Source: Woeseia oceani (GTDB lineage: Bacteria; Pseudomonadota; Gammaproteobacteria; Steroidobacterales; Woeseiaceae). Taken from it: DNA of 64,000 nucleotides. The translations under genes and the position numbers were made by a program. This document shows positions 1 through 64,000 of this stretch, one piece after another (position 1 is the stretch's first letter; the number at the start of each line of letters is the position of its first letter). The stretch covers positions 620,001 to 684,000 of the forward strand of contig NZ_CP016268.1 of the NCBI RefSeq assembly GCF_001677435.1. The letters run 5' to 3'. The notes under the pieces were generated by a model. That model saw only the letters and a program-made list of their open reading frames with translations, was not told the DNA's origin and did no database searches.

Positions 1-254
1 TACGCAAGATGGCCAGTGAAACGGCGCCATTGGCGGCACTCTATGACCATCCACAATCGTCACCGTGGGCCGGTTCGCGGCCCATGACGCCGGATGGACG
101 ACCCATTACGGGCGCCAGCGATCTTGCCGGGCTGTTCCTCAATTGTGGTCACGGCATGCTGGGCTGGACGCTGGCTGCGGCGACCGCGGACGATCTCGCT
201 GAAGTGATGGCGCAGTCAGTTAACTCCTGCAAACCGCCTGCCAAAAGCAACTAA
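1..254 (+). CDS. DadA-like FAD-dependent amine oxidoreductase, C-terminal fragment
   Basis: Only the last 83 residues are inside the window; the frame is open to base 3, so the gene starts upstream. The fragment carries the C-terminal pattern of glycine oxidase/D-amino-acid dehydrogenase small subunit proteins: GSRPMTPDGRPITG, then NCGHGMLGWTLA, which in this family closes the FAD site. Family members oxidise D-amino acids or N-substituted amino acids at the inner membrane. It points towards the catabolic genes that follow, but the PQQ dehydrogenase gene on the other strand separates them, so it is not in their operon. Family assignment is fairly firm; substrate cannot be told from a tail. 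Confidence 0.8.
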   Translation, partial: RKMASETAPLAALYDHPQSSPWAGSRPMTPDGRPITGASDLAGLFLNCGHGMLGWTLAAATADDLAEVMAQSVNSCKPPAKSN

Positions 255-285
255 CGCCGGACCTAAACGCTGTGCCCAAAACAGA

Positions 286-308
286 AGTCCCGGCTGTAAG
301 CCGGGATT
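286..308. terminator. Bidirectional terminator-like hairpin
   Basis: TCCCGGC (288-294) and GCCGGGA (300-306) form a perfect 7-bp stem around a 5-nt loop, between the stop of the DadA-like gene (plus) and the stop of the PQQ dehydrogenase (minus). Flanking U-runs are weak on both sides, so termination is inferred mainly from position between convergent genes. Confidence 0.5.
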
Positions 309-335
309 CCTGTCTTCGGGGCTCCTGCAGTCGCG

Positions 336-2390
336 CTACTCGTAAAGCGCCAGCGCCGTAAGCGACGGACCGGTTTGCGCGATGATGTATTGCCGGCCTT
401 CGTGCATATAGGTCATCGTGCCGTAACGGGTCCGTTCCGACATCTCGACTTTGCCCACAGTTTCGCCCGTTGCTTTGTTAACCGCGAACAATGCGGGTGT
501 GCCGTCGGACGACTCCGAGGCGTAGATCAGCAGTGACTTCGTCAACGTCATTGGCGCCATTCGGCCGGTGCCGGTGTTCGGAATGTCCATGCCGGCAAGG
601 TCCGGGTGGTTGAGGACGCGTTCCGGCGTTTCGCCCACTGGCGACATCCATACATGTTCGCCGGTGTTCATGTCGATGGCCGTGATCCGGCTGTACGGTG
701 GCTTGAACAAGGGCAGATCATCCGGGCCGCGCACACCGTCCGGTCGCAGCACGGCATAGCGCGCTATGGTGGTTCCTGTAGGTGCTTCCAGCAATTTGTC
801 CCGTTCTTCGCCGGGCGCGATGATGCGCGATGTGCACGCTTTGTGCGACGTAACGTAAAGAATGCCCGTTTCCGGATCAGCAGTATTCGGACCGTCGATG
901 TTTACCCCGCCCGTATCTCCGGGGCACCACAGCGCAGCCTTGTAGCCCTCGTCATTGTCACGATGCAGCGGTGGGTTGAACAGCGGGCCGATCTTGTACT
1001 CTTTCAGGTTCTCGATCGCACGGGCGCGCAGATCCGCGGTGAAGTCGATCAGGTCATCGTGCGTCAATCCCTGAATCTCGTACGGAGCCGGTTTGCTCGG
1101 GAACGGTTGAGTCGGTGACAGCTGTTCACCCGGTACGGTTGACGCCGGTACCGGTCGCTCTTCAATCAGCCAGACAGGCTCGCCGGTCTCGCGGTTGAAC
1201 GTGTACGCGAACGATTGTTTGGTTGTCTGTACGACAATCGGTATTTTCCTGCCATCGACTGTGACGTCCATCAGTACTGGTGCGGTCGGTGTGTCGTAGT
1301 TCCAGATGTCGTGATGCACCAGCTGGTAGTGCCAGATGCGTTCGCCGGTCTTGACGTCCAGAGCTATCAGGCTGGTGGAGAACAGGTTGTCACCGGGACG
1401 AAAGCCACCGTAGAAATCCATGGTTGCGCCGTTGGTCGGCACGTAGACGATGCCACGTTCCTGGTCGGCTGACAGTGGTGCCCACGACGAGATGTCGCCA
1501 GTCCATTGCCAGGCATCGTTCTCCCAGGTGTCGTGGCCAAATTCTCCAGGCTTCGGGATGACATTGAATTTCCACAGGAACTCGCCCGTACGAGCGTCGT
1601 AACCCAGGATGTCGCCGGGAATATTCTCGATTCGGGACTGGTTGTAGCCCTGCTCCGCGGAGTTGCCGACAACGATCACGCCGTTCACGACGATTGGTGG
1701 GGATGAGGAGGTTATGTAACCGGTCTCGAGTGCAATACCCTCGTACGGGTCGTACTCGTGGCCAAGGTCGGCAAGCATGTCCACAACGCCCGTGTCAGGG
1801 AAGCCGGCGACGGGTACTTTGCGGCCAAACCCTTCGAGTGGTCGACCGGTTTCGGCATCCAGTGCAGTCAGAAAAAAGGCGGGCGAAACGATATAGATGA
1901 CGCCGCGGCCGTCAATTTCGGCGTACGCAACGCCTTTGCCATAGTCCTTGCGCATCGAGTATTCCCAGCGCGGCGTGCGTGGTTCTACGTATGACCAGAT
2001 TAACTCGCCGTTCGCGGGATCCAGCGCAACGACGTGCCGGCGTGGACCAACGACAGTGTAAAGACGGCCATTGATGTAACTCGGCGTGGAGCGGCCGCTG
2101 GCTGCATTGAAGCTGGCACCGCTCCAGCTCCACACTTCTTCAACGTCGCCGAAGTTGTCGGCGTTGATCTGGTCGAGTGCGGAATAGCGGGTGTGTGCTG
2201 CGTCACCTCCAAGGTATTGCCACTGGCCGTTACTGTTGCCCGGGCCTTCGGTCACGATACCTGGCGTGTTTGTCGCAACAGGCGTTGTTCCATCGCCTGA
2301 CGAACATGCGCCGAGAGTGGCAACTGTAATAACCAGGATCAGTGCGCTGGATACCCGTTCGGCTGCTGTCATCATAATAAATTTCTTCAT
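336..2390 (-). CDS. PQQ-dependent dehydrogenase lipoprotein, glucose-dehydrogenase type (copy 1)
   Basis: A 684-residue quinoprotein with an eight-bladed propeller layout. Repeated blade ends such as TGEFLWKFN and TGEHVWMSP and a C-terminal LWCPGDTGG motif match the family that oxidises sugars, alcohols or acids in the periplasm and passes electrons to quinone or cytochrome c. The start at 2390 is preferred over an in-frame ATG at 2522 because it has an AGGGGGA ribosome site and begins directly with a lipoprotein signal (LGAC, Cys29). It lacks the N-terminal membrane-helix domain of classic membrane glucose dehydrogenase. About three quarters of aligned residues match the copy at 10298-12301 by eye, suggesting duplication. 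It is divergent from the symporter operon and shares its control region. Substrate unknown. Confidence 0.9.
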   Translation of the reverse strand: MKKFIMMTAAERVSSALILVITVATLGACSSGDGTTPVATNTPGIVTEGPGNSNGQWQYLGGDAAHTRYSALDQINADNFGDVEEVWSWSGASFNAASGRSTPSYINGRLYTVVGPRRHVVALDPANGELIWSYVEPRTPRWEYSMRKDYGKGVAYAEIDGRGVIYIVSPAFFLTALDAETGRPLEGFGRKVPVAGFPDTGVVDMLADLGHEYDPYEGIALETGYITSSSPPIVVNGVIVVGNSAEQGYNQSRIENIPGDILGYDARTGEFLWKFNVIPKPGEFGHDTWENDAWQWTGDISSWAPLSADQERGIVYVPTNGATMDFYGGFRPGDNLFSTSLIALDVKTGERIWHYQLVHHDIWNYDTPTAPVLMDVTVDGRKIPIVVQTTKQSFAYTFNRETGEPVWLIEERPVPASTVPGEQLSPTQPFPSKPAPYEIQGLTHDDLIDFTADLRARAIENLKEYKIGPLFNPPLHRDNDEGYKAALWCPGDTGGVNIDGPNTADPETGILYVTSHKACTSRIIAPGEERDKLLEAPTGTTIARYAVLRPDGVRGPDDLPLFKPPYSRITAIDMNTGEHVWMSPVGETPERVLNHPDLAGMDIPNTGTGRMAPMTLTKSLLIYASESSDGTPALFAVNKATGETVGKVEMSERTRYGTMTYMHEGRQYIIAQTGPSLTALALYE

Positions 2391-2600
2391 GAAATCCCCC
2401 TGCTCGATTGGTGGGTCCTGGCCCAGCAATTCATCCGTCTTGCACGCGGCGCGCATGGACAGAGCGCCTGAGCGAACATGTTTGGCAATCGCCGTTGCGA
2501 ACACGCCACGCGGTTTCTTCATGTGTCAAATGTACGATAAACGCTCAATCGTTGGATGGCAAAACCCTCGTTTGATACAGTCAATCGCTGCCATAGCGAC

Positions 2601-2616
2601 ACTGGTCGCGACCAGT
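2601..2616. promoter_or_regulatory. Perfect 16-bp palindrome, putative operator
   Basis: ACTGGTCGCGACCAGT reads the same on both strands. It contains TGGT-N4-ACCA, resembling half-sites bound by FadR-subfamily GntR regulators, though E. coli FadR sites have a one-base centre and this has two bases between CTGGTC and GACCAG. It lies 100 bases upstream of the symporter start and 211 bases from the PQQ dehydrogenase start, so it could control both. No regulator gene is in the window beside it. Confidence 0.5.
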
Positions 2617-2704
2617 CTATGAGTTTCCGCTGTAATCGATCTCGCCGGGCTATCGCATCAAGGCAGCGCCGATACTGACGCTGTGCGTCTGTGACATACG
2701 TCCC

Positions 2705-2711
2705 GGGGGGG
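2705..2711 (+). promoter_or_regulatory. Seven-G ribosome binding site of the symporter gene
   Basis: A run of seven G followed by AGCGC and the ATG at 2717. G-runs of 5, 6 and 6 also act as the ribosome sites of the genes starting at 2390, 9448 and 12301, while most other genes in the window have ordinary AGGAG-like sites. Confidence 0.6.
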
Positions 2712-2716
2712 AGCGC

Positions 2717-4165
2717 ATGCTGGATTCGTTTCTGAAGCTCATCAATTCGATCAGTGCCGCCATGTGGGGCCCGTGGACGATGATCTTCATCGCACTGGTG
2801 TCCGTCTACCTGACGATAAGAAGCGGCTTTTTTCAGGTCACCCATTTCGGCTATATCTGGCGCCACACGTTTGGCACGCTGTTCGCTGGCGATAAAGACA
2901 AGCCCAAGCGACGTATGCGTATCACGCCGTTTCAGGCAACGGCCACGTCATTGGCAGGTACGGTCGGCATGGGCAATATGGCGGGCGTTGCAACGGCGTT
3001 GTCCATCGGTGGTCCCGGTGCCATATTCTGGATGTGGTTGCTCGCGTTTTTCGGAATGATCTCTAAGACAGCCGAGATTACGTTTGGCGTTCACTATCGG
3101 GAAATCGACGCGGAAGGGCGGGTACACGGCGGCCCCATGTTTTATATCCGCAAAGCGCTCGGTTGGAGAACACTGGCCGTGTTGTTCAGTGTCGGGGTCA
3201 CTATCAACTGCCTGTTCAGCTCGTCGATGTTGCAGGCACATACCGTTGGCCGCGCACTGGATGCCAGCTACGGCATCAACCCCTACCTCATAACCAGTGG
3301 CATGGGCATCGTGACTGCGGTAGTTGCGATTGGCGGCGTGCAACGCATAGGTCGGTTTTGTCAGGCGTTGGTGCCTCTGATGACGGTCTTGTACCTCGGC
3401 AGCAGCCTCATGGTTGTGATGGCCAACGGCGCACAAATTCCAGCAGTCTTCGCCGACATTTTTCGCTATGCATTTGCGCCCGCACCGGCAATAGGCGGTT
3501 TCGCCGGTGCCGCTGTTGTGGCGGCTGTGCAGATGGGCATGGCTCGCGGCATGCTGTCGAATGAGGCTGGACTGGGTACGTCACCGATGGTGCACGCCAA
3601 CGCCCAGACTCCACACCCGTTTCAACAGGGCATGTGGGGCGCCGCGGAGGTTTTTATCGATACGACAGTCGTTTGCACGGTAACCGCACTCGCCATCTTG
3701 TCGACCGGTGTGCTGGCAAACGGCAGCTCGGGTATCGAGATGCTGCTCGAAGCCTATTCCAGTTTCTACCGGCCGGAAGTGGCCAAGGCCTTCATTTCCG
3801 TCGCTATCCTGACGTTCTGCCTTTCCACCCAGATCGGCTTTTACGTCTACTTCAAGACGGCAGTGGAAGATCTGATTGGTGCCCGCGCTTTCCGCCTGGT
3901 TCGCTGGGTGTATTTCATACCCGGTGTGGTATTCGCCGGCGTTACCAATGTTGACCAGCTTTGGGCGTTCGCCAATATTTCGGTCGCCGCAAGCGCCATT
4001 CCCAACCTGGTGGCTTTGCTCATGTTGAGTGGGGCCTTTCTGACCCTGGCGAAAGACTACGTCAGCGGGACCAACCGTTATACAACGGAGGTGAGTGATC
4101 GCGAAGGACGGTACGTGCAAGTGGCCACCGCCATGAAAGCAATGCAGGAACAGAAGGAGTCGTAG
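2717..4165 (+). CDS. Sodium:alanine/glycine symporter (AGCS family)
   Basis: A 482-residue inner-membrane protein with about eleven predicted hydrophobic segments. The AGCS signature is clear around residues 80-115: GTVGMGNMAGVATA, then GGPGAIFWMW and AFFGMISKTAE. This family couples sodium uptake to import of alanine, glycine or similar small amino acids of either configuration. It is the first gene of a five-gene operon with a 3-nt gap to the next gene, so it is likely the uptake step for the pathway substrate. Length is usual for the family. Actual substrate is inferred only as an amino-acid-like compound. Confidence 0.92.
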   Translation: MLDSFLKLINSISAAMWGPWTMIFIALVSVYLTIRSGFFQVTHFGYIWRHTFGTLFAGDKDKPKRRMRITPFQATATSLAGTVGMGNMAGVATALSIGGPGAIFWMWLLAFFGMISKTAEITFGVHYREIDAEGRVHGGPMFYIRKALGWRTLAVLFSVGVTINCLFSSSMLQAHTVGRALDASYGINPYLITSGMGIVTAVVAIGGVQRIGRFCQALVPLMTVLYLGSSLMVVMANGAQIPAVFADIFRYAFAPAPAIGGFAGAAVVAAVQMGMARGMLSNEAGLGTSPMVHANAQTPHPFQQGMWGAAEVFIDTTVVCTVTALAILSTGVLANGSSGIEMLLEAYSSFYRPEVAKAFISVAILTFCLSTQIGFYVYFKTAVEDLIGARAFRLVRWVYFIPGVVFAGVTNVDQLWAFANISVAASAIPNLVALLMLSGAFLTLAKDYVSGTNRYTTEVSDREGRYVQVATAMKAMQEQKES

Positions 4166-4168
4166 TGC

Positions 4169-5101
4169 ATGGCGACACAAAGACTGAATGAACAAGCCGA
4201 GGGTGTCTTCATCATATCGGCGACGCCGTTCGCGGCAGATGGTTCACTGGATTTGCAAAGCACGGACCGGCTGATCGAGTTTTACCTTGAGCAAGGCGTG
4301 TCCGGCATCACTGTGCTCGGGATGATGGGGGAAGCGCATAAGCTCGCGGCCGACGAATCGGCTGCGTTTCTCACGCGAGTTCTGCAGCGGGTCGCTGATC
4401 GTGTGCCGGTCGTGGTGGGTGTCTCGAATGCGGGTTTGGACAATTTGTTCAGTCTCGCGCATACAGCGATGTCGGCGGGCGCGGCGGGGGTCATGGTCGC
4501 GCCAGCGACAGGCCTGGGCACCGAAGCCAAATTGCTGGCTTACTTTCGGCAGGTTTTCGAAGGACTGGGTGAGTCAGTACCGGTCTGCTACCAGGACTAC
4601 CCCTTTGTTACCCGCTCGGAAATATCGGTTGCCACCTTCAACCAGCTGGTCACTGATTACCCGCAACTGGTGATGCTCAAGCACGAGGAATGGCCTGGTC
4701 TTAGCAAGTTAAGTGCCGTACGCAAGGCAGCCAGGGACGGGCTGCGGCGGGTGGCTGTATTGGTCGGCAACGGTGGCCTGTACCTGCCACAGGAGCTGGC
4801 CCGGGGTGCGGACGGTGCAATGACCGGCTTTGCGTACCCCGAAATGTTGGTTGAAGTGGTGCGCCTGTGGCGGCAGGGCGAACAGGACAGAGCAGAAGAC
4901 CTGTTTGATGCCTATCTGCCACTGGTTCGCCACGAACAACAGCCGGGGGTCGGGCTCGCCCTGCGCAAGGAGGTGTTACGCAGACGCGGCGCCATTGCCA
5001 CGGCGCAGGTGCGTGCACCCGGACCGCAGCTTACTGCAACCGATCATGATGAGCTGACCCGGTTGATCTCGCGTGTCGAAAAAAACCTGGAGGCAATGTA
5101 A
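4169..5101 (+). CDS. DapA-family (class I aldolase fold) lyase or deaminase
   Basis: A 310-residue TIM-barrel protein of the dihydrodipicolinate synthase/N-acetylneuraminate lyase superfamily. Visible family marks are LGMMGEAHKL near residue 50, where DapA has GTTGE, the active-site tyrosine region CYQDYP near 145, and the Schiff-base lysine in VMLKHEEWPG near 170. The changed first motif and catabolic context argue against lysine biosynthesis. Members in such settings include 2-keto acid aldolases and the pyrroline-hydroxycarboxylate deaminase of hydroxyproline breakdown. It has an AAGGAG site in the end of the symporter gene and sits 3 nt before the SDR gene. The precise reaction is unknown. 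Confidence 0.85.
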   Translation: MATQRLNEQAEGVFIISATPFAADGSLDLQSTDRLIEFYLEQGVSGITVLGMMGEAHKLAADESAAFLTRVLQRVADRVPVVVGVSNAGLDNLFSLAHTAMSAGAAGVMVAPATGLGTEAKLLAYFRQVFEGLGESVPVCYQDYPFVTRSEISVATFNQLVTDYPQLVMLKHEEWPGLSKLSAVRKAARDGLRRVAVLVGNGGLYLPQELARGADGAMTGFAYPEMLVEVVRLWRQGEQDRAEDLFDAYLPLVRHEQQPGVGLALRKEVLRRRGAIATAQVRAPGPQLTATDHDELTRLISRVEKNLEAM

Positions 5102-5104
5102 GCA

Positions 5105-5893
5105 ATGGATCTCGGACTCAGTGGGAAGCGCGCCCTGGTACTCGCGTCCAGTCAGGGCCTTGGCCTCGGCATCGCCAGCGAGCTGTGCAATGAAGGTGCC
5201 AACGTCATATTGTGTGGCCGTTCCGGCGATAAGCTCAGAAATGCTGCCGATGCGATCAATGCGCAAGGCCAGGGCCAGGCACAAAGCGTCGTGATCGATC
5301 TCGCCGACAAGGACTCGGCTACGCGCTTGTATGCCGCAGCAAAAGACATCCTGGGTGGCGTCGATATACTCGTGAACAATTCCGGTGGTCCACCGCCTGG
5401 CCCCGTTTCAAAACCGGCTGCAGCGGACTGGCGTGCACAGTTCGATGTAATGGTTTTGCGCCTGATTGAAATTGCGAATCTGTGCGCCGATGACATGCGT
5501 GAGGCAGGCTGGGGTCGAATCCTGACTGTTGCGTCGTCCGGTATTCTGCAACCCATACCCAATCTGGCGATGTCGAACACGGTACGTGCAGCGCTCGTTG
5601 GCTGGAACAAATCATTGTCGAACGAATTGGCGGCCGATGGCATAACGGTCAACATACTCGCGCCCGGTCGCATCCACACTGACCGCGTGGATCAGCTCGA
5701 CGCGGCTGCCGCTGAACGCCAGGATAAGTCGATAGATGATGTCCGCAAGGCTTCTCGCGCAACCATACCGGCAGGACGTTACGGCACCGTTCAGGAGTTC
5801 GCGGCAGTTGCCGCTTTTCTCGTCAGTGCGCCAGCCAGCTATGTAACCGGCAGCATAGTACGCTGCGATGGTGGCCTGATTCGCAGTACCTGA
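5105..5893 (+). CDS. SDR-family protein with altered catalytic residues
   Basis: A 262-residue Rossmann protein of the short-chain dehydrogenase family. The nucleotide-binding loop reads ASSQGLGLG instead of the usual TGxxxGxG, followed by a normal NNSGGPPPG segment. Where classical SDRs have YxxxK, this reads SNTVRAAL, so tyrosine is replaced by serine and lysine by arginine. The C-terminal part (GITVNILAPGRI, then a closing VRCDGG) is normal. A known subgroup of ketoacyl-reductase-like SDRs lacks both canonical motifs, so this is probably a family trait rather than decay. It may be a reductase with different chemistry or a non-redox enzyme. Third gene of the operon. Confidence 0.85.
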   Translation: MDLGLSGKRALVLASSQGLGLGIASELCNEGANVILCGRSGDKLRNAADAINAQGQGQAQSVVIDLADKDSATRLYAAAKDILGGVDILVNNSGGPPPGPVSKPAAADWRAQFDVMVLRLIEIANLCADDMREAGWGRILTVASSGILQPIPNLAMSNTVRAALVGWNKSLSNELAADGITVNILAPGRIHTDRVDQLDAAAAERQDKSIDDVRKASRATIPAGRYGTVQEFAAVAAFLVSAPASYVTGSIVRCDGGLIRST

Positions 5894-5903
5894 AGGACAG
5901 CGC

Positions 5904-7370
5904 ATGAACAAGCTCGACCTGAAGATCACCGGCGGGACTGTCGTGAATTCCGATGAGACGTTTCGTGCGGATGTTGGAATTCGCGACGGCGTTATCGTCG
6001 CGTTGGGCAAAGAACTCGGCGACGCCACCCGCAGCATTGATGCCAGTGGCAAGTATGTCCTGCCCGGTGGTATCGAGGCGCACTGCCATATCGAGCAGGA
6101 ATCGTCGTCCGGCATCATGACCGCGGATGACTACTATTCGGGAAGTGTGTCCGCGGCATTCGGCGGCAATACCTGCCTTGTGCCATTTGCAGCCCAGCAT
6201 CGCGGGCAAAAGCTTGCCGATGTGCTGACGACGTACCATGGCCGCGCCGCGCCGAAATCCGTGATCGACTATTCATTTCACTTGATTATTTCCGACCCGA
6301 CCGACGATGTTTTGCGGCGGGAGTTGCCGGAAGCTATCGAAGCTGGAATCAGTTCGTTCAAAGTCTATATGACTTACGACAAGCTGCTCGTGGACGATGA
6401 GCAGATGCTCGACATCCTGGCGGTGGCAAAACGCCACGGCGCGCTGACCATGATTCACGCGGAGAACAACGCAATGATCAAGTGGATGAGCCATCGTCTG
6501 GTTGACGGCGGTTACGATGCGCCGAAACACCATGCGTTAAGTCATCCACGCTCCGCTGAATCGGAAGCTATTAATCGCGCGGTTACCCTGGCCGGGTTTC
6601 TCGATACGCCGATACTGATCGTGCATGTGTCGACCGAAGCCGGTGCGCGCATCATCGCCAAGGCTCGTTATGACGGCCACAAAGTGTTCGGCGAGACCTG
6701 CCCGCAGTACATGTTTCTGAATGCAGAACAGATGGACCTGCCGGGCATGGAGGGCGCGCAGCTGTGTTGCAGTCCGCCATTGCGTGATCGCGCGTCGCAA
6801 GAGGAAATCTGGCGTTGCCTGCAGAATGGCACGTTTCAGGTTTACTCGTCGGATCATGCCCCCTATCGGCTTGATGATACGGGCAAGCTGCGCGCTGGCC
6901 CGACACCGCCCTTTACCAGGATCGCGAACGGTTTGCCGGGCATAGAGCTGCGCCTGCCGTTGTTGTTCTCCGAGGGGGTGATGAAGGGGCGAATTTCACT
7001 GAATCACTTCGCAGCGCTGGCGGCTGGCAATGTCTCGAAAATTTATGGCATGGATCACCGCAAAGGCTCCGTAACCGAAGGCAAGGATGCCGATATCGCC
7101 ATCTGGGACCCGGAACTTACCCGCATAGCGCGGGCCGCAGACCTGCACGACAACATGAACTACACGCCCTACGAAGGCATGCCGTTACGCGGCTGGCCTT
7201 CTGTGGTCATCGGTCGCGGCAATGTCATTATCGAGAACGACCAACTCAAAGTGGCGCGAGGCAATGGTGAGTTCGTGCCGCGACGGACGATTGATTGCAC
7301 CGGCATGCCGGGCAGGGTTGCGCCTGAGCTGAATCCCGCCATAAATTTTGGCGTTGATCTGGACTTGTAA
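5904..7370 (+). CDS. Cyclic amidohydrolase, dihydropyrimidinase/hydantoinase type
   Basis: A 488-residue amidohydrolase-fold enzyme. The metal-binding set looks intact: HCH near residue 60, the carboxylated-lysine segment SSFKVYMTYD near 155, histidines in MIHAEN and LIVHVSTEAG, and the aspartate in YSSDHAPYR near 320. These enzymes open five- or six-membered cyclic diamides such as hydantoins and dihydropyrimidines to N-carbamoyl amino acids. Start has AAGGA six bases upstream. It lies directly before a hydantoin-racemase-family gene, the classic pairing of hydantoin pathways. No N-carbamoylase is visible in the window. An allantoinase or related role is possible but less likely. Confidence 0.9.
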   Translation: MNKLDLKITGGTVVNSDETFRADVGIRDGVIVALGKELGDATRSIDASGKYVLPGGIEAHCHIEQESSSGIMTADDYYSGSVSAAFGGNTCLVPFAAQHRGQKLADVLTTYHGRAAPKSVIDYSFHLIISDPTDDVLRRELPEAIEAGISSFKVYMTYDKLLVDDEQMLDILAVAKRHGALTMIHAENNAMIKWMSHRLVDGGYDAPKHHALSHPRSAESEAINRAVTLAGFLDTPILIVHVSTEAGARIIAKARYDGHKVFGETCPQYMFLNAEQMDLPGMEGAQLCCSPPLRDRASQEEIWRCLQNGTFQVYSSDHAPYRLDDTGKLRAGPTPPFTRIANGLPGIELRLPLLFSEGVMKGRISLNHFAALAAGNVSKIYGMDHRKGSVTEGKDADIAIWDPELTRIARAADLHDNMNYTPYEGMPLRGWPSVVIGRGNVIIENDQLKVARGNGEFVPRRTIDCTGMPGRVAPELNPAINFGVDLDL

Positions 7371-7384
7371 AGCGAGCGTTGCCG

Positions 7385-8041
7385 ATGAACACCGTGCTGG
7401 TCATTAACCCCAACTCCAATGAAAGCGTGACGGCTGGTCTCGAGGCGGCGGTGCAGGGTTGGCAAGCGATGGCGGATGTCAGGGTTGAGTGCAGCACGCT
7501 CAGTGATGGACCGTTTGGCATCGAGAGTGATGCGGACATCCGTGCTGTTGAGCCACTGTTGCAGGCGGAAATGCAGCGTCGCAGCGATTGCGCTGCATTT
7601 GTCATCGCTTGTTACTCCGATCCAGGATTGGAGACCTGCCGACGGACGATGAGCAAGCCGGTATTCGGTATGCAGCAAAGTGCTGTTGCAACGGCAATTG
7701 CACAGGGCGGCAAGTTTGGAGTGCTGGCGCTATCGCAACGTTCAATAGAGAGGCATCTTGTTTACTTGCGGCGGCTCGGTGTGCGCCCGTTACTGGCGGG
7801 CGAGCGACCATTGGACCTGAGTGTTGACGAAGCTGCGAACGGCCCTGAGACACTCGAACGCATAGTCGAGAACGGGCGCCAACTGATCGATACTGACGGA
7901 GCCAGTGTCCTGATACTGGGTTGCGCGGGCATGGCCGTACACCGGCTGGCGGCCGAGCAGAAACTGGGGGTCGTGGTTGTCGACCCGGTGCAGGCCGCCA
8001 CTGCATTTGCGGTTGCTGCTGTGGTCAACCGGCAGCAATAG
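7385..8041 (+). CDS. Asp/Glu/hydantoin racemase family protein
   Basis: A 218-residue protein with the NPNSNESVT start and the two catalytic cysteines of the family, in ACYSDPGLE near residue 77 and LGCAGM near 178. Such enzymes racemise hydantoins, aspartate, glutamate or related compounds without a cofactor. The ATG at 7385 is taken as start; a TTG at 7379 is an alternative and neither has a strong ribosome site. As last gene of the operon it would supply the stereoisomer that the cyclic amidohydrolase accepts, or racemise the imported amino acid. Confidence 0.88.
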   Translation: MNTVLVINPNSNESVTAGLEAAVQGWQAMADVRVECSTLSDGPFGIESDADIRAVEPLLQAEMQRRSDCAAFVIACYSDPGLETCRRTMSKPVFGMQQSAVATAIAQGGKFGVLALSQRSIERHLVYLRRLGVRPLLAGERPLDLSVDEAANGPETLERIVENGRQLIDTDGASVLILGCAGMAVHRLAAEQKLGVVVVDPVQAATAFAVAAVVNRQQ

Positions 8042-8068
8042 CGAATCTGGATTAAGCATCCGCTATTG
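8036..8068. terminator. Inverted repeat between convergent genes
   Basis: CAATAGCG (8036-8043) and CGCTATTG (8061-8068) are perfect complements around a 17-nt loop, spanning the end of the racemase gene and the gap before the convergent aminotransferase gene. No U-run follows, so it is at best a weak or Rho-assisted bidirectional stop. Confidence 0.35.
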
Positions 8069-8080
8069 CCTTGCAGCCGT

Positions 8081-9448
8081 CTAAACGCTGCTGGTTGCTT
8101 TGCTCATGTTCTGCAACGCGGTTTGCAGCAGTTTGCGTGATGTGGCCAGGTTCATGCGCATCCGTCCGCCGCCGCCATAGCCGTAGCGAAAGCCATCATT
8201 GATTTGCACGCCCGCTTTCTCAACCAGGAATCGTTCGATCATGTGCTCCGGATGCAGCACTGGCATAGATGACTCACGACTACGGTTGGCATCGGCTGCA
8301 AGCTTGTCTGCGTCGATCTTGTCACTGAGGCTGCTGACGTCGAGCCAGGCAAGATAAGTTCCCTCTGGTTTCCTGAAGCTGACATGGGGAACGTGTTTCT
8401 CAATGTACTCTGCGGCGTAGTCCATGTTGTCGTCAATGTAGGCGACGACCTGGTCCAGCCAGTCCTCAGCTTCGTTGTACGCGACTTCAGATGCAATGAT
8501 ACCGAGCGTATTCACGGTCTGGTTGTGCCCTGTTCGTTTGATACGTTCCATGTAGTCGGCATTTCGCGAGAACAAATAAGCGCACTTGGTGGCAGCAAGG
8601 TTGAAAGATTTGCTGGTTGATTTGAAGGTGACGCTGTTGCGTACAATGGCTTCGTTGTCGAGTGATTCGAACGGCGTGTACTGGTTGCCACGGGTAACGA
8701 AATCGCAATGTATCTCGTCGGCAAAAACGACTACCCGACGACGCTCGCAGATTTCGCCCAGAGTCATGAGGTCATCGCGACTCCAGCAATTGCCCGTCGG
8801 ATTTTGTGGATTGCACAAAATCAGCACGTTAGTGTCGTGGTCGATGCGGCGTTCCAGATCTTCAAAGTCCATCTGGTAATGACCATTGACGAGTTTCAAC
8901 GGACTTTCTTCGACAGCGCAACCGGCGCCCGTGATCGTTGTGTAGAACGAGCTGTACGTCGGTGCCTGCAGTATGACCTTGCTGCCGGGCGGTGCGAACG
9001 CACGGAGGCCGCTTTGCAGGGCCGGGTTTACGCCGGTTGCGGTCATCAATAGCTCAGGCTTGATCTCGACGCCGTAACGCCGCTTGTTCCAGGTAATCAT
9101 CGACTCCTTGAACGACGGTGGCACGTGCGCATAGCCCCAGTTTTCGTGTTGCATGCGTTCAAGCAGTGCTTTGGTAATTACCGGCGCGGTACGAAAGTCC
9201 ATGTCAGCAATGCCCATGGCGGCCACGATTTTCCTGTTATCGAATAGCTCGATCTGCTTGTCCCACTTGTAGCAATCCGAACCTATGCGATTGTAGGGCT
9301 CGTCAAAATCGTATTTTCTCTTGCGGGTTGTTGAGTTGCCGGGTGCGGCGTAGGTGGTCGTTGCGGCGCCGCCTGATGCGGCGGCAAGCGCAGTCAGGCT
9401 TGCATTCCTCAAGAACGTGCGTCGATTGAGCTCAGCTTGTCCTGCCAT
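8081..9448 (-). CDS. MalY/PatB-type PLP enzyme (aminotransferase or C-S lyase) with Tat signal
   Basis: A 455-residue fold-type I PLP enzyme. The first 35 residues form a twin-arginine signal (NRRTFLRN, Arg9-Arg10, then an Ala-rich hydrophobic stretch), so it is predicted to be exported folded with its cofactor. The PLP lysine is Lys280 in STSKSFNLA and the PLP-holding aspartate is in ADEIHCDF. The closest pattern is the MalY/PatB group, which includes cystathionine beta-lyases and aminotransferases. The ATG at 9448 is chosen over 9466 because AGGGGGGA lies seven bases before it. Convergent with the racemase gene. A periplasmic PLP enzyme is unusual. Confidence 0.85.
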   Translation of the reverse strand: MAGQAELNRRTFLRNASLTALAAASGGAATTTYAAPGNSTTRKRKYDFDEPYNRIGSDCYKWDKQIELFDNRKIVAAMGIADMDFRTAPVITKALLERMQHENWGYAHVPPSFKESMITWNKRRYGVEIKPELLMTATGVNPALQSGLRAFAPPGSKVILQAPTYSSFYTTITGAGCAVEESPLKLVNGHYQMDFEDLERRIDHDTNVLILCNPQNPTGNCWSRDDLMTLGEICERRRVVVFADEIHCDFVTRGNQYTPFESLDNEAIVRNSVTFKSTSKSFNLAATKCAYLFSRNADYMERIKRTGHNQTVNTLGIIASEVAYNEAEDWLDQVVAYIDDNMDYAAEYIEKHVPHVSFRKPEGTYLAWLDVSSLSDKIDADKLAADANRSRESSMPVLHPEHMIERFLVEKAGVQINDGFRYGYGGGGRMRMNLATSRKLLQTALQNMSKATSSV

Positions 9449-9766
9449 TCGATGATCCCCCCTCATTGAATGTTGCGTGGATAGTTGTTGCTTGCTCTCC
9501 GTGTGTTGTGGTCAGAACCTGATACTTACCCAAGCGAAATACGGTGCCGGTTGAACCGTGTTTCGATGAGCAGTTACAGCATAGGCCTTGCGGCAGGCGG
9601 GCGCAAAAAAGCGCCTGGCGGCAGATGCAGGTGAGTTGCGGAGTGACAAGTTTCAGTTGTTACGCTGGCGCTGAAGCGCATGGCCGGATTGGCCGAACAA
9701 GCAAGTGCGCAGTTTGCACCGCGGGCAAAAGGTACTCTGTCAGATTGACAAGTCGCGCGAGGCCGA
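9449..9766. other. Intergenic stretch, no gene seen
   Basis: About 318 bases between the start of the Tat-exported PLP enzyme and the stop of the cytochrome gene, both on the minus strand. It must hold the promoter of the PLP enzyme gene, but I cannot pick convincing hexamers. CGGTT-G-AACCG at 9548-9558 is a small inverted repeat. The short plus-strand reading frame here has no recognisable product. Confidence 0.5.
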
Positions 9767-10156
9767 TCAGCGTTTGCGCGGAACGACCGTGATCTTGTCC
9801 AGCGCGCCATCCTGGTAATCGAGCGCAGTATCGCCGGACGGGTAGCGGCTCAGAGACAGCACATACGCAAGTATGTCGACGTACTCCTGCTGGCGCAGAG
9901 ATGCGGGGTTACTCTCGGGCATCGACGAGCTCATTATCAGGTACATCATGCCGAGCGGTTGTCCTTCCCAGCGCTTCAGGACGGGACGAAAGTATTTCTT
10001 GTCGTGGCAGATCAGACAGTGCTGTTCGTAGAGTGCTTCACCGGACTCCGCTTGCGCATCTGTGTAAACGCCGTCCGCGATGGTCCTGTCATCGGCAAAT
10101 ACCTGCGAAGACACCAAAAGGGCTAATACCAAAGCGTAGCGTAAGGCTGACAACAT
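9767..10156 (-). CDS. Small periplasmic c-type cytochrome
   Basis: A 129-residue protein with a cleavable signal peptide (residues 1-21, ending VFADD) and one haem-binding CLICH motif near residue 47. A distal methionine ligand is likely within the MMYLIMSSSMPES segment, and the fold ends with the usual YVDILAYVLSL helix. AGGAAAGAAC precedes the ATG. It lies downstream of the second PQQ dehydrogenase on the same strand and is probably its electron acceptor, as in many quinoprotein pairs. A terminator-like hairpin lies between them, so their ratio may be set by partial read-through. Confidence 0.88.
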   Translation of the reverse strand: MLSALRYALVLALLVSSQVFADDRTIADGVYTDAQAESGEALYEQHCLICHDKKYFRPVLKRWEGQPLGMMYLIMSSSMPESNPASLRQQEYVDILAYVLSLSRYPSGDTALDYQDGALDKITVVPRKR

Positions 10157-10247
10157 GTTCTTTCCTGATACAAGGTGGGCTGCCGTTGCCGGCGAGCGTA
10201 CTTCAAAAAGCTTATGACCGGCAAAACCGTTCAGCGTTCAGCAGACT

Positions 10248-10278
10248 AAAGGCTCCGGAGTAACACCCCGGAGCCTTT
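10248..10278. terminator. Strong hairpin downstream of PQQ dehydrogenase copy 2
   Basis: AAAGGCTCCGG (10248-10258) and CCGGAGCCTTT (10268-10278) form a perfect 11-bp stem with a 9-nt loop. It lies 20 bases past the stop of the minus-strand dehydrogenase and 92 bases before the cytochrome start. Read on the minus strand the U-run is short, so it may be an attenuating terminator or an mRNA-stabilising hairpin. Confidence 0.65.
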
Positions 10279-10297
10279 ATTTTCGCGCACTGCCAAC

Positions 10298-12301
10298 TTA
10301 GTAGTCAGCGAGTGCCATTGCAGTCAGGCGTGGGCCTGTTTGCAACATAATGTACTGCTTGCCCTCATGTACGTAGGTCATCATGCCGTACGAGCTGCGC
10401 TCCGGCACTTCGACTTTGCCCAGTTGTTCGCCAGTCTTCTTGTCGATGGCATACAGGTACGGCGTACCGTCACTGCCATCACCGGCATAAAAGAGCAGTT
10501 CGCTGGTCACCGTCATCGGTGCGGCGCGGCCAGTTCCCGTGTTGGGAATGTCCATGTCCTTAAGCGCTGGATGGTTCAGGACGATTTCCGGGGTCTCGCC
10601 AACCGGGATGTACCAAAGGTGTTCACCGGTGTTCATGTCGATTGCAGTGATGCGGCTGTAAGGTGGCTTGAACATGTTAAGGCCGTCAGGTCCGCGAACA
10701 CCAAAGCCGCTGAGCACGGCGTAATCGGCGATAGTGGTGCCGGTGGGTTCTTCCAGGATAGCGTCACGTTCTGCCCCGGGCGCGATGATGCGCGTCGTGC
10801 AGTGCTTGCGTGACGTGACGTACAAAATACCGGTTGTCGGATCAGCCGCTGCCGGACCGTCGATATTTACGCCACCGATGTCACCAGGGCACCACAAGGC
10901 TGCTTTGTAGCCTTCGTCGTTGTCACGATGGAGCGGCGGCTGAAACAGAGGTCCGGTATCGTAGTCTTTCAGGATCTCGATCATCTCTGCACGAAGCTCG
11001 GGCGTGAAATCGATGAGGTCATCTTCGGTCAGGCCCTGGTTGTCGAACGGCGCTGGCTTGGTTGGGAAGGGCTGCGTCTTGGACAGTTTCTCTCCCGGGA
11101 TCTTGGACGCAGGCACCGGACGTTCTTCAATCGGCCAGATAGGTTCGCCAGTAACCCGATTGAACGTGTAGGTGAAGGCCTGCTTGGTGACCTGCGCAAC
11201 GATAGGCACAGTCTTGCCGTTCATCTGCACGTCCAGAAGGACGGGAGCCGTAGGCGTGTCGTAGTTCCAGATATCGTGGTGCACTAACTGAAAGTGCCAT
11301 TTCCGCTTGCCGGTCTTTACGTCAAGTGCGATCAGGCTCGTCGAAAACAGGTTGTCGCCGGGACGGAAGCCGCCATAGAAATCGAGTGTGGCGCCGTTGG
11401 TTGGCACATAGACGATGCCGCGTTCCTGGTCGGCGGACAAAGGTGCCCAGGACGAAATGTCACCTGTCCATTTCCAGGCGTCGTTTTCCCAGGTCTCATG
11501 CCCGAACTCTCCGGGACCGGGAAGGACATTGAATTTCCACAGTAACTTGCCGGTCTTTGCATCGTAGCCGAGGATGTCGCCGGGAATGTTTTCTATGCGC
11601 GACTGGTTGTAGCCCTGTTCATGCGAGTTGCCAACAACGACTACACCATTGACGACGATCGGCGGCGCGGAGGCAGTGATATACCCTGTCTCCATCGGTA
11701 TGCCTTCATACGGTGTGTACTTGTGTCCGAGGTCGGCGACCATATCGACAACACCGGTTTTCGGGAAACCCTCGATGGGCACAGGCTTGCCAAAGCCTTT
11801 CAGCGGTTCGCCGGTTTTAGCGTCGAGTGCGGTGAGGAAAAACGCCGGCGATGAAATGTAGATAACGCCTTTGCCGTCCACTTTGCCATACGCTACGCCC
11901 TTGCCGTAATCCTTGCGCATCGAATATTCGTAGCGTCGGGTATTGGGCTCGCGATACGACCAGATCGTTTCGCCGGTCTTGGGGTCAATGGCAACGACAT
12001 GCCGGCGTGGACCCGCCACCGTGTACAGCATCCCATCTATGTAGCTGGGTGTTGAGCGGCCGCTGGCGGCATTAAAGCTGGCGCCGTCCCATATCCACGC
12101 TTCTTCGAGTTCATCGAAATTGTCAGCGTTGATTTCGTTGGCTGGTGAGTAGCGGGTATGGGCGGAATCGCCACCCAGATAGTGCCATTCGCCATTCTTC
12201 GTGCCTGGCGCTTCTGCAGCAAAGCTGAGAGGCGCAAGCGAGCATGCTGCGGCTACAGCCAGAATTCTGGCACACCAAGACAGCGTACGTCGTTCGTTCA
12301 T
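10298..12301 (-). CDS. PQQ-dependent dehydrogenase, glucose-dehydrogenase type (copy 2)
   Basis: A 667-residue periplasmic quinoprotein with an ordinary cleavable signal peptide (residues 1-29, ending SFAAEA) instead of the lipobox of copy 1. The propeller repeats and LWCPGDIGG motif match copy 1, and long stretches are identical, including the region around GYNQSRIENIPGD. The two therefore probably use similar substrates but sit differently, one anchored and one soluble. The start has a GGGGGGA ribosome site. A cytochrome c gene follows on the same strand and an aminotransferase with its own terminator lies upstream. Substrate cannot be read from sequence. Confidence 0.9.
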   Translation of the reverse strand: MNERRTLSWCARILAVAAACSLAPLSFAAEAPGTKNGEWHYLGGDSAHTRYSPANEINADNFDELEEAWIWDGASFNAASGRSTPSYIDGMLYTVAGPRRHVVAIDPKTGETIWSYREPNTRRYEYSMRKDYGKGVAYGKVDGKGVIYISSPAFFLTALDAKTGEPLKGFGKPVPIEGFPKTGVVDMVADLGHKYTPYEGIPMETGYITASAPPIVVNGVVVVGNSHEQGYNQSRIENIPGDILGYDAKTGKLLWKFNVLPGPGEFGHETWENDAWKWTGDISSWAPLSADQERGIVYVPTNGATLDFYGGFRPGDNLFSTSLIALDVKTGKRKWHFQLVHHDIWNYDTPTAPVLLDVQMNGKTVPIVAQVTKQAFTYTFNRVTGEPIWPIEERPVPASKIPGEKLSKTQPFPTKPAPFDNQGLTEDDLIDFTPELRAEMIEILKDYDTGPLFQPPLHRDNDEGYKAALWCPGDIGGVNIDGPAAADPTTGILYVTSRKHCTTRIIAPGAERDAILEEPTGTTIADYAVLSGFGVRGPDGLNMFKPPYSRITAIDMNTGEHLWYIPVGETPEIVLNHPALKDMDIPNTGTGRAAPMTVTSELLFYAGDGSDGTPYLYAIDKKTGEQLGKVEVPERSSYGMMTYVHEGKQYIMLQTGPRLTAMALADY

Positions 12302-12513
12302 AAATTTCCCCCCGGGGTAAGCACCCGCTCCGCAAAATGCCGGTAGTCTCCATACTCGGCATGAAACGGCTGCTTGACTGGCTTATCGAATACCAGAGAC
12401 AAAGCGTCCACGCAGCATACCGCAGCGGAAATAAGAGGAAAACCAATTCATCTGAAAGCGATTGCGCACTCTGGTCCAGACCGTTGGCCGCCAGCAATGC
12501 GGGTAGTTGGGCC

Positions 12514-12540
12514 AAAAAAAACGCCGGCGAACCGGCGTTT
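12514..12540 (-). terminator. Rho-independent terminator of the class III aminotransferase gene
   Basis: On the minus strand AAACGCCGG, a UUCG loop and CCGGCGUUU form a perfect stem running into a U-run of eight. It lies 24 bases past the stop of the aminotransferase gene. The UUCG tetraloop and U-run make this the clearest terminator in the window. It insulates the downstream PQQ dehydrogenase. Confidence 0.92.
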
Positions 12541-12563
12541 CAGGTTGATTCGTTCGCGCCCTG

Positions 12564-14081
12564 TCAGGCGCTGACAGGGCCGTTAAGCAGGGCATCCCGG
12601 GTCAACGCCACGACCAGGTCCACCTCTGCCTCGCTAATGAGAAACGATGGTGTGTAACGCAGCGAGTTCGTGCCGCCGTGTATCACGCCCAGTCCATTGC
12701 GGCGAAGATACTCTTCGGTACTGTTTGCGCCGTAACATTTGTAGCGTGGATGCAGTTCGCAGCTCAGCAGCAAACCGGTGCCCTGAACTTTGCTTATTGC
12801 ATCACCCAGCTCATCTTTAAGCTTCGCGAAACCGGCTAACATTTGCTTGCCACGAGCACGTATGTTTTCACGCACTTCGGGTGTGATGTGTTCCAGTACG
12901 GTTACGGCGACATCAAGTGCGCGTGGGTTGCTGGTCATCGTGTTGCCATAGACACCCTGGCGGTACATCGTTGCTGCGCGCCCGGCCATCGCCAGTACTG
13001 ACAAGGGGAATTGGCCGGCATTTAATGCCTTCGAATAGGTTTCCATGTCGGGTGGCGGCAGATCGCTAAAGCCGGGGTAATCGACTATCGAAAGTACACC
13101 GTGCGCGCGCAGCCCGGCCTGAATTGAATCCACCATGAACATTGCGCCGTGAGCTTCCGTTAACTCGCGGGCACGCATGTAAAACTCGGGAGTAATGGCC
13201 TGACCGGGATTGCCTTCGCCCATCACCGGTTCCATGAAGAAGGCTTCGATGAATACCTTGTCTGCTTCTGCGGCCGCAAACACCTTTTCCAGTTCTTCGA
13301 TGTTGTTCGGCTCGACTGTCAGCAAGTACTCATTGTCATGCTGAAACGATGCCAGATGTTTGCGATAAGCCTTGAGCGTGGAATGGGAAAATCGCGCTGG
13401 TCGATCGGTGCGGCCGTGAAAACTGCCACGCAAAGTCAGCCCGCGAATTTCCCGTCCCTCATGCCGGGCGCCGGGGTCTGTCATTTCCTTGGCATTGATG
13501 TCCGCGAGTCGCGAAGCAACCGATACGGATTCCGAGCCGCTGTTCAGGCACAGAAACCGGTCGTACGGAGTGCCGTTCTTGCGGGTATGGCCAATCTCCG
13601 ATCGCAGGTGACGAATGAAATACATCTGGCTGACGCTGGGCGTCATAATATTCGCCATGACGTGCGGCTGGTTCATCGTGTCGAGTACTGACTCCGGAAC
13701 GTGACCGAGGCCGAGCATTCCGTAGCCGCCGCAATCGTAGACAACAGCGCCCTTGAGCGAAATGATCCACGGTCCCTGTGCGGCGACAGCAATGTAGGGG
13801 TTTACAGCATCGGCAGCGTAAAAATTAATGATGCCGTCCTGCACCTGTTTCATTTGTGCGGATTCGTCCAGCGCCAGTAACTCCGGCTCGGCATCCTGCA
13901 GGTCCTGAAATACGGCGTAAGCGCGGTCGATCGCTGCGGCGAGTGTTTCATCGTCGGCAAGGAACTGCCTGATGGCGTCGTCATGCAACCCACTCGTCAA
14001 TGCGCTGCCGCCTGCGGCGCGCATTTCCTGCAGGTGACTCAGGTGAAATTCGGTATCGACAACGTGCGCGGGCTGGGCCAT
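12564..14081 (-). CDS. Class III PLP-dependent aminotransferase
   Basis: A 505-residue aminotransferase of the class III fold (ornithine/lysine/GABA transaminase relatives). Visible marks are the phosphate-binding LNSGSESV near residue 178, FMVDSIQAGLRAHG near 315 with the PLP aspartate, and the PLP lysine in METYSKALNAG near 350. An N-terminal extension of about 60 residues is longer than in ornithine transaminases and resembles lysine 6- or related diamine/omega-amino-acid transaminases. AGGAGT precedes the ATG. Its own terminator makes it a single-gene unit. In this locus it may remove an amino group from the pathway product; substrate is inferred only broadly. Confidence 0.88.
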   Translation of the reverse strand: MAQPAHVVDTEFHLSHLQEMRAAGGSALTSGLHDDAIRQFLADDETLAAAIDRAYAVFQDLQDAEPELLALDESAQMKQVQDGIINFYAADAVNPYIAVAAQGPWIISLKGAVVYDCGGYGMLGLGHVPESVLDTMNQPHVMANIMTPSVSQMYFIRHLRSEIGHTRKNGTPYDRFLCLNSGSESVSVASRLADINAKEMTDPGARHEGREIRGLTLRGSFHGRTDRPARFSHSTLKAYRKHLASFQHDNEYLLTVEPNNIEELEKVFAAAEADKVFIEAFFMEPVMGEGNPGQAITPEFYMRARELTEAHGAMFMVDSIQAGLRAHGVLSIVDYPGFSDLPPPDMETYSKALNAGQFPLSVLAMAGRAATMYRQGVYGNTMTSNPRALDVAVTVLEHITPEVRENIRARGKQMLAGFAKLKDELGDAISKVQGTGLLLSCELHPRYKCYGANSTEEYLRRNGLGVIHGGTNSLRYTPSFLISEAEVDLVVALTRDALLNGPVSA

Positions 14082-14551
14082 ACGGACTCCTCAAAATTCC
14101 ACTGTTCTATCCAAATTAGCCGGTTATTCTAGCAAATTGGCGTTTACCACTGCGTGACCACATTCCGTAATTTTCGATCTGCACAGCGCGATCATTGCTG
14201 GAAGCCGCACCGTTGTAACGTTCATGGACCCGGTGAATCGGGGGGGGTGGGGCGCGTCGACGACCGAGCGCGTGCGAGTTTGCGCCGTATTCTGACTCGC
14301 TGCCGGCACAGCCTTGCGCGCCTGCGGACGATTGGACATAAGCAGCCAGCTCTTATCGCGTTGATTTGCCACATATGGGCGTAGCCGAATAAGTGTTGAA
14401 AACGCCGTGTCTGTTAGCCCGGTAACTGAGACCTGGGTCGTTGTGCGGGTCGCCCGGCAGGCTATTCTGAAGGGCTTGGGTTGCATGCCCGGCGTTCTTG
14501 ACGCTGAAGAGCGCGTCATAGTTGCAGGGCCCGATACACCGGAAGGATTCC
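14082..14551. promoter_or_regulatory. Divergent intergenic region with an eight-G run
   Basis: This 470-base gap lies between the aminotransferase (minus) and the substrate-binding lipoprotein (plus). On the minus strand TAGAAT close to the aminotransferase start is a plausible -10 element. A run of eight G, one T and four G lies at 14240-14252. Short reading frames here have no recognisable product. I see no RNA gene. Confidence 0.45.
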
Positions 14552-15583
14552 GTGGCGTTGCGATTTCGTTTCTCAATAGTAATTCTTGCACTGACTTTGT
14601 CGGGCTGCGGGCTCCTGCAAACGCCCGTTGAGCCACCCGTTGTCGAACCGCTACCTGCTCCCCCGGCACCTGCGCCTCAACCCGAACCGGAGGCCCCCGT
14701 CGCAGAACCGCCACCGGCGCCGCGCCCGGCACCGGCACCGGCACCGGAACCCGAGCCGGCATTGTTCAAAATTGCGGTGGTGTTGAGCAGCCGCGCACCC
14801 GCGTATACCGGGGTCGCCGATGCGCTTGCCGATCTCATTGATGACGTGGAAGTCTATGACCTGACTGACCGCAGTCTGTCGCCGCGCGATGCGTTTGCAG
14901 CGATGCACGATTCTGCAGCGGGCGCTGTCGTGGCGATAGGCTTGCGTGCTGCCGTTTACGCGCGTGACTATGCCGCGATCCCGGTCGTGTTCAGCCAGGT
15001 ATTCAACGACACTGACCATGGCTTGCTTGGCGAGCGGGTCCGCGGCGTTTCTGCAATTCCGCCCTTGTCGGCGCAGCTTGCCGCCTGGCTGGAAATCGCG
15101 CCGGACATGCAGGCTGTCGGTGCGATTATCGGCAGCGGGCACGAGCGTTTGATAGCGGAGGCCATCGCCGCGGCTACAGAACACGGTCTTGATTTTAAAT
15201 ACCAGACCGCCGCATCCGATCGCGAGACACTGTACCTGTTCACCCGCATGGCCCCGGCTATCGACGGCTTCTGGCTGTTTCCGGATAACCGCATTCTGAG
15301 CGTCGCCGTGTTGCGTGAACTGTTCGAACACGCGACCCGGCGAGGTGTACAGATAGCGGTGTTTAATGATGCTCTCCTGGAGCTTGGTGCGTCGCTCAGC
15401 TCAACAACGCTGGAAGAAGACATCGCCGCAACCCTGGTATCGATCCTGGAGGCAATTCAGCGCAACGGTGTCGACGATGTTCAGGCGTTCACGCCGCTGC
15501 ACGGAATTCGAATTCAGGTAAGCACGAAGTTGCAGAATCGGCTGCAATCAACCGCCGGTGCCAGCGCCGGGGCGAGCCCATGA
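14552..15583 (+). CDS. Periplasmic substrate-binding lipoprotein, ABC_sub_bind-like
   Basis: A 343-residue lipoprotein. A short hydrophobic signal ends in LSGC, followed by a Pro/Ala/Glu-rich linker of about 50 residues and then a type I periplasmic-binding fold resembling the ABC_sub_bind family, with an opening strand FKIAVVLSSRAPAY and the GFWLFPDNRIL segment typical of that family. There is no ABC transporter nearby. Its stop overlaps the start of the GGDEF-EAL gene by four bases, so it likely acts as a sensor that feeds a ligand signal to that protein. GTG at 14552 is chosen because GGAAGGA precedes it; TTG at 14558 is an alternative. Confidence 0.75.
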   Translation: MALRFRFSIVILALTLSGCGLLQTPVEPPVVEPLPAPPAPAPQPEPEAPVAEPPPAPRPAPAPAPEPEPALFKIAVVLSSRAPAYTGVADALADLIDDVEVYDLTDRSLSPRDAFAAMHDSAAGAVVAIGLRAAVYARDYAAIPVVFSQVFNDTDHGLLGERVRGVSAIPPLSAQLAAWLEIAPDMQAVGAIIGSGHERLIAEAIAAATEHGLDFKYQTAASDRETLYLFTRMAPAIDGFWLFPDNRILSVAVLRELFEHATRRGVQIAVFNDALLELGASLSSTTLEEDIAATLVSILEAIQRNGVDDVQAFTPLHGIRIQVSTKLQNRLQSTAGASAGASP

Positions 15584-17790
15584 TGCGCTGGTTGTGGGCA
15601 TTGCGGCATCGCGATAAGTCGCTTGAGAAAACTGCGGCTTTGAACCTTGTTGCGGGCAAGCGGGTTCTGATCAACGAGATTCTTTCGCTGCAAATCCTGA
15701 TTACCGCCGTTATCGGCGCATTGGCCATCGCTGGCTTGTACTTTGGTGGGCAGTGGGTCTTGCAGAAGAACTACAGCCGCTGGGCATTGCAGTGGACTGA
15801 GGAACTTCATGAACTCGGTGCGCCGCTGTACTTGCCAGGTGATGAGACCGTTTCCCTGCGACTCGAAAGTTACATCGACCGCTACCCGGAAATCGAGAAA
15901 GTGTCGTACTTCCGTCTGGATGGTTCAGCGATAACCAGTCTTGCCCACAAAGACGCCGGCTATGTCGATAGCGATTTCTCGATGTCCGAAGAACAGCTGG
16001 CGCGGGTTTCTGCCCTGGTCGGAACCGAGCAGCCATATTTAATGGAAAGTACGCTGCTCAATGTTCGTTCGTTTGACATCTATGCGCCGATTTGGACGGA
16101 ATCGATAGCGGATGACGGCTTGTTCAATTTCGACCCGCTAAATGTGCAGGATGACAATCCAATGGATCTGGTTGGCTTCGTAGGCCTGCAGCTCGACTTC
16201 ACCGAGTTTCACGACAACCTTGTCGGTAACATCAAACTGGCAACGCTGGTCTTGCTGGTTCTGCTCGTCTTGTCCGGTTTTATTGGCCGACTGTCGTTGC
16301 GTCGTGCGTTGCGATCAATTTCCGATCTGCACTATCCCATATCGGAACTGGCAAAAGGCAATCTCTCGGTCCGCTTCAAGCCCGCCGCACATCGCGAGAT
16401 TTCCGAGATCGTTGAGGCGTTGAAACTTACAGCGAAAGAGTTGGGCGAACGGGATGCGCGCCTGTTGAAGCTGGCCAATCACGATGCATTAACCGGTTTG
16501 ATCAATCGCCGACGGTTTGTTGAAAAGGTCGAACTTTTGCTTGCCGACACGAAGCGATCACGCAGCAAAGGCGCGCTGTTGTTCATCGATCTTGATCAAT
16601 TCAAGTACATCAATGACACCTGCGGTCATCCGGCGGGTGACAGGCTGATCATCAAGGTTGCCGAGCAGCTCAGTGCGTCGGTCGGGGATGCCGGAGTTGT
16701 TGCTCGCTTTGGCGGCGATGAGTTCGCTGTTCTCCTTTACGACGTTAGAAAGCGTGAGACCATCGCGGTCGGAGAACGCATACTTGAAGAAATGCGGCAA
16801 CTAGTCCATCTGGAGGACAACACAACATTCCACGTGCATTGCAGCATCGGCGCCACCATGATTCGCGGCGCTGGTGGCGGGCACGATGATCTGATCGCCC
16901 GGGCGGATATCGCGTGCCGCGAAGCAAAGCTGCGCGGCCGCAATCGGCTCGAGTTCTACAAGGTGTCCCGGCATGAGGCCGAGCAAATGGCGACAGACGT
17001 CGGTTGGATGCGGCGTTTGCGGGAAGCTATTGATAATGATTCGTTCGTGCTTCGCTACCAGGCAATTGCACACGTGGACAGTGGCGAGATTGCGCACCAT
17101 GAAGTCCTGCTGCGTATGCAGGCCGAGAACGGTCAGCTCATAGCGCCGGATGTGTTTTTGCCCGCGGCGGTACGTTTTGGCCTGATGGCGGAAATCGACG
17201 CCTGGATGATTCGCAACGTCATCGCTGCACTGTCGACCATGCAAAAAGATGACCCTGACCTGAAACTGGCGATCAATCTCTCGGCCAATGCGTTTGAAAC
17301 GGAAAATCTTTCAACTTACGTGCAAGCGCAACTTGACTTGCACAACGTTGATGCCCGAAAGGTGCTGTTTGAAATTACGGAAAACCTCGCGGTTCGTCAT
17401 CTGACTCACGTTGAAAAGCAGATTTCTTCGCTGCGCGAGATGGGCTGCGCTGTTGCACTGGACGATTTCGGCAAAGGCTACAGTTCGCTTGGGCACTTGC
17501 AGCAGTTGTCCGTCGACTACATCAAGATCGATGGTTCCTTCATACGCAATCTGGCAAAGAATGCGGTGGATCAGAAAATGGTGCGTCTCATTGGCGAGAT
17601 TGGCAATGAAGCGGGCATGAAGACAGTCGCAGAATACGTGCAGAATGCCGCTTCATACTCCTTGCTGGGAGAACTGGGCATAGACTATGCGCAAGGCCAT
17701 TATGTGGGCAAGCCGCTCGCGGCACCTTCCAGCAAGCCGGTACCCGTGCCTCTGACCAGCAAGCGACGCCGCAAGAGCGGTGGCGGATAG
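15580..17790 (+). CDS. Membrane GGDEF-EAL cyclic-di-GMP signalling protein
   Basis: A 736-residue inner-membrane protein. One membrane helix near residues 36-57, a periplasmic domain to about 215, a second helix near 217-237, a HAMP-like linker, then GGDEF and EAL domains. GGDEF at 378-382 is intact, while the inhibitory RxxD site upstream is absent, so product inhibition is unlikely. The EAL motif reads EVL (Glu508), but the other phosphodiesterase residues are seen: NLSAN, EITEN, DDFG (Asp628-Asp629), the YIKIDGSF lysine and AQGHYVG. Both synthesis and breakdown of cyclic-di-GMP remain possible. Overlap with the upstream binding lipoprotein suggests a paired sensor and output. ATG at 15583 is an alternative start. 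Confidence 0.9.
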   Translation: MMRWLWALRHRDKSLEKTAALNLVAGKRVLINEILSLQILITAVIGALAIAGLYFGGQWVLQKNYSRWALQWTEELHELGAPLYLPGDETVSLRLESYIDRYPEIEKVSYFRLDGSAITSLAHKDAGYVDSDFSMSEEQLARVSALVGTEQPYLMESTLLNVRSFDIYAPIWTESIADDGLFNFDPLNVQDDNPMDLVGFVGLQLDFTEFHDNLVGNIKLATLVLLVLLVLSGFIGRLSLRRALRSISDLHYPISELAKGNLSVRFKPAAHREISEIVEALKLTAKELGERDARLLKLANHDALTGLINRRRFVEKVELLLADTKRSRSKGALLFIDLDQFKYINDTCGHPAGDRLIIKVAEQLSASVGDAGVVARFGGDEFAVLLYDVRKRETIAVGERILEEMRQLVHLEDNTTFHVHCSIGATMIRGAGGGHDDLIARADIACREAKLRGRNRLEFYKVSRHEAEQMATDVGWMRRLREAIDNDSFVLRYQAIAHVDSGEIAHHEVLLRMQAENGQLIAPDVFLPAAVRFGLMAEIDAWMIRNVIAALSTMQKDDPDLKLAINLSANAFETENLSTYVQAQLDLHNVDARKVLFEITENLAVRHLTHVEKQISSLREMGCAVALDDFGKGYSSLGHLQQLSVDYIKIDGSFIRNLAKNAVDQKMVRLIGEIGNEAGMKTVAEYVQNAASYSLLGELGIDYAQGHYVGKPLAAPSSKPVPVPLTSKRRRKSGGG

Positions 17791-17804
17791 CAGAGTCTGG
17801 CGGC

Positions 17805-19115
17805 TTACTGCCGAAGGTCTTCCGGAAGCGTGGGCGACGACAGTATCTCCGCGAACCGCCGCCAGCGCTCTGCCTGATCGGCTGAGCCACGTTCAACGTA
17901 ATTGGCAACCATGTCCTGACCGAGGTTGTAGTTGATAACGTAGCTGCGATAGGTATCGAAGAAAGAAACGCGCTGGCGTGCCCGCTCGGGTGACGACAGG
18001 GCGTAGCGTACCAGCCAGGCGGCAGCCTGTTCTCTGTCTGTCTTGCCATCGAGGTAGTCCCGCGCTGCTTCATTTCCCGCATAGCTCAACTTTTTTGTCA
18101 GGTCGAGTATTTCGTAGTAACGGTCGGCGTCGTCGGTGTTTAAGCCGGCAAGTGGGAATAGCACATCCTTCTCGAACTGGATGCGGTCGCTGTCAGGGAA
18201 CGCAAGGCGTATGCCGTAGTTGCCGCTGCCTTCGGCAATCAGCGACATCGGGCTGAACAACGGGTACAGGGAAAACTCGAGCCAGCCCTGGTCATTGACC
18301 AGGTTTTCTTCCAGCAGCAAGTTGAATACGTGATGCCCCGGGTAGCCCTCGTGGCAACCGAGATCGATGGCGCGCTCGATTTTGATTGGCAGATCTGTGT
18401 TGACCTGTATCAGGCTTGTTGAATTGCCCTGGTACCAGTTGTAACCGGACCACGGCTTATCGGTCACAAACTCCGTACTGAAAGACTCGTTGTCGGTCAG
18501 TTGAATGTGCTCCAGCGTACGACGACGGCATTCCTGAATGGCGGCATCGAAAACGCCCGCCAGCCTCTCTTGCGGAATTTCAAACTGCTCGTAGAATTGG
18601 TTGACCCGGTCCGAGGTCGTACCTTCACCCGGCAGTAACGCATCGATTTCCCGGAGTATTTCTTCAAAATAGCTGGCGTCGTGGTCAGGGGCCACGGCGT
18701 TGAACAAGCGGCGGGATTCTTCATCAAACGTGAATGTTTCGCCTTGTTTCATGGCTACGCGTGTCAACAGGGCGTTCACGCGTGCCTGCAGGCCTTTGAT
18801 ACGGGCGCCAAGCAGGTCGTCGTCTGCATACTGCGGCCACGTGGCCAGTGTTGCCTGCAGTGCGGTGGCCCGTTCGCGTATGGCGGCCAGACCAAGTTGC
18901 AGTTGCTCGGCTTGCAGCCGGAGGTTTTCCGGCCCGAAGTAGGCATCGACATGGCTGGGGTCGTGAGCAACCATGCTGAGTTCCAGTACAAGGTAGTCTT
19001 TCGCAACGTCATTCAGATCCTGCACCGCAGGTGCCGTGACCGGTACAGACGGGCTCTCGGAACTGCAGGCGGCGAGCACGATCGCAAATAAGACGGAAAG
19101 AACATGCTTGTGCAT
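17805..19115 (-). CDS. DUF885-family lipoprotein, putative metallopeptidase-like
   Basis: A 436-residue lipoprotein with signal ending LAAC (Cys18). The family mark is HEGYPGHH at about 255-262, the zinc-binding-type motif of DUF885 proteins, many of which resemble dipeptidyl carboxypeptidases. The start at 19115 is preferred over an upstream ATG because the lipoprotein signal begins there. It is convergent with the GGDEF-EAL gene, only 14 bases apart, and divergent from the DUF3014 gene. Proteolytic activity has not been inferred beyond the family; a periplasmic peptidase is the best guess. Confidence 0.82.
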   Translation of the reverse strand: MHKHVLSVLFAIVLAACSSESPSVPVTAPAVQDLNDVAKDYLVLELSMVAHDPSHVDAYFGPENLRLQAEQLQLGLAAIRERATALQATLATWPQYADDDLLGARIKGLQARVNALLTRVAMKQGETFTFDEESRRLFNAVAPDHDASYFEEILREIDALLPGEGTTSDRVNQFYEQFEIPQERLAGVFDAAIQECRRRTLEHIQLTDNESFSTEFVTDKPWSGYNWYQGNSTSLIQVNTDLPIKIERAIDLGCHEGYPGHHVFNLLLEENLVNDQGWLEFSLYPLFSPMSLIAEGSGNYGIRLAFPDSDRIQFEKDVLFPLAGLNTDDADRYYEILDLTKKLSYAGNEAARDYLDGKTDREQAAAWLVRYALSSPERARQRVSFFDTYRSYVINYNLGQDMVANYVERGSADQAERWRRFAEILSSPTLPEDLRQ

Positions 19116-19287
19116 AGCGAAACCTTTCGGTTGAATGGAGCCGGATTCAGAGCCAAGCATCATAGTGCCGCGATCGGCTACCGGCAAACGGGCAAGTCGC
19201 TCCGCATATTGCAATTTCGGCCGAAAAAGCAGGGCCAGTGCGGTTGCAAGGCGCTAAGATGCACATGGATCAATTGGATAGAACACT

Positions 19288-20106
19288 ATGCAGCCTCAAC
19301 GCGATACACCCTGGACGCTGATCCTGATCGCCGCAGCGGTAGTGGCTGTATTGGCCGGTTGGTATTTTTGGCAGCCAGCACCGCAGCCAGCCGCCGAAGT
19401 ACCGGTCAGTACCGCGGTTCCCGGGTTGGACGACGCTCCTGCCGGACCGCAGCACCCGCTCCCGGAACCGGGCGACGATTCTGATATTGAGCGTGAACTG
19501 GTGCCATTGCCGGCGCTGAGTGACAGTGATCAGTACTTCAAACTTGAATTGTCGACGCTGTTCGGGCCGGCACTGGCCGATGCTTTGATCAGTTCGGCGC
19601 TCATCGAACGGCTGGTGGCCACGATCGACAGTTTGACGCGGGCGCAACTGGCGGAGCGCATCAGGCCGATGTCCGCATTGCCTGGCCAGTTGGAGGTTGC
19701 CGGACAGGATGGTTCCGGTGATTACCTGCTGTTGAGCGACAACTATGCTCGTTATGACGCATTGGTAGAACAGGTTACGACAGCCAACCTGGACGAGGTG
19801 ATGGACCTGTATCGGCGTTATTACCCGCTGTTTCAGAAAGCGTACGTCGGGCTCGGGTATCCCAACGGGTATTTCAACGATCGACTGGTTGAGGTTATTG
19901 ATCACCTGCTGGCGACGCCGGAGGTCAGTGACCCGATTGTGCTGGTACGGCCGCACGTTCTGTACGAGTTTGCCGATGAAGAGCTTGAATCGTTGTCCAG
20001 CGGTCAGAAAATGCTGATACGCATTGGTCCGCAACACCGGGCGGCGATTAAAGAAACCTTGATACGCTTTCGTACTCTGGTGACTAGCCGCACTGAATCG
20101 CTCTGA
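19288..20106 (+). CDS. DUF3014 domain protein, single membrane anchor
   Basis: A 272-residue protein with one N-terminal membrane helix (residues 9-28), a Pro/Ala-rich stretch of about 40 residues and a conserved C-terminal domain matching DUF3014: PLPALSDSD, RLVATIDSL and YPLFQKAYVGLGYP segments. It is probably an inner-membrane protein facing the periplasm. Function of the family is unknown. It stands between divergent DUF885 and downstream M28 genes, with 131 bases to the latter. Confidence 0.8.
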   Translation: MQPQRDTPWTLILIAAAVVAVLAGWYFWQPAPQPAAEVPVSTAVPGLDDAPAGPQHPLPEPGDDSDIERELVPLPALSDSDQYFKLELSTLFGPALADALISSALIERLVATIDSLTRAQLAERIRPMSALPGQLEVAGQDGSGDYLLLSDNYARYDALVEQVTTANLDEVMDLYRRYYPLFQKAYVGLGYPNGYFNDRLVEVIDHLLATPEVSDPIVLVRPHVLYEFADEELESLSSGQKMLIRIGPQHRAAIKETLIRFRTLVTSRTESL

Positions 20107-20237
20107 CATGGGCAACTGTTGCGATGGTGTCGGCTTGTCACTTACATTCTCATGCGCAGCGACATTGGCTGGTGCGACAGCTCGTGTTGCCGACGATTAG
20201 CAAATCCTGAAAAAAAATTCTTCCCGGGAGTGAAGGT

Positions 20238-22454
20238 ATGCGTTTTGTTCTTTTGGCACTGATGGTAGCAGGCGGTGTGCAGTTGTCTGTTGCGGACGAG
20301 CTGTTGGGCTTCGATCAGCCTCGCAGCGAAGCGCAACGCGCGTTGGAATCGCGATTTGATCAATACATCAGTGCAGAAGAACAGACGGAATGGCTGCGAC
20401 GCTTGTCGGCCAAGCCGCACCACGTAGGCTCAACAGCGGGCAAGGAAAACGCGGAGTACATCGCGGCGTTGCTGGAATCGTGGGGGTATTCGGTTGAGAT
20501 TGCCGAGTACAGCATCTTGCTGCCGACGCCCAAAACCCGTGAGCTGGAATTGCTTGCGCCGCAGCAGTACACCGCGGGGCTCGAGGAAGACACTCTGGCG
20601 GAAGATCCGAGCACGGCGGTGCGGGATGAGCTTCTGCCACCGTATAACGCGTTTTCCACTGACGGTGAAGTGGAAGGCGAACTGGTGTTCGTCAATTACG
20701 GCATACCCGAAGATTACGAGCTGCTCGAACGCTACGGGGTCAGCGTGGAAGGCAAGATTGCCATCGCGAAGTACGGCAAGTCCTGGCGTGGGATCAAGCC
20801 GAAGCTGGCGGGCGAGAAAGGTGCGATTGCGACCATCATCTACTCCGACCCGGGTGACGACGGTTATGCGGCGGGCGATGTCTACCCCAAGGGGCCGTTC
20901 AAGCACGAGAGTGCCGTACAGCGGGGCTCGGTAATGGACATGCCAACTTACCCCGGCGACGTGCTGACGCCAGGCATCGGCGCGACGGCCGATGCCAAGC
21001 GTCTGGATCGAAACAATGCACCGACGATCACCAAAATTCCCGTGCTGCCGATTTCCGCACGAGATGCGCTGCCCTTGCTGGCGGCCATGGACGGTGCCGT
21101 TGTTCCCAATGAGTGGCGTGGCGGTTTGCCCATTACCTACCACCTCGGGCCGGGTCCTGCGCGGGTGCGTATGAAGCTTGAGTTCAACTGGGATACGGTC
21201 ACGGCTTACAACGTGATCGCGAGGCTGGAAGGCAGCGAGTTCCCGGAGCAATGGGTTATTCGCGGCAATCACCACGATGGCTGGAATCACGGTGCCGCCG
21301 ACCCGGTATCGGGCATTGTCGCGATGCTTTCTGAGGCAAAAGCCATTGGTGAGTTGGCGAAAGCGGGCCAGAGGCCTGCACGAACGATTATTTTCGCAGC
21401 CTGGGATGCCGAAGAACCGGGCCTGATTGGCTCGACGGAATGGGCTGAAGATCATGCCGATGAGCTGCGCAAACACGCGGTCGCCTACTTGAACACGGAC
21501 GGCAACAGTCGCGGCTTCATCAGTGTTGGTGGTAGCCACACGCTCGAACGATTTCTGGATGGAGTCGTTGATGATGTGACTGATCCGCAAACCGGGGTCA
21601 GTCTGAAGGAGCGCCGTAAGGCGGCGATGACGACGGCGGCCAGTAGCGACAAGGCACGCGCGGAGGCGAAGCGCAGCAGCCTGCGTTTATACCCGATGGG
21701 TTCCGGCTCAGACTACACGCCGTTCCTGCAACACCTCGGCATTGCTTCCGTAAACTTCGGCTTTGGCGGCGAGGGCGCGAGCGGCAGTTATCACACCTTG
21801 TATGACACCTTCGAGCACTACACCACCTGGCGTGATCCGGGGCTGCACTACGGTGCCGCACTTTCCAAGGTGGCTGGTCGTGCAACATTGCGGTTGGCCA
21901 ATGCGCCGCTGCTGCCGTTTGAGTTTGAAGGGTTTACTGACAATGTCGCGATGTACATAGACGAGCTTGAGGCTCTGGCCGACGACTTGCGTAAAGAGAC
22001 CGCCAGTCAGAATCAACAAATCGAAGACGGTTTGTACGCATTGGCGCTGGATCCGACCGGCCCCCTGGGGCCGCCCACGGCCAAGCCCAAAGTGCCGTAC
22101 TTTTCGTTCGCGCCATTGCGAAACGCACTGGAGCGACTGCAAGCGGCCGCGCAGGCATACGATGCCGCAGTGGCTGACAGTGGCCGCTCATCACGCACGA
22201 TCAATGAACTGCTTTACACCAGTGAACGGCTGCTCACCCGCGATCAGGGATTGAGCGGGCGACCCTGGTACAAGCACCACATATACGCACCCGGTTTTTA
22301 CACTGGCTACGGTGTCAAAACGATACCGGGTGTACGTGAGGCCATTGAGCAGCGGCAATACGACGCGGTCGCGCCGCAGGTCGACATAGCGGCTGCCGTC
22401 CTGCTGAGAATGGCCGAGAGAATCGAATCGGTCACCGACATGTTGGAGAGGTAA
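20238..22454 (+). CDS. M28-family zinc peptidase, glutamate-carboxypeptidase II-like
   Basis: A 738-residue secreted protein with a signal peptide (residues 1-19). Layout follows glutamate carboxypeptidase II: a PA domain around 130-280, the M28 catalytic domain and a C-terminal dimerisation-type helical region. All five zinc ligands can be matched: His345 and Asp355 in NHHDGWNHGAADP, the glutamates of WDAEEPGL, Asp in LNTDG and His in GSYHTLYD. It likely removes acidic residues from peptides in the periplasm or outside. Two bases separate it from the TPR gene, so the two form an operon. GGGAGTGAAGGT precedes the ATG. Confidence 0.92.
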   Translation: MRFVLLALMVAGGVQLSVADELLGFDQPRSEAQRALESRFDQYISAEEQTEWLRRLSAKPHHVGSTAGKENAEYIAALLESWGYSVEIAEYSILLPTPKTRELELLAPQQYTAGLEEDTLAEDPSTAVRDELLPPYNAFSTDGEVEGELVFVNYGIPEDYELLERYGVSVEGKIAIAKYGKSWRGIKPKLAGEKGAIATIIYSDPGDDGYAAGDVYPKGPFKHESAVQRGSVMDMPTYPGDVLTPGIGATADAKRLDRNNAPTITKIPVLPISARDALPLLAAMDGAVVPNEWRGGLPITYHLGPGPARVRMKLEFNWDTVTAYNVIARLEGSEFPEQWVIRGNHHDGWNHGAADPVSGIVAMLSEAKAIGELAKAGQRPARTIIFAAWDAEEPGLIGSTEWAEDHADELRKHAVAYLNTDGNSRGFISVGGSHTLERFLDGVVDDVTDPQTGVSLKERRKAAMTTAASSDKARAEAKRSSLRLYPMGSGSDYTPFLQHLGIASVNFGFGGEGASGSYHTLYDTFEHYTTWRDPGLHYGAALSKVAGRATLRLANAPLLPFEFEGFTDNVAMYIDELEALADDLRKETASQNQQIEDGLYALALDPTGPLGPPTAKPKVPYFSFAPLRNALERLQAAAQAYDAAVADSGRSSRTINELLYTSERLLTRDQGLSGRPWYKHHIYAPGFYTGYGVKTIPGVREAIEQRQYDAVAPQVDIAAAVLLRMAERIESVTDMLER

Positions 22455-22456
22455 TC

Positions 22457-23371
22457 ATGAGAGCCGCGCTCGCAGTCTGTGTTTGCGCTTGTATCGGGTT
22501 GTTCATTGCAGAGGCGAGTGCAGCAGACGTTGCGGTCAGACCGCAAGCCGTATCGCTGTTGGGGCAGCCTTTGTACTCCGCGCCGCCCTCGGCAGAGGCG
22601 CTGGAGCAACTCGCAGAGGCTCAGGCTGACTACGAGCGTGATCCTGACGATGCTGACAACATCATCTGGTACGGGCGACGGATTGCCTACACCGGCGATT
22701 ACCACCGGGCAATCGAAGTCTTCGGCGAAGGCATCGTCAAACACCCGCATGATGCGCGTATGTACCGGCATCGTGGACACCGTTACATTTCCATACGCAA
22801 GTTCGATCATGCCATCAAGGATTTCGAACGCGCCGTGGAGCTGATTGATGGGCAGCCGAATGAGATCGAACCGGATGGCCTGCCGAATGCCATGAACATG
22901 CCGATCAGCACGCTGCACGGCAATATCTGGTATCACCTCGGGCTCGCCTACTACCTGCAGCATGATTGGGAGAATGCCTTGCGTGCCTACGATACGGCGT
23001 ACGCTGTGGGTGACAATGACGACAACAAGGTTTCGACCACGCACTGGCGTTACATGATCCTCAGGCGCATGGGGCGTGATGCTGAGGCCCGCCAGGTATT
23101 GACACCGATCACGGCCGACATGACGGTCATAGAGAACGACAGTTATCACCAGTTGTGTCTGTTCTATAAGGGTGAGTTGTCTTACGCCGATATCATGGGT
23201 GAGAACGCGGATACGCCGGGCGGTTCCGCCGTCGGCTATGGCATAGCCAATTGGCTTTACTACAGCGGGGAAACGTCCCGGGCGATCGCCATGTTAGAGC
23301 AACTCGCCGCTAATGACGGCTGGTCGGCTTTCGGTGTGATTGCCGCTGAAGCCGATCTGGCTGCTTTGTAG
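22457..23371 (+). CDS. Secreted TPR-repeat protein
   Basis: A 304-residue protein with a signal peptide (cleavage near SAADVAV, residue 24). It contains about five tetratricopeptide-like helical pairs, with clear repeats around WYGRRIAYTGDYHRAIEVF and YYLQHDWENALRAYDTAY. AGAGG lies five bases upstream and the gene directly follows the M28 peptidase, so they are co-expressed. TPR proteins serve as interaction scaffolds; the partner is not evident. Its stop abuts the stop of the convergent transporter gene. Confidence 0.8.
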   Translation: MRAALAVCVCACIGLFIAEASAADVAVRPQAVSLLGQPLYSAPPSAEALEQLAEAQADYERDPDDADNIIWYGRRIAYTGDYHRAIEVFGEGIVKHPHDARMYRHRGHRYISIRKFDHAIKDFERAVELIDGQPNEIEPDGLPNAMNMPISTLHGNIWYHLGLAYYLQHDWENALRAYDTAYAVGDNDDNKVSTTHWRYMILRRMGRDAEARQVLTPITADMTVIENDSYHQLCLFYKGELSYADIMGENADTPGGSAVGYGIANWLYYSGETSRAIAMLEQLAANDGWSAFGVIAAEADLAAL

Positions 23372-24355
23372 TCACACATCAGGCCCAGGCGCCTGGTCGC
23401 CAGGGCTTTCGCTGCGCCGCACGCGACGCATGACAGTCGCGCTTGCGCTGGCTGTCAAAGCACGCAGGTACCGGACCGGTGCACCGCCGCCCACTTCCCG
23501 GTGGACGACGTACAGGCCGCTGCCAATGATGACCGCACCTCCGGCAATAACCCAGTTGTCCGGCACTTCGTTCCAGATCCAGTAGCCGGCAATGGCAGCG
23601 CCAATCAACGCCGTGTATTCGAACGGGGCGAGTACCACCGGCGGTGCGCGCCGGTAGCCACCGACGATGCCGATCCACGCACAAGCCGAACAGGCGCCGG
23701 CCAATACAAACAACAGCCAGCCACTCGCATCTGGCGTCGCGTAGTTTTCCTGTAGCAGCAGTCCGGACATCAACAAGGGGCCGCTCATCACGTAGACTGA
23801 CAGCGCAAAACTGGACTCCTCAGCGGCCATACGACGCGCCGTGATGGCGAGCCCGGCATAGCAGGTTGCTGCGAACAGGACGGCCAATGAAGCGGGAGTC
23901 ACGAGCCCCGAGCCCGGCCGCAGCACGAGCAGCACACCGGCGAAACCGACAATGACCGCCAGCCAGCGGCGCCAGCCAACTTGCTCGCCCAGAAACGGCA
24001 CAGACATCGCCGTGACCATCAAGGGTGCAGTGAATGCGATCGTCAGCGCGTTGACCAACGGCATCCGCGACAGCCCGTAGAAGAAACCAAACATAGCCCC
24101 GCACGACAACAGCGTGCGTAGCAGATGCCAGTGCCAGTTGCGGGTACGAAGATTGCCGTAACCGCCATACCAACGTGCCACCGACAAGAGAATGAGCAAG
24201 CCGAAGGTACTGCGAAGAAAAATGAACTGGGAAAGTGAGTAGTTGACCAGCAGCGCTTTGGCGCACAGGTCGAGGCCCAGACCCCCGGCCACACCAAACA
24301 ACAGGAAGCCTATGGCCTTGCCCATGTCGTCTTTGCTTGGGGTACTTCCGGCCAT
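23372..24355 (-). CDS. EamA/DMT-family membrane transporter
   Basis: A 327-residue protein with ten predicted membrane helices in two EamA halves, each with the family pattern (for example LGEQVGWRRWLAVIVGF in the first half and the FEYTALIGAAIAGYWIW segment in the second). Family members export metabolites or amino acids or act as permeases. The ATG at 24355 is used rather than a TTG one codon earlier. A C-terminal tail of about 35 residues past the last helix is charged and may be cytoplasmic. Substrate unknown. Confidence 0.88.
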   Translation of the reverse strand: MAGSTPSKDDMGKAIGFLLFGVAGGLGLDLCAKALLVNYSLSQFIFLRSTFGLLILLSVARWYGGYGNLRTRNWHWHLLRTLLSCGAMFGFFYGLSRMPLVNALTIAFTAPLMVTAMSVPFLGEQVGWRRWLAVIVGFAGVLLVLRPGSGLVTPASLAVLFAATCYAGLAITARRMAAEESSFALSVYVMSGPLLMSGLLLQENYATPDASGWLLFVLAGACSACAWIGIVGGYRRAPPVVLAPFEYTALIGAAIAGYWIWNEVPDNWVIAGGAVIIGSGLYVVHREVGGGAPVRYLRALTASASATVMRRVRRSESPGDQAPGPDV

Positions 24356-24542
24356 CAATTTTCGCTTTGTCCTGTGCGTGTGATTCAGGCGCGAAAAACG
24401 GCACCCGGAGTACGCACTTGTTTGTTGTTCAGGCTTAGTTCAGCTACGAGCGAATGATGGCTGGCGGCCGTTCAGCGTCGATTCATGCCTGTCGGGCTTT
24501 AATTGCTGCAGACTCATTCATTGTGCGACAGAGGTAATCGTG

Positions 24543-25337
24543 ATGTCCACTCAATACAAGCTGGCAAAAATGTTGACCATTGCGGGATTAGGCGGGCTGC
24601 TCGCATTGCCGTTCGCCGCCGTCACGGCGTACGCGCAAGCCGCATCGAGTGTGAACGACAACGAAGTGCGGGTGACGGCCAGCCGGCAAATCGTGCGTGG
24701 TGGCCGGGACGGGGCCGCGACAGAAACAGTTCGCCACGAGTTTCCGGCACTACAGACCGCTGGGGCACGCCAGAATTCCGCTGCAGAAAAGCTCAGCGGG
24801 GCGTCGTCAGTAACGCGCTCGCAAGCGATCAGCGATGACTTCTGGTTTTATGATGCCGATGTCATCCTCTTCAACGATTTCGACAATGACGGTTTTTTTT
24901 ATGGCATCGACCTCCTTTTCGATGCCGATACATACTTCGAAGCCGCGGATGTCTATGCCGTTGTCTACCTCAGTCTGGAAGGTGGGCCCTGGAACGAGTA
25001 CGCGGCAACCGATGACTTTACTATCTATGGCGCGAGCAGTGATGACGAGTACGTTATCGTGACAGAGCTTGAAAGCGGCTATCCCGCCGGCAGCTATGAC
25101 TTGCTGATCGAGTTGTACGACGCATTCGACGGCACATTCCTGGCAGAGTACGGACCTGTCGATTCATCGGCATTGTCCTTCCTCGACCTGGAAGACCGGG
25201 TTCGCGACCGACCGTACGTTGAGGAGGTCGTGGTCATCGGTCATGGTGGTGGCAATGGTTTCGGACTGCTCGGCATGCTGGTTCTGCCGTTGCTGGCGCG
25301 CCGCTTCAGTGCTTTGCGACGAAAGGCTCTTGCCTGA
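24543..25337 (+). CDS. Choice-of-anchor H family protein with GlyGly-CTERM-like tail
   Basis: A 264-residue exported protein. A signal peptide ends near AYAQA. The middle has DDFWFYDADVILF and FNDFDNDGFF segments typical of choice-of-anchor H proteins, rich in Asp and aromatic residues. The tail is GGGNGFGLLGMLVLPLLARR, a Gly-rich stretch, a hydrophobic helix and a basic end, as in GlyGly-CTERM proteins processed by rhombosortase and sent out by type II secretion. Its last 32 bases overlap the end of the convergent RND gene. A run of eight T at 24893-24900 lies in the coding frame. Confidence 0.8.
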   Translation: MSTQYKLAKMLTIAGLGGLLALPFAAVTAYAQAASSVNDNEVRVTASRQIVRGGRDGAATETVRHEFPALQTAGARQNSAAEKLSGASSVTRSQAISDDFWFYDADVILFNDFDNDGFFYGIDLLFDADTYFEAADVYAVVYLSLEGGPWNEYAATDDFTIYGASSDDEYVIVTELESGYPAGSYDLLIELYDAFDGTFLAEYGPVDSSALSFLDLEDRVRDRPYVEEVVVIGHGGGNGFGLLGMLVLPLLARRFSALRRKALA

Positions 25338-28300
25338 CGGTGCGCATCAGCTTGGCGGTCCACTGCGAGAGTGAGTCGAAGTACGCGTAGAGCGCGGGTA
25401 CCACAAGCAACGACACAACTGTCGAAAACGCCAGACCACCGATGATTGCGCGGGCCATCGGGAAGTACGGCGGGCCGTCGCCGCCAACCTGAGTTGTGCC
25501 GACGGCCAGTGGCGTCAATCCCAGTATTGTCGTTGCGACGGTCATCAGGATAGGGCGCAAACGATCCCGCCCAGCCTCAATAATGGCCTTGTTGCGCGTG
25601 AGGCCTGAGGTTCTCAGGTTGTTGATGTGATCGACCAGCACGATGCCGTTATTAACGACGACGCCGATCAGTATCATTATTCCGATGGACGCCATGAACG
25701 AGAATGTCGTGCCGGTCGCGGCAAAAAACAGGAAGACGCCGAGCACGGAAAAGACTATCGAGCCCAGAATGATTGCGAACGGAAACAACAACGACTCGAA
25801 CAGTGCTGCCATGACCAGGAAAATGCATGCAATGCCGAGCAGGATATTCGTTGCCATCATCTGCTGAGTCTCGTCGTTGCGTTCAAACCCGCGGCCAAAT
25901 TTCCAGCTATAACCGGGCGGCAGGCTGAACTCGGCCATCAGCTTTTCCACGACTGGTTTCACTTTCTCGAGCGAAAAGTCTTCAGCCAGATTAGCCGTAA
26001 GTACGACAGCGGTTTGCCGATCGGTCCGGCGTATCGTTTCAGGCGAGCGACCCAGGCGGAAGCTGGCAACGCTGCCAAGAGTCACGCGCTCGCCACGCGA
26101 GGTATACAGCGGCAGTTCGGTCAGTTGTTCAACGGTCTGTTTGTCGCTCTCTCTGAACGCCAGGCGAACACCTATTTCACCGTTAGCGTCGCGGAATTCA
26201 CGCAAGTTCTGCCCGCGCATGGCAATGGCTATCGCTCCCGCTACGTCACTGCTGGTCAGTCCTGCATTGGCTGCACGAACCCGGTCAACCTGCACCTGCA
26301 CTTCCCGTTCGCCGGCGTCAGCGTCCGAACGTACATCTTCCAGCCCTTCCACTTGCTCGAGAATGCGGGAAAGGTCTGCGCCGAGTTCATTCAGGCGGGT
26401 TGTCGAATCACCGGATAGCTGCAGACTGAAGCCGCTGCCGCCACCCTGTTGGTCAAATTCGAAACTGGGATTGCCGATGGCCAGTTTTGGCAGATTTTTT
26501 TCGATCAATGCGACGACCTCGCTGGTCGACAGCGTGGCTTCGTCGTCTTCTGTGAGCAGCAGTGTGGAAGAGGCCTCTCCCTTGTCGTAGTAGCTGTAGA
26601 CGGATCGGATATTGAAGGCTTCCTTATTGGCAAAGAGGTACTCCTCTATCCGGTTAACGCTTGCTTCAACACGCTCCAGCGGATGTTGGCCTTCGATGTA
26701 GTAGGGCATGAACAAGCGGCGTCCGCTGTCTTGCGGAAATGCATCGAACTTGACCAGGTTGAGCGGCGGCATGATGGGAAGTACGCCGATAACGCAGGTC
26801 AGAAAAATGCCGAGAAATGTCTTCCATGGATTACCGAGTATCCATTCCAGTGCACGCACGTAAGTGTCGGCAAGGCGTTTCATGGCCCGGCCGCCGGTAG
26901 CCAGCGGCGGCACTTTGACTCTTGCGGCGAGCATCGGCACCAGAGTCTGAGCGATCAGCAGCGAGGCGAGTAATGCGACGATGATCGTGACGGCGACATG
27001 CGTCAGGAATACGGTGATGTCGGTCTTGGTGCCGAACATGATGGGCAGAAATACGATGACGGTGGTTGCCGTGCCGGCAATGACTGCAAGGCCGACTTCG
27101 CGTACACCTGTGAGGGTGGCCCTTACAGGGTCATCCGGATTCTTCTCGCGATGCCGGAATACGCTTTCGGTCACCACGACGGCATTGTCGACCAACATGC
27201 CAACAGCAAGCATCAAGCCCATCATCGTCAGTATGTTGAGAGACAGGTCGGCAAAGTACAGCGCACCCAATGTGATCATCAACGAGAATGGCACGGAAGC
27301 GGTGACGATGAGCGTTGTGGATATTTGCCGCAGAAACAGGTACAGAACGATGATGGCGAGCAGGGCGCCAACCAGGCCTGCGCTCAGCAGATCGGCCAGA
27401 GACTCACGTACGCTGTCACCCTGGTTGTCGAGGTCAAAGATTTTGATGCCTTGCATTTGCGGCAATTCGCCGATGCGCTGCACTTCGTCCATGATCCGGT
27501 CGGTGACCTCAACCATGTTGGCGCCTGTGGTTTTGCTGACGGACACTCCGATCGCGTAACTGCGGTCGAGGTGCCGGCCATATTCGCGATCGGGGCTGCG
27601 CAGGCTGACCTCTGCGACGTCGCCAAGCCGCAGGTTGGCACCGTCGATGACCAGGTTGGCAATCTGTGCGGTAGACTCGAATTCGCCCTTGGGCCGCACA
27701 CTGAAGCGCGCGCCACCGTCGGTGATCCGACCTGCGCTGACGGCGAAGTTACTGCGCTCCAGCAGATTACGCACAGCGTCTATGCTGACGCCGTGCGCCG
27801 CGAGTCGGTCGGATTGCAGCAGAATGCGGACTTCACGTGGTTCCACGCCGTGCAATTCGACTTTGGAAACACCCGGCACGCGTTCGATTCGGCGTTTGAG
27901 AATACGGTCCAGCATGTCGTAGCTGTCGGACAGATCCCGGTCACTGGATATTCGCAATTGCAGGACCGGCTGATCGCCCAGTGAGCCGGTGAAGACAAAA
28001 ACCCGACGAACGTCCTTGGGCAGCTGGTGGCGAACACCGTCCACTTTTGCGCGGGCCTCAATGCCTTTCGCGCCCATGCTTTGGTCCCAGTCGAACTCGA
28101 GGAAAATCTGCGCCATGTTGTCATTGGAACGCGACGACATTCTTTTGACGCCCGACAGGGTGGCCAGCGCTTCTTCCACCGGGCGTGTGATCAGACGCTC
28201 GACTTCTTCCGGTGTAGAGCCCTCGTACGGTATCTGCACGAATATGCCCGGGAACTCGATATCGGGGAATTTTTCCAGCGGCAGCAGGCGTGACGCGATC

Positions 28301-28377
28301 AGACCCGTAAGTGCGAGCGCGACGAACACAACTACTGTGGTTACGGGCCGGCGGAGTGCGATCTCGGTGTGTTTCAT
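25306..28377 (-). CDS. RND-family efflux pump, second of two
   Basis: A 1023-residue inner-membrane pump of the RND superfamily (HAE1/AcrB-like), with two six-helix bundles and two large periplasmic loops. The proton-relay region of helix 4 reads AVGMLVDNAVVVTE. The start helix is MKHTEIALRRPVTTVVVF. It is the last gene of a four-gene operon of two adaptors and two pumps and begins four bases after its partner pump ends. Pairs like this can form mixed trimers, as in MdtBC. Its end overlaps the convergent choice-of-anchor H gene. Substrates are unknown. Confidence 0.92.
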   Translation of the reverse strand: MKHTEIALRRPVTTVVVFVALALTGLIASRLLPLEKFPDIEFPGIFVQIPYEGSTPEEVERLITRPVEEALATLSGVKRMSSRSNDNMAQIFLEFDWDQSMGAKGIEARAKVDGVRHQLPKDVRRVFVFTGSLGDQPVLQLRISSDRDLSDSYDMLDRILKRRIERVPGVSKVELHGVEPREVRILLQSDRLAAHGVSIDAVRNLLERSNFAVSAGRITDGGARFSVRPKGEFESTAQIANLVIDGANLRLGDVAEVSLRSPDREYGRHLDRSYAIGVSVSKTTGANMVEVTDRIMDEVQRIGELPQMQGIKIFDLDNQGDSVRESLADLLSAGLVGALLAIIVLYLFLRQISTTLIVTASVPFSLMITLGALYFADLSLNILTMMGLMLAVGMLVDNAVVVTESVFRHREKNPDDPVRATLTGVREVGLAVIAGTATTVIVFLPIMFGTKTDITVFLTHVAVTIIVALLASLLIAQTLVPMLAARVKVPPLATGGRAMKRLADTYVRALEWILGNPWKTFLGIFLTCVIGVLPIMPPLNLVKFDAFPQDSGRRLFMPYYIEGQHPLERVEASVNRIEEYLFANKEAFNIRSVYSYYDKGEASSTLLLTEDDEATLSTSEVVALIEKNLPKLAIGNPSFEFDQQGGGSGFSLQLSGDSTTRLNELGADLSRILEQVEGLEDVRSDADAGEREVQVQVDRVRAANAGLTSSDVAGAIAIAMRGQNLREFRDANGEIGVRLAFRESDKQTVEQLTELPLYTSRGERVTLGSVASFRLGRSPETIRRTDRQTAVVLTANLAEDFSLEKVKPVVEKLMAEFSLPPGYSWKFGRGFERNDETQQMMATNILLGIACIFLVMAALFESLLFPFAIILGSIVFSVLGVFLFFAATGTTFSFMASIGIMILIGVVVNNGIVLVDHINNLRTSGLTRNKAIIEAGRDRLRPILMTVATTILGLTPLAVGTTQVGGDGPPYFPMARAIIGGLAFSTVVSLLVVPALYAYFDSLSQWTAKLMRTVRQEPFVAKH

Positions 28378-28381
28378 AGGA

Positions 28382-31300
28382 TTACGACCGTTCCGCCAGC
28401 AGTTCGCCAGCGGGCTCTGCTGCCTGGCGGCGCTTGCGGTCGAGCAATGAATAGACCACCGGAATCACGACCAGCGTGAGCAGCGTCGAGGTCAACAGGC
28501 CGCCGATGACAGTGATGGCCATCGGTGCGCGAATCTCCGCGCCTTCACCAACACCGAGCGCCATGGGCAGCAAGCCCAGTGCCGTTGTCAGCGTGGTCAT
28601 CAGGATCGGGCGCAAACGCGCTTTGCCGGCGACCCGTATCGCCTCCAGTTTTTCGGTGCCCTGGTCCTGCAGCTGATTAATCAGGTCCACCAGGACGATG
28701 GCATTGTTGACGACGATGCCGGCAAGCATGATCACACCGATCAAGGCCACGACATTCACGGTGGTTCCGGTGATGAACAGGGCGATGACGGCACCGACCA
28801 GCGCCAGAGGAATCGTGAACAAAATGACGAACGGATGAATCAGTGATTCAAACTGGGAGGCCATCACGAGGTAGACGAGAAAGATAGCGAGCGCCAGTGC
28901 AAATTGCATGGAGCGGAACGATTCTTCTTTTTCTTCGTTCTGACCGGCAACCGTGGCCGTCAGACCGGCGGGAATCCGCAGCTGATCAATGATCTTCTGT
29001 GCTTCAATTGCCGCAGCACCCAGATCGCCGTAGGCGATGTTGGCGCTGACGATAGCCACACGTTCCTGCGCGACGCGGCGAATCTCGGCAGGGCCCAGCG
29101 CCACGGAAACATCGGCGACCGCATCGAGCGTCACGGGTCGGTCCGATGCGGGGTTGATGATCAGGTTGCGGATCTCATCGATGCTTGAATTCTGGTTGTC
29201 CACACTGCGTACCAGCACATCAATTTTCCGATCGCGCCAGGTGTATCGCGTCGCGACTTCACCGCGCACATTGGCAACCACCCGGTCAGCAATGTCACGA
29301 ACGGCCAGTCCCAATCGCGCTGCACGTTCCTGATCGAATACGATCTGGATTTCAGGATTGCCCTGTTCGAAACTGCTGCGGACATCAGTAAAGCGTCCGG
29401 ATTGATCGAGTTCGCGAACGACGGTGTTGCTGATGCGTTCGAGTCCGTCGAGGTCGAAGCCGGCTATTTCGATTTGCAGCGGGCTTGCAAAACTCATCAA
29501 TGACGGGCGACTGAATTCGTACTGCGTACCAGGAATCCGTGACACTTCGTTACGCAGTGCGGTCATTACCCGCTCTTCCGCTTCCTTGCCAGCTGCGGAT
29601 TTCAAGGTGATGTTCAACGATCCGCTGTGTTCGCCGGCATCAACCGGATTGGCATCGAGCCGGTTGCCCGTACCGGCAACGGAATAGGTGAGTTCGACTT
29701 CATCCAGCTGGCTGGCAGCGGTCTGCGCGGTTCGGATGGCGCGGTCCGTTTCGGCCAGCGGCGAGCCCGGCGCAAGCCGTAGCTGCAAGTTGAATTCGCC
29801 TTGCGAGAGCTGTGGAATGAGTTCGCTGCCCAAACGCGGTATTAACAGCATCGTTGCGGCAAAAATACCCAGTGCGCCAACAATAACCGCGGTCCGGTGG
29901 CGTAATGACCATGCCAAGAGCGGCTCGTAGTAATGCGCTGTGACCCGGTACAGGCGGTCGAGCAGAAAGCCGGGTACCAGCAGCACCAATCGGGCAGCTT
30001 TGCCAAGCAGTGCGAACAGAAACCTGACGCCGCGAAGGACGAGTGCCACGCCGCGGGTGAAACGGTTCGGCGGTGTGCCGTCGTCGTTGCCGTATCGCCC
30101 GCCGGGTGACAATGCGGCCAGCATCGGTATCAAGGTCAGCGCGACCAGCAGTGAAAACAGTAACGCGAAGGTCACTGTCATCGCCTGATCGCGGAACAGC
30201 TGGCCCGCGATACCGCTGATGAAGACCATGGGAAAGAAGACAGCGACGGTGGTCAGTGTTGCTGCAACTACCGCGCCGGAGACTTCGGCCGTGCCTTCCT
30301 GGGCAGCTTGCACGAGGGCGTAGCCTTGTTCGCGTTTGCGGACTATGTTCTCAAGCACGACGATGGCGTTATCCACAAGCATCCCTACCGCCAGCGCAAT
30401 ACCGCCAAGCGACATGATGTTCAATGAAACGCCATTGCTGTACATGAGCAGGAATGTGCCGATAACCGATACCGGAATAGCGATTGCAATAATGGCGGTC
30501 GCACGAGCGTCTTTCAGAAAGCCGTAGAGAACGACGATAGCGAGCAGGCCGCCGAAGATGGCGGCGGACGTGACCTGGCGGATAGCCGCCGAAATGAACG
30601 TGGACTGGTCATAGACGAGGGTCAGGTCCAGGCCGTCCGGCAAGGTTTCGCGAACACTCTCGAGTCGATTACTGATGCGTCGAGCTACCTGTACCGTATT
30701 GGCATCGCCCTCTTTGTATATGGCCAGCTCCACCGATTCACGACCGTTGATGCGGGTAATGGCTTCTCGCTCTTTGTGGCCGCGACTGACAGTGGCGATG
30801 TCACGCAGATAAACCGGTGTACCGCCGACATTGGCTACGATGGCATCGGCGAATTCTTCAACATTCTGAAATTCGTTGATGGTGCGGACCAGAAAGCGCT
30901 GAGCTCCTTCTTCCAGTCGACCGCCGGACAAATTGACGTTTTCGGCGCGCAGTCGATTGGCAACCTCCGCGATACTGAGTCCGAGTTGCGACAGCTTTTG
31001 CTGGTCCACGCGAATCTGGATTTCATCTTCCATACCGCCGCTGACTTTGACGGCGGCGGTACCTTCGACCGCCTCCAGATCGTTCTTGATACGGTCTTCA
31101 GCGAGGCGCCGCAAAGACTTGAGAGTGGCTTCATCACTGTCGGTACCGGCGATACCTTCTTCGCTACGCAGCAGGCCGAAACGCATGACGGGTTCACTTG
31201 ACGGATCAAACCGCAACAACAAGGGACGGCTGGCCTCGATCGGAAGTTCGAGAATATCGATCTTTTCGCGAACATCGACGCCCGCAATGTTCATGTCCGT

Positions 31301-31597
31301 GCCCCACAAAAACTCGAGGGTCACGTCCGACTGACCGGAGCGCGACACCGAGCGCACCAGCCGTACGTTCCGGATGATGCCGGCGGCCTCTTCTATGGGT
31401 TTGGTCAGGAGGTTTTCGATCTCGACGGGTGCCGCGCCAGTCAGTTCGGTACGAATCGTGATGGTTGGATAGGAAATGTCGGGCAGCAGGTTAACGTTCA
31501 GGCGTGACAGGGACACCATGCCAAACAGCACTATGGCGATAGTGAACATGACGATGGTGACGCGCCGCTGGGTCGCGATTTCGATGAGTCGCCGCAT
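28382..31597 (-). CDS. RND-family efflux pump, first of two
   Basis: A 1071-residue pump of the same RND superfamily, with helix 4 region LAVGMLVDNAIVVLEN. An insertion of about 40 mostly hydrophobic residues after the first bundle (around RGVRFLFALLGKAARLVLLV) makes it longer than its partner. The ATG at 31597 is chosen over 31654 because MRRLIEIATQRR is the usual RND start and the earlier start would overlap the adaptor gene. It lies 13 bases after the first adaptor. The two pumps differ widely in sequence, so they are not a recent duplication. Confidence 0.92.
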   Translation of the reverse strand: MRRLIEIATQRRVTIVMFTIAIVLFGMVSLSRLNVNLLPDISYPTITIRTELTGAAPVEIENLLTKPIEEAAGIIRNVRLVRSVSRSGQSDVTLEFLWGTDMNIAGVDVREKIDILELPIEASRPLLLRFDPSSEPVMRFGLLRSEEGIAGTDSDEATLKSLRRLAEDRIKNDLEAVEGTAAVKVSGGMEDEIQIRVDQQKLSQLGLSIAEVANRLRAENVNLSGGRLEEGAQRFLVRTINEFQNVEEFADAIVANVGGTPVYLRDIATVSRGHKEREAITRINGRESVELAIYKEGDANTVQVARRISNRLESVRETLPDGLDLTLVYDQSTFISAAIRQVTSAAIFGGLLAIVVLYGFLKDARATAIIAIAIPVSVIGTFLLMYSNGVSLNIMSLGGIALAVGMLVDNAIVVLENIVRKREQGYALVQAAQEGTAEVSGAVVAATLTTVAVFFPMVFISGIAGQLFRDQAMTVTFALLFSLLVALTLIPMLAALSPGGRYGNDDGTPPNRFTRGVALVLRGVRFLFALLGKAARLVLLVPGFLLDRLYRVTAHYYEPLLAWSLRHRTAVIVGALGIFAATMLLIPRLGSELIPQLSQGEFNLQLRLAPGSPLAETDRAIRTAQTAASQLDEVELTYSVAGTGNRLDANPVDAGEHSGSLNITLKSAAGKEAEERVMTALRNEVSRIPGTQYEFSRPSLMSFASPLQIEIAGFDLDGLERISNTVVRELDQSGRFTDVRSSFEQGNPEIQIVFDQERAARLGLAVRDIADRVVANVRGEVATRYTWRDRKIDVLVRSVDNQNSSIDEIRNLIINPASDRPVTLDAVADVSVALGPAEIRRVAQERVAIVSANIAYGDLGAAAIEAQKIIDQLRIPAGLTATVAGQNEEKEESFRSMQFALALAIFLVYLVMASQFESLIHPFVILFTIPLALVGAVIALFITGTTVNVVALIGVIMLAGIVVNNAIVLVDLINQLQDQGTEKLEAIRVAGKARLRPILMTTLTTALGLLPMALGVGEGAEIRAPMAITVIGGLLTSTLLTLVVIPVVYSLLDRKRRQAAEPAGELLAERS

Positions 31598-31610
31598 AGT
31601 CCGGTACCTG

Positions 31611-32708
31611 TCAGCTTTCGTCTTGCGAACTTGGTGCTGGCGCTGCCAGTACATTATTCGCGTCGGGGCTCGTGTCGATCAGCTCGACGCGCGAGCCGTC
31701 GCGCAATCCGCTTTGGCCGACAATCACAATCTGCTCACCGTCATTCAGCCCTTCGACAACTTCGATGTTGCCATTGGCCACAAAGCCGGTGCGGATCGGG
31801 CGGCGGCTGACGGTTTCATCTTTGACAACAAACACGGATGTTTCGCCGCCGTCGTCAACAATAGCGCTGCGCGGGATTTGCAGGGCGTCGGCATGTATGT
31901 CGGAAACAATTCCGATGCGCGCAAACATGCCCGGTTTCAAACGTCGTTCCGGGTCGGAGATTTCCACGGTGATTTTGAACGTGCCGGTGGACGGGTCTAC
32001 AACCGGACTGATTCTGGCAATGCTTGCTGTGTAACGCGCACCGCCCAGGGCATCAACCTGAATGGTTGCTGGCATTCCCTGCGACATGCGTCGGTATTCC
32101 CGTTCAGGCACGTGCAGGTACGCGACCAGTGGGTCGAGACTGGTGACATGAAACAGCTTCGCGTTGACATCAATCGTGTTGCCTGTTTTTACGAAGCGCT
32201 CCGAGACCACGCCGTCAATCGGGGCGCGTATTTCGGTGTAGCTGACTTCGAGACTGGCCATTTTGTAGCTGGCCTCAAGTGCCTCCATTTCGTACTGGAT
32301 TTTTTCGAAATCGCCGGCGCTGATCAGGCTACGGTCCTTCAGGTCCTGATTCCGCTGAAAGTCGCGGCGCAGTTTCTGCAGGTTGGCCTCGGCCTGAGTC
32401 TGTATCAGCCGCAGCCGATCGCCGTCGAGTCGTGCCAGTAACTGGCCGGCACGGACGTCGTCGCCTTCCTCAACTTGTATTTCCCGTACTTCTCCCCCGA
32501 CTTTGGCGATGACCGTCGCTTCGGCCAGTGCTTCAATCGCGGCAGTACCCGAATAGGTTGAAACGATGTCGCCCCGACTCGGGTACGCGGCCTCGACGGG
32601 GATCGCCGGCAGCGGCTCATTCTCGCTGGCGGATTCTGACGCTGTCTCCGACTGACACGCGGCCAGCAACAGTACAAGCAGAAATCCTGAGGCCCTGTTG
32701 GCTGTCAT
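31611..32708 (-). CDS. RND periplasmic adaptor lipoprotein (membrane fusion protein)
   Basis: A 365-residue lipoprotein with signal ending LAAC (Cys18). Membrane fusion protein order is seen: barrel-sandwich/lipoyl half (VGGEVREIQVEEGDDV), an alpha-hairpin coiled coil around residues 95-140, the second lipoyl half (IRAPIDGVVSERFVKTG), a beta-barrel and a membrane-proximal domain. It links the pump to an outer-membrane channel, not seen in this window. GGGAGC precedes the ATG. Second gene of the efflux operon. Confidence 0.9.
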   Translation of the reverse strand: MTANRASGFLLVLLLAACQSETASESASENEPLPAIPVEAAYPSRGDIVSTYSGTAAIEALAEATVIAKVGGEVREIQVEEGDDVRAGQLLARLDGDRLRLIQTQAEANLQKLRRDFQRNQDLKDRSLISAGDFEKIQYEMEALEASYKMASLEVSYTEIRAPIDGVVSERFVKTGNTIDVNAKLFHVTSLDPLVAYLHVPEREYRRMSQGMPATIQVDALGGARYTASIARISPVVDPSTGTFKITVEISDPERRLKPGMFARIGIVSDIHADALQIPRSAIVDDGGETSVFVVKDETVSRRPIRTGFVANGNIEVVEGLNDGEQIVIVGQSGLRDGSRVELIDTSPDANNVLAAPAPSSQDES

Positions 32709-32736
32709 TTCGTAACGCTCCCTCTTTTGTTATGTG

Positions 32737-33810
32737 CTAGCGGCGCTGCTGGGCAACCGCAAGATTCATCGCAACGACGGCTGTTCCATCGCGAACGCCC
32801 GTCGAGCCGTTCTTAATGACGACATCACCGGCGCTGACGCCATCGACTATCTGTACCAGTCCTCGATCCCGAACACCGGGAACGATCTCCCGCCGTTCTG
32901 CCTGTCCGTTGCTGATTACGTAGACGACAAAGGCGCCGTCCTCTTCCATGACCGCGCTTTCCGGCAGAGCCACGGCGTCTGCAAACTTTTCATAGCGGAC
33001 GCTGATTTTCGCGAACATGCCGGGTGCCAGTTCGCCGTCGGCATTGTCCACGTAGCTGGTAACGCGGAAGGTGCCGTCACTGCGGTCGACCACAGGGCTG
33101 ATCCGGTCGATCAGTGCGGGGTATTCCCGGGTCCCGGCGGCGTTGACTTGCAGGCTCAATGGCAATTCGACCCGAAAATGTTCAAGTTCGTTCTGTGGTA
33201 CGCGAACAGTGGCTACCAGTTGTGTCGTGTCGCTGATGCGGAAGGCAAGATCACCGGGCTTCAGGTACTGGCCGAGCTTTATTGCCCGGCTGCTGACGAC
33301 CCCGCTGATCGGGGCACGAATTTCCGTGTAGCTGTAATTCAGCCGGTCGAGCTCCAGAGCGGCAGCCAGCGCTTCCACGTCGTATTGCAGGCTGTCAAAG
33401 GATGCGGCGCTGACCAGGCCGTGTTCGTGCAGCCGTTGCTGGCGGCGAAGCTCGGTACGGCGCAGGGTATGTTCGGCGGCCGACTGCTGGACCTGCAGCT
33501 GCAGGCGTTGACCATCGAGCCGCGCCAGCAATTGCCCCTGCACAACGCGATCGCCTTCCTCGACCAGCAATGCCACCACTTCGCCACTGACTCGTGCCGG
33601 AACGGCGGCGTCGCGGTCAGCATTCAATGTCGAGGTTGCTTGATAAGTGGCATATAAATCAGTGATATAAGCGCTTACTCCGGTCACTGGCAGCGGTGCT
33701 GCAGGGGGGGCCGCGCTGGCGATTCGGGCCTCGCCCACCCCACAGCCGGTCACCAGCGAGAAGCACACGGCCAGCGGTACCAAGCGCAATAGTGCTGATC
33801 TGGGAGACAT
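32737..33810 (-). CDS. RND periplasmic adaptor lipoprotein, first gene of operon
   Basis: A 357-residue lipoprotein with signal ending VTGC (Cys23). It has the same adaptor layout as the next gene: ARVSGEVVALLVEEGDRV lipoyl half, a short coiled coil, IRAPISGVVSSRAIKLG, barrel and proximal domain. Two adaptors for two pumps is unusual, since MdtABC-type systems have one adaptor. The gene starts 27 bases after the predicted transcription start. AGGAC precedes the ATG. Confidence 0.9.
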   Translation of the reverse strand: MSPRSALLRLVPLAVCFSLVTGCGVGEARIASAAPPAAPLPVTGVSAYITDLYATYQATSTLNADRDAAVPARVSGEVVALLVEEGDRVVQGQLLARLDGQRLQLQVQQSAAEHTLRRTELRRQQRLHEHGLVSAASFDSLQYDVEALAAALELDRLNYSYTEIRAPISGVVSSRAIKLGQYLKPGDLAFRISDTTQLVATVRVPQNELEHFRVELPLSLQVNAAGTREYPALIDRISPVVDRSDGTFRVTSYVDNADGELAPGMFAKISVRYEKFADAVALPESAVMEEDGAFVVYVISNGQAERREIVPGVRDRGLVQIVDGVSAGDVVIKNGSTGVRDGTAVVAMNLAVAQQRR

Positions 33811-33831
33811 CGGAAAGTCCTCGGTATGTTG

Positions 33832-33853
33832 GTGTTATAGTTGAGTATAACAC
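33832..33853. promoter_or_regulatory. Perfect inverted repeat over the efflux promoter, putative operator
   Basis: GTGTTATA (33832-33839) and TATAACAC (33846-33853) are exact complements separated by six bases, a 22-bp site of the size bound by TetR- or MarR-type dimers. It covers the predicted -10 element and start point of the efflux operon, as expected for a repressor site. No regulator gene is adjacent, so the repressor would be encoded elsewhere. Confidence 0.65.
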
Positions 33854-33871
33854 TAGGTAGGCTAAGCGCAA
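33844..33871 (-). promoter_or_regulatory. Predicted sigma-70 promoter of the efflux operon
   Basis: On the minus strand TTGCGC (33871-33866), a 16-base spacer, then TATACT (33849-33844). The -10 matches five of six consensus bases and the -35 three of six. It lies about 34 bases before the first adaptor start and is overlapped by the inverted repeat. Confidence 0.55.
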
Positions 33872-34020
33872 CGTCACCGTAACGAGACCGGGCGATTGCC
33901 ACTGACTCTAAGATGCGCGGGAGCGAAATTTGGATTGGGGGTGGCGCAGGCCTGGCTACAGGGAGGCGAGCGCGAGCCGCCGGCGCCGGGCAGGCGCAGC
34001 GCCGCTACTGCTTGATCAGG

Positions 34021-35370
34021 CTAGAGAAAATACTGCGACAAGAACGGATTCATCATGCGGTTCTCGGGGTCGAGCCGGCGGCGGACTTTTCGAAAAAACT
34101 CGATGCGCTCGCCAAAGACCTGTCGGGCGTGGTCTTGCGAGAGACTGCGGGACTGGTTGAACAAGGGCACGCCGCCCCAGTGCTCGGCAAAGCCGGCGAA
34201 GTCGATCGCAAAATCCTCCCAGCCGGCAGACTGAGTGGAAATGGCGCGCAATGCGATCATGGCTTCGTCGAACATGGGTGACAGTAAGGCGGATGGATCT
34301 CGGTTGAGGCGAAAGCCCATCGTCGGCATATCGCAACGAAAGCCGGTCTCATTGCGAATCCGCAGGCAGAACTCCTGGTAGGCCCGAACAACGATGGCAA
34401 AGTCGGCGGCAGGGAAGAGCCAGGTCGAGTAGTTCAGCGTCTGCGTATGCGCTCCACCCGTTTGGATAGTTGAGTTGCTGCCGTGTTCGACCAGGCGGTT
34501 GTTAACCAGGCCTTGCGTGATGCTGCTTATCTCATCGATCAATCGGTAACGCACACCCTTGACCGGCACGATGTGCTTAAGCGATTTGAAAACGTGCGGC
34601 AACACCGTGCTCTCGCCCCAGTCCTTGATGCGCCACGGCAGCCGCCCGCCTTCGGCACTGCTGCTGTCATGCCGGCGCAAATCCAGATAGACCCGGTCGC
34701 GAAACGGCATAAGCCAGAAACGCACACCCGCGGGACTGCGGGCAATTTTGTCTGAAATCGCGGCGAACTCGCTGATCGTGCAACGTCGATGATTCGCGCT
34801 GAACGGCCGCACCGGGCGAACCCGCAGGGTTAACTCATAGAGCACACCCAGCATGCCGTAGCTCAGCCGCAGCGCACTGAGCAGATTATTCTTGCTTGCG
34901 TCGACTTCCAGCGGAGCACCGCTCGGCGTGAGCAACTTTGCTCTGCACAGTTGCGCCGCGAACAGGCCGCCATCGCCGCCAATTGCCGGCCCGATGCAGC
35001 CACCGGCAACCGCGCCGCCGACAGTACGGTCCATCAAATCGTGACAACCCTCAAGTTCAAGGCCCTGCGATGCCAGCTCGGTGGCCAGCTCGCGGATGCG
35101 CACGCCCGGCTGCACCGTCACCGTGAATTCATTCAGGTTGATATCCCGTATGGCGTTCAGCGTTGTCAGGTCAACAACCGTTCCGGCAGTGGTTGAATTG
35201 CAATCGGTAGCAGCACTGCGCGCCCCGGCCGGGCGGAACGGGGGCAGGAAGTTGGCACTCGGTGCGAACGCGCGAAACAATTCGCGTTCATCCTGTGGCT
35301 GAAACGTGCACGGCCTGGCGGTACCGCGAACGCGGAATGCGCCTGATTGCCTGAGTATATCTGCGCCCAT
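34021..35370 (-). CDS. FAD-binding oxidoreductase, aldonolactone-oxidase-like
   Basis: A 449-residue flavoprotein with an N-terminal FAD domain of the PCMH/VAO type (NSTTAGTVVDL, then a DRTVGGAVAGG segment around residue 115) and a C-terminal domain like D-arabinono-1,4-lactone or L-gulonolactone oxidases, ending in RLDPENRMMNPF. The histidine that carries covalent FAD in many relatives is not in the expected N-terminal loop, so FAD may be non-covalent. The HWG motif near the end is kept (EHWGGVPLFNQ). ATG at 35370 is chosen because AAGGAG lies six bases ahead; an ATG at 35391 lacks this. It may oxidise a sugar lactone or related hydroxyl; substrate unknown. Confidence 0.8.
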   Translation of the reverse strand: MGADILRQSGAFRVRGTARPCTFQPQDERELFRAFAPSANFLPPFRPAGARSAATDCNSTTAGTVVDLTTLNAIRDINLNEFTVTVQPGVRIRELATELASQGLELEGCHDLMDRTVGGAVAGGCIGPAIGGDGGLFAAQLCRAKLLTPSGAPLEVDASKNNLLSALRLSYGMLGVLYELTLRVRPVRPFSANHRRCTISEFAAISDKIARSPAGVRFWLMPFRDRVYLDLRRHDSSSAEGGRLPWRIKDWGESTVLPHVFKSLKHIVPVKGVRYRLIDEISSITQGLVNNRLVEHGSNSTIQTGGAHTQTLNYSTWLFPAADFAIVVRAYQEFCLRIRNETGFRCDMPTMGFRLNRDPSALLSPMFDEAMIALRAISTQSAGWEDFAIDFAGFAEHWGGVPLFNQSRSLSQDHARQVFGERIEFFRKVRRRLDPENRMMNPFLSQYFL

Positions 35371-35791
35371 GCTCCACTCCTTGCGGCACACGGGGAACAG
35401 TCGGCAGGCAGGGGAGGCGCGGCGTTAAACCGGTTGCAAGGGCGGCGGCTGCCTGACAGGCGCGTGACGCCTGGAACTGTTGGCAACCCCGCTGTCGTAG
35501 GTTTCCCCTTAGACCGGTGGCTTTGCGACCCTGACTTTCGACAGGTGTGCCTTTGTCAATTGACGGATGATCGTGGCATGGCCTCCGGGAGCTGTCAATT
35601 TGCCAGTCCGCACATAGCTGTATGATGTTAAATCGATTATCGGCTAACGATTGGCCGGGCGGTGCCGAAATGGCATGGCGAGCTAGTCGCGATCTGCGCC
35701 GCCGCTAAATTGCGGCGTTACGGTCGAAACTACATGCAGTGTGGAATTGTCCTATTACAATGCACGGCCTTCTGACAATGGTTAAAACATA
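35371..35791. promoter_or_regulatory. Divergent control region upstream of tamA
   Basis: A 421-base gap without a gene, between the flavoprotein (minus) and tamA (plus). It holds a possible promoter (35600-35626), the palindrome GTCAATTGAC at 35555-35564 with a second TGTCAATT copy at 35593-35600, and a hairpin CGCCGC-6-GCGGCG at 35700-35717. A four-codon frame (ATG at 35779) stops across the GTG start of tamA. Confidence 0.5.
35600..35626 (+). promoter_or_regulatory. Possible sigma-70 promoter of tamA-tamB
   Basis: TTGCCA, a 15-base spacer, then TATGAT. Each hexamer matches five of six consensus bases, but the spacer is short. It would give a leader of about 160 bases that includes the CGCCGC/GCGGCG hairpin. 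Confidence 0.35.
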
Positions 35792-37714
35792 GTGCGGGTA
35801 TTCAGTTTACGAACGCGGCAGCGCCTTGCCTGGCTGCTTCTTGGCGCAATGCTCGCGCAGCCATCCTTCGCCAATGAACTGAATTATGTCGTAACCGGCA
35901 TTTCGGACCCGTTGCTCAGCAACGTGCGCATGCATCTCGAGCGGTTTGGCTTCACTGGCAATACCCGTATTTCGGCGGGCAGATTCGATGAACTGAGTGA
36001 CGAAGCTCGAGAGCGCGTACGCGATGCGCTAAAGCCGTACGGCTATTACCAGCCAGAGATTACGGCGACATTGGTACCTGTGGCGACCGACAACTGGCGC
36101 ATGCGTGTGCAGGTCCGTCCCGGTGAGCCGATGCGCATTGCGGCCGCCAATATAGAAGTCACAGGGGATGGCGCGGACAATGCCGAGCTGCGCAACTGGA
36201 AACGCAACTGGCCATTGCCGGCGGGTGCCGTCCTTAATCAACCGCGCTGGGAAGAACAGAAAAAGGCGGTTCTGATCGCAGCAGAAACTCAGGGTTACCT
36301 GCAGGCACGCTTTGTCCAGCAAAAAATTTCCGTGGACCTCGCGGCGAACGAGGCGCGACTTGACCTGGTTCTGGACAGCGGCCCGCAGGTGTTGTTCGGT
36401 GAAGTCATCTACGACCAGGATATTCTGAAACCGTGGGTGCTGGAGAATGTGCCGCGCTTCGAGCCTGGTATGCCGTACAACACAGAACTGCTTGAACAGT
36501 TTCGCCTCGACTTGTGGCGTACCGGCTATTTCACTGATATTGAGGTGCGAGAGGAGCGTTTGTTCGAGCAGACGCCGCCAGTCGTCAATCTGCACACGAA
36601 ACTGGCAGGCGATACCAAGAATACCTATCAGGGGTCTGTCGGTTTCGGTACCGATACCGGAATCCGCCTGCAGGGTTTGTGGAGCAGGCACCGTCTGTCC
36701 ACCAAGGGCGATCGTATCGATGTCGGTACCGGTTACCGGGAGATCGATGATGAATTTTCAATTCGTGCCGACTACCGCATTCCGCGCCGCACGGCACAGC
36801 GCCAGTACTGGGTCGCCAGCTCCGCATTGCGCTACGACAACCAGGATCTGGAATTCAAGCGGCAGCAAAATGACGAAGACTTCGTGACCCTCGCCAACGG
36901 TCAGGTCCAGGACCTGAATGCGCGATTCGGTCGGCTTCACGTGCGTGATCGCAAGCAGGGTTTCCAGCAAATACTGGAAACGGTTTACCTGGAGTTAATT
37001 CGCGAATCGTTCGACTACCGTCCAGGCACTGATTCCGCCGCGGACATTGTCGCGCTGGCAGATGATCCGCGTTTCAGCGGCTTGTTCCGCAACACGGTCA
37101 GTACGCTGGCGCTAGGTGTTGAATGGGACTGGCCGGCTGTGAGTGGCAAAGCGTTCGAAACGGAGGGGCACCGCGAGCGAGCGTGGCTGTTCACCGGCAA
37201 CGAAGCCTGGGGTTCTGAGCGGGATTTCAGCCAGTTTTATGTTTCCACTCGCCGGAGCTATTTGTACGGCGATCGCTGGAAGGTCCTGCTACGCGCGGAA
37301 CTGGGTTACAGCGATGCCGATGTGCGCGAAATCACGGGCACCGTCGACGGTGAACCGTTTTCGCTGTCGGTAACCCAGCTACCGGATCGATACCGCTTCA
37401 AAGCGGGAGGCAGCAACAGCGTTCGAGGCTACGGCTTCGAAGAACTCAGCAACAATGACATTGGTTCCAACAATGTCGTTTCGGCCAGCGCCGAGATTGA
37501 AATGAAAGTCGCGTCCGCCTGGTCAGTCGCCGCATTCGCGGATATCGGCAATGCGTTCAACGATTGGGACGAAGCAGAATTGCGCAAGGGCGTTGGTTTC
37601 GGTGTGCGCTGGTACTCGATTGCCGGAGCAGTGCGGGTCGACTTCGCCCGTGCGCTGGATGTCGACGGCCAGCCGTGGCGAATTCACTTCACGATGGGGT
37701 CGCCGCTACTGTGA
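35792..37714 (+). CDS. tamA: TamA outer-membrane translocation and assembly protein
   Basis: A 640-residue Omp85-family protein with a signal peptide (residues 1-27, cleaved before ANELNY), three POTRA-like domains to about residue 260 and a 16-strand beta-barrel. The inward-folding loop motif is seen in GGSNSVRGYGFEE. TamA works with TamB to move phospholipids and assemble some outer-membrane proteins. The start is GTG; the only close upstream ATG is followed by a stop after four codons. Its stop overlaps the GTG start of tamB (GTGA), so the two are translationally coupled. Confidence 0.93.
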   Translation: MRVFSLRTRQRLAWLLLGAMLAQPSFANELNYVVTGISDPLLSNVRMHLERFGFTGNTRISAGRFDELSDEARERVRDALKPYGYYQPEITATLVPVATDNWRMRVQVRPGEPMRIAAANIEVTGDGADNAELRNWKRNWPLPAGAVLNQPRWEEQKKAVLIAAETQGYLQARFVQQKISVDLAANEARLDLVLDSGPQVLFGEVIYDQDILKPWVLENVPRFEPGMPYNTELLEQFRLDLWRTGYFTDIEVREERLFEQTPPVVNLHTKLAGDTKNTYQGSVGFGTDTGIRLQGLWSRHRLSTKGDRIDVGTGYREIDDEFSIRADYRIPRRTAQRQYWVASSALRYDNQDLEFKRQQNDEDFVTLANGQVQDLNARFGRLHVRDRKQGFQQILETVYLELIRESFDYRPGTDSAADIVALADDPRFSGLFRNTVSTLALGVEWDWPAVSGKAFETEGHRERAWLFTGNEAWGSERDFSQFYVSTRRSYLYGDRWKVLLRAELGYSDADVREITGTVDGEPFSLSVTQLPDRYRFKAGGSNSVRGYGFEELSNNDIGSNNVVSASAEIEMKVASAWSVAAFADIGNAFNDWDEAELRKGVGFGVRWYSIAGAVRVDFARALDVDGQPWRIHFTMGSPLL

Positions 37715-40700
37715 TCAGACGTGGTGCTCGTTATTTGCTGATACTGCTGGTCGGCACAGTACTCGTCACCGGTGCCGCAATGCTTTGGTTGCTGCGCACA
37801 GAATCGGGTGCCAGCTGGCTTTGGTCGCGCGCGAGCGCGGCCCTGCCGGAGCAATTGTCCGCCGGTTCGTTGCGCGGAACCGTGAGCGGTGGACTGCATT
37901 TCGAACGCTTGAGTTTTCAGCAGCCGGGCACGGCTATCGTCATCGGGCAACTGACTCTGGCAGTAACTCCTGATCTGTTTCCGTTGGGTGTGACGGTGGA
38001 GAAACTGCAGGCCAGTGACGTAACGGTGCAGTTGTCGCCGACTGAGGCTGATCCGGCGCCGGCCAAAGCGCCTGCCGCCAGCGTGCGGCAGATTCTTGCG
38101 GCCATGCGCTTGCCGTTGCCGGTGAGCGTTCGCCAGCTCACTGTTAGCAATGTCGATCTCGTTTTGGAGGACGCCAGTGAGTTGCACCTTGATCGGTTGC
38201 AGCTGGTTGCGCGTCTCTACAATGAGTTACTGATTGAACAACTGTCTGTTGCTGCGCCGCTGGCCGGGGCGAACGCCTCGGGTGCTCTGGGTCTGGCGGA
38301 ACCCTTTCCGTTGCAGTTGTCACTGGCAGCCAGCACTGAACTCGAGGTTGGCACGGCCAGTAAAGAACCAGTCGCGCTCGCCTTGCAGCTGGACGGCAAC
38401 CTGAACCGAATGACTCTGGATCTCAGTTCGGTGACTCATGAAATCGTGGTCAACGGAACGATCAGCGATGTCGATAACCAACCGCGCTTCGACTTGCTTG
38501 CCGCGGCCAAGCGGTTGCAGTGGCCTTTGAATGGCGAACAAGCCGTCGTTTCGTTGCACGAGTTGACGACAACGCTGACCGGCGGCATGCAGGACTACGG
38601 CATTGAGATTGAAGTGGCGCTGGCGACCGAATCAACCGGGCCTGTCAACGCGACTGGCACGCTGCGAGGTGATCTTGCGGAGCTGCAGGTCGAGCAGCTG
38701 AACTTGCACTCGGCCGACGTTGACGCCACGGTCAACGGAACAGTGCGTTGGGCGGATCAGTTCAGTGCTGCAGCAAAAATCGATTTGCAACGGCTTGAAC
38801 CGCGTCGCTGGATTCAGGACTGGCCGGAGCAACAGCGATTAACGGGCTCCGCCGAGGCCGGCTTGTCCGGGGCGCGACTGGACGTTGCCAGTCTGCAGCT
38901 GCAGCAGGCGGATGGGCCGGCTGCCGTTCGTGCCGAGGGCGTGCTCGACCTGGACGGTGGCATCGTCGACATGAACCTCGAGTGGTCAGAACTGCAATGG
39001 CCGCTGGCGCCGTCCGTCGCCGATCTTGCAAGTCGTCGCGCTGAACTGACAGTGCGCGGTACACCGGAAAACTGGACCTTGGCCGGTGACATTGCTGTCA
39101 GTGGCCGCGATATTCCGGAAGGCAGTTTTGCGTTGGCTGGCAATGGCACTCGTGAAGGTCTGGCGCTGGTCATTGATGACAGCCAGGTGCTGGGCGGCCA
39201 TGTAACCGGCGAGCTGGCCTACAGCTGGGTAGGGGCGAACGAATTTTCGGCGAGGCTTGATGCGCGAAGCCTGCAGACTACGGCTTTCATGCCGGATTAC
39301 CCGGGACAGATCAGCAGCCGGTTCGCAGCGAGCGGCCAGGTCACTCCGTTCGCGCTGGACCTTCAGATTGAAGCGCTTTCTGGTGCGCTGCGGAGCCAGG
39401 CGTTTTCGGCCTCTGGTCGAGTCCACGTTGATGGTGATCAGGTAAGTACCGATCAGTTGCGAGTGCAGTCGGGCGACTCGTCGTTGCTGCTGAACGGAGA
39501 TTGGCAGGCTGCCGAAGGTTTGCAGTTCGTCATTGAGGTTGAGTCGCTGGCCGACTTCATGCCTGAGGCGGCAGGCAGCTTGCGAGGCGAAGGCAATTTG
39601 CGGGCGTCCACGGAACTGCCGTTACTGAGCATCGAACTCGTTGGGGAGGACCTTCGCTGGCAGCAATTCCTTGTGGAAAAGCTTGAGGCACGCAACGTCG
39701 TCGGCGAGGGCGGGATGCCGCTGGGCGTAACTGTTTCTGCACAGAATATTGCCCGCGGCGAGCAACTGCTTGAAAGCGCCAGCATTGAGTTGCACGGCCT
39801 GCCGCAAGAGCATCAGATGTCGGCCGGCGTAGTCGCTGCTGACTTTCAGGCATCGCTTGCGTTGCACGGTGGGCTTGATGATTGGCGCAAGCTTGGCAGC
39901 GCTGGTTGGAGCGGAATGCTCGATGAGTTGACCTTGCAACGAGAGAACGAATCAGCCGTGTCGCTGCGCCAGCCAGCGGAGCTTGAGTTGGCGGCCAGTC
40001 AGGTGCGGTTGAGCGAATCCTGTATCGATGTTGAGACGGGTGGCGGTGTTTGCCTCAACGGTGACTGGGCGGCGGGCGGCAGTTACCAGTTCGCTTTCGA
40101 GCTTGAGTCCTTGCCACTCGATCTGCTGCGTGCAGCGACCGGCTCCGATCTGGAATTTACCCAAACGCTGAACGGCAACGTCAAGCTGGTGAACTCCGCG
40201 AATGGCCTGGTCTCGGGTACTGGCCGTGTCGATGTCACCCCCGGACTGATACGCAACCAGTTCGACGAGCGCCTGACCTTGCGCACACGCGCAGGCTTCG
40301 CTGCGTTCGAACTCGATGATGGCCAGCTGTTGGCCGGTGAGATCAGCCTGCCATTCTCCGATGCCGCTGAGATTAACGGCGAATTTCGCGTGCTGGATGT
40401 TGGTCGCGGTCAGCAAAGTCCTGTCGAAGGCCGGTTGACGGCAAGCATCCGCGACATAGGCGTCGGTGCCCGTATTTTTCCGATAGTTGACGAAGCCAAG
40501 GGATTGCTCGACGCCGACATACGGGTAGGCGGGTCACTCGAGGCGCCGGAATTCTCCGGTGGCCTCACGCTGCGCGATGGTCGCGTGGTTTACGATCCGC
40601 TGGGATTGAGGCTGGAAGACATACAGGTAACCAGCGAAATTCGCCCGGGTAACCGTATTGAATTGCAGACGACATTCCGCGCCGGCGAAGGGCGCGGCAC

Positions 40701-41583
40701 TTTGTCGAGCAGTGCGGATTATTTACAAGGGCGGAGCGCAGGCCTGGAACTGTCATTGGCGGGCACGAATCTGACCTTCGTTAATCTGGAGGATCTCAGT
40801 GTCACTATCAATCCGGATGTGCAGCTGGGGTTGCGTAACAACGATCTGAGTATCAATGGCAGGATTACGGTGCCCGCCGCGCGACTCGCATCCGTGAACC
40901 TGATCAACACCGGCGTCAGCGAAAGCGACGACGTTGTTTACGTCGGTGAGCAACTGCCGCCGGAGGCAGTGGTGGCGGAGAATGAATCACCGCTCAACTT
41001 CACGGGAGCTGTTGAGTTCGAACTCGGTGACAACGTCATCATCGATCTGGATGTTGCCGAGGCCCGCTTGCGTGGCAAGACGCGCTTCGAGTGGCGCGGC
41101 CCGGCATTGCCGATGGCCAGTGGTGGTTTCGATATTGCCGGCAAGTTCGAGGCTTACGGGCAGCTGCTCGAGATCAGCGAGGGTACGGTCCGCTTTCCGA
41201 ATGTTCCGGCAAGCAATCCCGAACTACGGGTACGCGCTGAGCGCGAGATATTCGGTAACTCGCAAATTCGACGGGCCGGGGTACTGGTAACCGGTACAGC
41301 GCAGCGCCCCAAGCTCGAGGTCTACACCACTCCGGCGACGAGTGAGGATCGTGCCTTGACCCTGCTCGCCACGGGTAGCGATTTCAACTACGAACAGGGC
41401 GTAGGCGCGGTCGACGTCGGCACCTATATTGCGCCACGTTTGTACGCCAGTTACGGCATTGGTTTGTTCGACAAAGAAAACGTGATCAGTGTGCGTTACG
41501 ACCTTGCCAGCGGTTTCGGTATCAAAGCGACTTCGGGCAAGCGGGCGGCCGGCGTGGACATCAGCTACACGATAGAGCGCTGA
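37711..41583 (+). CDS. tamB: TamB inner-membrane-anchored translocation protein
   Basis: A 1290-residue AsmA-like protein. One N-terminal membrane helix (ARYLLILLVGTVLVTGAAM) anchors it in the inner membrane; the long rest is a periplasmic beta-taco repeat region, closing with a DUF490/TamB domain (AAGVDISYTIER at the end). Together with TamA it bridges the envelope for lipid and protein transport. The GTG at 37711 is chosen over an open frame from 37564 because that extension lies entirely over tamA and the helix starts at once after GTG. Length is near the usual 1250-1300. Confidence 0.93.
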   Translation: MIRRGARYLLILLVGTVLVTGAAMLWLLRTESGASWLWSRASAALPEQLSAGSLRGTVSGGLHFERLSFQQPGTAIVIGQLTLAVTPDLFPLGVTVEKLQASDVTVQLSPTEADPAPAKAPAASVRQILAAMRLPLPVSVRQLTVSNVDLVLEDASELHLDRLQLVARLYNELLIEQLSVAAPLAGANASGALGLAEPFPLQLSLAASTELEVGTASKEPVALALQLDGNLNRMTLDLSSVTHEIVVNGTISDVDNQPRFDLLAAAKRLQWPLNGEQAVVSLHELTTTLTGGMQDYGIEIEVALATESTGPVNATGTLRGDLAELQVEQLNLHSADVDATVNGTVRWADQFSAAAKIDLQRLEPRRWIQDWPEQQRLTGSAEAGLSGARLDVASLQLQQADGPAAVRAEGVLDLDGGIVDMNLEWSELQWPLAPSVADLASRRAELTVRGTPENWTLAGDIAVSGRDIPEGSFALAGNGTREGLALVIDDSQVLGGHVTGELAYSWVGANEFSARLDARSLQTTAFMPDYPGQISSRFAASGQVTPFALDLQIEALSGALRSQAFSASGRVHVDGDQVSTDQLRVQSGDSSLLLNGDWQAAEGLQFVIEVESLADFMPEAAGSLRGEGNLRASTELPLLSIELVGEDLRWQQFLVEKLEARNVVGEGGMPLGVTVSAQNIARGEQLLESASIELHGLPQEHQMSAGVVAADFQASLALHGGLDDWRKLGSAGWSGMLDELTLQRENESAVSLRQPAELELAASQVRLSESCIDVETGGGVCLNGDWAAGGSYQFAFELESLPLDLLRAATGSDLEFTQTLNGNVKLVNSANGLVSGTGRVDVTPGLIRNQFDERLTLRTRAGFAAFELDDGQLLAGEISLPFSDAAEINGEFRVLDVGRGQQSPVEGRLTASIRDIGVGARIFPIVDEAKGLLDADIRVGGSLEAPEFSGGLTLRDGRVVYDPLGLRLEDIQVTSEIRPGNRIELQTTFRAGEGRGTLSSSADYLQGRSAGLELSLAGTNLTFVNLEDLSVTINPDVQLGLRNNDLSINGRITVPAARLASVNLINTGVSESDDVVYVGEQLPPEAVVAENESPLNFTGAVEFELGDNVIIDLDVAEARLRGKTRFEWRGPALPMASGGFDIAGKFEAYGQLLEISEGTVRFPNVPASNPELRVRAEREIFGNSQIRRAGVLVTGTAQRPKLEVYTTPATSEDRALTLLATGSDFNYEQGVGAVDVGTYIAPRLYASYGIGLFDKENVISVRYDLASGFGIKATSGKRAAGVDISYTIER

Positions 41584-41797
41584 CCGTACGTCCGTTTATG
41601 CGGCGAGTCGCATACGGATCTGTGACAGGTACTGCGATGCGTCGGCAGCATTCCGCCAATCCGCTTTCGCCTGGACGAGACCGCGCTGTAAGTGCTGGCG
41701 CGTTTCCCGGAATGCGGCGCTCGCGTGCGGGGCAACGCTGCCTGTATCAAAGCCGGCCACGCTAACGTTAGTCGTCGCTCTGCGGTACAGTAGCGCG

Positions 41798-42757
41798 ATG
41801 AATAAAGATCGCCTGCCCGCGGACGCGGTACTAGCCGCCAATCGCATATCACCCTACATCCGCCAGACGCCCCTGGAGCACTCGCCGTTTTTCAGCGAGC
41901 AGACCGGTGCCAATGTCTGGCTGAAACTGGAGAACCTGCAAATAACCGGTTCTTTCAAGTTGCGTGGAGCCTTCAACAAGCTGTTGTCCATGACCGCCGA
42001 CGAGCGCTCGCGGGGTGCGGTGACGGCATCCAGCGGCAATCACGGTGCCGCTGTGGCCTACGCCATGGCGCGCTTGAAAATGAAGGGCGTGGTGTTTGTC
42101 CCCGAGCAAACCTCCAGTGCAAAAGTCGATGCGATCAAACGCGCAGGCGCCGACGTGCGTTTCTTCGGTACCGATGGCCTGGATACTGAAATTCATGCCA
42201 TGGAATATGCTGCCGAACATGGCATGCACTACCTTTCACCGTACAACGACGCAGACGTCATCGCCGGTCAGGGTAGTTGTGGGGTCGAAATTGCGCGCCA
42301 AACGACCAAGCTGGATGCATTGTTCGTCGCGGTGGGCGGTGGTGGTCTGATCAGCGGCACCGCCGGGTTCCTGCGTTCGGCGTTTCCGGGGTTGCAGGTG
42401 ATCGGCTGCCAGCCAGCCGCTTCCTCAGTGATGGCAGAGTCGGTTCGCCGTGGAGAAATACTGGAGCTGCCCAGTTCTCCGACGTTGTCGGACGGTACCG
42501 CAGGCGGCATCGAAGCGGGTGCCATCACCTTCGAACTTTGCCAGGAATTCGTCTCTGATTTTGTGCTGGTCTCTGAAGAGCAAATCGCCGCGGCCATGCG
42601 CGATTTCATCGACGCTCACCACATGCTGCTGGAAGGGGCGGCCGGCGTGGCTCTGGCCGGATTGCGCAAGAAAACCCGGGAGATTCGTGGCAAGAACGTC
42701 ATTGTCATTATCTGCGGTGCAAATATCAGCCGCGAGACCCTGCGAAAAATCATCTGA
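41798..42757 (+). CDS. Threonine/serine dehydratase-family PLP enzyme
   Basis: A 319-residue fold-type II PLP enzyme. The PLP lysine is in GSFKLRGA near residue 54, the substrate loop SSGNHG near 80 and the phosphate-binding glycine loop GGGGL near 182. Without the C-terminal ACT regulatory domain of biosynthetic IlvA, it fits the catabolic threonine dehydratase or serine racemase/hydroxyectoine dehydratase-like (EutB) group. It may make 2-oxobutyrate from threonine or dehydrate a related hydroxy amino acid. No ectoine genes are nearby. It lies 65 bases ahead of the amidohydrolase gene. Confidence 0.88.
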   Translation: MNKDRLPADAVLAANRISPYIRQTPLEHSPFFSEQTGANVWLKLENLQITGSFKLRGAFNKLLSMTADERSRGAVTASSGNHGAAVAYAMARLKMKGVVFVPEQTSSAKVDAIKRAGADVRFFGTDGLDTEIHAMEYAAEHGMHYLSPYNDADVIAGQGSCGVEIARQTTKLDALFVAVGGGGLISGTAGFLRSAFPGLQVIGCQPAASSVMAESVRRGEILELPSSPTLSDGTAGGIEAGAITFELCQEFVSDFVLVSEEQIAAAMRDFIDAHHMLLEGAAGVALAGLRKKTREIRGKNVIVIICGANISRETLRKII

Positions 42758-42822
42758 TTCAAATGCTGGATGGAACGGCGACAGGGGTTGCTGTTCAAAG
42801 ACTGTTTAGAACGGAGTTGCGG

Positions 42823-44169
42823 ATGGTGCGTTACTGTCTGATTTTTCTTCTGTGGCTGTCGCAGATGCCCGCCGCAATGGCGGCCGAGGTCGCGTTCGTC
42901 AATGTCAATGTCGTTGGCCTGCAGGACGAGCGGGTCTTAACTGAGCAAACCGTGCTGGTACGCGATCAGCGTATTGTGTCGCTTGGGGCCGTGCAGGATA
43001 CCGAGGTACCTGAGGGTGCGTTGATCGTTGATGGCACGGACCGTTACCTGATGCCGGGCTTGTCCGAAATGCACGGCCACGTTCCCGCGGAAAGCGGTGT
43101 CGACCTGGAGCGGGTACTGGTCTTGTACGTGGCGAACGGTATAACCAACGTGCGCGGTATGCTGGGCAACGCAGCGCACCTGCAGCTCCGTACGGATATC
43201 GCAAGCGGTGAAGTCCTCGGGCCGCGACTGTACACCTCCGGACCCTCGTTCAACGGCAACAGTGTCAGTAGCCCGGGCCAGGCGGCCGATAAGGTACGCT
43301 CGCAAGCCGCGGCCGGTTTTGACTTTTTGAAAATACACCCCGGCCTGACCCGTGCTGAGTTCGTCGCAATGGCGAAGGCGGCTGAGGAAGCGGGCATCCG
43401 CTTCGCCGGCCATGTACCGGCCGATGTCGGTGTGCCGCTGGCATTGCAGCACGGCATCGCGACGATTGATCACCTGGACGGCTACATGCCTCTATTGGTA
43501 CCTGCCCATTCAGGTGCCAGCGGCGGTTTTGGCGGCTTTTTTGACGTATTCCTCGCGCCTTACGCCGACGAATCGTTGTTGCCAGCCGTGGCTCGGGCGA
43601 GCGCCGAAGCCGGTGTGTGGAATGTGCCAACACAAAGCCTGTTCGAGCACCTCGTCAATGCTGAGCCGGCCCAGCAGATGGCCGCCTGGCCCGAAATGAA
43701 ATACATGCCGGCGGCGACAGTCCGCCGTTGGGTGGAGAGCAAAAACGAACTGCAGGCCGACGCAGATTACAACGATGAACTCGCTGCTCGGGCGATCCTG
43801 TTGCGCCGGCAGTTGATCAAGTCTTTGCACGATGCAGGCGCAGGCTTGTTATTGGGCTCCGATGCGCCACAGGTTTTCAATGTCCCGGGATTCTCCATAC
43901 ACCGCGAGCTGGCGATGCTGGTCGAGGCGGGCCTCACCCCTTACCAGGCCTTGCGGACCGGCACTGTTAATGCCGCCCGCTGGCTCGGTCACGCGGGTGA
44001 GACCGGTACCGTCGAGCGTGGCCAGCGTGCCGACCTCGTATTGCTGGATGACAACCCGCTGGCGGATGTCAGAAACACGCGCCGTGTGCATGGCGTCATG
44101 TTGAACGGACGCTGGCTGGACCGGGCAGCACTGGACAGCTTGCTGCTGCCATTCGCGCGTCAACTCTGA
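42823..44169 (+). CDS. Secreted amidohydrolase (imidazolonepropionase-like)
   Basis: A 448-residue amidohydrolase with a signal peptide (MVRYCLIFLLWLSQMPAAMA). Metal-ligand residues are recognisable: HGH in EMHGHVPAE, the bridging lysine region FLKIHPGLT, histidines in FAGHVP and IDHLDGY, and the aspartate in LGSDAPQVF. This group includes secreted dipeptidases and Xaa-Pro dipeptidase-like enzymes, so a peptidase or amidase in the periplasm is likely. GGAG lies six bases ahead of the chosen ATG. Its last ten bases overlap the end of the broken oxygenase gene on the other strand. Confidence 0.88.
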   Translation: MVRYCLIFLLWLSQMPAAMAAEVAFVNVNVVGLQDERVLTEQTVLVRDQRIVSLGAVQDTEVPEGALIVDGTDRYLMPGLSEMHGHVPAESGVDLERVLVLYVANGITNVRGMLGNAAHLQLRTDIASGEVLGPRLYTSGPSFNGNSVSSPGQAADKVRSQAAAGFDFLKIHPGLTRAEFVAMAKAAEEAGIRFAGHVPADVGVPLALQHGIATIDHLDGYMPLLVPAHSGASGGFGGFFDVFLAPYADESLLPAVARASAEAGVWNVPTQSLFEHLVNAEPAQQMAAWPEMKYMPAATVRRWVESKNELQADADYNDELAARAILLRRQLIKSLHDAGAGLLLGSDAPQVFNVPGFSIHRELAMLVEAGLTPYQALRTGTVNAARWLGHAGETGTVERGQRADLVLLDDNPLADVRNTRRVHGVMLNGRWLDRAALDSLLLPFARQL

Positions 44170-45184
44170 TCGCGGTATTGCTCGGCGCGACGCAGCTCTC
44201 GCTCGCTGTGTTGTTGCTGCGTAAGGGCGTCGTACCGCGGTGGGTTGTCGGCATCCACACAACTGTCGAGCGGCGCTACTGTGACTCCATCATTGACCGC
44301 AAAAAACAGGACGAAGCTCATACGCTTCTGGTCGGTCATGCGTACCCGGTGGCCGGTTGCCTGGAACCGGCCGTTTGACCAGGCCTCCAGCATGTCGCCA
44401 AACAGTACGATCACCTGACGATCACCTGACGATCACTGGCGGTCGCATCGTGCCAACGACCTTGTGGGTCCCGCAGCTCGAGTCCGGCCGCGGTTTGATA
44501 CAGCAGCGTGATGCATTCAAAGTCTGTGTGCGCGGCGATCCCGACATCGCCCGGTTCGGCTTGCCGCTGTTGTCCTGGGTAGTGCAAAAGGCGCATGGTG
44601 CTGCGGTCCTGAGAGTCACATTGTGCCCGCAGGAACGGCGCCGGCTTATCGAGTGCGACCGAGATGGCGTCCAGCAATGCGAAACCGGCCTTGCTCAATA
44701 CATCCCATGCGTTGCGGCTGGCGTGGTGAAAGCCGGGGAGTTCGGGCCAGATACTGCTGTGCAGTGGGTCGTCATCACCGCGGCGTGGCCTGCCAAAATC
44801 AAACGATTCGACGTGCGCGCGTGTTCCCGGCTGATAGGCCGGTTCTCCGTACAGTGGCATCCAGCCGTGCTTTATCTGCCGTTTGGCAACAGAGACGGCT
44901 GCCTTGCGTTGGTCATCATCCGGGAGGCTGAAGAACTCATGCATTGAAGCGAGCAGTGCGAGATCAGCGTTGTTGTGGCTGAACAGGTTCTTGATCGCGA
45001 GGTAGCCGTTGCTCGCTGCCGCTGTGCTAATAAGTTGTACCACTGCGGGATTTACCGGTGCGCCGGAGAGCAGCCCGGCTGCATCGATACAGTCTGGCTG
45101 GACACCTGCGATGGTGTCAGGCGATGTGCTACGCAGATCGGTCGTTCTGGGCATGCCGCTCAGTCCCCTAATGACAGCAGTCAT
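44160..45184 (-). pseudogene. IPNS-family 2-oxoglutarate/Fe(II) oxygenase, frameshifted by an 11-bp duplication
   Basis: Two reading frames on the minus strand make one isopenicillin-N-synthase-like oxygenase. The first frame (45184 to 44411) gives 257 residues with the first iron ligands in AAHTDFECITLL. It stops just after a tandem repeat. The second frame continues with VLFGDMLEAWSNG, ATGHRVR (distal iron histidine) and RMSF (2-oxoglutarate binding) to 44160. Removing one 11-bp unit joins both into a 337-residue protein of normal family length. The truncated product lacks a metal ligand and the cosubstrate site, so it should be inactive. It could be a recent mutation, a switchable gene or an assembly error. 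Confidence 0.9.
44408..44436. repeat. 11-bp tandem repeat (2.6 copies) causing the frameshift
   Basis: CGATCACCTGA occurs at 44408-44418 and again at 44419-44429, followed by a partial CGATCAC at 44430-44436. With one unit fewer the oxygenase frame is continuous, so the ancestral state was 1.6 copies. The 11-base unit is not a multiple of three, so each gain or loss switches frame. Confidence 0.95.
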
Positions 45185-45298
45185 GGCAATCTACCTCAGT
45201 CTTGCGGAACGTTTCACTGTCTCTTTGCAACCGAAACGTCTTGCGCGGCATCAGAAGACCAAACAGCCGGACATTTACTGCTGGCAAGAGGTCAACCT

Positions 45299-46012
45299 AT
45301 GAAAAGCACACTTATACTCGCCCTGTTTGTGGCGACTTTCGCGCACGCCGCGTGGAATGATTACGAAGAAGTCCGGGAATTGCGGCATTCTTCACAAGGC
45401 GTGGACGTACTCGACGTCAAAGCCGCGGCAGGTCGCCTGAACATCATTGGCGCACCCGGCGCCCGCCAGGTGACCGTAACGGCGACGGTCGTGTTGCCGG
45501 GTGTGGACCACAACAAAGCGGCAGAGCTGATCAAGCGCGATCTGGAGTTGAGCCTGGTGCCGGACGGCAACGTACTGCGGCTGGTGGCCCGCTTTGAGCA
45601 GAAGCGATGGTCGCTCGGCGCTAGCCCGCACGTGCACCTGGATGTACAGGTGCCATCGTCAATGGCATTGCGACTGGATGACGGCTCCGGCCCGCTGGAG
45701 GTGCGTGGGACGACTGCGGCCATTACCGTCGAGGATGGTTCCGGGTCGATTTCCCTGCGCGATACCGGTGGTCCGGTCAGTATCGATGACGGCTCCGGGT
45801 CCATTGAGCTGCAGAATATTGCCGGCGACGTGCATATTGTGGATGGCTCTGGCGGTATCCGGGTGCGCGGTGTGCAGGGCAGTGTCAGCATAGAAGACGG
45901 TTCCGGCGGCATCGATGTTCACAAGGTCAGTCACAACCTGACGATTCTGAACGATGGCTCGGGCGGAATTCGCTACTCTGATATTCAGGGTGCGGTGGAC
46001 GACCGCAGCTAA
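45299..46012 (+). CDS. Exported DUF4097-type beta-repeat protein with DGSG motifs
   Basis: A 237-residue protein with a signal peptide (residues 1-17, ending HAAW). The C-terminal half is made of about six repeats of near 18 residues, each centred on DGSG (LDDGSGPLEV, VEDGSGSISL, IDDGSGSIEL, IVDGSGGIRV, IEDGSGGIDV, LNDGSGGIRY), which fits the right-handed beta-helix of DUF4097/adhesin-type proteins. AAGAGG lies seven bases ahead of the ATG. The open frame upstream of 45299 is antisense to the oxygenase and not coding. Function of the family is unknown; envelope location is likely. Confidence 0.85.
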   Translation: MKSTLILALFVATFAHAAWNDYEEVRELRHSSQGVDVLDVKAAAGRLNIIGAPGARQVTVTATVVLPGVDHNKAAELIKRDLELSLVPDGNVLRLVARFEQKRWSLGASPHVHLDVQVPSSMALRLDDGSGPLEVRGTTAAITVEDGSGSISLRDTGGPVSIDDGSGSIELQNIAGDVHIVDGSGGIRVRGVQGSVSIEDGSGGIDVHKVSHNLTILNDGSGGIRYSDIQGAVDDRS

Positions 46013-46185
46013 AAAAGCCCGGACACCCGTCAATATCATGTTCGTCGCGCATCGGATTAACACCGTTGGCTCGCAGTCGTATACTCTGGGGCCTCAGCTT
46101 GCGAGGTCCGGTTAGTGGCGCGCGAGGGCTGTCAACGTGTTGCCACATGATCGAATCCTCTCGTACTACGATCAAGGGGAGTTCG

Positions 46186-46614
46186 ATGAAACTTGTGAAA
46201 CAACTGCTCGATGTCAAGGGACGCGACGTACTGTCGATTTCTCCTGATGCCACGGTTCTGGATGCTGTCAAGATGATGGCGGAGAAGTCTGTCGGTGCAT
46301 TGATAGTCATGGACGGCGACCAGCTTCTCGGTATCGTCACCGAGCGAGACTACGCACGCAAAGTCATCCTCAAAGGCCGCGCTTCGGACGACACGCCAGT
46401 GCGCGACATCATGACGGCCGACGTTGTTACGACCAGTAGCGACAGCAATGTGCAAAGTTGCATGGAACAAGTGACCGACAGCCGTATTCGGCACTTGCCC
46501 GTGGTCGACAATGGCAAAGTCACCGGAATTATTTCCATTGGCGATCTGGTCAAGGCGATCATCGCCGACCAGCAAGACGAGATTGACCAACTGGGCCAAT
46601 ACATCAGCGGCTGA
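46186..46614 (+). CDS. CBS-domain pair protein
   Basis: A 142-residue cytoplasmic protein made of two CBS domains (residues 8-65 and 75-135), with GIVTERDYARKV and GIISIGDLVKAI at the ends of the repeats. Such stand-alone CBS pairs bind adenine nucleotides and often regulate enzymes or channels. GGGGAG lies five bases before the ATG; the longer frame from 46066 has no supporting ribosome site. Neighbours give no hint of its target. Confidence 0.9.
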   Translation: MKLVKQLLDVKGRDVLSISPDATVLDAVKMMAEKSVGALIVMDGDQLLGIVTERDYARKVILKGRASDDTPVRDIMTADVVTTSSDSNVQSCMEQVTDSRIRHLPVVDNGKVTGIISIGDLVKAIIADQQDEIDQLGQYISG

Positions 46615-46673
46615 TTGCCGCCAGGCCGCGCCAGCGCAGCAGTGAATTTTTACCGCGTTGGCCGGTCCAATGT

Positions 46674-46693
46674 GGGAGCTACTGTGCGCTCCC
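46674..46693. repeat. REP-like short hairpin
   Basis: GGGAGC and GCTCCC form a perfect 6-bp stem with an 8-nt loop, preceded by TGT as in many gammaproteobacterial REP elements. It is the only copy I see in the window and it lacks a U-run, so it is not a clear terminator. Confidence 0.3.
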
Positions 46694-46784
46694 GGGTCGC
46701 GGTACCTCGTCGTTCGTCGCGGCAAGGTCGGTCGGGACGGGTCCGAATGGGCTAGAATACAGGTATACGCGGAGGACGAAGCGC

Positions 46785-47336
46785 ATGCGCCCGGTGATTC
46801 AATTATTACTGACGATGACCGCGCTACTGGCCAGTAGCCTGGTTTCGCCGTGTGCGGCGCAGGGCGCTGACCGCATGAAGAGCGAGACCGGACCGACAAC
46901 CGTCCTTGGTCCCAGCAACCCGGCCCTGCACGACGGCGCCCAAGCGCTGCTCGCCGGCCGCGCCGAAGACGGCGTACGTCTGACTCTGCTGGGACTGGAA
47001 GCCGCGGCGGATTCGCGCGAGGAAGAATCGGCTTTGTCCAATTTGTGCGCCGGTTATATCTTGCTGAAGAATTACGTTGAAGCTAAGAAGTTTTGCGACC
47101 TGCTGTTGGTGCGCAATGATCAAAGCTGGCGCGGCTATAACAACCGTGCGGTTATTCATCTCAAGCTGAAGCAATATGAGCTGGCGGATCAAGACCTGAA
47201 ACGCGGCGAACAGCTGCGCCCCGGTGCGCATACTCTCAAAGTGGCTCGCGCCTTGTACATGGACGCCGTCCACCCGGTCGCGCCGGAAGTGATTATTGAC
47301 GATCGTGAAGTCGATGACAGTAACAGTACGCCTTAG
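46785..47336 (+). CDS. Small exported TPR-like protein
   Basis: A 183-residue protein with a signal peptide (cleavage near CAAQGA, residue 26). Three TPR-like helix pairs follow: ALLAGRAEDGVRLTLLGLE, LSNLCAGYILLKNYVEAKKF and YNNRAVIHLKLKQYELADQD. GGAGGA lies eight bases upstream. The end overlaps the start of the TonB-domain gene by 23 bases, so both are probably made together. No named family is certain. Confidence 0.75.
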   Translation: MRPVIQLLLTMTALLASSLVSPCAAQGADRMKSETGPTTVLGPSNPALHDGAQALLAGRAEDGVRLTLLGLEAAADSREEESALSNLCAGYILLKNYVEAKKFCDLLLVRNDQSWRGYNNRAVIHLKLKQYELADQDLKRGEQLRPGAHTLKVARALYMDAVHPVAPEVIIDDREVDDSNSTP

Positions 47337-47727
47337 CCCGTCACCGACGGTTGGACTTGTTGTCGGCTGCGTGCTGCTGGCGCTTTCGTCGCTGTCTGTT
47401 GCCGATGACACACCTCGCCGTACTCAGATAGTCGATAGTTCAACTGACCGGACACCCGCCAAAACGGCATTTCCCAGTTACCCGGCTATCGCGCGTCGAG
47501 ACCGCATTGAAGGCGATGCCACTGTGTGCTTCAAGATCGATCAACACGGGCGTATTCGCAGTGCCAAAGTCGTCGAAGTGACCCACCCGATCTTCAAGCG
47601 TTCCGCCATCGCGGCTATACGCAAATCGAGTTTTGAACCGCTGGCTCCCAACGAGGTGCTGGCGACGGGCCGCACCTGTCGAACCTACCGCTTTCGTTTA
47701 GAGCCAGTTCTGGCAGCGGAAAAATAA
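47314..47727 (+). CDS. Exported protein with a TonB C-terminal domain
   Basis: A 137-residue protein: an N-terminal hydrophobic signal (VGLVVGCVLLALSSLSVADD) and then a complete TonB_C-type domain, with YPAIARRDRIEGDATVCFKI and a KRSAIAAIRKSSFEPL helix. The proline-rich spacer and ExbB/ExbD partners of a true TonB are missing, so it is unlikely to energise receptors alone. Two cysteines flank the domain and may pair. The ATG at 47314 is used; GTG at 47305 is an alternative. Coupled to the TPR gene ahead of it. Confidence 0.8.
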   Translation: MTVTVRLSPSPTVGLVVGCVLLALSSLSVADDTPRRTQIVDSSTDRTPAKTAFPSYPAIARRDRIEGDATVCFKIDQHGRIRSAKVVEVTHPIFKRSAIAAIRKSSFEPLAPNEVLATGRTCRTYRFRLEPVLAAEK

Positions 47728-47877
47728 CGGTCATCTCTTGCAGCGAGCGCGCCATCGCGTCAGCCACAGGCCGGCATTGAGCGCAGCAGCCGTCATCTGA
47801 GATCCATCGTGCAGTCTTGTGGTTGCACGCCGCGTTCGGCAACAGCGGGAGTGGCAGGCATGCCGCGGTGAAGCAAC

Positions 47878-48864
47878 TCAGTGAACTACGGCCCGGCCAA
47901 TGTAATTGGTATCGGTGCCGAACCAGATTTCGCCGGCCGGCTCAAAGTAGTGCATTTGCCGTACTGTCTTGCCGCCACTTGGAATAGCGGTTGACGAAAA
48001 GAACTGTTCGGTTGCCGTGTCGAAGCCGACCAGTACATTGGGGTTCAGGCCGGATTCGACTATCCAGATGCGGTCCAGCCGATCCACCGCCATGCCATGG
48101 GGTTCGCTGTCTTCGCCGCCCGGCATCGGCCACTCGCTGAATGCTCCGCTGTCAGGATCAAAACGACCCAGATAACCGCGTGCGAAATCCGCCCACCAGA
48201 TGCGATTGTCCGAGGTTGCTACGAGGCGTACCGGCCGGGCTTTTTTATTCGGCAATTCAATTTCCAGAACCTCCATGTTCGCGCTGTCGACCCGCAACAA
48301 CAGATTCCGCCCGAAGCCAGCGGCCCAAGGTTCGTCGAGCGAGTCAAGCACTATGCCGGTGGGTTTGGTTTTACGCGTGGGAATTTCCAGCAACGTTATA
48401 TCGCCATTCGCGACGGTCAACTTGCCAATGAAATTACCTTGCTGAACAGTGAACCAGATGTCGCCTGCAGAGTTGAAGATCAGAGTATGCGGGTCCCGTG
48501 CGCGGGAGTTCGGCATCTCGTGACGAGTGATCTGGCCGTTTGCCGGATTCAACTGGCCGATGTAGCGCTGCCGATTCGCACTGAACCAGAGGTCGCCATC
48601 AGCGTTGATGAGCAGACTCAGCGGGCGGGTGTCGCGATCGAGATCGTAGCGGCTGAAGTTGCCGGATTCAGGCTGCAGGTTGGCGACATAATCACTGCGT
48701 TGTCCGACGAACCAGACGCGGCCGCGCTGGTCGACGAACGGATCGCCCGGTTGTGAGTTTTCCCAGGGAACCAGCCACTCACTGATATCAACGGACTCTG
48801 CATTGCCCGTGTCAGGCCAGGCTGAGACCAGCATCAAGCTAATCAGCAGGAACCGTGTGTTCAT
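47878..48864 (-). CDS. Exported Vgb/SMP-30-like beta-propeller protein
   Basis: A 328-residue protein with a signal peptide (cleavage near GNAES, residue 22) and about seven propeller blades with repeats such as GRVWFVGQ, GDLWFSANRQ, GDIWFTVQQGN and NRIWWADFA. The pattern is that of virginiamycin B lyase (streptogramin lyase)-like proteins, but many family members have no antibiotic role. AGGCGACAGG precedes the ATG. It is 34 bases downstream of the class II aldolase gene and likely shares the mtnA transcript. The link with methylthioribose metabolism is not obvious. Confidence 0.8.
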   Translation of the reverse strand: MNTRFLLISLMLVSAWPDTGNAESVDISEWLVPWENSQPGDPFVDQRGRVWFVGQRSDYVANLQPESGNFSRYDLDRDTRPLSLLINADGDLWFSANRQRYIGQLNPANGQITRHEMPNSRARDPHTLIFNSAGDIWFTVQQGNFIGKLTVANGDITLLEIPTRKTKPTGIVLDSLDEPWAAGFGRNLLLRVDSANMEVLEIELPNKKARPVRLVATSDNRIWWADFARGYLGRFDPDSGAFSEWPMPGGEDSEPHGMAVDRLDRIWIVESGLNPNVLVGFDTATEQFFSSTAIPSGGKTVRQMHYFEPAGEIWFGTDTNYIGRAVVH

Positions 48865-48898
48865 CCTGTCGCCTCCCCAGAACCGAGCGACGAATGAA

Positions 48899-49501
48899 TT
48901 ACCTGTCGTCGCAGAGCCCGAGTATACGCTCGCTGGCTTCCGCCATGCCGTGACCTGTGCCTATGATTCCTTCATCGTGACCGGCCATAATCGCGATTCC
49001 GTCGACGGCAAACACGGTTTCTCTGTACAGGCGGCGAAATTCTTCTGCCATGGCTGGTGTACCGTACGCGACCGACGCTGCCGTGGTGGGACGAACATTC
49101 AGCAGCTTGCGCCACAGCGGCGCGCTGTGCACATGCACAACGGCATTGATATTCGGGTCCAGTTCGTACAGCGCCGCGTGCGTCATGGATTCTGAGGACG
49201 CTCGGATACGGCCTTCACAGCGTACCCGGTTGGCAGCGATGTCGTAATCCGTCACTCGTGCGTAGTGTTGTTCGTCCGGGTCTTCGAGATGTCCGGTTTG
49301 TGTGCCGCTGATGATGAAATGGCCGTCGCGACTGCGTACGCTGATATTGCCGTAGCCAATGTTCAGCTCGGCATAGTGGCCGATCAGGCCGGCGGCATAC
49401 AGGGGCCGTCGCCATTCACGCAGTTGCGCCACTTCGTCGGCTGTCGGTGGTGCGCTGTCGATCCACTCCAGCGCAAACTTGATGTAGCCCTCGTCTATCA
49501 T
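48899..49501 (-). CDS. Class II aldolase/adducin-family protein (methylthioribulose-1-P aldolase or dehydratase)
   Basis: A 200-residue zinc enzyme of the class II aldolase fold. The metal residues are seen in VVHVHS and the later GTGHGM histidine, and the catalytic acid probably in ASSESMTHAA. Its start overlaps the stop of mtnA by one base (TGATG), so it should act on the MtnA product. It could be MtnB of the methionine salvage pathway or Ald2 of the dihydroxyacetone phosphate shunt, which cleaves methylthioribulose-1-phosphate. mtnC and mtnD are not in the window. A GTG one codon earlier is an alternative start. Confidence 0.82.
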   Translation of the reverse strand: MIDEGYIKFALEWIDSAPPTADEVAQLREWRRPLYAAGLIGHYAELNIGYGNISVRSRDGHFIISGTQTGHLEDPDEQHYARVTDYDIAANRVRCEGRIRASSESMTHAALYELDPNINAVVHVHSAPLWRKLLNVRPTTAASVAYGTPAMAEEFRRLYRETVFAVDGIAIMAGHDEGIIGTGHGMAEASERILGLCDDR

Positions 49502-50655
49502 CACGCACGCTTCGCTTGTTCGGGAAACAGACTGGACAGGCCCTGCTCAGTCGCGGCACACACGCCGTGTTCGGTAATCAGGCCGGTGATCAGGCGCGCC
49601 GGTGTGACGTCGAAGGCGAAATTGCTGATAGGCGTTCGTTCGCCGACGGTGACAACTTCGAGCAGCTCTGAGCCGCTGCGGCCCCAGATGTGGGACACCT
49701 CGCGCGAGTCGCGCTCTTCGATCGGGATATCCTTTACGCCGTCGGAAATATCCCAGTCGATGGTGGTGGAGGGCAATGCGACGTAAAACGGCACGTTGTT
49801 GTCCGCGGCCGCCAGCGCCTTCAGGTAAGTACCGATCTTGTTGGCGACGTCGCCGCTGCGGGTGGTTCGATCGGTGCCGGTAATGCAGATATCCACCATG
49901 CCGTGCTGCATCAGATGACCGCCTGCGTTATCGACGATCAAGGTATGCGGTACGCCGCTCTCGGCCAGCTCCCAGGCAGTAAGTTGCGAGCCCTGATTAC
50001 GCGGTCGGGTTTCATCCACCCAAACGTGGACATCGATGCCGGCCTGCTGTGCGAGGTAGATCGGTGCGGTCGCGGTGCCCCAATTGATGGTAGCCAGAGA
50101 GCCCGCATTGCAATGGGTCAGTACGTTGACGGTAGCACCGTTTTTACGTTTCGAGATTTCTTCGATCAAGGCGCGACCATGGCGCCCGATACCGAGCGAA
50201 ATTTCCACGTCTTCGTCACAAATAGCTTCCGCTTCGGCCCGGGTGAGCGCGACCCGGTCGGCGTCGGGCCCGGCGGTGTGCAGTCTGTGCATTACCCGGT
50301 CTAGGGCCCAGCGCAGATTGACCGCTGTCGGCCGTGATGCCGCCAATTCATCTGCGGCAGTCTGGATAAACGCTGCCGCGTCACGTTGACCGCGTGCTTC
50401 AAGGGCCGCGAGGTACAGGCTCCAGGCGGCAGTCGCACCGATCAGCGGTGCGCCACGAACCAGCATCTCCGCTATTGCGGTTATTCCGTCGCGGTAGCTC
50501 CTGAGGTCGCTGACCGTGTACTCGTGCGGCAAGCGCCTTTGGTCAATGATTTGTACCGTCTGGTCGTCATCAGGGTGTAACCAGATCGTGCGGAAGTTCT
50601 CGCCTCGATTTAGCAAAATGTATCGCCCCTTGTGCCCGGGTAAGTGATCAACCAT
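49501..50655 (-). CDS. mtnA: S-methyl-5-thioribose-1-phosphate isomerase
   Basis: A 384-residue MtnA/eIF2B-like enzyme that turns methylthioribose-1-phosphate into methylthioribulose-1-phosphate during recycling of methylthioadenosine. Marks include RGAPLIGATAAW, NLRWALDRV, the catalytic cysteine in LTHCNAG and aspartate in TGTDRTTRSGDVANKIGTY. The long open frame back to 51084 is not used because conserved sequence starts after MVDHLPGHKG and AGGA lies ahead of 50655; the extension also overlaps the divergent Omp85 gene. First gene of an operon with the class II aldolase. Confidence 0.93.
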   Translation of the reverse strand: MVDHLPGHKGRYILLNRGENFRTIWLHPDDDQTVQIIDQRRLPHEYTVSDLRSYRDGITAIAEMLVRGAPLIGATAAWSLYLAALEARGQRDAAAFIQTAADELAASRPTAVNLRWALDRVMHRLHTAGPDADRVALTRAEAEAICDEDVEISLGIGRHGRALIEEISKRKNGATVNVLTHCNAGSLATINWGTATAPIYLAQQAGIDVHVWVDETRPRNQGSQLTAWELAESGVPHTLIVDNAGGHLMQHGMVDICITGTDRTTRSGDVANKIGTYLKALAAADNNVPFYVALPSTTIDWDISDGVKDIPIEERDSREVSHIWGRSGSELLEVVTVGERTPISNFAFDVTPARLITGLITEHGVCAATEQGLSSLFPEQAKRA

Positions 50656-50802
50656 TCTAACGTCCTGCGTGCGGCGCTGCCGAGCCGATTGGCAGGCATT
50701 GCCAATGCAGCGGCCGGGGCGTGACGCAATCACTGCACTCTGGTCGGGCTTTCCGCTAGAGTCGCCAGCCATCGCCGTCAAGATTGCAGAGGACAGGCCA
50801 CC

Positions 50803-52467
50803 GTGCACGACAGCAGGATTGCCGCTATCAGCCAGAAAAACCACCGCGGATCGTGGCTCACCGGCCTGTTGATTTTTTCGATGCTGGCGACCGAGGTTCG
50901 GGCCGAGGCCGCCGCTGGGCTGCCGTCGGCCCGTGAGCTGGCGAGCGCTGGCGCCGTAATTGGCGATATTCGCATCGTCAGGCAAAACGTATTTGATCTG
51001 TCGATACCTGAAGAGAACAATGCGTTGTACCGGCTTGCCAACCGATTGCACATGCAGACACGCGAGTCGGTCATTCGGCAGCAATTGCTGTTCAAGCCTG
51101 GTGAAGTCTATTCCGAGCGACTGGTTGATGAATCCGAGCGGCTTCTGCGCCGCAATATCTATTTGTACGATGCGCGAATTCGTCCTGTGCGGTATGTCGG
51201 CGGCGTTGTCGATCTCGAAGTAACTACCCGGGATGTCTGGACCTTGATGCCGGGCTTTTCAGTGTCGCGCAAGGGCGGGGAGAATCGCACCCGGTTTTCG
51301 ATTTCCGAGAACAATCTGCTGGGTTCCGGTGCCCGGGTAAAGCTGGCCTATATTGATGATGTCGATCGCGAGTCGACCAGCTTTGAGTACGCAGACAACA
51401 ATCTCGGCGAAAGCTGGACGGCGTTGCAGGTATTCGTGGCTGACAACTCCGATGGCGACAGTCAACTGCTGCGGCTTGTGCGGCCATTTTTTGCGCTCGA
51501 CAGTCGCTGGTCAGGCGGTCTGGAGGTATTCGACAGTGATTCAGAAACTCGTTTCTATGAGCTAGGCGAGGAAGTGGCCGAATACCGTGAAAGCAGCCGT
51601 TACCTGAATGGGTTTGGTGGTGTTTCTTCCGGTTTGAAGAATGGCTGGGTACGCCGCTACACTGCTGGCGTTACCATCGACGAGCACCGCTTTCTGAACA
51701 CGACCGATCAGATGCTTCCACAATTGTTGCCTGCAGATCGCGAGCTGGTTTATCCGTGGCTGGGAGTTGAGCTGATAGAGGACCGTTTCGAAACGTCCAG
51801 TAACCGTGACCAGATCGACCGCACTGAAGACTTCTACCTCGGCCAGCGGCTCGCGGCCCGGCTCGGCTACGCAGGCAGCACCCTGGGTTCGGACCGGGAC
51901 GCATTGATGTTCAATGTTGCAGCCAGCCGTGGCTTTGGGGATATGGGCAAGAAAGCGCTCCTGCTTCGTTCGTCCGTTGATGGGCGCGTTGAACATGGGA
52001 GCCTCGTCAATGCCTTGTGGCACGTGAACGCCCGCTACTATCGCCAGACGTCGGAGAAGCATCTGGCTTTCATGACGCTGTCCGCCAGCATCGGCCGCAA
52101 TCTCGATCTCGACAACCCGCTGATGCTCGGCGGTGACAACGGCCTTCGCGGCTACCCGCTGCGCTACCAGATTGGTGACAAGCGCGCGTTGCTTACCCTG
52201 GAGTACCGCTATTTTACGGACTGGTACCCGTTTCGCCTGGTGCGCGTGGGCGGTGCCGTGTTCGCGGATGCGGGCCGCACTTGGGGTGACAACCCGGCTG
52301 GTGGCGGCTCAATTGGCCTGCTGAAAGACGTGGGTTTCGGCTTGCGCCTGGTACCGACCAGGGCCAGCGGTCGCGAGGTCATACACTTCGATATTGCGTT
52401 TCCGCTCGATGGCGACCGGTCTATCGACAGCGTGCAAATATTGCTTGAGTCAAAAACCAGTTTCTGA
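50803..52467 (+). CDS. Omp85/BamA-TamA-like outer-membrane protein
   Basis: A 554-residue protein with a signal peptide (TGLLIFSMLATEVRAEA), a short POTRA-like N-terminal part including DLEVTTRDVWTL, and a C-terminal 16-strand barrel of the bacterial surface antigen family with the loop motif GGDNGLRGYPLRY. It is shorter than BamA and not next to a partner. Such single-POTRA Omp85 proteins are common but uncharacterised. Start is GTG with GAGGA about ten bases ahead. A second Omp85 protein besides TamA in this window suggests a specialised envelope role. Confidence 0.85.
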   Translation: MHDSRIAAISQKNHRGSWLTGLLIFSMLATEVRAEAAAGLPSARELASAGAVIGDIRIVRQNVFDLSIPEENNALYRLANRLHMQTRESVIRQQLLFKPGEVYSERLVDESERLLRRNIYLYDARIRPVRYVGGVVDLEVTTRDVWTLMPGFSVSRKGGENRTRFSISENNLLGSGARVKLAYIDDVDRESTSFEYADNNLGESWTALQVFVADNSDGDSQLLRLVRPFFALDSRWSGGLEVFDSDSETRFYELGEEVAEYRESSRYLNGFGGVSSGLKNGWVRRYTAGVTIDEHRFLNTTDQMLPQLLPADRELVYPWLGVELIEDRFETSSNRDQIDRTEDFYLGQRLAARLGYAGSTLGSDRDALMFNVAASRGFGDMGKKALLLRSSVDGRVEHGSLVNALWHVNARYYRQTSEKHLAFMTLSASIGRNLDLDNPLMLGGDNGLRGYPLRYQIGDKRALLTLEYRYFTDWYPFRLVRVGGAVFADAGRTWGDNPAGGGSIGLLKDVGFGLRLVPTRASGREVIHFDIAFPLDGDRSIDSVQILLESKTSF

Positions 52468-52586
52468 GCTATGGCCGGATCTGGCGGGCTGCGTTGCACT
52501 GCGTGCGCCCGGTCCTGCCCGCCCAGACCTGGGATTGCGCCGCCTGCACTCGTGCGGGTCTGGCCGCATGCTGGTGGACGGCAGGG
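52468..52586. other. Gap between convergent genes with GC-rich inverted repeat
   Basis: GGCGGGC and GCCCGCC arms lie near 52485-52526 around a long loop. There is no U-run, so termination of the convergent Omp85 and folD genes is not clear. Confidence 0.3.
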
Positions 52587-53465
52587 TCAGGATGAAGCGG
52601 ATTTCAACGTGTTTGCCATCAGCATCGCAATGGTCATCGGGCCGACGCCGCCGGGCACGGGTGTGATGGCAGCAGCAACGTTTGCCGCTTCTTCATAGGC
52701 GACATCGCCGGTCAGGCGGTGGCGCTTTTCGCCGTCAGTCACAACCTCGATACGATTGATACCAACATCGATAACGACAGCGCCGGGTTTCACCCAGTCG
52801 CCGCGGATCATCTCCGGCCGCCCGACAGCTGCAACCAAAATATCGGCGTGTCGCGCGACTTGCGGCAGTTCTTTGGTTCGGCTGTGGCAGATGGTCACAG
52901 TTGCATTGGCTGCAAGCAGCAGTGCGGCCATTGGTTTGCCGACGATGTTCGAACGGCCGACGATAACGGCATTGAGTCCGGACAGATCGCGGCCCAGCTG
53001 GTCTTCGATCATCAGCATGCAGCCGGCTGGCGTGCAGGGTACAAAAGCATTGTCGATGTCACCCGCCGTCAGACGACCGATGTTCTCGAAGTGGAAACCG
53101 TCCACATCCTTGTGCGGCACGATGGACTGGGTAACCAGCTGTTCGTCGAGATGTTTCGGCAACGGCAGCTGCACCAGTATACCGTGCACGGCGGGGTCGT
53201 TATTCAGCTCGGCAATGAGGTCGAGTACTTCGTCTTGCCGCGTGTCGGCGTCGAGCTCGTGCAATACGGAATGGAAACCACAGCTTTCGGCCGTTCGTTT
53301 TTTGTTGCGGACGTACACCTGGCTGGCCGGGTCGTGGCCGACAATGACGACAGCCAGACCGGGTGTTATCCCGCGTTCGTTTTTCAGAACAGCGACGTCT
53401 TTACGTATGGATTCTGCGATTTCGGCGGCCTTGGCCTTGCCATCGATCCGTTCTGCAGTGGGCAT
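52587..53465 (-). CDS. folD: Methylenetetrahydrofolate dehydrogenase/cyclohydrolase
   Basis: A 292-residue bifunctional enzyme of one-carbon metabolism, using NADP to convert methylene- to formyl-tetrahydrofolate. Family marks are [14 protein letters not shown] with the catalytic lysine near residue 55, [10 protein letters not shown] near 98 and the nucleotide loop [11 protein letters not shown] near 170, closing with [15 protein letters not shown]. Full length. The region upstream shows no folate riboswitch that I can recognise. Confidence 0.96.
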
Positions 53466-53793
53466 TGATCAGTTTCCAGGGTTACGGCGTCAGTAGGGCG
53501 CGCGAAAGGCGCCGATGGTACCGCCGAGCGGCAGGCAGGTAAACTTTCGCCACGAGCAGGCTGATTTCGCGCTAATTCGGCAACCGCTGCAAATGCCGGT
53601 ATCCGCGCAGCTGCTCCCCGAGGGGTAACGATGCCTGCTCACTGGTGGCAATTCCAGGTCGCTCGACTTGAACGCAGCCGCTGGGCAGTCCTGTAGCATT
53701 CGTCACCGCTTACGTTACCTACCGCAGCCCGAGTGATTGCAGACGACAGTCGCTACGCTCGGTTTCGCACAACCTCGCATCGGAGTGATTGAA
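53466..53793. other. Divergent intergenic region between folD and tpm
   Basis: 328 bases without a gene; it must hold promoters for both divergent genes, but I see no hexamer pair of good quality. No tRNA or riboswitch was recognised. Confidence 0.4.
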
Positions 53794-54432
53794 ATGAACG
53801 GTTCAGAAGACTGGCTTGGCCGCTGGCGCGAAGGGCGTACCGGCTGGCATGAGGAGCGCGGGAACGCGGCTTTGCAGGAGTACTGGCCGCCGTTGCCGGC
53901 GGGTACGCGGGTTCTCGTGCCACTCTGTGGCAAGTCAGTTGATATGCTCTGGCTGGCAAACCGCGGCCTGGAGGTTGTCGGGGTGGAGTTGTCGGCGCTC
54001 GCAATCGAGGCATTCTTTGCTGAGCACGCTATTGCATTCGATATCGATGACAGCGGTGCATTGACCCGTTACCGGGCTGTGGACAGACCCGTCACTCTGT
54101 ATTGCGGCGACTACTTCGAACTGGCCTGCGAGCCCTGTGCTGCGTTGTTTGATCGCGGTGCACTCGTCGCGTTGCCGGAATCCTTGCGACCTGCCTACGC
54201 CAGGCACACCGACAGTCTGTTGACATCCTCGGCTGTGCGACTGCTGGTTACGCTCGAGTATGACCAGCAGCGTGCCAGTGGACCGCCGTTCGCAGTCACA
54301 GCGGAGGAAGTGCAGCGGTACTGGCCACACCTGCAACGCATCAGCGTGCGTGACGACATCGCCGATGCGCCGCCCAAATTCCGTGCGGCGGGACTGACGG
54401 AACTGCTGGAAGTAGTCTGGCGAAGCCGCTAG
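53794..54432 (+). CDS. tpm: Thiopurine S-methyltransferase family protein
   Basis: A 212-residue SAM-dependent methyltransferase of the bacterial TPMT family. The N-terminal WLGRWREGRTGWHE and the SAM loop VLVPLCGKSVDMLWLA are typical, followed by VGVELSALAIEAFF and YCGDYFEL. Bacterial members methylate selenium or tellurium oxyanions and thiopurines in some species; here it could detoxify metalloids. GGAG lies eight bases ahead of the ATG at 53794. Its end overlaps the convergent ceramidase-like gene by four bases. Confidence 0.92.
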   Translation: MNGSEDWLGRWREGRTGWHEERGNAALQEYWPPLPAGTRVLVPLCGKSVDMLWLANRGLEVVGVELSALAIEAFFAEHAIAFDIDDSGALTRYRAVDRPVTLYCGDYFELACEPCAALFDRGALVALPESLRPAYARHTDSLLTSSAVRLLVTLEYDQQRASGPPFAVTAEEVQRYWPHLQRISVRDDIADAPPKFRAAGLTELLEVVWRSR

Positions 54433-55205
54433 TGCTTTATTGCTGACGTTTTGCGATGCAGGAACTGCACCGGCAACCACGACGCACCGGCGGCAATGAG
54501 GTGTTTGACGGAATGGCCGCTGATGATGTTTCCGTACGCATAGATTTCGCTGTCCAGCAGTTCGCAGGACTTGGCCAGCACGTACAGAATCAACATACCG
54601 ATCAGGGTTGGCGTCCAGTCGGAACGCCCACGGTACAACCACAGTATCAGCGGAATGATCAATAAGGGCAGGAACTGGACCAGCAGGTACCAACGCAAGT
54701 CGCCGCTACCGCGCGTTTCGGTCCACAACCAATAGGCGACGGAAAGCATGCCGGCGCACAACATGGGCCAAAGCAGGCGACTGGCAAGTTTGCTCGACAG
54801 GTATTCGCTTATCACCAGTGCGGTGAGGCCGACAAAGGCGAGCGTCATCGGCAAGCGGTCCCACAACAAAGACGCGTTGTCCGGTCGCCAGTGGTACCCG
54901 GCGGAACCGACCGCGGTTAAGCCAATCCCACAGAAAAAGACCACCAGGCACCGGCGCGAAACGGCTGTGAGGGGTGCTGTCCGCAGTGCGCACAGACCGG
55001 CTATGCCAGCGAGCAAAAACGGTGTATTGGACAACACATTGGCAATGTTCGCGATGCCGGTCCAGCCACGTTGATCAGTAAAGCTGTGATAGCTACTGTC
55101 TTGCGCTATCGGCGCGACGAATGCTGCCACAACAACGGCCGTCAGGCAGATCGATAGCAGTAGCAGGCCGCGCCAGGAAGGTATGCCCGGTGACCGGCTA
55201 TTCAC
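54429..55205 (-). CDS. Ceramidase-family (CREST) integral membrane protein
   Basis: A 258-residue protein with seven predicted membrane helices. The alkaline ceramidase pattern is seen: SNTPFLLAG, GSAGYHW and the closing GHSVKHLIAA with the zinc-type histidines, plus an aspartate in LLWDRLPMTLAF. Bacterial members may hydrolyse ceramide-like lipids or other amides in the membrane. It is the last of four genes that overlap by four to eight bases, so it is co-translated with DUF6265, a small hypothetical and a cupin. Lipid substrate is not known. Confidence 0.82.
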   Translation of the reverse strand: MNSRSPGIPSWRGLLLLSICLTAVVVAAFVAPIAQDSSYHSFTDQRGWTGIANIANVLSNTPFLLAGIAGLCALRTAPLTAVSRRCLVVFFCGIGLTAVGSAGYHWRPDNASLLWDRLPMTLAFVGLTALVISEYLSSKLASRLLWPMLCAGMLSVAYWLWTETRGSGDLRWYLLVQFLPLLIIPLILWLYRGRSDWTPTLIGMLILYVLAKSCELLDSEIYAYGNIISGHSVKHLIAAGASWLPVQFLHRKTSAIKH

Positions 55206-55671
55206 AGCGGCTCAGCAGAAACTCGATCAGGCGATTTTGACCCTTGCTTTCACCTTCAATACTGGCGAGCAACTGACCCGAGGCCAGCTGGCGGTAACGT
55301 ATTCGTTGCGGAAAATCGTGCTGCAGGTTTTCGAACACGACGTCGTGCGTTGCCAGTCGCGCCATGCGGAAGCGGGTTGTCGTTTGCCCGGACGGGCTGG
55401 CGATGTAACTCAACTGCCCTCGTTCGTCGGCTTCGATACGGAGGTATTCCCAGGCAACGGTCTGGCCATCGCGAACCGTGCGGCTTGCGCCCAGCATCGT
55501 GCCGCCTGCCGGGCGGGTCCAGACTTCGACGTTGCCCGCCTCTGCATTGTCATGCTGCCAGCAGCCGGCCAGCCAGTTAAGGGTGTTAATGTCGGCTGCC
55601 TGGACGGGCAGGGAGGTAAGCAGCAATATTGCTGCCCATGCTGCGTTCGTTGGGTTATTTCGTTCAGGCAT
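55198..55671 (-). CDS. Exported DUF6265-family protein
   Basis: A 157-residue protein with a signal peptide (ending LPVQAAD, residue 25) and the family mark LNWLAGCWQ followed by a compact beta-barrel-like domain, as in DUF6265. The function of this family is unknown; a lipocalin-like fold is plausible. It overlaps both neighbours by eight bases and is part of the cupin-to-ceramidase operon. Confidence 0.8.
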   Translation of the reverse strand: MPERNNPTNAAWAAILLLTSLPVQAADINTLNWLAGCWQHDNAEAGNVEVWTRPAGGTMLGASRTVRDGQTVAWEYLRIEADERGQLSYIASPSGQTTTRFRMARLATHDVVFENLQHDFPQRIRYRQLASGQLLASIEGESKGQNRLIEFLLSRCE

Positions 55672-56032
55672 ATCCTGATCTCTGGTAGTCGGCGTAGGCG
55701 GCTTGGACCAGTTCCGCTAACTCGGCTGCTAGCACTTTGTCGTGCGATTGCAAGTTAAAGCAGGACTTGCCGTGCATCCGGCTTTTCAGGTTGTCTGACA
55801 ATGCGCACAACAGGTCCGGGTTTACGTACACCGGCATGAGGTGAAAGCTGACGTAGTTCTTTTTGATTTGGACAGCGGCGAAAAACAGCGGCTTCTTGTT
55901 CTGCATAATGTGTTTTGTATCGAGGCTGTAGTTGGTCGCGCTATCGTGCGTCACGATCAGGTCGCGAGCATAAGGCCTAAGAATGTCACGCAAAGCGTGA
56001 AAGCACTCCCTGAACTCGCTTGCACGAGTCAT
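55664..56032 (-). CDS. Conserved hypothetical protein, DUF1801/YdhG-like
   Basis: A 122-residue cytoplasmic protein. KKPLFFAAVQIKKNYVSFHL and LKSRMHGKSCFNL resemble the small DUF1801-like fold, with no known active site. No signal or membrane helix. Its start overlaps the cupin stop by four bases (ATGA). I do not recognise a specific function. Confidence 0.65.
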   Translation of the reverse strand: MTRASEFRECFHALRDILRPYARDLIVTHDSATNYSLDTKHIMQNKKPLFFAAVQIKKNYVSFHLMPVYVNPDLLCALSDNLKSRMHGKSCFNLQSHDKVLAAELAELVQAAYADYQRSGYA

Positions 56033-56376
56033 TCCGGCTCACATGCAGCGTCCGATTCCCCGCCCGCTGGCCCGTAGAATACGACCCACGCGCAAAAATC
56101 GTCGCTGAAATCTTCAAAGCGGTGCGTGACCCCAGCGGGTACGAACAACGCTTCTCCGGGCTCGAATGGTTGTCGTTGGTCAGCCACGACAAAGGTGCCG
56201 TGTCCCGCCTGCACAATGTAGAGTTCGTCCTGCTCGTGTGGCTGTTGCGGATCGTTGCAGCGCGGTGCATAGCAACCCAGTTCCAGTGTGCCACGCCGCA
56301 GCAATACACCGTAGCGTTCGTCGCCGCTGGCTGCGATAGCTGCCTGTGCCGTCGTCATGGTCAAGCGTTCTTTCAT
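56029..56376 (-). CDS. Single-domain cupin
   Basis: A 115-residue cupin with the metal-binding pattern PHEQDELYIVQAGHG and a later VTHRFEDF histidine. Such small cupins bind a metal or act as isomerases or dioxygenases, but family alone does not tell. First gene of the overlapping four-gene operon that ends in the ceramidase-like gene; divergent from the serine hydrolase gene. An ATG six codons later is an alternative start. Confidence 0.82.
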   Translation of the reverse strand: MKERLTMTTAQAAIAASGDERYGVLLRRGTLELGCYAPRCNDPQQPHEQDELYIVQAGHGTFVVADQRQPFEPGEALFVPAGVTHRFEDFSDDFCAWVVFYGPAGGESDAACEPE

Positions 56377-56538
56377 TGCATGGGGCCCTCGTAGCCATGT
56401 GTGAAGAACAGCCGTGCCGCAATGCGCTTCTGGCGGCCAATGCCTGGCAGGCGTGAAGCCGTTCAGGCGGAAAGCCAGTGTCGATTCTACCCGGAGGTCG
56501 CAGGCGCTGCACGGCGGCGGTTGTGCGATACTCCGCGC

Positions 56539-57801
56539 ATGACAGCGATACCTAAAACGGCGCTGGCAGGCTTGTTTCTACTGCTCGCGGCTTGCGCTGC
56601 CGAACCGCAGTGGAACGGTTCGCTGCAGACGCTTCTCGAATCGCAGCCGGCGCGGTTCGGTACCGTTATGCGCGATCCGGAACGGTACCGTTTACAGATT
56701 ATTTACACACAGATTGACCGGGATGCCGCCAACAATCCGAGCTTTCGTTCGTTTTCCTACAGGGTCAATGCTGACGAATACTTTTATCCGGCCAGCACCG
56801 TCAAGTTACCGACAGCATTGATTGCGCTGGAGGCCTTGCAGAAGCTCGGCATACCTCGAGATGCTGCCATGTTCACTGGCAGCGCGGCTGATTTCCAGAC
56901 CTCCGCGCTGGTCGATGACAGTGCGCCAGACGGCGTGCCGAGCGTTGCGCATTACATACGCAAGATACTGCTGGTCAGCGACAACGATGCCTTCAATCGT
57001 CTGTACGAACTGCTGGGGCAGCAAGCTTTGAACGAGGCGTTGATCCGGCACGGTTTGCACAACAGCCGGATCGTTCACAGGCTTGAAAGCGTACTGACCC
57101 CGGAGCAGAACCTGTTGAGCAATCCGTTGCGCCTTGAGGTCGGAGGCCGAACTGTCTACGAACAAGAGGCGGTACGCAGTGCGAAGAGTTTCGTCGCTCC
57201 GGAAGCCGAGTTGCTGGGCGTTGCCGAAATTGTCGGCGGTGAGCTTCGGCAGGGACCCAAAGATTTCTCAGTCAAGAACGCCTACTCCCTGCAGGACCAG
57301 CACGACCTGCTGCAATCTTTGTTGTTCCCGGCGGCAGTCGACGACAAATCCCGTTTCGAAATCAGCGAGGACGATCTGGACTTCGTTTATCGCTGGATGT
57401 CGACCTACCCGCGCGAGAGCGGCATAACGCAATACTCGAACGCCGCCGAATACCCGGATGGCTATGTCAAATTCTTGCTGTACGGCGGCAAGGCCGAGTC
57501 GATACCAGACCCGATTCGGGTGTTTAACAAAGTCGGTGATGCCTACGGCTTTCTCACCGACGCGGCGTATGTCGTGGATTTCGAGCATGGTGTCGAGTTT
57601 CTGTTGGCCGCAACCATTTATACGAACGCGAACCAGACGTTCAATGACGGTGAGTATGAGTACGATGAGATTGGTTTGCCGTTCCTGCGCGACCTTGGTC
57701 AGGCAATCTACGAGATAGAGCTGACACGACCCCGGTCGCACGTACCTGACCTCAGCCGGTTCAGCTTCGACACACGCGGTATCAGCGCGGAGATTGACTG
57801 A
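56539..57801 (+). CDS. Class A beta-lactamase-like serine hydrolase lipoprotein
   Basis: A 420-residue lipoprotein with signal ending LLAAC. The catalytic serine motif is ASTVK, with SDN in LLVSDNDAF and a KVGD in FNKVGDAYG in place of the usual KTG. It has insertions compared with true class A beta-lactamases and probably acts on peptidoglycan or peptides rather than conferring resistance; this is inferred from the divergent third motif and length. The start at 56539 is chosen because the lipoprotein signal begins there. Its end overlaps the convergent NTF2-like gene by 20 bases. Confidence 0.8.
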   Translation: MTAIPKTALAGLFLLLAACAAEPQWNGSLQTLLESQPARFGTVMRDPERYRLQIIYTQIDRDAANNPSFRSFSYRVNADEYFYPASTVKLPTALIALEALQKLGIPRDAAMFTGSAADFQTSALVDDSAPDGVPSVAHYIRKILLVSDNDAFNRLYELLGQQALNEALIRHGLHNSRIVHRLESVLTPEQNLLSNPLRLEVGGRTVYEQEAVRSAKSFVAPEAELLGVAEIVGGELRQGPKDFSVKNAYSLQDQHDLLQSLLFPAAVDDKSRFEISEDDLDFVYRWMSTYPRESGITQYSNAAEYPDGYVKFLLYGGKAESIPDPIRVFNKVGDAYGFLTDAAYVVDFEHGVEFLLAATIYTNANQTFNDGEYEYDEIGLPFLRDLGQAIYEIELTRPRSHVPDLSRFSFDTRGISAEID

Positions 57802-58279
57802 AGGTCGGCGTCCCCAACGGGCTGGGTGGGCAATCTGTGCTTGCAACGGAATAGACAACAGCTGCGATCTTCCAGTTGCCGTCGGTTTTCACCAGGTTGA
57901 AGCTGTTGACACCGCAATGGTGAAATTCGCCGTCAACGTAGAAGTCGTAAGGTGCCCAGACACTGGCGACAGTACCGCGTACCTGAACGACCGGGTCCCA
58001 GATACGTTCCAGCAACTGGCTGGAACCCTTGGCCAGCGATGCGACGTAGTCGGCATGCGTGGTGCGAACCAGCTGAGGGCCGTCGGCTGTTTCCCGGCTG
58101 GCGATGATCTCGCCATTGGCCAACAACAGGTCGCGCACCGTGCTTGCTTCACGCATTTCCAGCGCGTCGAAAAAGCGCTCGAGCGTTTCCAGTACTGCTG
58201 CGTCTGCAGGGGCCGCGTGCGCGGCTTGCAGCCCGGCGCACAGCGCCAGCCAGAGGATAGCGGCGTACTTGTGCGGCAT
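57782..58279 (-). CDS. Exported NTF2-like (SnoaL/DUF4440-type) protein
   Basis: A 165-residue protein with a signal peptide (ending LQAAHAAP). The domain ALEMREASTVRDLLLANG, then WAPYDFYVDGEFHHCGVN and a closing WKIAAVVYS fits the NTF2-like fold of SnoaL/DUF4440 proteins, which bind small ligands. GGAAGGA lies just ahead of the ATG at 58279. Probably last gene of the NYN-led transcription unit. Function unknown. Confidence 0.75.
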   Translation of the reverse strand: MPHKYAAILWLALCAGLQAAHAAPADAAVLETLERFFDALEMREASTVRDLLLANGEIIASRETADGPQLVRTTHADYVASLAKGSSQLLERIWDPVVQVRGTVASVWAPYDFYVDGEFHHCGVNSFNLVKTDGNWKIAAVVYSVASTDCPPSPLGTPTFSQSPR

Positions 58280-58301
58280 GATTCCTTCCGTTTGCTCGCT
58301 G

Positions 58302-59042
58302 CTATTTGCGCCGCATGTCGCGGACTTGCAGGCGTTTGCTCTGGCCATCAGCAGAGCGCTTCTCCTGCACTTCGAACAATTTTGTCGCCACGATGAGGTC
58401 ACGCAGTTTGCGGTATCCGTAGTTGCGCGGGTCGAACTGTGGCGACTGTTTCGCAATGTTACTGCCGACCGGGCCGAGTTGTGCCCAGCCATCGTCATCG
58501 GATGAGGCGTCGATCGCATTGCGAATGATGTTGATCAGTTTCGTGTCCTGTTTGAGCTTGCTGGCACTGAATTTGGTGATCTTCTCTGGCTCGTCTTCGC
58601 CGGCACGCAGCACTTCTGTGTAGATGAATTTGTCGCATGCTGACGCGAATGGCGCGGGTGTCTTGCGTTCGCCGAAGCCGTAAACGGTTAGCCCGGACTC
58701 GCGAATTCGCGCCGCCAGCCGAGTGAAGTCGCTGTCGCTGGAGACGATACAGAAGCCATCAAAATTTCCGCTGTACAGCAAGTCCATTGCATCGATAATC
58801 ATCGCGCTGTCGGTCGCGTTCTTGCCTTTTGTATAACCGAACTGTTGCATTGGCAGGATCGAATGTTCGAGCAAAGACTTCTTCCAGCCACCCAGGCTGG
58901 GCTGAGTCCAGTCGCCGTAGATGCGCTTGACGCTGGCCGTGCCGTACTTGGCGATTTCGGTCATCAGGCCCTCGACTATCGTCGGTTGTGCGTTGTCGGC
59001 ATCGATTAGAACCGCCAGTCGATTGGCTGAGTCAGATTCCAC
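58302..59042 (-). CDS. NYN-domain ribonuclease-like protein with OST-HTH/LOTUS domain
   Basis: A 246-residue protein. Residues 1-150 form a LabA/DUF88-type NYN (PIN-like) domain with acidic catalytic residues in LIDADNAQP, ATDSAMIIDAMDLL and SSDSDFTRL. The C-terminal part from about residue 165 (LINIIRNAIDASSDDDG, NYGYRKLRDLIVATKLF) is an OST-HTH/LOTUS RNA-binding domain. The two together predict an RNA nuclease with target recognition, like the architecture of animal MARF1. Start is GTG with AGAGGA six bases ahead. Its RNA target is unknown. Confidence 0.88.
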   Translation of the reverse strand: MESDSANRLAVLIDADNAQPTIVEGLMTEIAKYGTASVKRIYGDWTQPSLGGWKKSLLEHSILPMQQFGYTKGKNATDSAMIIDAMDLLYSGNFDGFCIVSSDSDFTRLAARIRESGLTVYGFGERKTPAPFASACDKFIYTEVLRAGEDEPEKITKFSASKLKQDTKLINIIRNAIDASSDDDGWAQLGPVGSNIAKQSPQFDPRNYGYRKLRDLIVATKLFEVQEKRSADGQSKRLQVRDMRRK

Positions 59043-59106
59043 GTGTATTCCTCTGTTGAATGCAAAAGTGATGTTGCGCTGTCATGTAAACGTTCCGGTC
59101 TTGCTG

Positions 59107-59520
59107 TTAACGAAGCAGCATGCCGGTCAATACGGCAACCCATAGCGTAATAAGTACGGCGAGGCTGGCGAGAAACAGGCGAAAACGAAACAGGACCCGA
59201 TTGGATGTCAGGTGCACGTAACTGTGCAGATAACGAATCAGTACGTACAGCCACGCAAGTACTACAGGAATCGTACCGTAGTTGCCAGTGATAAACGCGA
59301 TGATCGAGATCGCATAAAACAGTACCGGTGCTTCGTAAAGATTAATAAGGTGCCGTGAATGAATTCGCAGTTGGTCCGGCTCGGGTGAGCCCGAGTAGCT
59401 GCGAAAAAAGCTGGCATCTATTTCGCCCTTCTTGATAGCGGTGACTCGCAATGCGCCGAGGCGGAACTGCACAAACATTGTTAACGCAAAAAGTGCAAAA
59501 GCAGGGTAGAGAATATTCAT
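59107..59520 (-). CDS. MAPEG-family membrane protein
   Basis: A 137-residue protein with four predicted helices and the MAPEG pattern (RIHSRHLINLYEAPVLFYA near residue 55). Family members include glutathione S-transferase-like membrane proteins acting on lipid electrophiles. It overlaps the DUF2834 gene by four bases (ATGA), so the two are coupled. Confidence 0.85.
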   Translation of the reverse strand: MNILYPAFALFALTMFVQFRLGALRVTAIKKGEIDASFFRSYSGSPEPDQLRIHSRHLINLYEAPVLFYAISIIAFITGNYGTIPVVLAWLYVLIRYLHSYVHLTSNRVLFRFRLFLASLAVLITLWVAVLTGMLLR

Positions 59521-59858
59521 GCGTTGCCCCCGATCGTGTCCATCGGAGCAGTATACGCGAGCCTTGCGTATAGCCAGGCCGGTAAAGCGCAGGACAAACC
59601 GATCAGCAGGTTCAGCACAATAAATGGAGCTGGCGCTGGTGCTCGCGCGCTTCGGTATTCACGAATCATCATTATCCAGAAGACCGCCGAGGCGATGAAC
59701 AGGTCGGCCGCAAAGCCGCCGGCGGCGGCATTGGCAAACACGGCCTCTGCAAATGCAGCCAGATTGTAACCGTGCTGCTGGAAATGTTGGAAGAAGAAGG
59801 CATAAGGGACGACGCCACCGGCAATGGCGAGTAGCAGGTAGGCAAACTTGGCGTTCAT
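59517..59858 (-). CDS. DUF2834-family membrane protein
   Basis: A 113-residue protein with three predicted helices and segments GGVVPYAFFFQHF and ANAAAGGFAADLFIAS typical of DUF2834. Function is unknown; small membrane proteins of this kind are often paired with MAPEG proteins. GGAGATTGATGC precedes the ATG. Confidence 0.82.
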   Translation of the reverse strand: MNAKFAYLLLAIAGGVVPYAFFFQHFQQHGYNLAAFAEAVFANAAAGGFAADLFIASAVFWIMMIREYRSARAPAPAPFIVLNLLIGLSCALPAWLYARLAYTAPMDTIGGNA

Positions 59859-60082
59859 GCATCAATCTCCAGCGAGTGGTTACAGGTAGATGCAGCATCT
59901 TGCAGGACTGGGGCCCAGTGGCTATACAGTAACAGCTGACGGCTTAACAGAGCGATCCCCGTGCCGGAAAGGGCGCCCTTCGGATTGCCATCTGTTGTAC
60001 TGGCTGGTGAGGCCGGGTTGCTCGGGATTACCCCGGTTGTTGCCGGTTCGTACGCGCGGCTGCCGGCGGGCTGGTCGCGGAA
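59859..60082. other. Intergenic gap with 12-bp palindrome
   Basis: 224 bases between the histidine kinase stop and the DUF2834 start. AAGGGCGCCCTT at 59969-59980 is a perfect palindrome; without a U-run it is not a clear terminator. No gene seen. Confidence 0.4.
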
Positions 60083-62476
60083 TCAGTTGTCGATTGTCGT
60101 GCGAACCGCGCGGCTTAGTTCCGCGAGTGTGAACGGTTTGGCGAGAAAGTTGCGGGAGTCTTCATCCAGGCCGTGGCGTGCTATCAGGTCTGCGGCGTAG
60201 CCAGACATATAGAGGACCTTAATGCCCGGATGCATAGAGCGGATTTTGCGCATCGTTTCCGGCCCGCTACCTCCGGGCATTACAACATCGCTCAGTACGA
60301 GGTCGACGTTGCCGTCATAGGTGTTCAGGACCCGTACCGCAGCCGCGCCAGAGTCGGCAGTCAGCACCCGGTAACCTCGGCGTTGCAGCATGATCTGCGC
60401 GACCTGGCGAATTTCGAGTTCGTCCTCGATTACCAAAATGGTTTCACTGCCGGTGACTGCAATTTCGTGCTTTGCGCCGCCGTCCGTGTTCTCCAGACTT
60501 ACCCGCGGAAGAAAGACTTTGATGGTGGTGCCTTTGCCGGGTTCGCTGTAGACCGACGTTCCGCCACCACTCTGTTGCACGATGCCATAAACCGTGGACA
60601 GGCCGAGTCCGGTGCCTTTGCCTTGCTCCTTGGTTGTGAAGAAGGGCTCGAATATTTTGCGGCGAGTTGCTTCGTCCATGCCGCATCCGGTGTCGCTGAT
60701 TGAAACAACAACATGCGGTCCTGCTTTCAGATCGGGGCGATTGCTGACAAGGATCTCATCGAGCATGACGTTGGCCGTCTCGATAATTATCGTGCCACCG
60801 TCGGGCATGGCATCGCGGCTATTGATGGCGAGGTTAAGGAGTACCTGGTCGATCTGCGTGCGGTCGACCCGCACGGTGACGGGGTCTGTAGACGGACGAA
60901 ACTTGACGACAATATTCTCGCCGATCAGGCGTTGCAGCATAGGCTCCATTTCTTTCAGTACTGAATTCAAGTCAACAATGACCGGATTCAGAACCTGCTG
61001 CCTGCTAAGCGCCAACAGTTGCCTCGTCAGGGTGGCGGCCTGCTCGCCAGCGCGAAGTATCGTACTCAAGTCGTTTTGAACCGATGCATCCTGCGCAACT
61101 TTGTCCATCAACAGTTCGGTCGTTGCATTGATGACTGTGAGCAGGTTATTGAAATCGTGTGCGACACCGCCGGCAAGCTGGCCTACGGTCTCCATCTTCA
61201 AAGAATGCCGGAGTTGGTTTTCCAGTCGGTTGCGATCAGTATTGTCCCGAACACTTGCTGCGACCATTGGACCGCGCTCGGTCTCCATCGGGCCGAGATT
61301 TACTTCGATAGGGAACTCACTGCCATCCTTGCGCCGTCCGCGCAGGTTCGGATCGCTGTTGACCTTTGTTTCGTGCGTACGGTGTGCCGCATAATGTTCG
61401 CGCAGATCAGTATGCAGCTCGTGCAGTTTTTCCGGTATCAGTGTCTCCACCGGCCGGCCGATCAATTCGTGACGGCTGTAGCGAAACATATTTTCCGCGC
61501 GTTGATTGACCAGCGCGATATTGTCTTGCACATCCACCATGATGATCGCATCGGGCGCGAATTCAAACAGGTCTTCGAATTGCCGTTCCTTTTGCTCCAG
61601 TCGTTGTTGTGCGCGAGCGCGCTCCAATGTAGACCAGGAGCGCTCGACAACTTCCTGCACGAGCTCTATTTCGCTGAGTCGCCAATCGCGTGGCTCGACT
61701 TGATGAACGGCCATCATCGCTACCAGCTTGCCGAACTTAACGAGGGGGCAGCACACGATGGCAAGAGCCCCTAGCGCATGAAACGTATCTGCTCCCGTTG
61801 CCGGTGTCAGCTCCTTGTCGACGTCGCGAATCACCAGAGTGTGACCCGAGCGCATAGCCGTAGCCGCCATTTCGCCAAACGGGTCAAGGCTGTACTTGCC
61901 GACTGAAGTGACGCAGTCGACGGTATAGTCATGCTTGATTGTGAACGTATTGTTATCACTCTCGACATCGGCATACGCGGCACGGGAAGCCGACATGTGT
62001 TCGCCCAGCATGCGCGAGGTGACTTCCAGAATTTTCTCGGGGTTCAGCAGTTCACGGGTTGCTTCGCCGAGCTGATTCAGGAACGCCAGGTTCTTTTCGG
62101 TTTCCGTTCGCTCCCGAATCGAGACATCAATGCCCGAGATGATCAGTCCGGTTAATACCTCATCGTCATCGCGGATAGGTACGAAAGTAAACTCGTATGC
62201 CTGACGTTCGTCGCCGGCCAGGCGAATATCCACTTCGCGCCTTACGGTAACGTCGCCAGCCGATACGCTGATGGCATCGCGCAGGCTCTTGCCCGCCTGT
62301 TCCATGCCGGTAAACCACGGACAGTCGGCGAGGTGCTTGCCGGCGATTGCGCTCTCAGGGGCATTCGCGAGCCGGATGGCGCAAAGATTTGCATCCACCA
62401 CAATGCCGTGCAGATCCGTAGTCACGGTGAATGCACCAACATTCAGGAGTGAATTGTTTAATTTGGCCTCGGTCAT
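60083..62476 (-). CDS. Hybrid PAS-GAF-PAS histidine kinase with receiver domain
   Basis: A 797-residue cytoplasmic-type sensor kinase with no membrane helix. Order: PAS (about 10-135), GAF (140-285), PAS (300-415), HisKA with AHDFNN (His440), HATPase with [14 protein letters not shown] and [17 protein letters not shown], then a receiver domain with Asp730 in LVLSDVVMP. Such proteins receive internal signals and pass phosphate to the receiver. No partner output gene is adjacent. The absence of membrane segments means an internal signal such as redox or a small ligand. Confidence 0.92.
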
Positions 62477-62820
62477 GCAATAGCTTGCCGGTTACGGCGG
62501 TTCTCCGGATTCAGGGCGTTCTTCATCATAGTGGCCGAATAGACCGGAAAAAGGGACTTGAGCCACAGATTGGAGCCGAAAAACCGCTGGTCGGCATGGA
62601 CGCCGCATGAATTGCGGCACTGAATCAAACCGCGGGTCCGTTTGCTGGCGATGCACCGCGGGCCCGGCAGTGCGCCGGTCCCAATGCCGCAGAGCTGCCG
62701 GAGTTGACCTGGCTCGCTGCGGCCAGTGCCGACCAACAGCAGGCTAGGCCTGCCGAAGCTGCCGTCGGCCTGTTGTCCGGACTGCCAGACAGCGCAAGGT
62801 CGGTGTGCTGTCGTTGGCGA
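62477..62820. other. Intergenic region, no gene supported
   Basis: 344 bases between the kinase start and the carbonic anhydrase stop. A plus-strand frame is open from about 62614 through 63078, but it is Ala/Arg-rich, lacks a supported start and lies antisense to the carbonic anhydrase, so I do not call it. No promoter was picked out. Confidence 0.4.
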
Positions 62821-63447
62821 CTAGCCCTCGACGTGCTCGTCAAAAAAGTGGACTTCGCCCGTTGCCAGATTGTACTCCGCGCCGACCACCTTCAGGCCGT
62901 CTTCCGTAATCAATCGGGTCAGGATCTCCGAGTCACGCATGACGTGCTTTACCGAGGCTGCAACATTGGCCCGCACGGCTTGCCGGTACAGCTCATCTTC
63001 ATCGGTTTGAGCGGGGTCGTTCAGCAGGTTTTCGATAGCGGGGCGGATAAAGCCCACGATCGTGCGCAAACTGCGTGATGACTCCTCTTGCGGATTGCGC
63101 ATGGCTGACAAGGCCGCATCGACAGCGCCACACAGGGTATGACCCAGTACGATGACGAGCCGTGTACCAAATCTTGATGCTGCGAACTCAATGCTGCCAA
63201 GCTGCGAGGGCGCGACAATATTGCCGGCTACGCGGATGACGAACAGGTCGCCTGGACCCTGGTCGAACACGATCTCTGCAGGCACTCTGGCGTCGGAGCA
63301 ACCCAGGATTATCGCGAATGGTTCCTGCTGCTGTGGCAAGGCGAGGTCGCGGGCTGCTTCGGCTTCCAGTACATTGCCTTGCGCTCGCGCGACAAAGTGC
63401 TTGTTGCCTTTCTTGAGGCGTTCCAGTGCTTCGTTGGCCGGAATCAT
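62821..63447 (-). CDS. Beta-class carbonic anhydrase
   Basis: A 208-residue zinc enzyme that interconverts carbon dioxide and bicarbonate. The zinc and active-site motifs are complete: GCSDARVP with the first cysteine and catalytic Asp-Arg, and GHTLCGAVDAA with the other ligands. The ATG at 63447 is used because the conserved sequence begins with MIPANEALERL; a TTG at 63492 is less likely. The role may be pH or bicarbonate balance. Confidence 0.93.
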   Translation of the reverse strand: MIPANEALERLKKGNKHFVARAQGNVLEAEAARDLALPQQQEPFAIILGCSDARVPAEIVFDQGPGDLFVIRVAGNIVAPSQLGSIEFAASRFGTRLVIVLGHTLCGAVDAALSAMRNPQEESSRSLRTIVGFIRPAIENLLNDPAQTDEDELYRQAVRANVAASVKHVMRDSEILTRLITEDGLKVVGAEYNLATGEVHFFDEHVEG

Positions 63448-63812
63448 GTTCTCTAGCGCTCCAGGTTGCGGCTTGCCGGACTGGTGGGCCAATCTGGCGT
63501 TGTGAATGTCTTGTAAATACTCGCGCGGGCATTGCGGGACACAGCATGCGGTGTGTCAGGGCAAGCCAGCTTGTGCAGTGGCCTTGCTCGATACGCGACA
63601 CCTGGCGGTGGCTGGTTTGGTCATGTGTTGCTGCGCTTGCCGCTGTTCCTGCGTCGATCGTTCGAAGCTGCCAGCGCGTGGCTTGAGGATACTACTACCC
63701 TGATACTGCCCGCACCATCGTCAATTGTGCGCCATCTCGGGCGCTGACATGCAATCAACGCCCGATTAGCGGATAATGCCGCCTCTTTTTTGCCTGAAAA
63801 CGGAGCAATAGC
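63448..63812. other. Divergent intergenic region upstream of the parvulin gene
   Basis: 365 bases between the divergent carbonic anhydrase and parvulin genes, with no gene supported. GATAAT in AGCGGATAATG near 63770 could be a -10 element for the parvulin gene, but no good -35 was found at the right distance. CGGAG precedes the ATG at 63813. Confidence 0.4.
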
Positions 63813-64000
63813 ATGGCCATAGCGACAGCACGACACATACTCGTAGATACTGAAGAGCAGTGTCAGCAACTCAAGGACGACATTGCCGGCGGCGCCGATT
63901 TCGCGGAGCTGGCCAAACAGCATTCTTCCTGTCCGTCCGGTCAGAAGGGCGGCGAACTCGGTGAATTCGGACCGGGCATGATGGTTCGGGAGTTTGACGA
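63813..64000 (+). CDS. Parvulin-type peptidyl-prolyl isomerase, N-terminal part
   Basis: The gene runs off the window end; 62 full codons are visible. MAIATARHILVDTEEQC, ADFAELAKQHSSCPSG and KGGELGEFGPGMMV are the opening of the PpiC rotamase domain, which turns proline bonds in proteins. There is no signal peptide, so it is a small cytoplasmic PpiC-like enzyme, usually about 92-95 residues long. Confidence 0.9.
   Translation, partial: MAIATARHILVDTEEQCQQLKDDIAGGADFAELAKQHSSCPSGQKGGELGEFGPGMMVREFD

Follow-up and report, generated by a model that had tools for sequence, protein, structure and literature searches.

A long-kept Fe(II)/2-oxoglutarate (2OG) oxygenase gene of the Woeseiaceae has probably been inactivated in the marine-sediment bacterium Woeseia oceani by one recent slippage event. 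The gene, a 2OG-Fe(II) oxygenase on the minus strand at 44160-45184 of the window (the whole stretch of DNA analysed, 64,000 nucleotides long), is divided over two frames that meet inside an 11-bp array. As for the kind of event, the best reading is an ordinary one, namely a fresh loss-of-function frameshift by tandem duplication. The features of such a frameshift pseudogene are present, including intact orthologues at the same place, flanking direct repeats, and the lack of any further inactivation. The locus would thus represent a clean and datable case of gene loss under way, with the syntenic oxygenase intact across related genera, apparently freshly broken here, and seemingly deleted together with its neighbours in a congener. 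For the annotation of Woeseia oceani, the consequence is that its only PF03171 gene is best treated as interrupted. The accessible part of one publication (PMC12175321) mentions no dioxygenase and no pseudogene.

Two reading frames meeting in an 11-bp array

The N-terminal part of the gene is carried by ORF1 (44411-45184, minus strand), which encodes 257 aa with DIOX_N and the first part of 2OG-FeII_Oxy and ends in a TGA stop at 44413-44411. Its true start may be 45154 instead of the ATG at 45184, as several orthologues start with MPST or similar. The C-terminal rest of 2OG-FeII_Oxy is encoded in a different frame by ORF2 (44160-44414, minus strand; 84 aa), with a possible GTG start at 44414-44412. 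Both frames are open right to their ends, and the joined chain from the ATG at 45184 comprises 337 aa. On the PF03171 profile, ORF1 covers positions 4-62 and ORF2 positions 60-99 of 101, so that the halves are continuous. Both halves score above the Pfam cut-off, with 29.7 bits for DIOX_N (cut-off 27.3) and 25.4/30.6 bits for 2OG-FeII_Oxy (cut-off 23). Owing to the TGA within the array and the differing frames, a continuous single polypeptide is absent in this genome. The oxygenase is moreover the sole PF03171 match at E <= 0.001 in the 4.06-Mb genome, and therefore no backup paralogue exists within the PF03171 family.

The HxD...H iron triad and the RxS motif are all encoded, but they are shared out between the two frames. 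ORF1 holds two iron ligands, those of the HxD motif (H219-T220-D221, codons at 44522-44530, minus strand), whereas the distal iron histidine (in ATGHRV, codon at 44349-44351, minus strand) and the 2-oxoglutarate motif R-M-S (codons at 44316-44324, minus strand) belong to ORF2. All five residues, namely the iron triad and the R and S of RxS, are invariant (29/29) in alignment A2, which contains 29 of the 40 related loci holding both halves. In the wider comparison of the related loci, the motif patterns did not pick up HxD in three remote cyanobacterial sequences and HxxRxS in one sequence. The initial annotation had described a gene placed in two frames by an 11-bp duplication, and this is borne out by the array, by the two Pfam-continuous halves, and by the one-frame arrangement in 40 of 40 relatives. 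It had also stated that the interrupted protein lacks the distal histidine and R-M-S while all key residues remain encoded; indeed, the former are encoded only in ORF2, and each key residue is found in one half or the other.

Taken over its two halves, the gene belongs to the DIOX_N plus 2OG-FeII_Oxy (PF03171) superfamily. NCBIfam gave no family match at E <= 0.1. Profile matches to the PDB include 9ovh (2.1e-43), 5c3p (6e-37), and 1bk0 (1.7e-20). By profile, the solved structures that come closest are those of a 2OG-dependent ethylene/succinate-forming enzyme, an iron/ascorbate oxidoreductase, and others; isopenicillin N synthase (IPNS) ranks far below them. The earlier label of an IPNS-family gene is therefore acceptable loosely, at the level of the superfamily, but IPNS proper is ruled out, given the lack of an NCBIfam equivalog and the far weaker match to IPNS than to other 2OG enzymes among the PDB hits.

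The two frames meet in a perfect tandem array of the unit ACGATCACCTG (plus strand) at 44407-44436, which comprises 2.7 copies with a period of 11 and 100% match, lies within the coding region, and shifts the frame. All of its units are identical. One unit shorter, the array would read ACGATCAC-CTG-ACGATCAC, that is, an 8-bp direct repeat with a 3-bp spacer. A short direct repeat with a small spacer is a classic substrate for slippage. Perfect arrays with periods of 4-60 and at least two full copies were scanned in the 64,000 window bases and in 60 further 20,000-base stretches of this genome, together 1,264,000 bases or about 31% of the genome. Among the 55 arrays obtained, the one in the window is the longest. 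Markov-1 reshuffling (n = 3) of a 464,000-base subset yielded a mean of 12.7 arrays versus 21 observed, and none as long as the window array. Furthermore, its two-unit sequence has a single occurrence in the genome with up to two mismatches allowed. The window array is beyond chance, and the 11-bp duplication is known from one assembly only. GATC also occurs three times in the array, at a spacing of 11 bp or roughly one helical turn; so deep in a coding region this probably has no meaning.

Orthologues, neighbours and the age of the break

A total of 99 genomes, the own genome included, were searched, and a separate contig scan gave 41 related loci; many contigs are shared between the two, and their counts are not summed. 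Many of the 41 loci are labelled Woeseiaceae or Woeseia, and the others Gammaproteobacteria or other groups. One locus (L067) is cut by a contig end and was excluded from the comparison of the junction. In all of the 40 loci holding both halves, these form one open frame with no stop between them. No 11-bp array was found at the junction site in any of the 40 relatives within 160 bases around the site, where a 5- or 7-bp unit occurs twice somewhere in four of them. The initial annotation had proposed comparing the same site in related genomes, naming extra inactivating mutations as the outcome that speaks against a recent event; the gene proved intact in 40 of 40. Two candidates for independently broken copies (L005 and L024, 'stops inside') were rejected, as three-frame translation puts the stop before the start and leaves the gene intact. 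Their contigs appear as L038 and L063 in the 41-locus scan, and the gene is intact there too.

The oxygenase is not kept everywhere. A match at E <= 1e-20 was present in 22 of 60 same-genus or same-family genomes, and all 27 genomes of genus g10 were without a match better than 4.0e-8. This distribution suggests that loss of the oxygenase gene is common, with genus g10 as a sign of further losses.

Conservation within the broken gene was used to judge the age of the break. A position counted as conserved if its column reached at least 90% conservation among 16 syntenic orthologues, and these intact genes were themselves scored in a leave-one-out scheme. Of the 73 conserved positions the window gene retains 68, with 48 of 51 before the break and 20 of 22 after it. 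Its score of 0.932 is the third lowest of 17, and the 16 intact orthologues range from 0.848 to 1.0. The break looks recent because the conserved positions lie within the range of intact genes and the array units are identical. The previous statement that the rest of the gene has not decayed, and hence that the change is recent, is upheld at the conserved positions, with 'no decay' being based on conserved columns and not on a close sister gene, since even the nearest intact orthologues share only 38-48% identity. In the tree, the window row has no firm place and carries the second longest end branch (1.0 versus a median of 0.32). The long branch and the low rank at conserved columns could mean that constraint was relaxed before the duplication, or that close relatives are simply missing.

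The surroundings of the gene point to a settled position. The convergent neighbour is an intact amidohydrolase-like gene (42763-44169, plus strand), found near the oxygenase in 7 of the 41 related loci. A threonine/serine dehydratase (41798-42757, plus strand; NF005292, 437 bits, cut-off 371) accompanies it in 16 of 41 loci, and a TPR gene in 11 of 41. The divergent neighbour (45299-46012, plus strand) is a LiaG-like repeat protein, a weak assignment with 32.5 bits against a cut-off of 285. In 18 of the 41 loci the oxygenase has at least one of its window neighbours close by, and it is therefore taken to be long settled at this place. The gene order around it is common to other Woeseiaceae.

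The only same-genus genome listed (G001; 89% complete, 6% contamination) has the genes for TamB, dehydratase, CBS, TPR, TonB, Vgb-like, aldolase-like, and MtnA-like proteins collinear with the window on one contig. In its dehydratase-CBS interval (L141, G001:C340:20001-36000), the amidohydrolase, the oxygenase, and the LiaG-like gene are unmatched at E <= 1e-3, and the interval measures about 0.2 kb versus about 3.3 kb in the window. This is most simply read as a deletion in G001, because other genera keep the oxygenase, and often the amidohydrolase or the LiaG-like gene, at this place. The oxygenase gene seems to be dispensable in the genus, as the congener has lost it along with both neighbours.

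Two further observations concern this neighbourhood. The dehydratase and the oxygenase are convergent neighbours even in small genomes of 1.1-2.0 Mb (genus g5; L044-L048, L050, and L070), and their pairing in these loci and in the window (41798-45184) hints at a common pathway. The Vgb-like protein of the window (47878-48864, minus strand) scores 84.8 bits to VgbB, well below the cut-off of 600, and so is not labelled as a streptogramin lyase.

Origin of the break and competing explanations

As a likely course of events, the former gene would have contained the 8-bp direct repeat with its copies 3 bp apart, and in replication a backward slip of the new strand by 11 bases would have added one unit. 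Translation would then stop at the TGA inside the array, so that the 257-aa chain would lack both the third iron ligand and the RxS motif. In the model of an intact orthologue (L041; pLDDT 87.9, pTM 0.89), with the position matched by alignment, the break falls in the strand 248-252. The chain would accordingly be cut within a strand of the double-stranded beta-helix, which is the catalytic fold. From the known chemistry of the family, ORF1 alone should be inactive, because the third iron ligand and RxS are missing and the cut lies inside a core strand.

It is unlikely that the break is an assembly or sequencing error and that the strain has one unit fewer and an intact gene, even though the gene is otherwise undamaged, only one assembly shows the break, and false frameshifts in reference genomes are known, giving such an error a precedent (PMC12817950, accessible part). 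The array measures 30 bp in all, short enough to fit within any read. Moreover, an exact duplication of 11 bp is not of the homopolymer error type.

Other arrays of the genome bear on both this explanation and the next. The second-longest array comprises 2.7 copies of a 10-bp unit (L079:2860-2886, G000:C1:302860-302886) and resembles the window array in its build, with a 7-bp repeat and a 3-bp spacer. It divides a DUF7380 gene remnant over two frames, with Pfam DUF7380 matches on both sides, and adjoins a truncated end. An array of such like build may mean that slippage is habitual in this organism, or that the assembly tends to produce such arrays. The period is not divisible by three in 22 of the 55 arrays. 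The length rule of the scan flagged the window, L081, and L091 and overlooked L079, which was recognised by eye. Read by eye, L081 and L091 were discarded as gene-splitting arrays, as their genes look intact and seem to gain a longer frame through the change only by chance. Gene-splitting arrays were thus recognised in 2 of 55 cases (the window and L079, the latter in a gene remnant) with 31% of the genome sampled, and two are too few for a system of contingency loci.

The initial annotation had also raised the possibility of a slip-prone on/off switch, in which copies are gained and lost at a high rate and the present allele is one phase. The array does consist of perfect tandem units within a coding region, their length is no multiple of three, the loss of one unit would reopen the frame, and all key residues are still encoded. 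Additionally, there is a precedent in mexT of Pseudomonas aeruginosa, where clean excision of an 8-bp insertion restores the gene under selection (PMC3200333, accessible part). Nevertheless, a switch is quite improbable here and the suggestion is not supported: none of the 40 relatives has the array at this site, its two-unit sequence is unique in the genome, and it comprises only 2.7 copies. For a contingency tract, even three copies would be a small number. No class of contingency loci is visible in the sampled 31% of the genome, where only two of 55 arrays look gene-splitting, and the product of this monocistronic gene is an enzyme of metabolic type, not a surface structure. Furthermore, the gene has been lost outright, with both neighbours, in the congener. 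Duplications do not revert automatically either, as is illustrated by the agrA duplication, which yielded no revertants according to the accessible part of PMC6686034. A literature search for 11-bp tandem duplication frameshifts that revert in bacteria found none, and the locus is not claimed to be unreported beyond that.

It is very improbable that the gene is used in its split form, either by a re-start at the GTG behind a new Shine-Dalgarno-like site or by a ribosome frameshift, with the pieces assembling. What invites this idea is the sequence GTGA at 44411-44414 (minus strand), in which the possible GTG start of ORF2 overlaps the TGA stop of ORF1, together with the Shine-Dalgarno-like AGGTGATC (44420-44427, minus strand) put 5 nt before the GTG by the duplication. 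The latter presumably pairs with the 3' tail of 16S rRNA, the anti-Shine-Dalgarno sequence used being an assumed one. On this assumption, and not with the own 16S rRNA, the duplex of AGGTGATC reaches -13.3 kcal/mol, which is stronger than the -8.8 in the first-copy GTG context before duplication, and only 0.37% of 3000 random 20-mers of the window are as strong. The array unit contains GATCACCT, the complement of AGGTGATC; its likeness to the 16S tail is trivial in origin, so that chance suffices. The own 16S rRNA was found neither by pattern nor by RF00177 (control: 9 of 14 known genomes positive), with the genome listed as 100% complete. Additionally, the break lies within a core strand of the L041 model, and none of the 40 relatives is split. 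The C-terminal piece may be made, but it is unlikely that the halves work together. Still less probable is the fuller proposal that the duplication in one step made a stop, an overlapping GTG, and a ribosome-binding site, giving two coupled cistrons whose products may re-assemble and which may be re-fused by losing one unit. A switch or a coupled split enzyme, if true, would be of wider interest; both have little support. Recent inactivation by a single slippage event is thus preferred as the explanation of the locus.

Comparison with known systems

As an enzyme, the oxygenase has its domains, the HxD..H triad, and RxS in common with 9ovh (2OG-dependent ethylene/succinate-forming enzyme), 5c3p (thymine dioxygenase), and, at a further distance, 1bk0 (isopenicillin N synthase). 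It differs in that the window gene is without an NCBIfam family match.

With regard to the break, the simple-sequence-repeat contingency loci known from phase variation are similar in having tandem units in a coding frame, but the window array has 2.7 copies of an 11-bp unit and is absent from relatives. Another comparison is with mexT of Pseudomonas aeruginosa, whose inserted 8 bp presumably form a tandem repeat. In PAO1, this small insertion, likewise not divisible by three, inactivates a gene of a reference strain and can be cleanly lost (PMC3200333, accessible part). However, mexT encodes a regulator whose reversion is strongly selected for and whose alleles are known to differ between strains, whereas the oxygenase is known from one assembly. 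The best match is found in the frameshift pseudogenes that arise from short tandem duplications by slipped-strand mispairing. In these, a segment flanked by direct repeats is doubled, the frame is lost, orthologues are intact, and no other decay is seen, and there is no essential difference from the case in the window.
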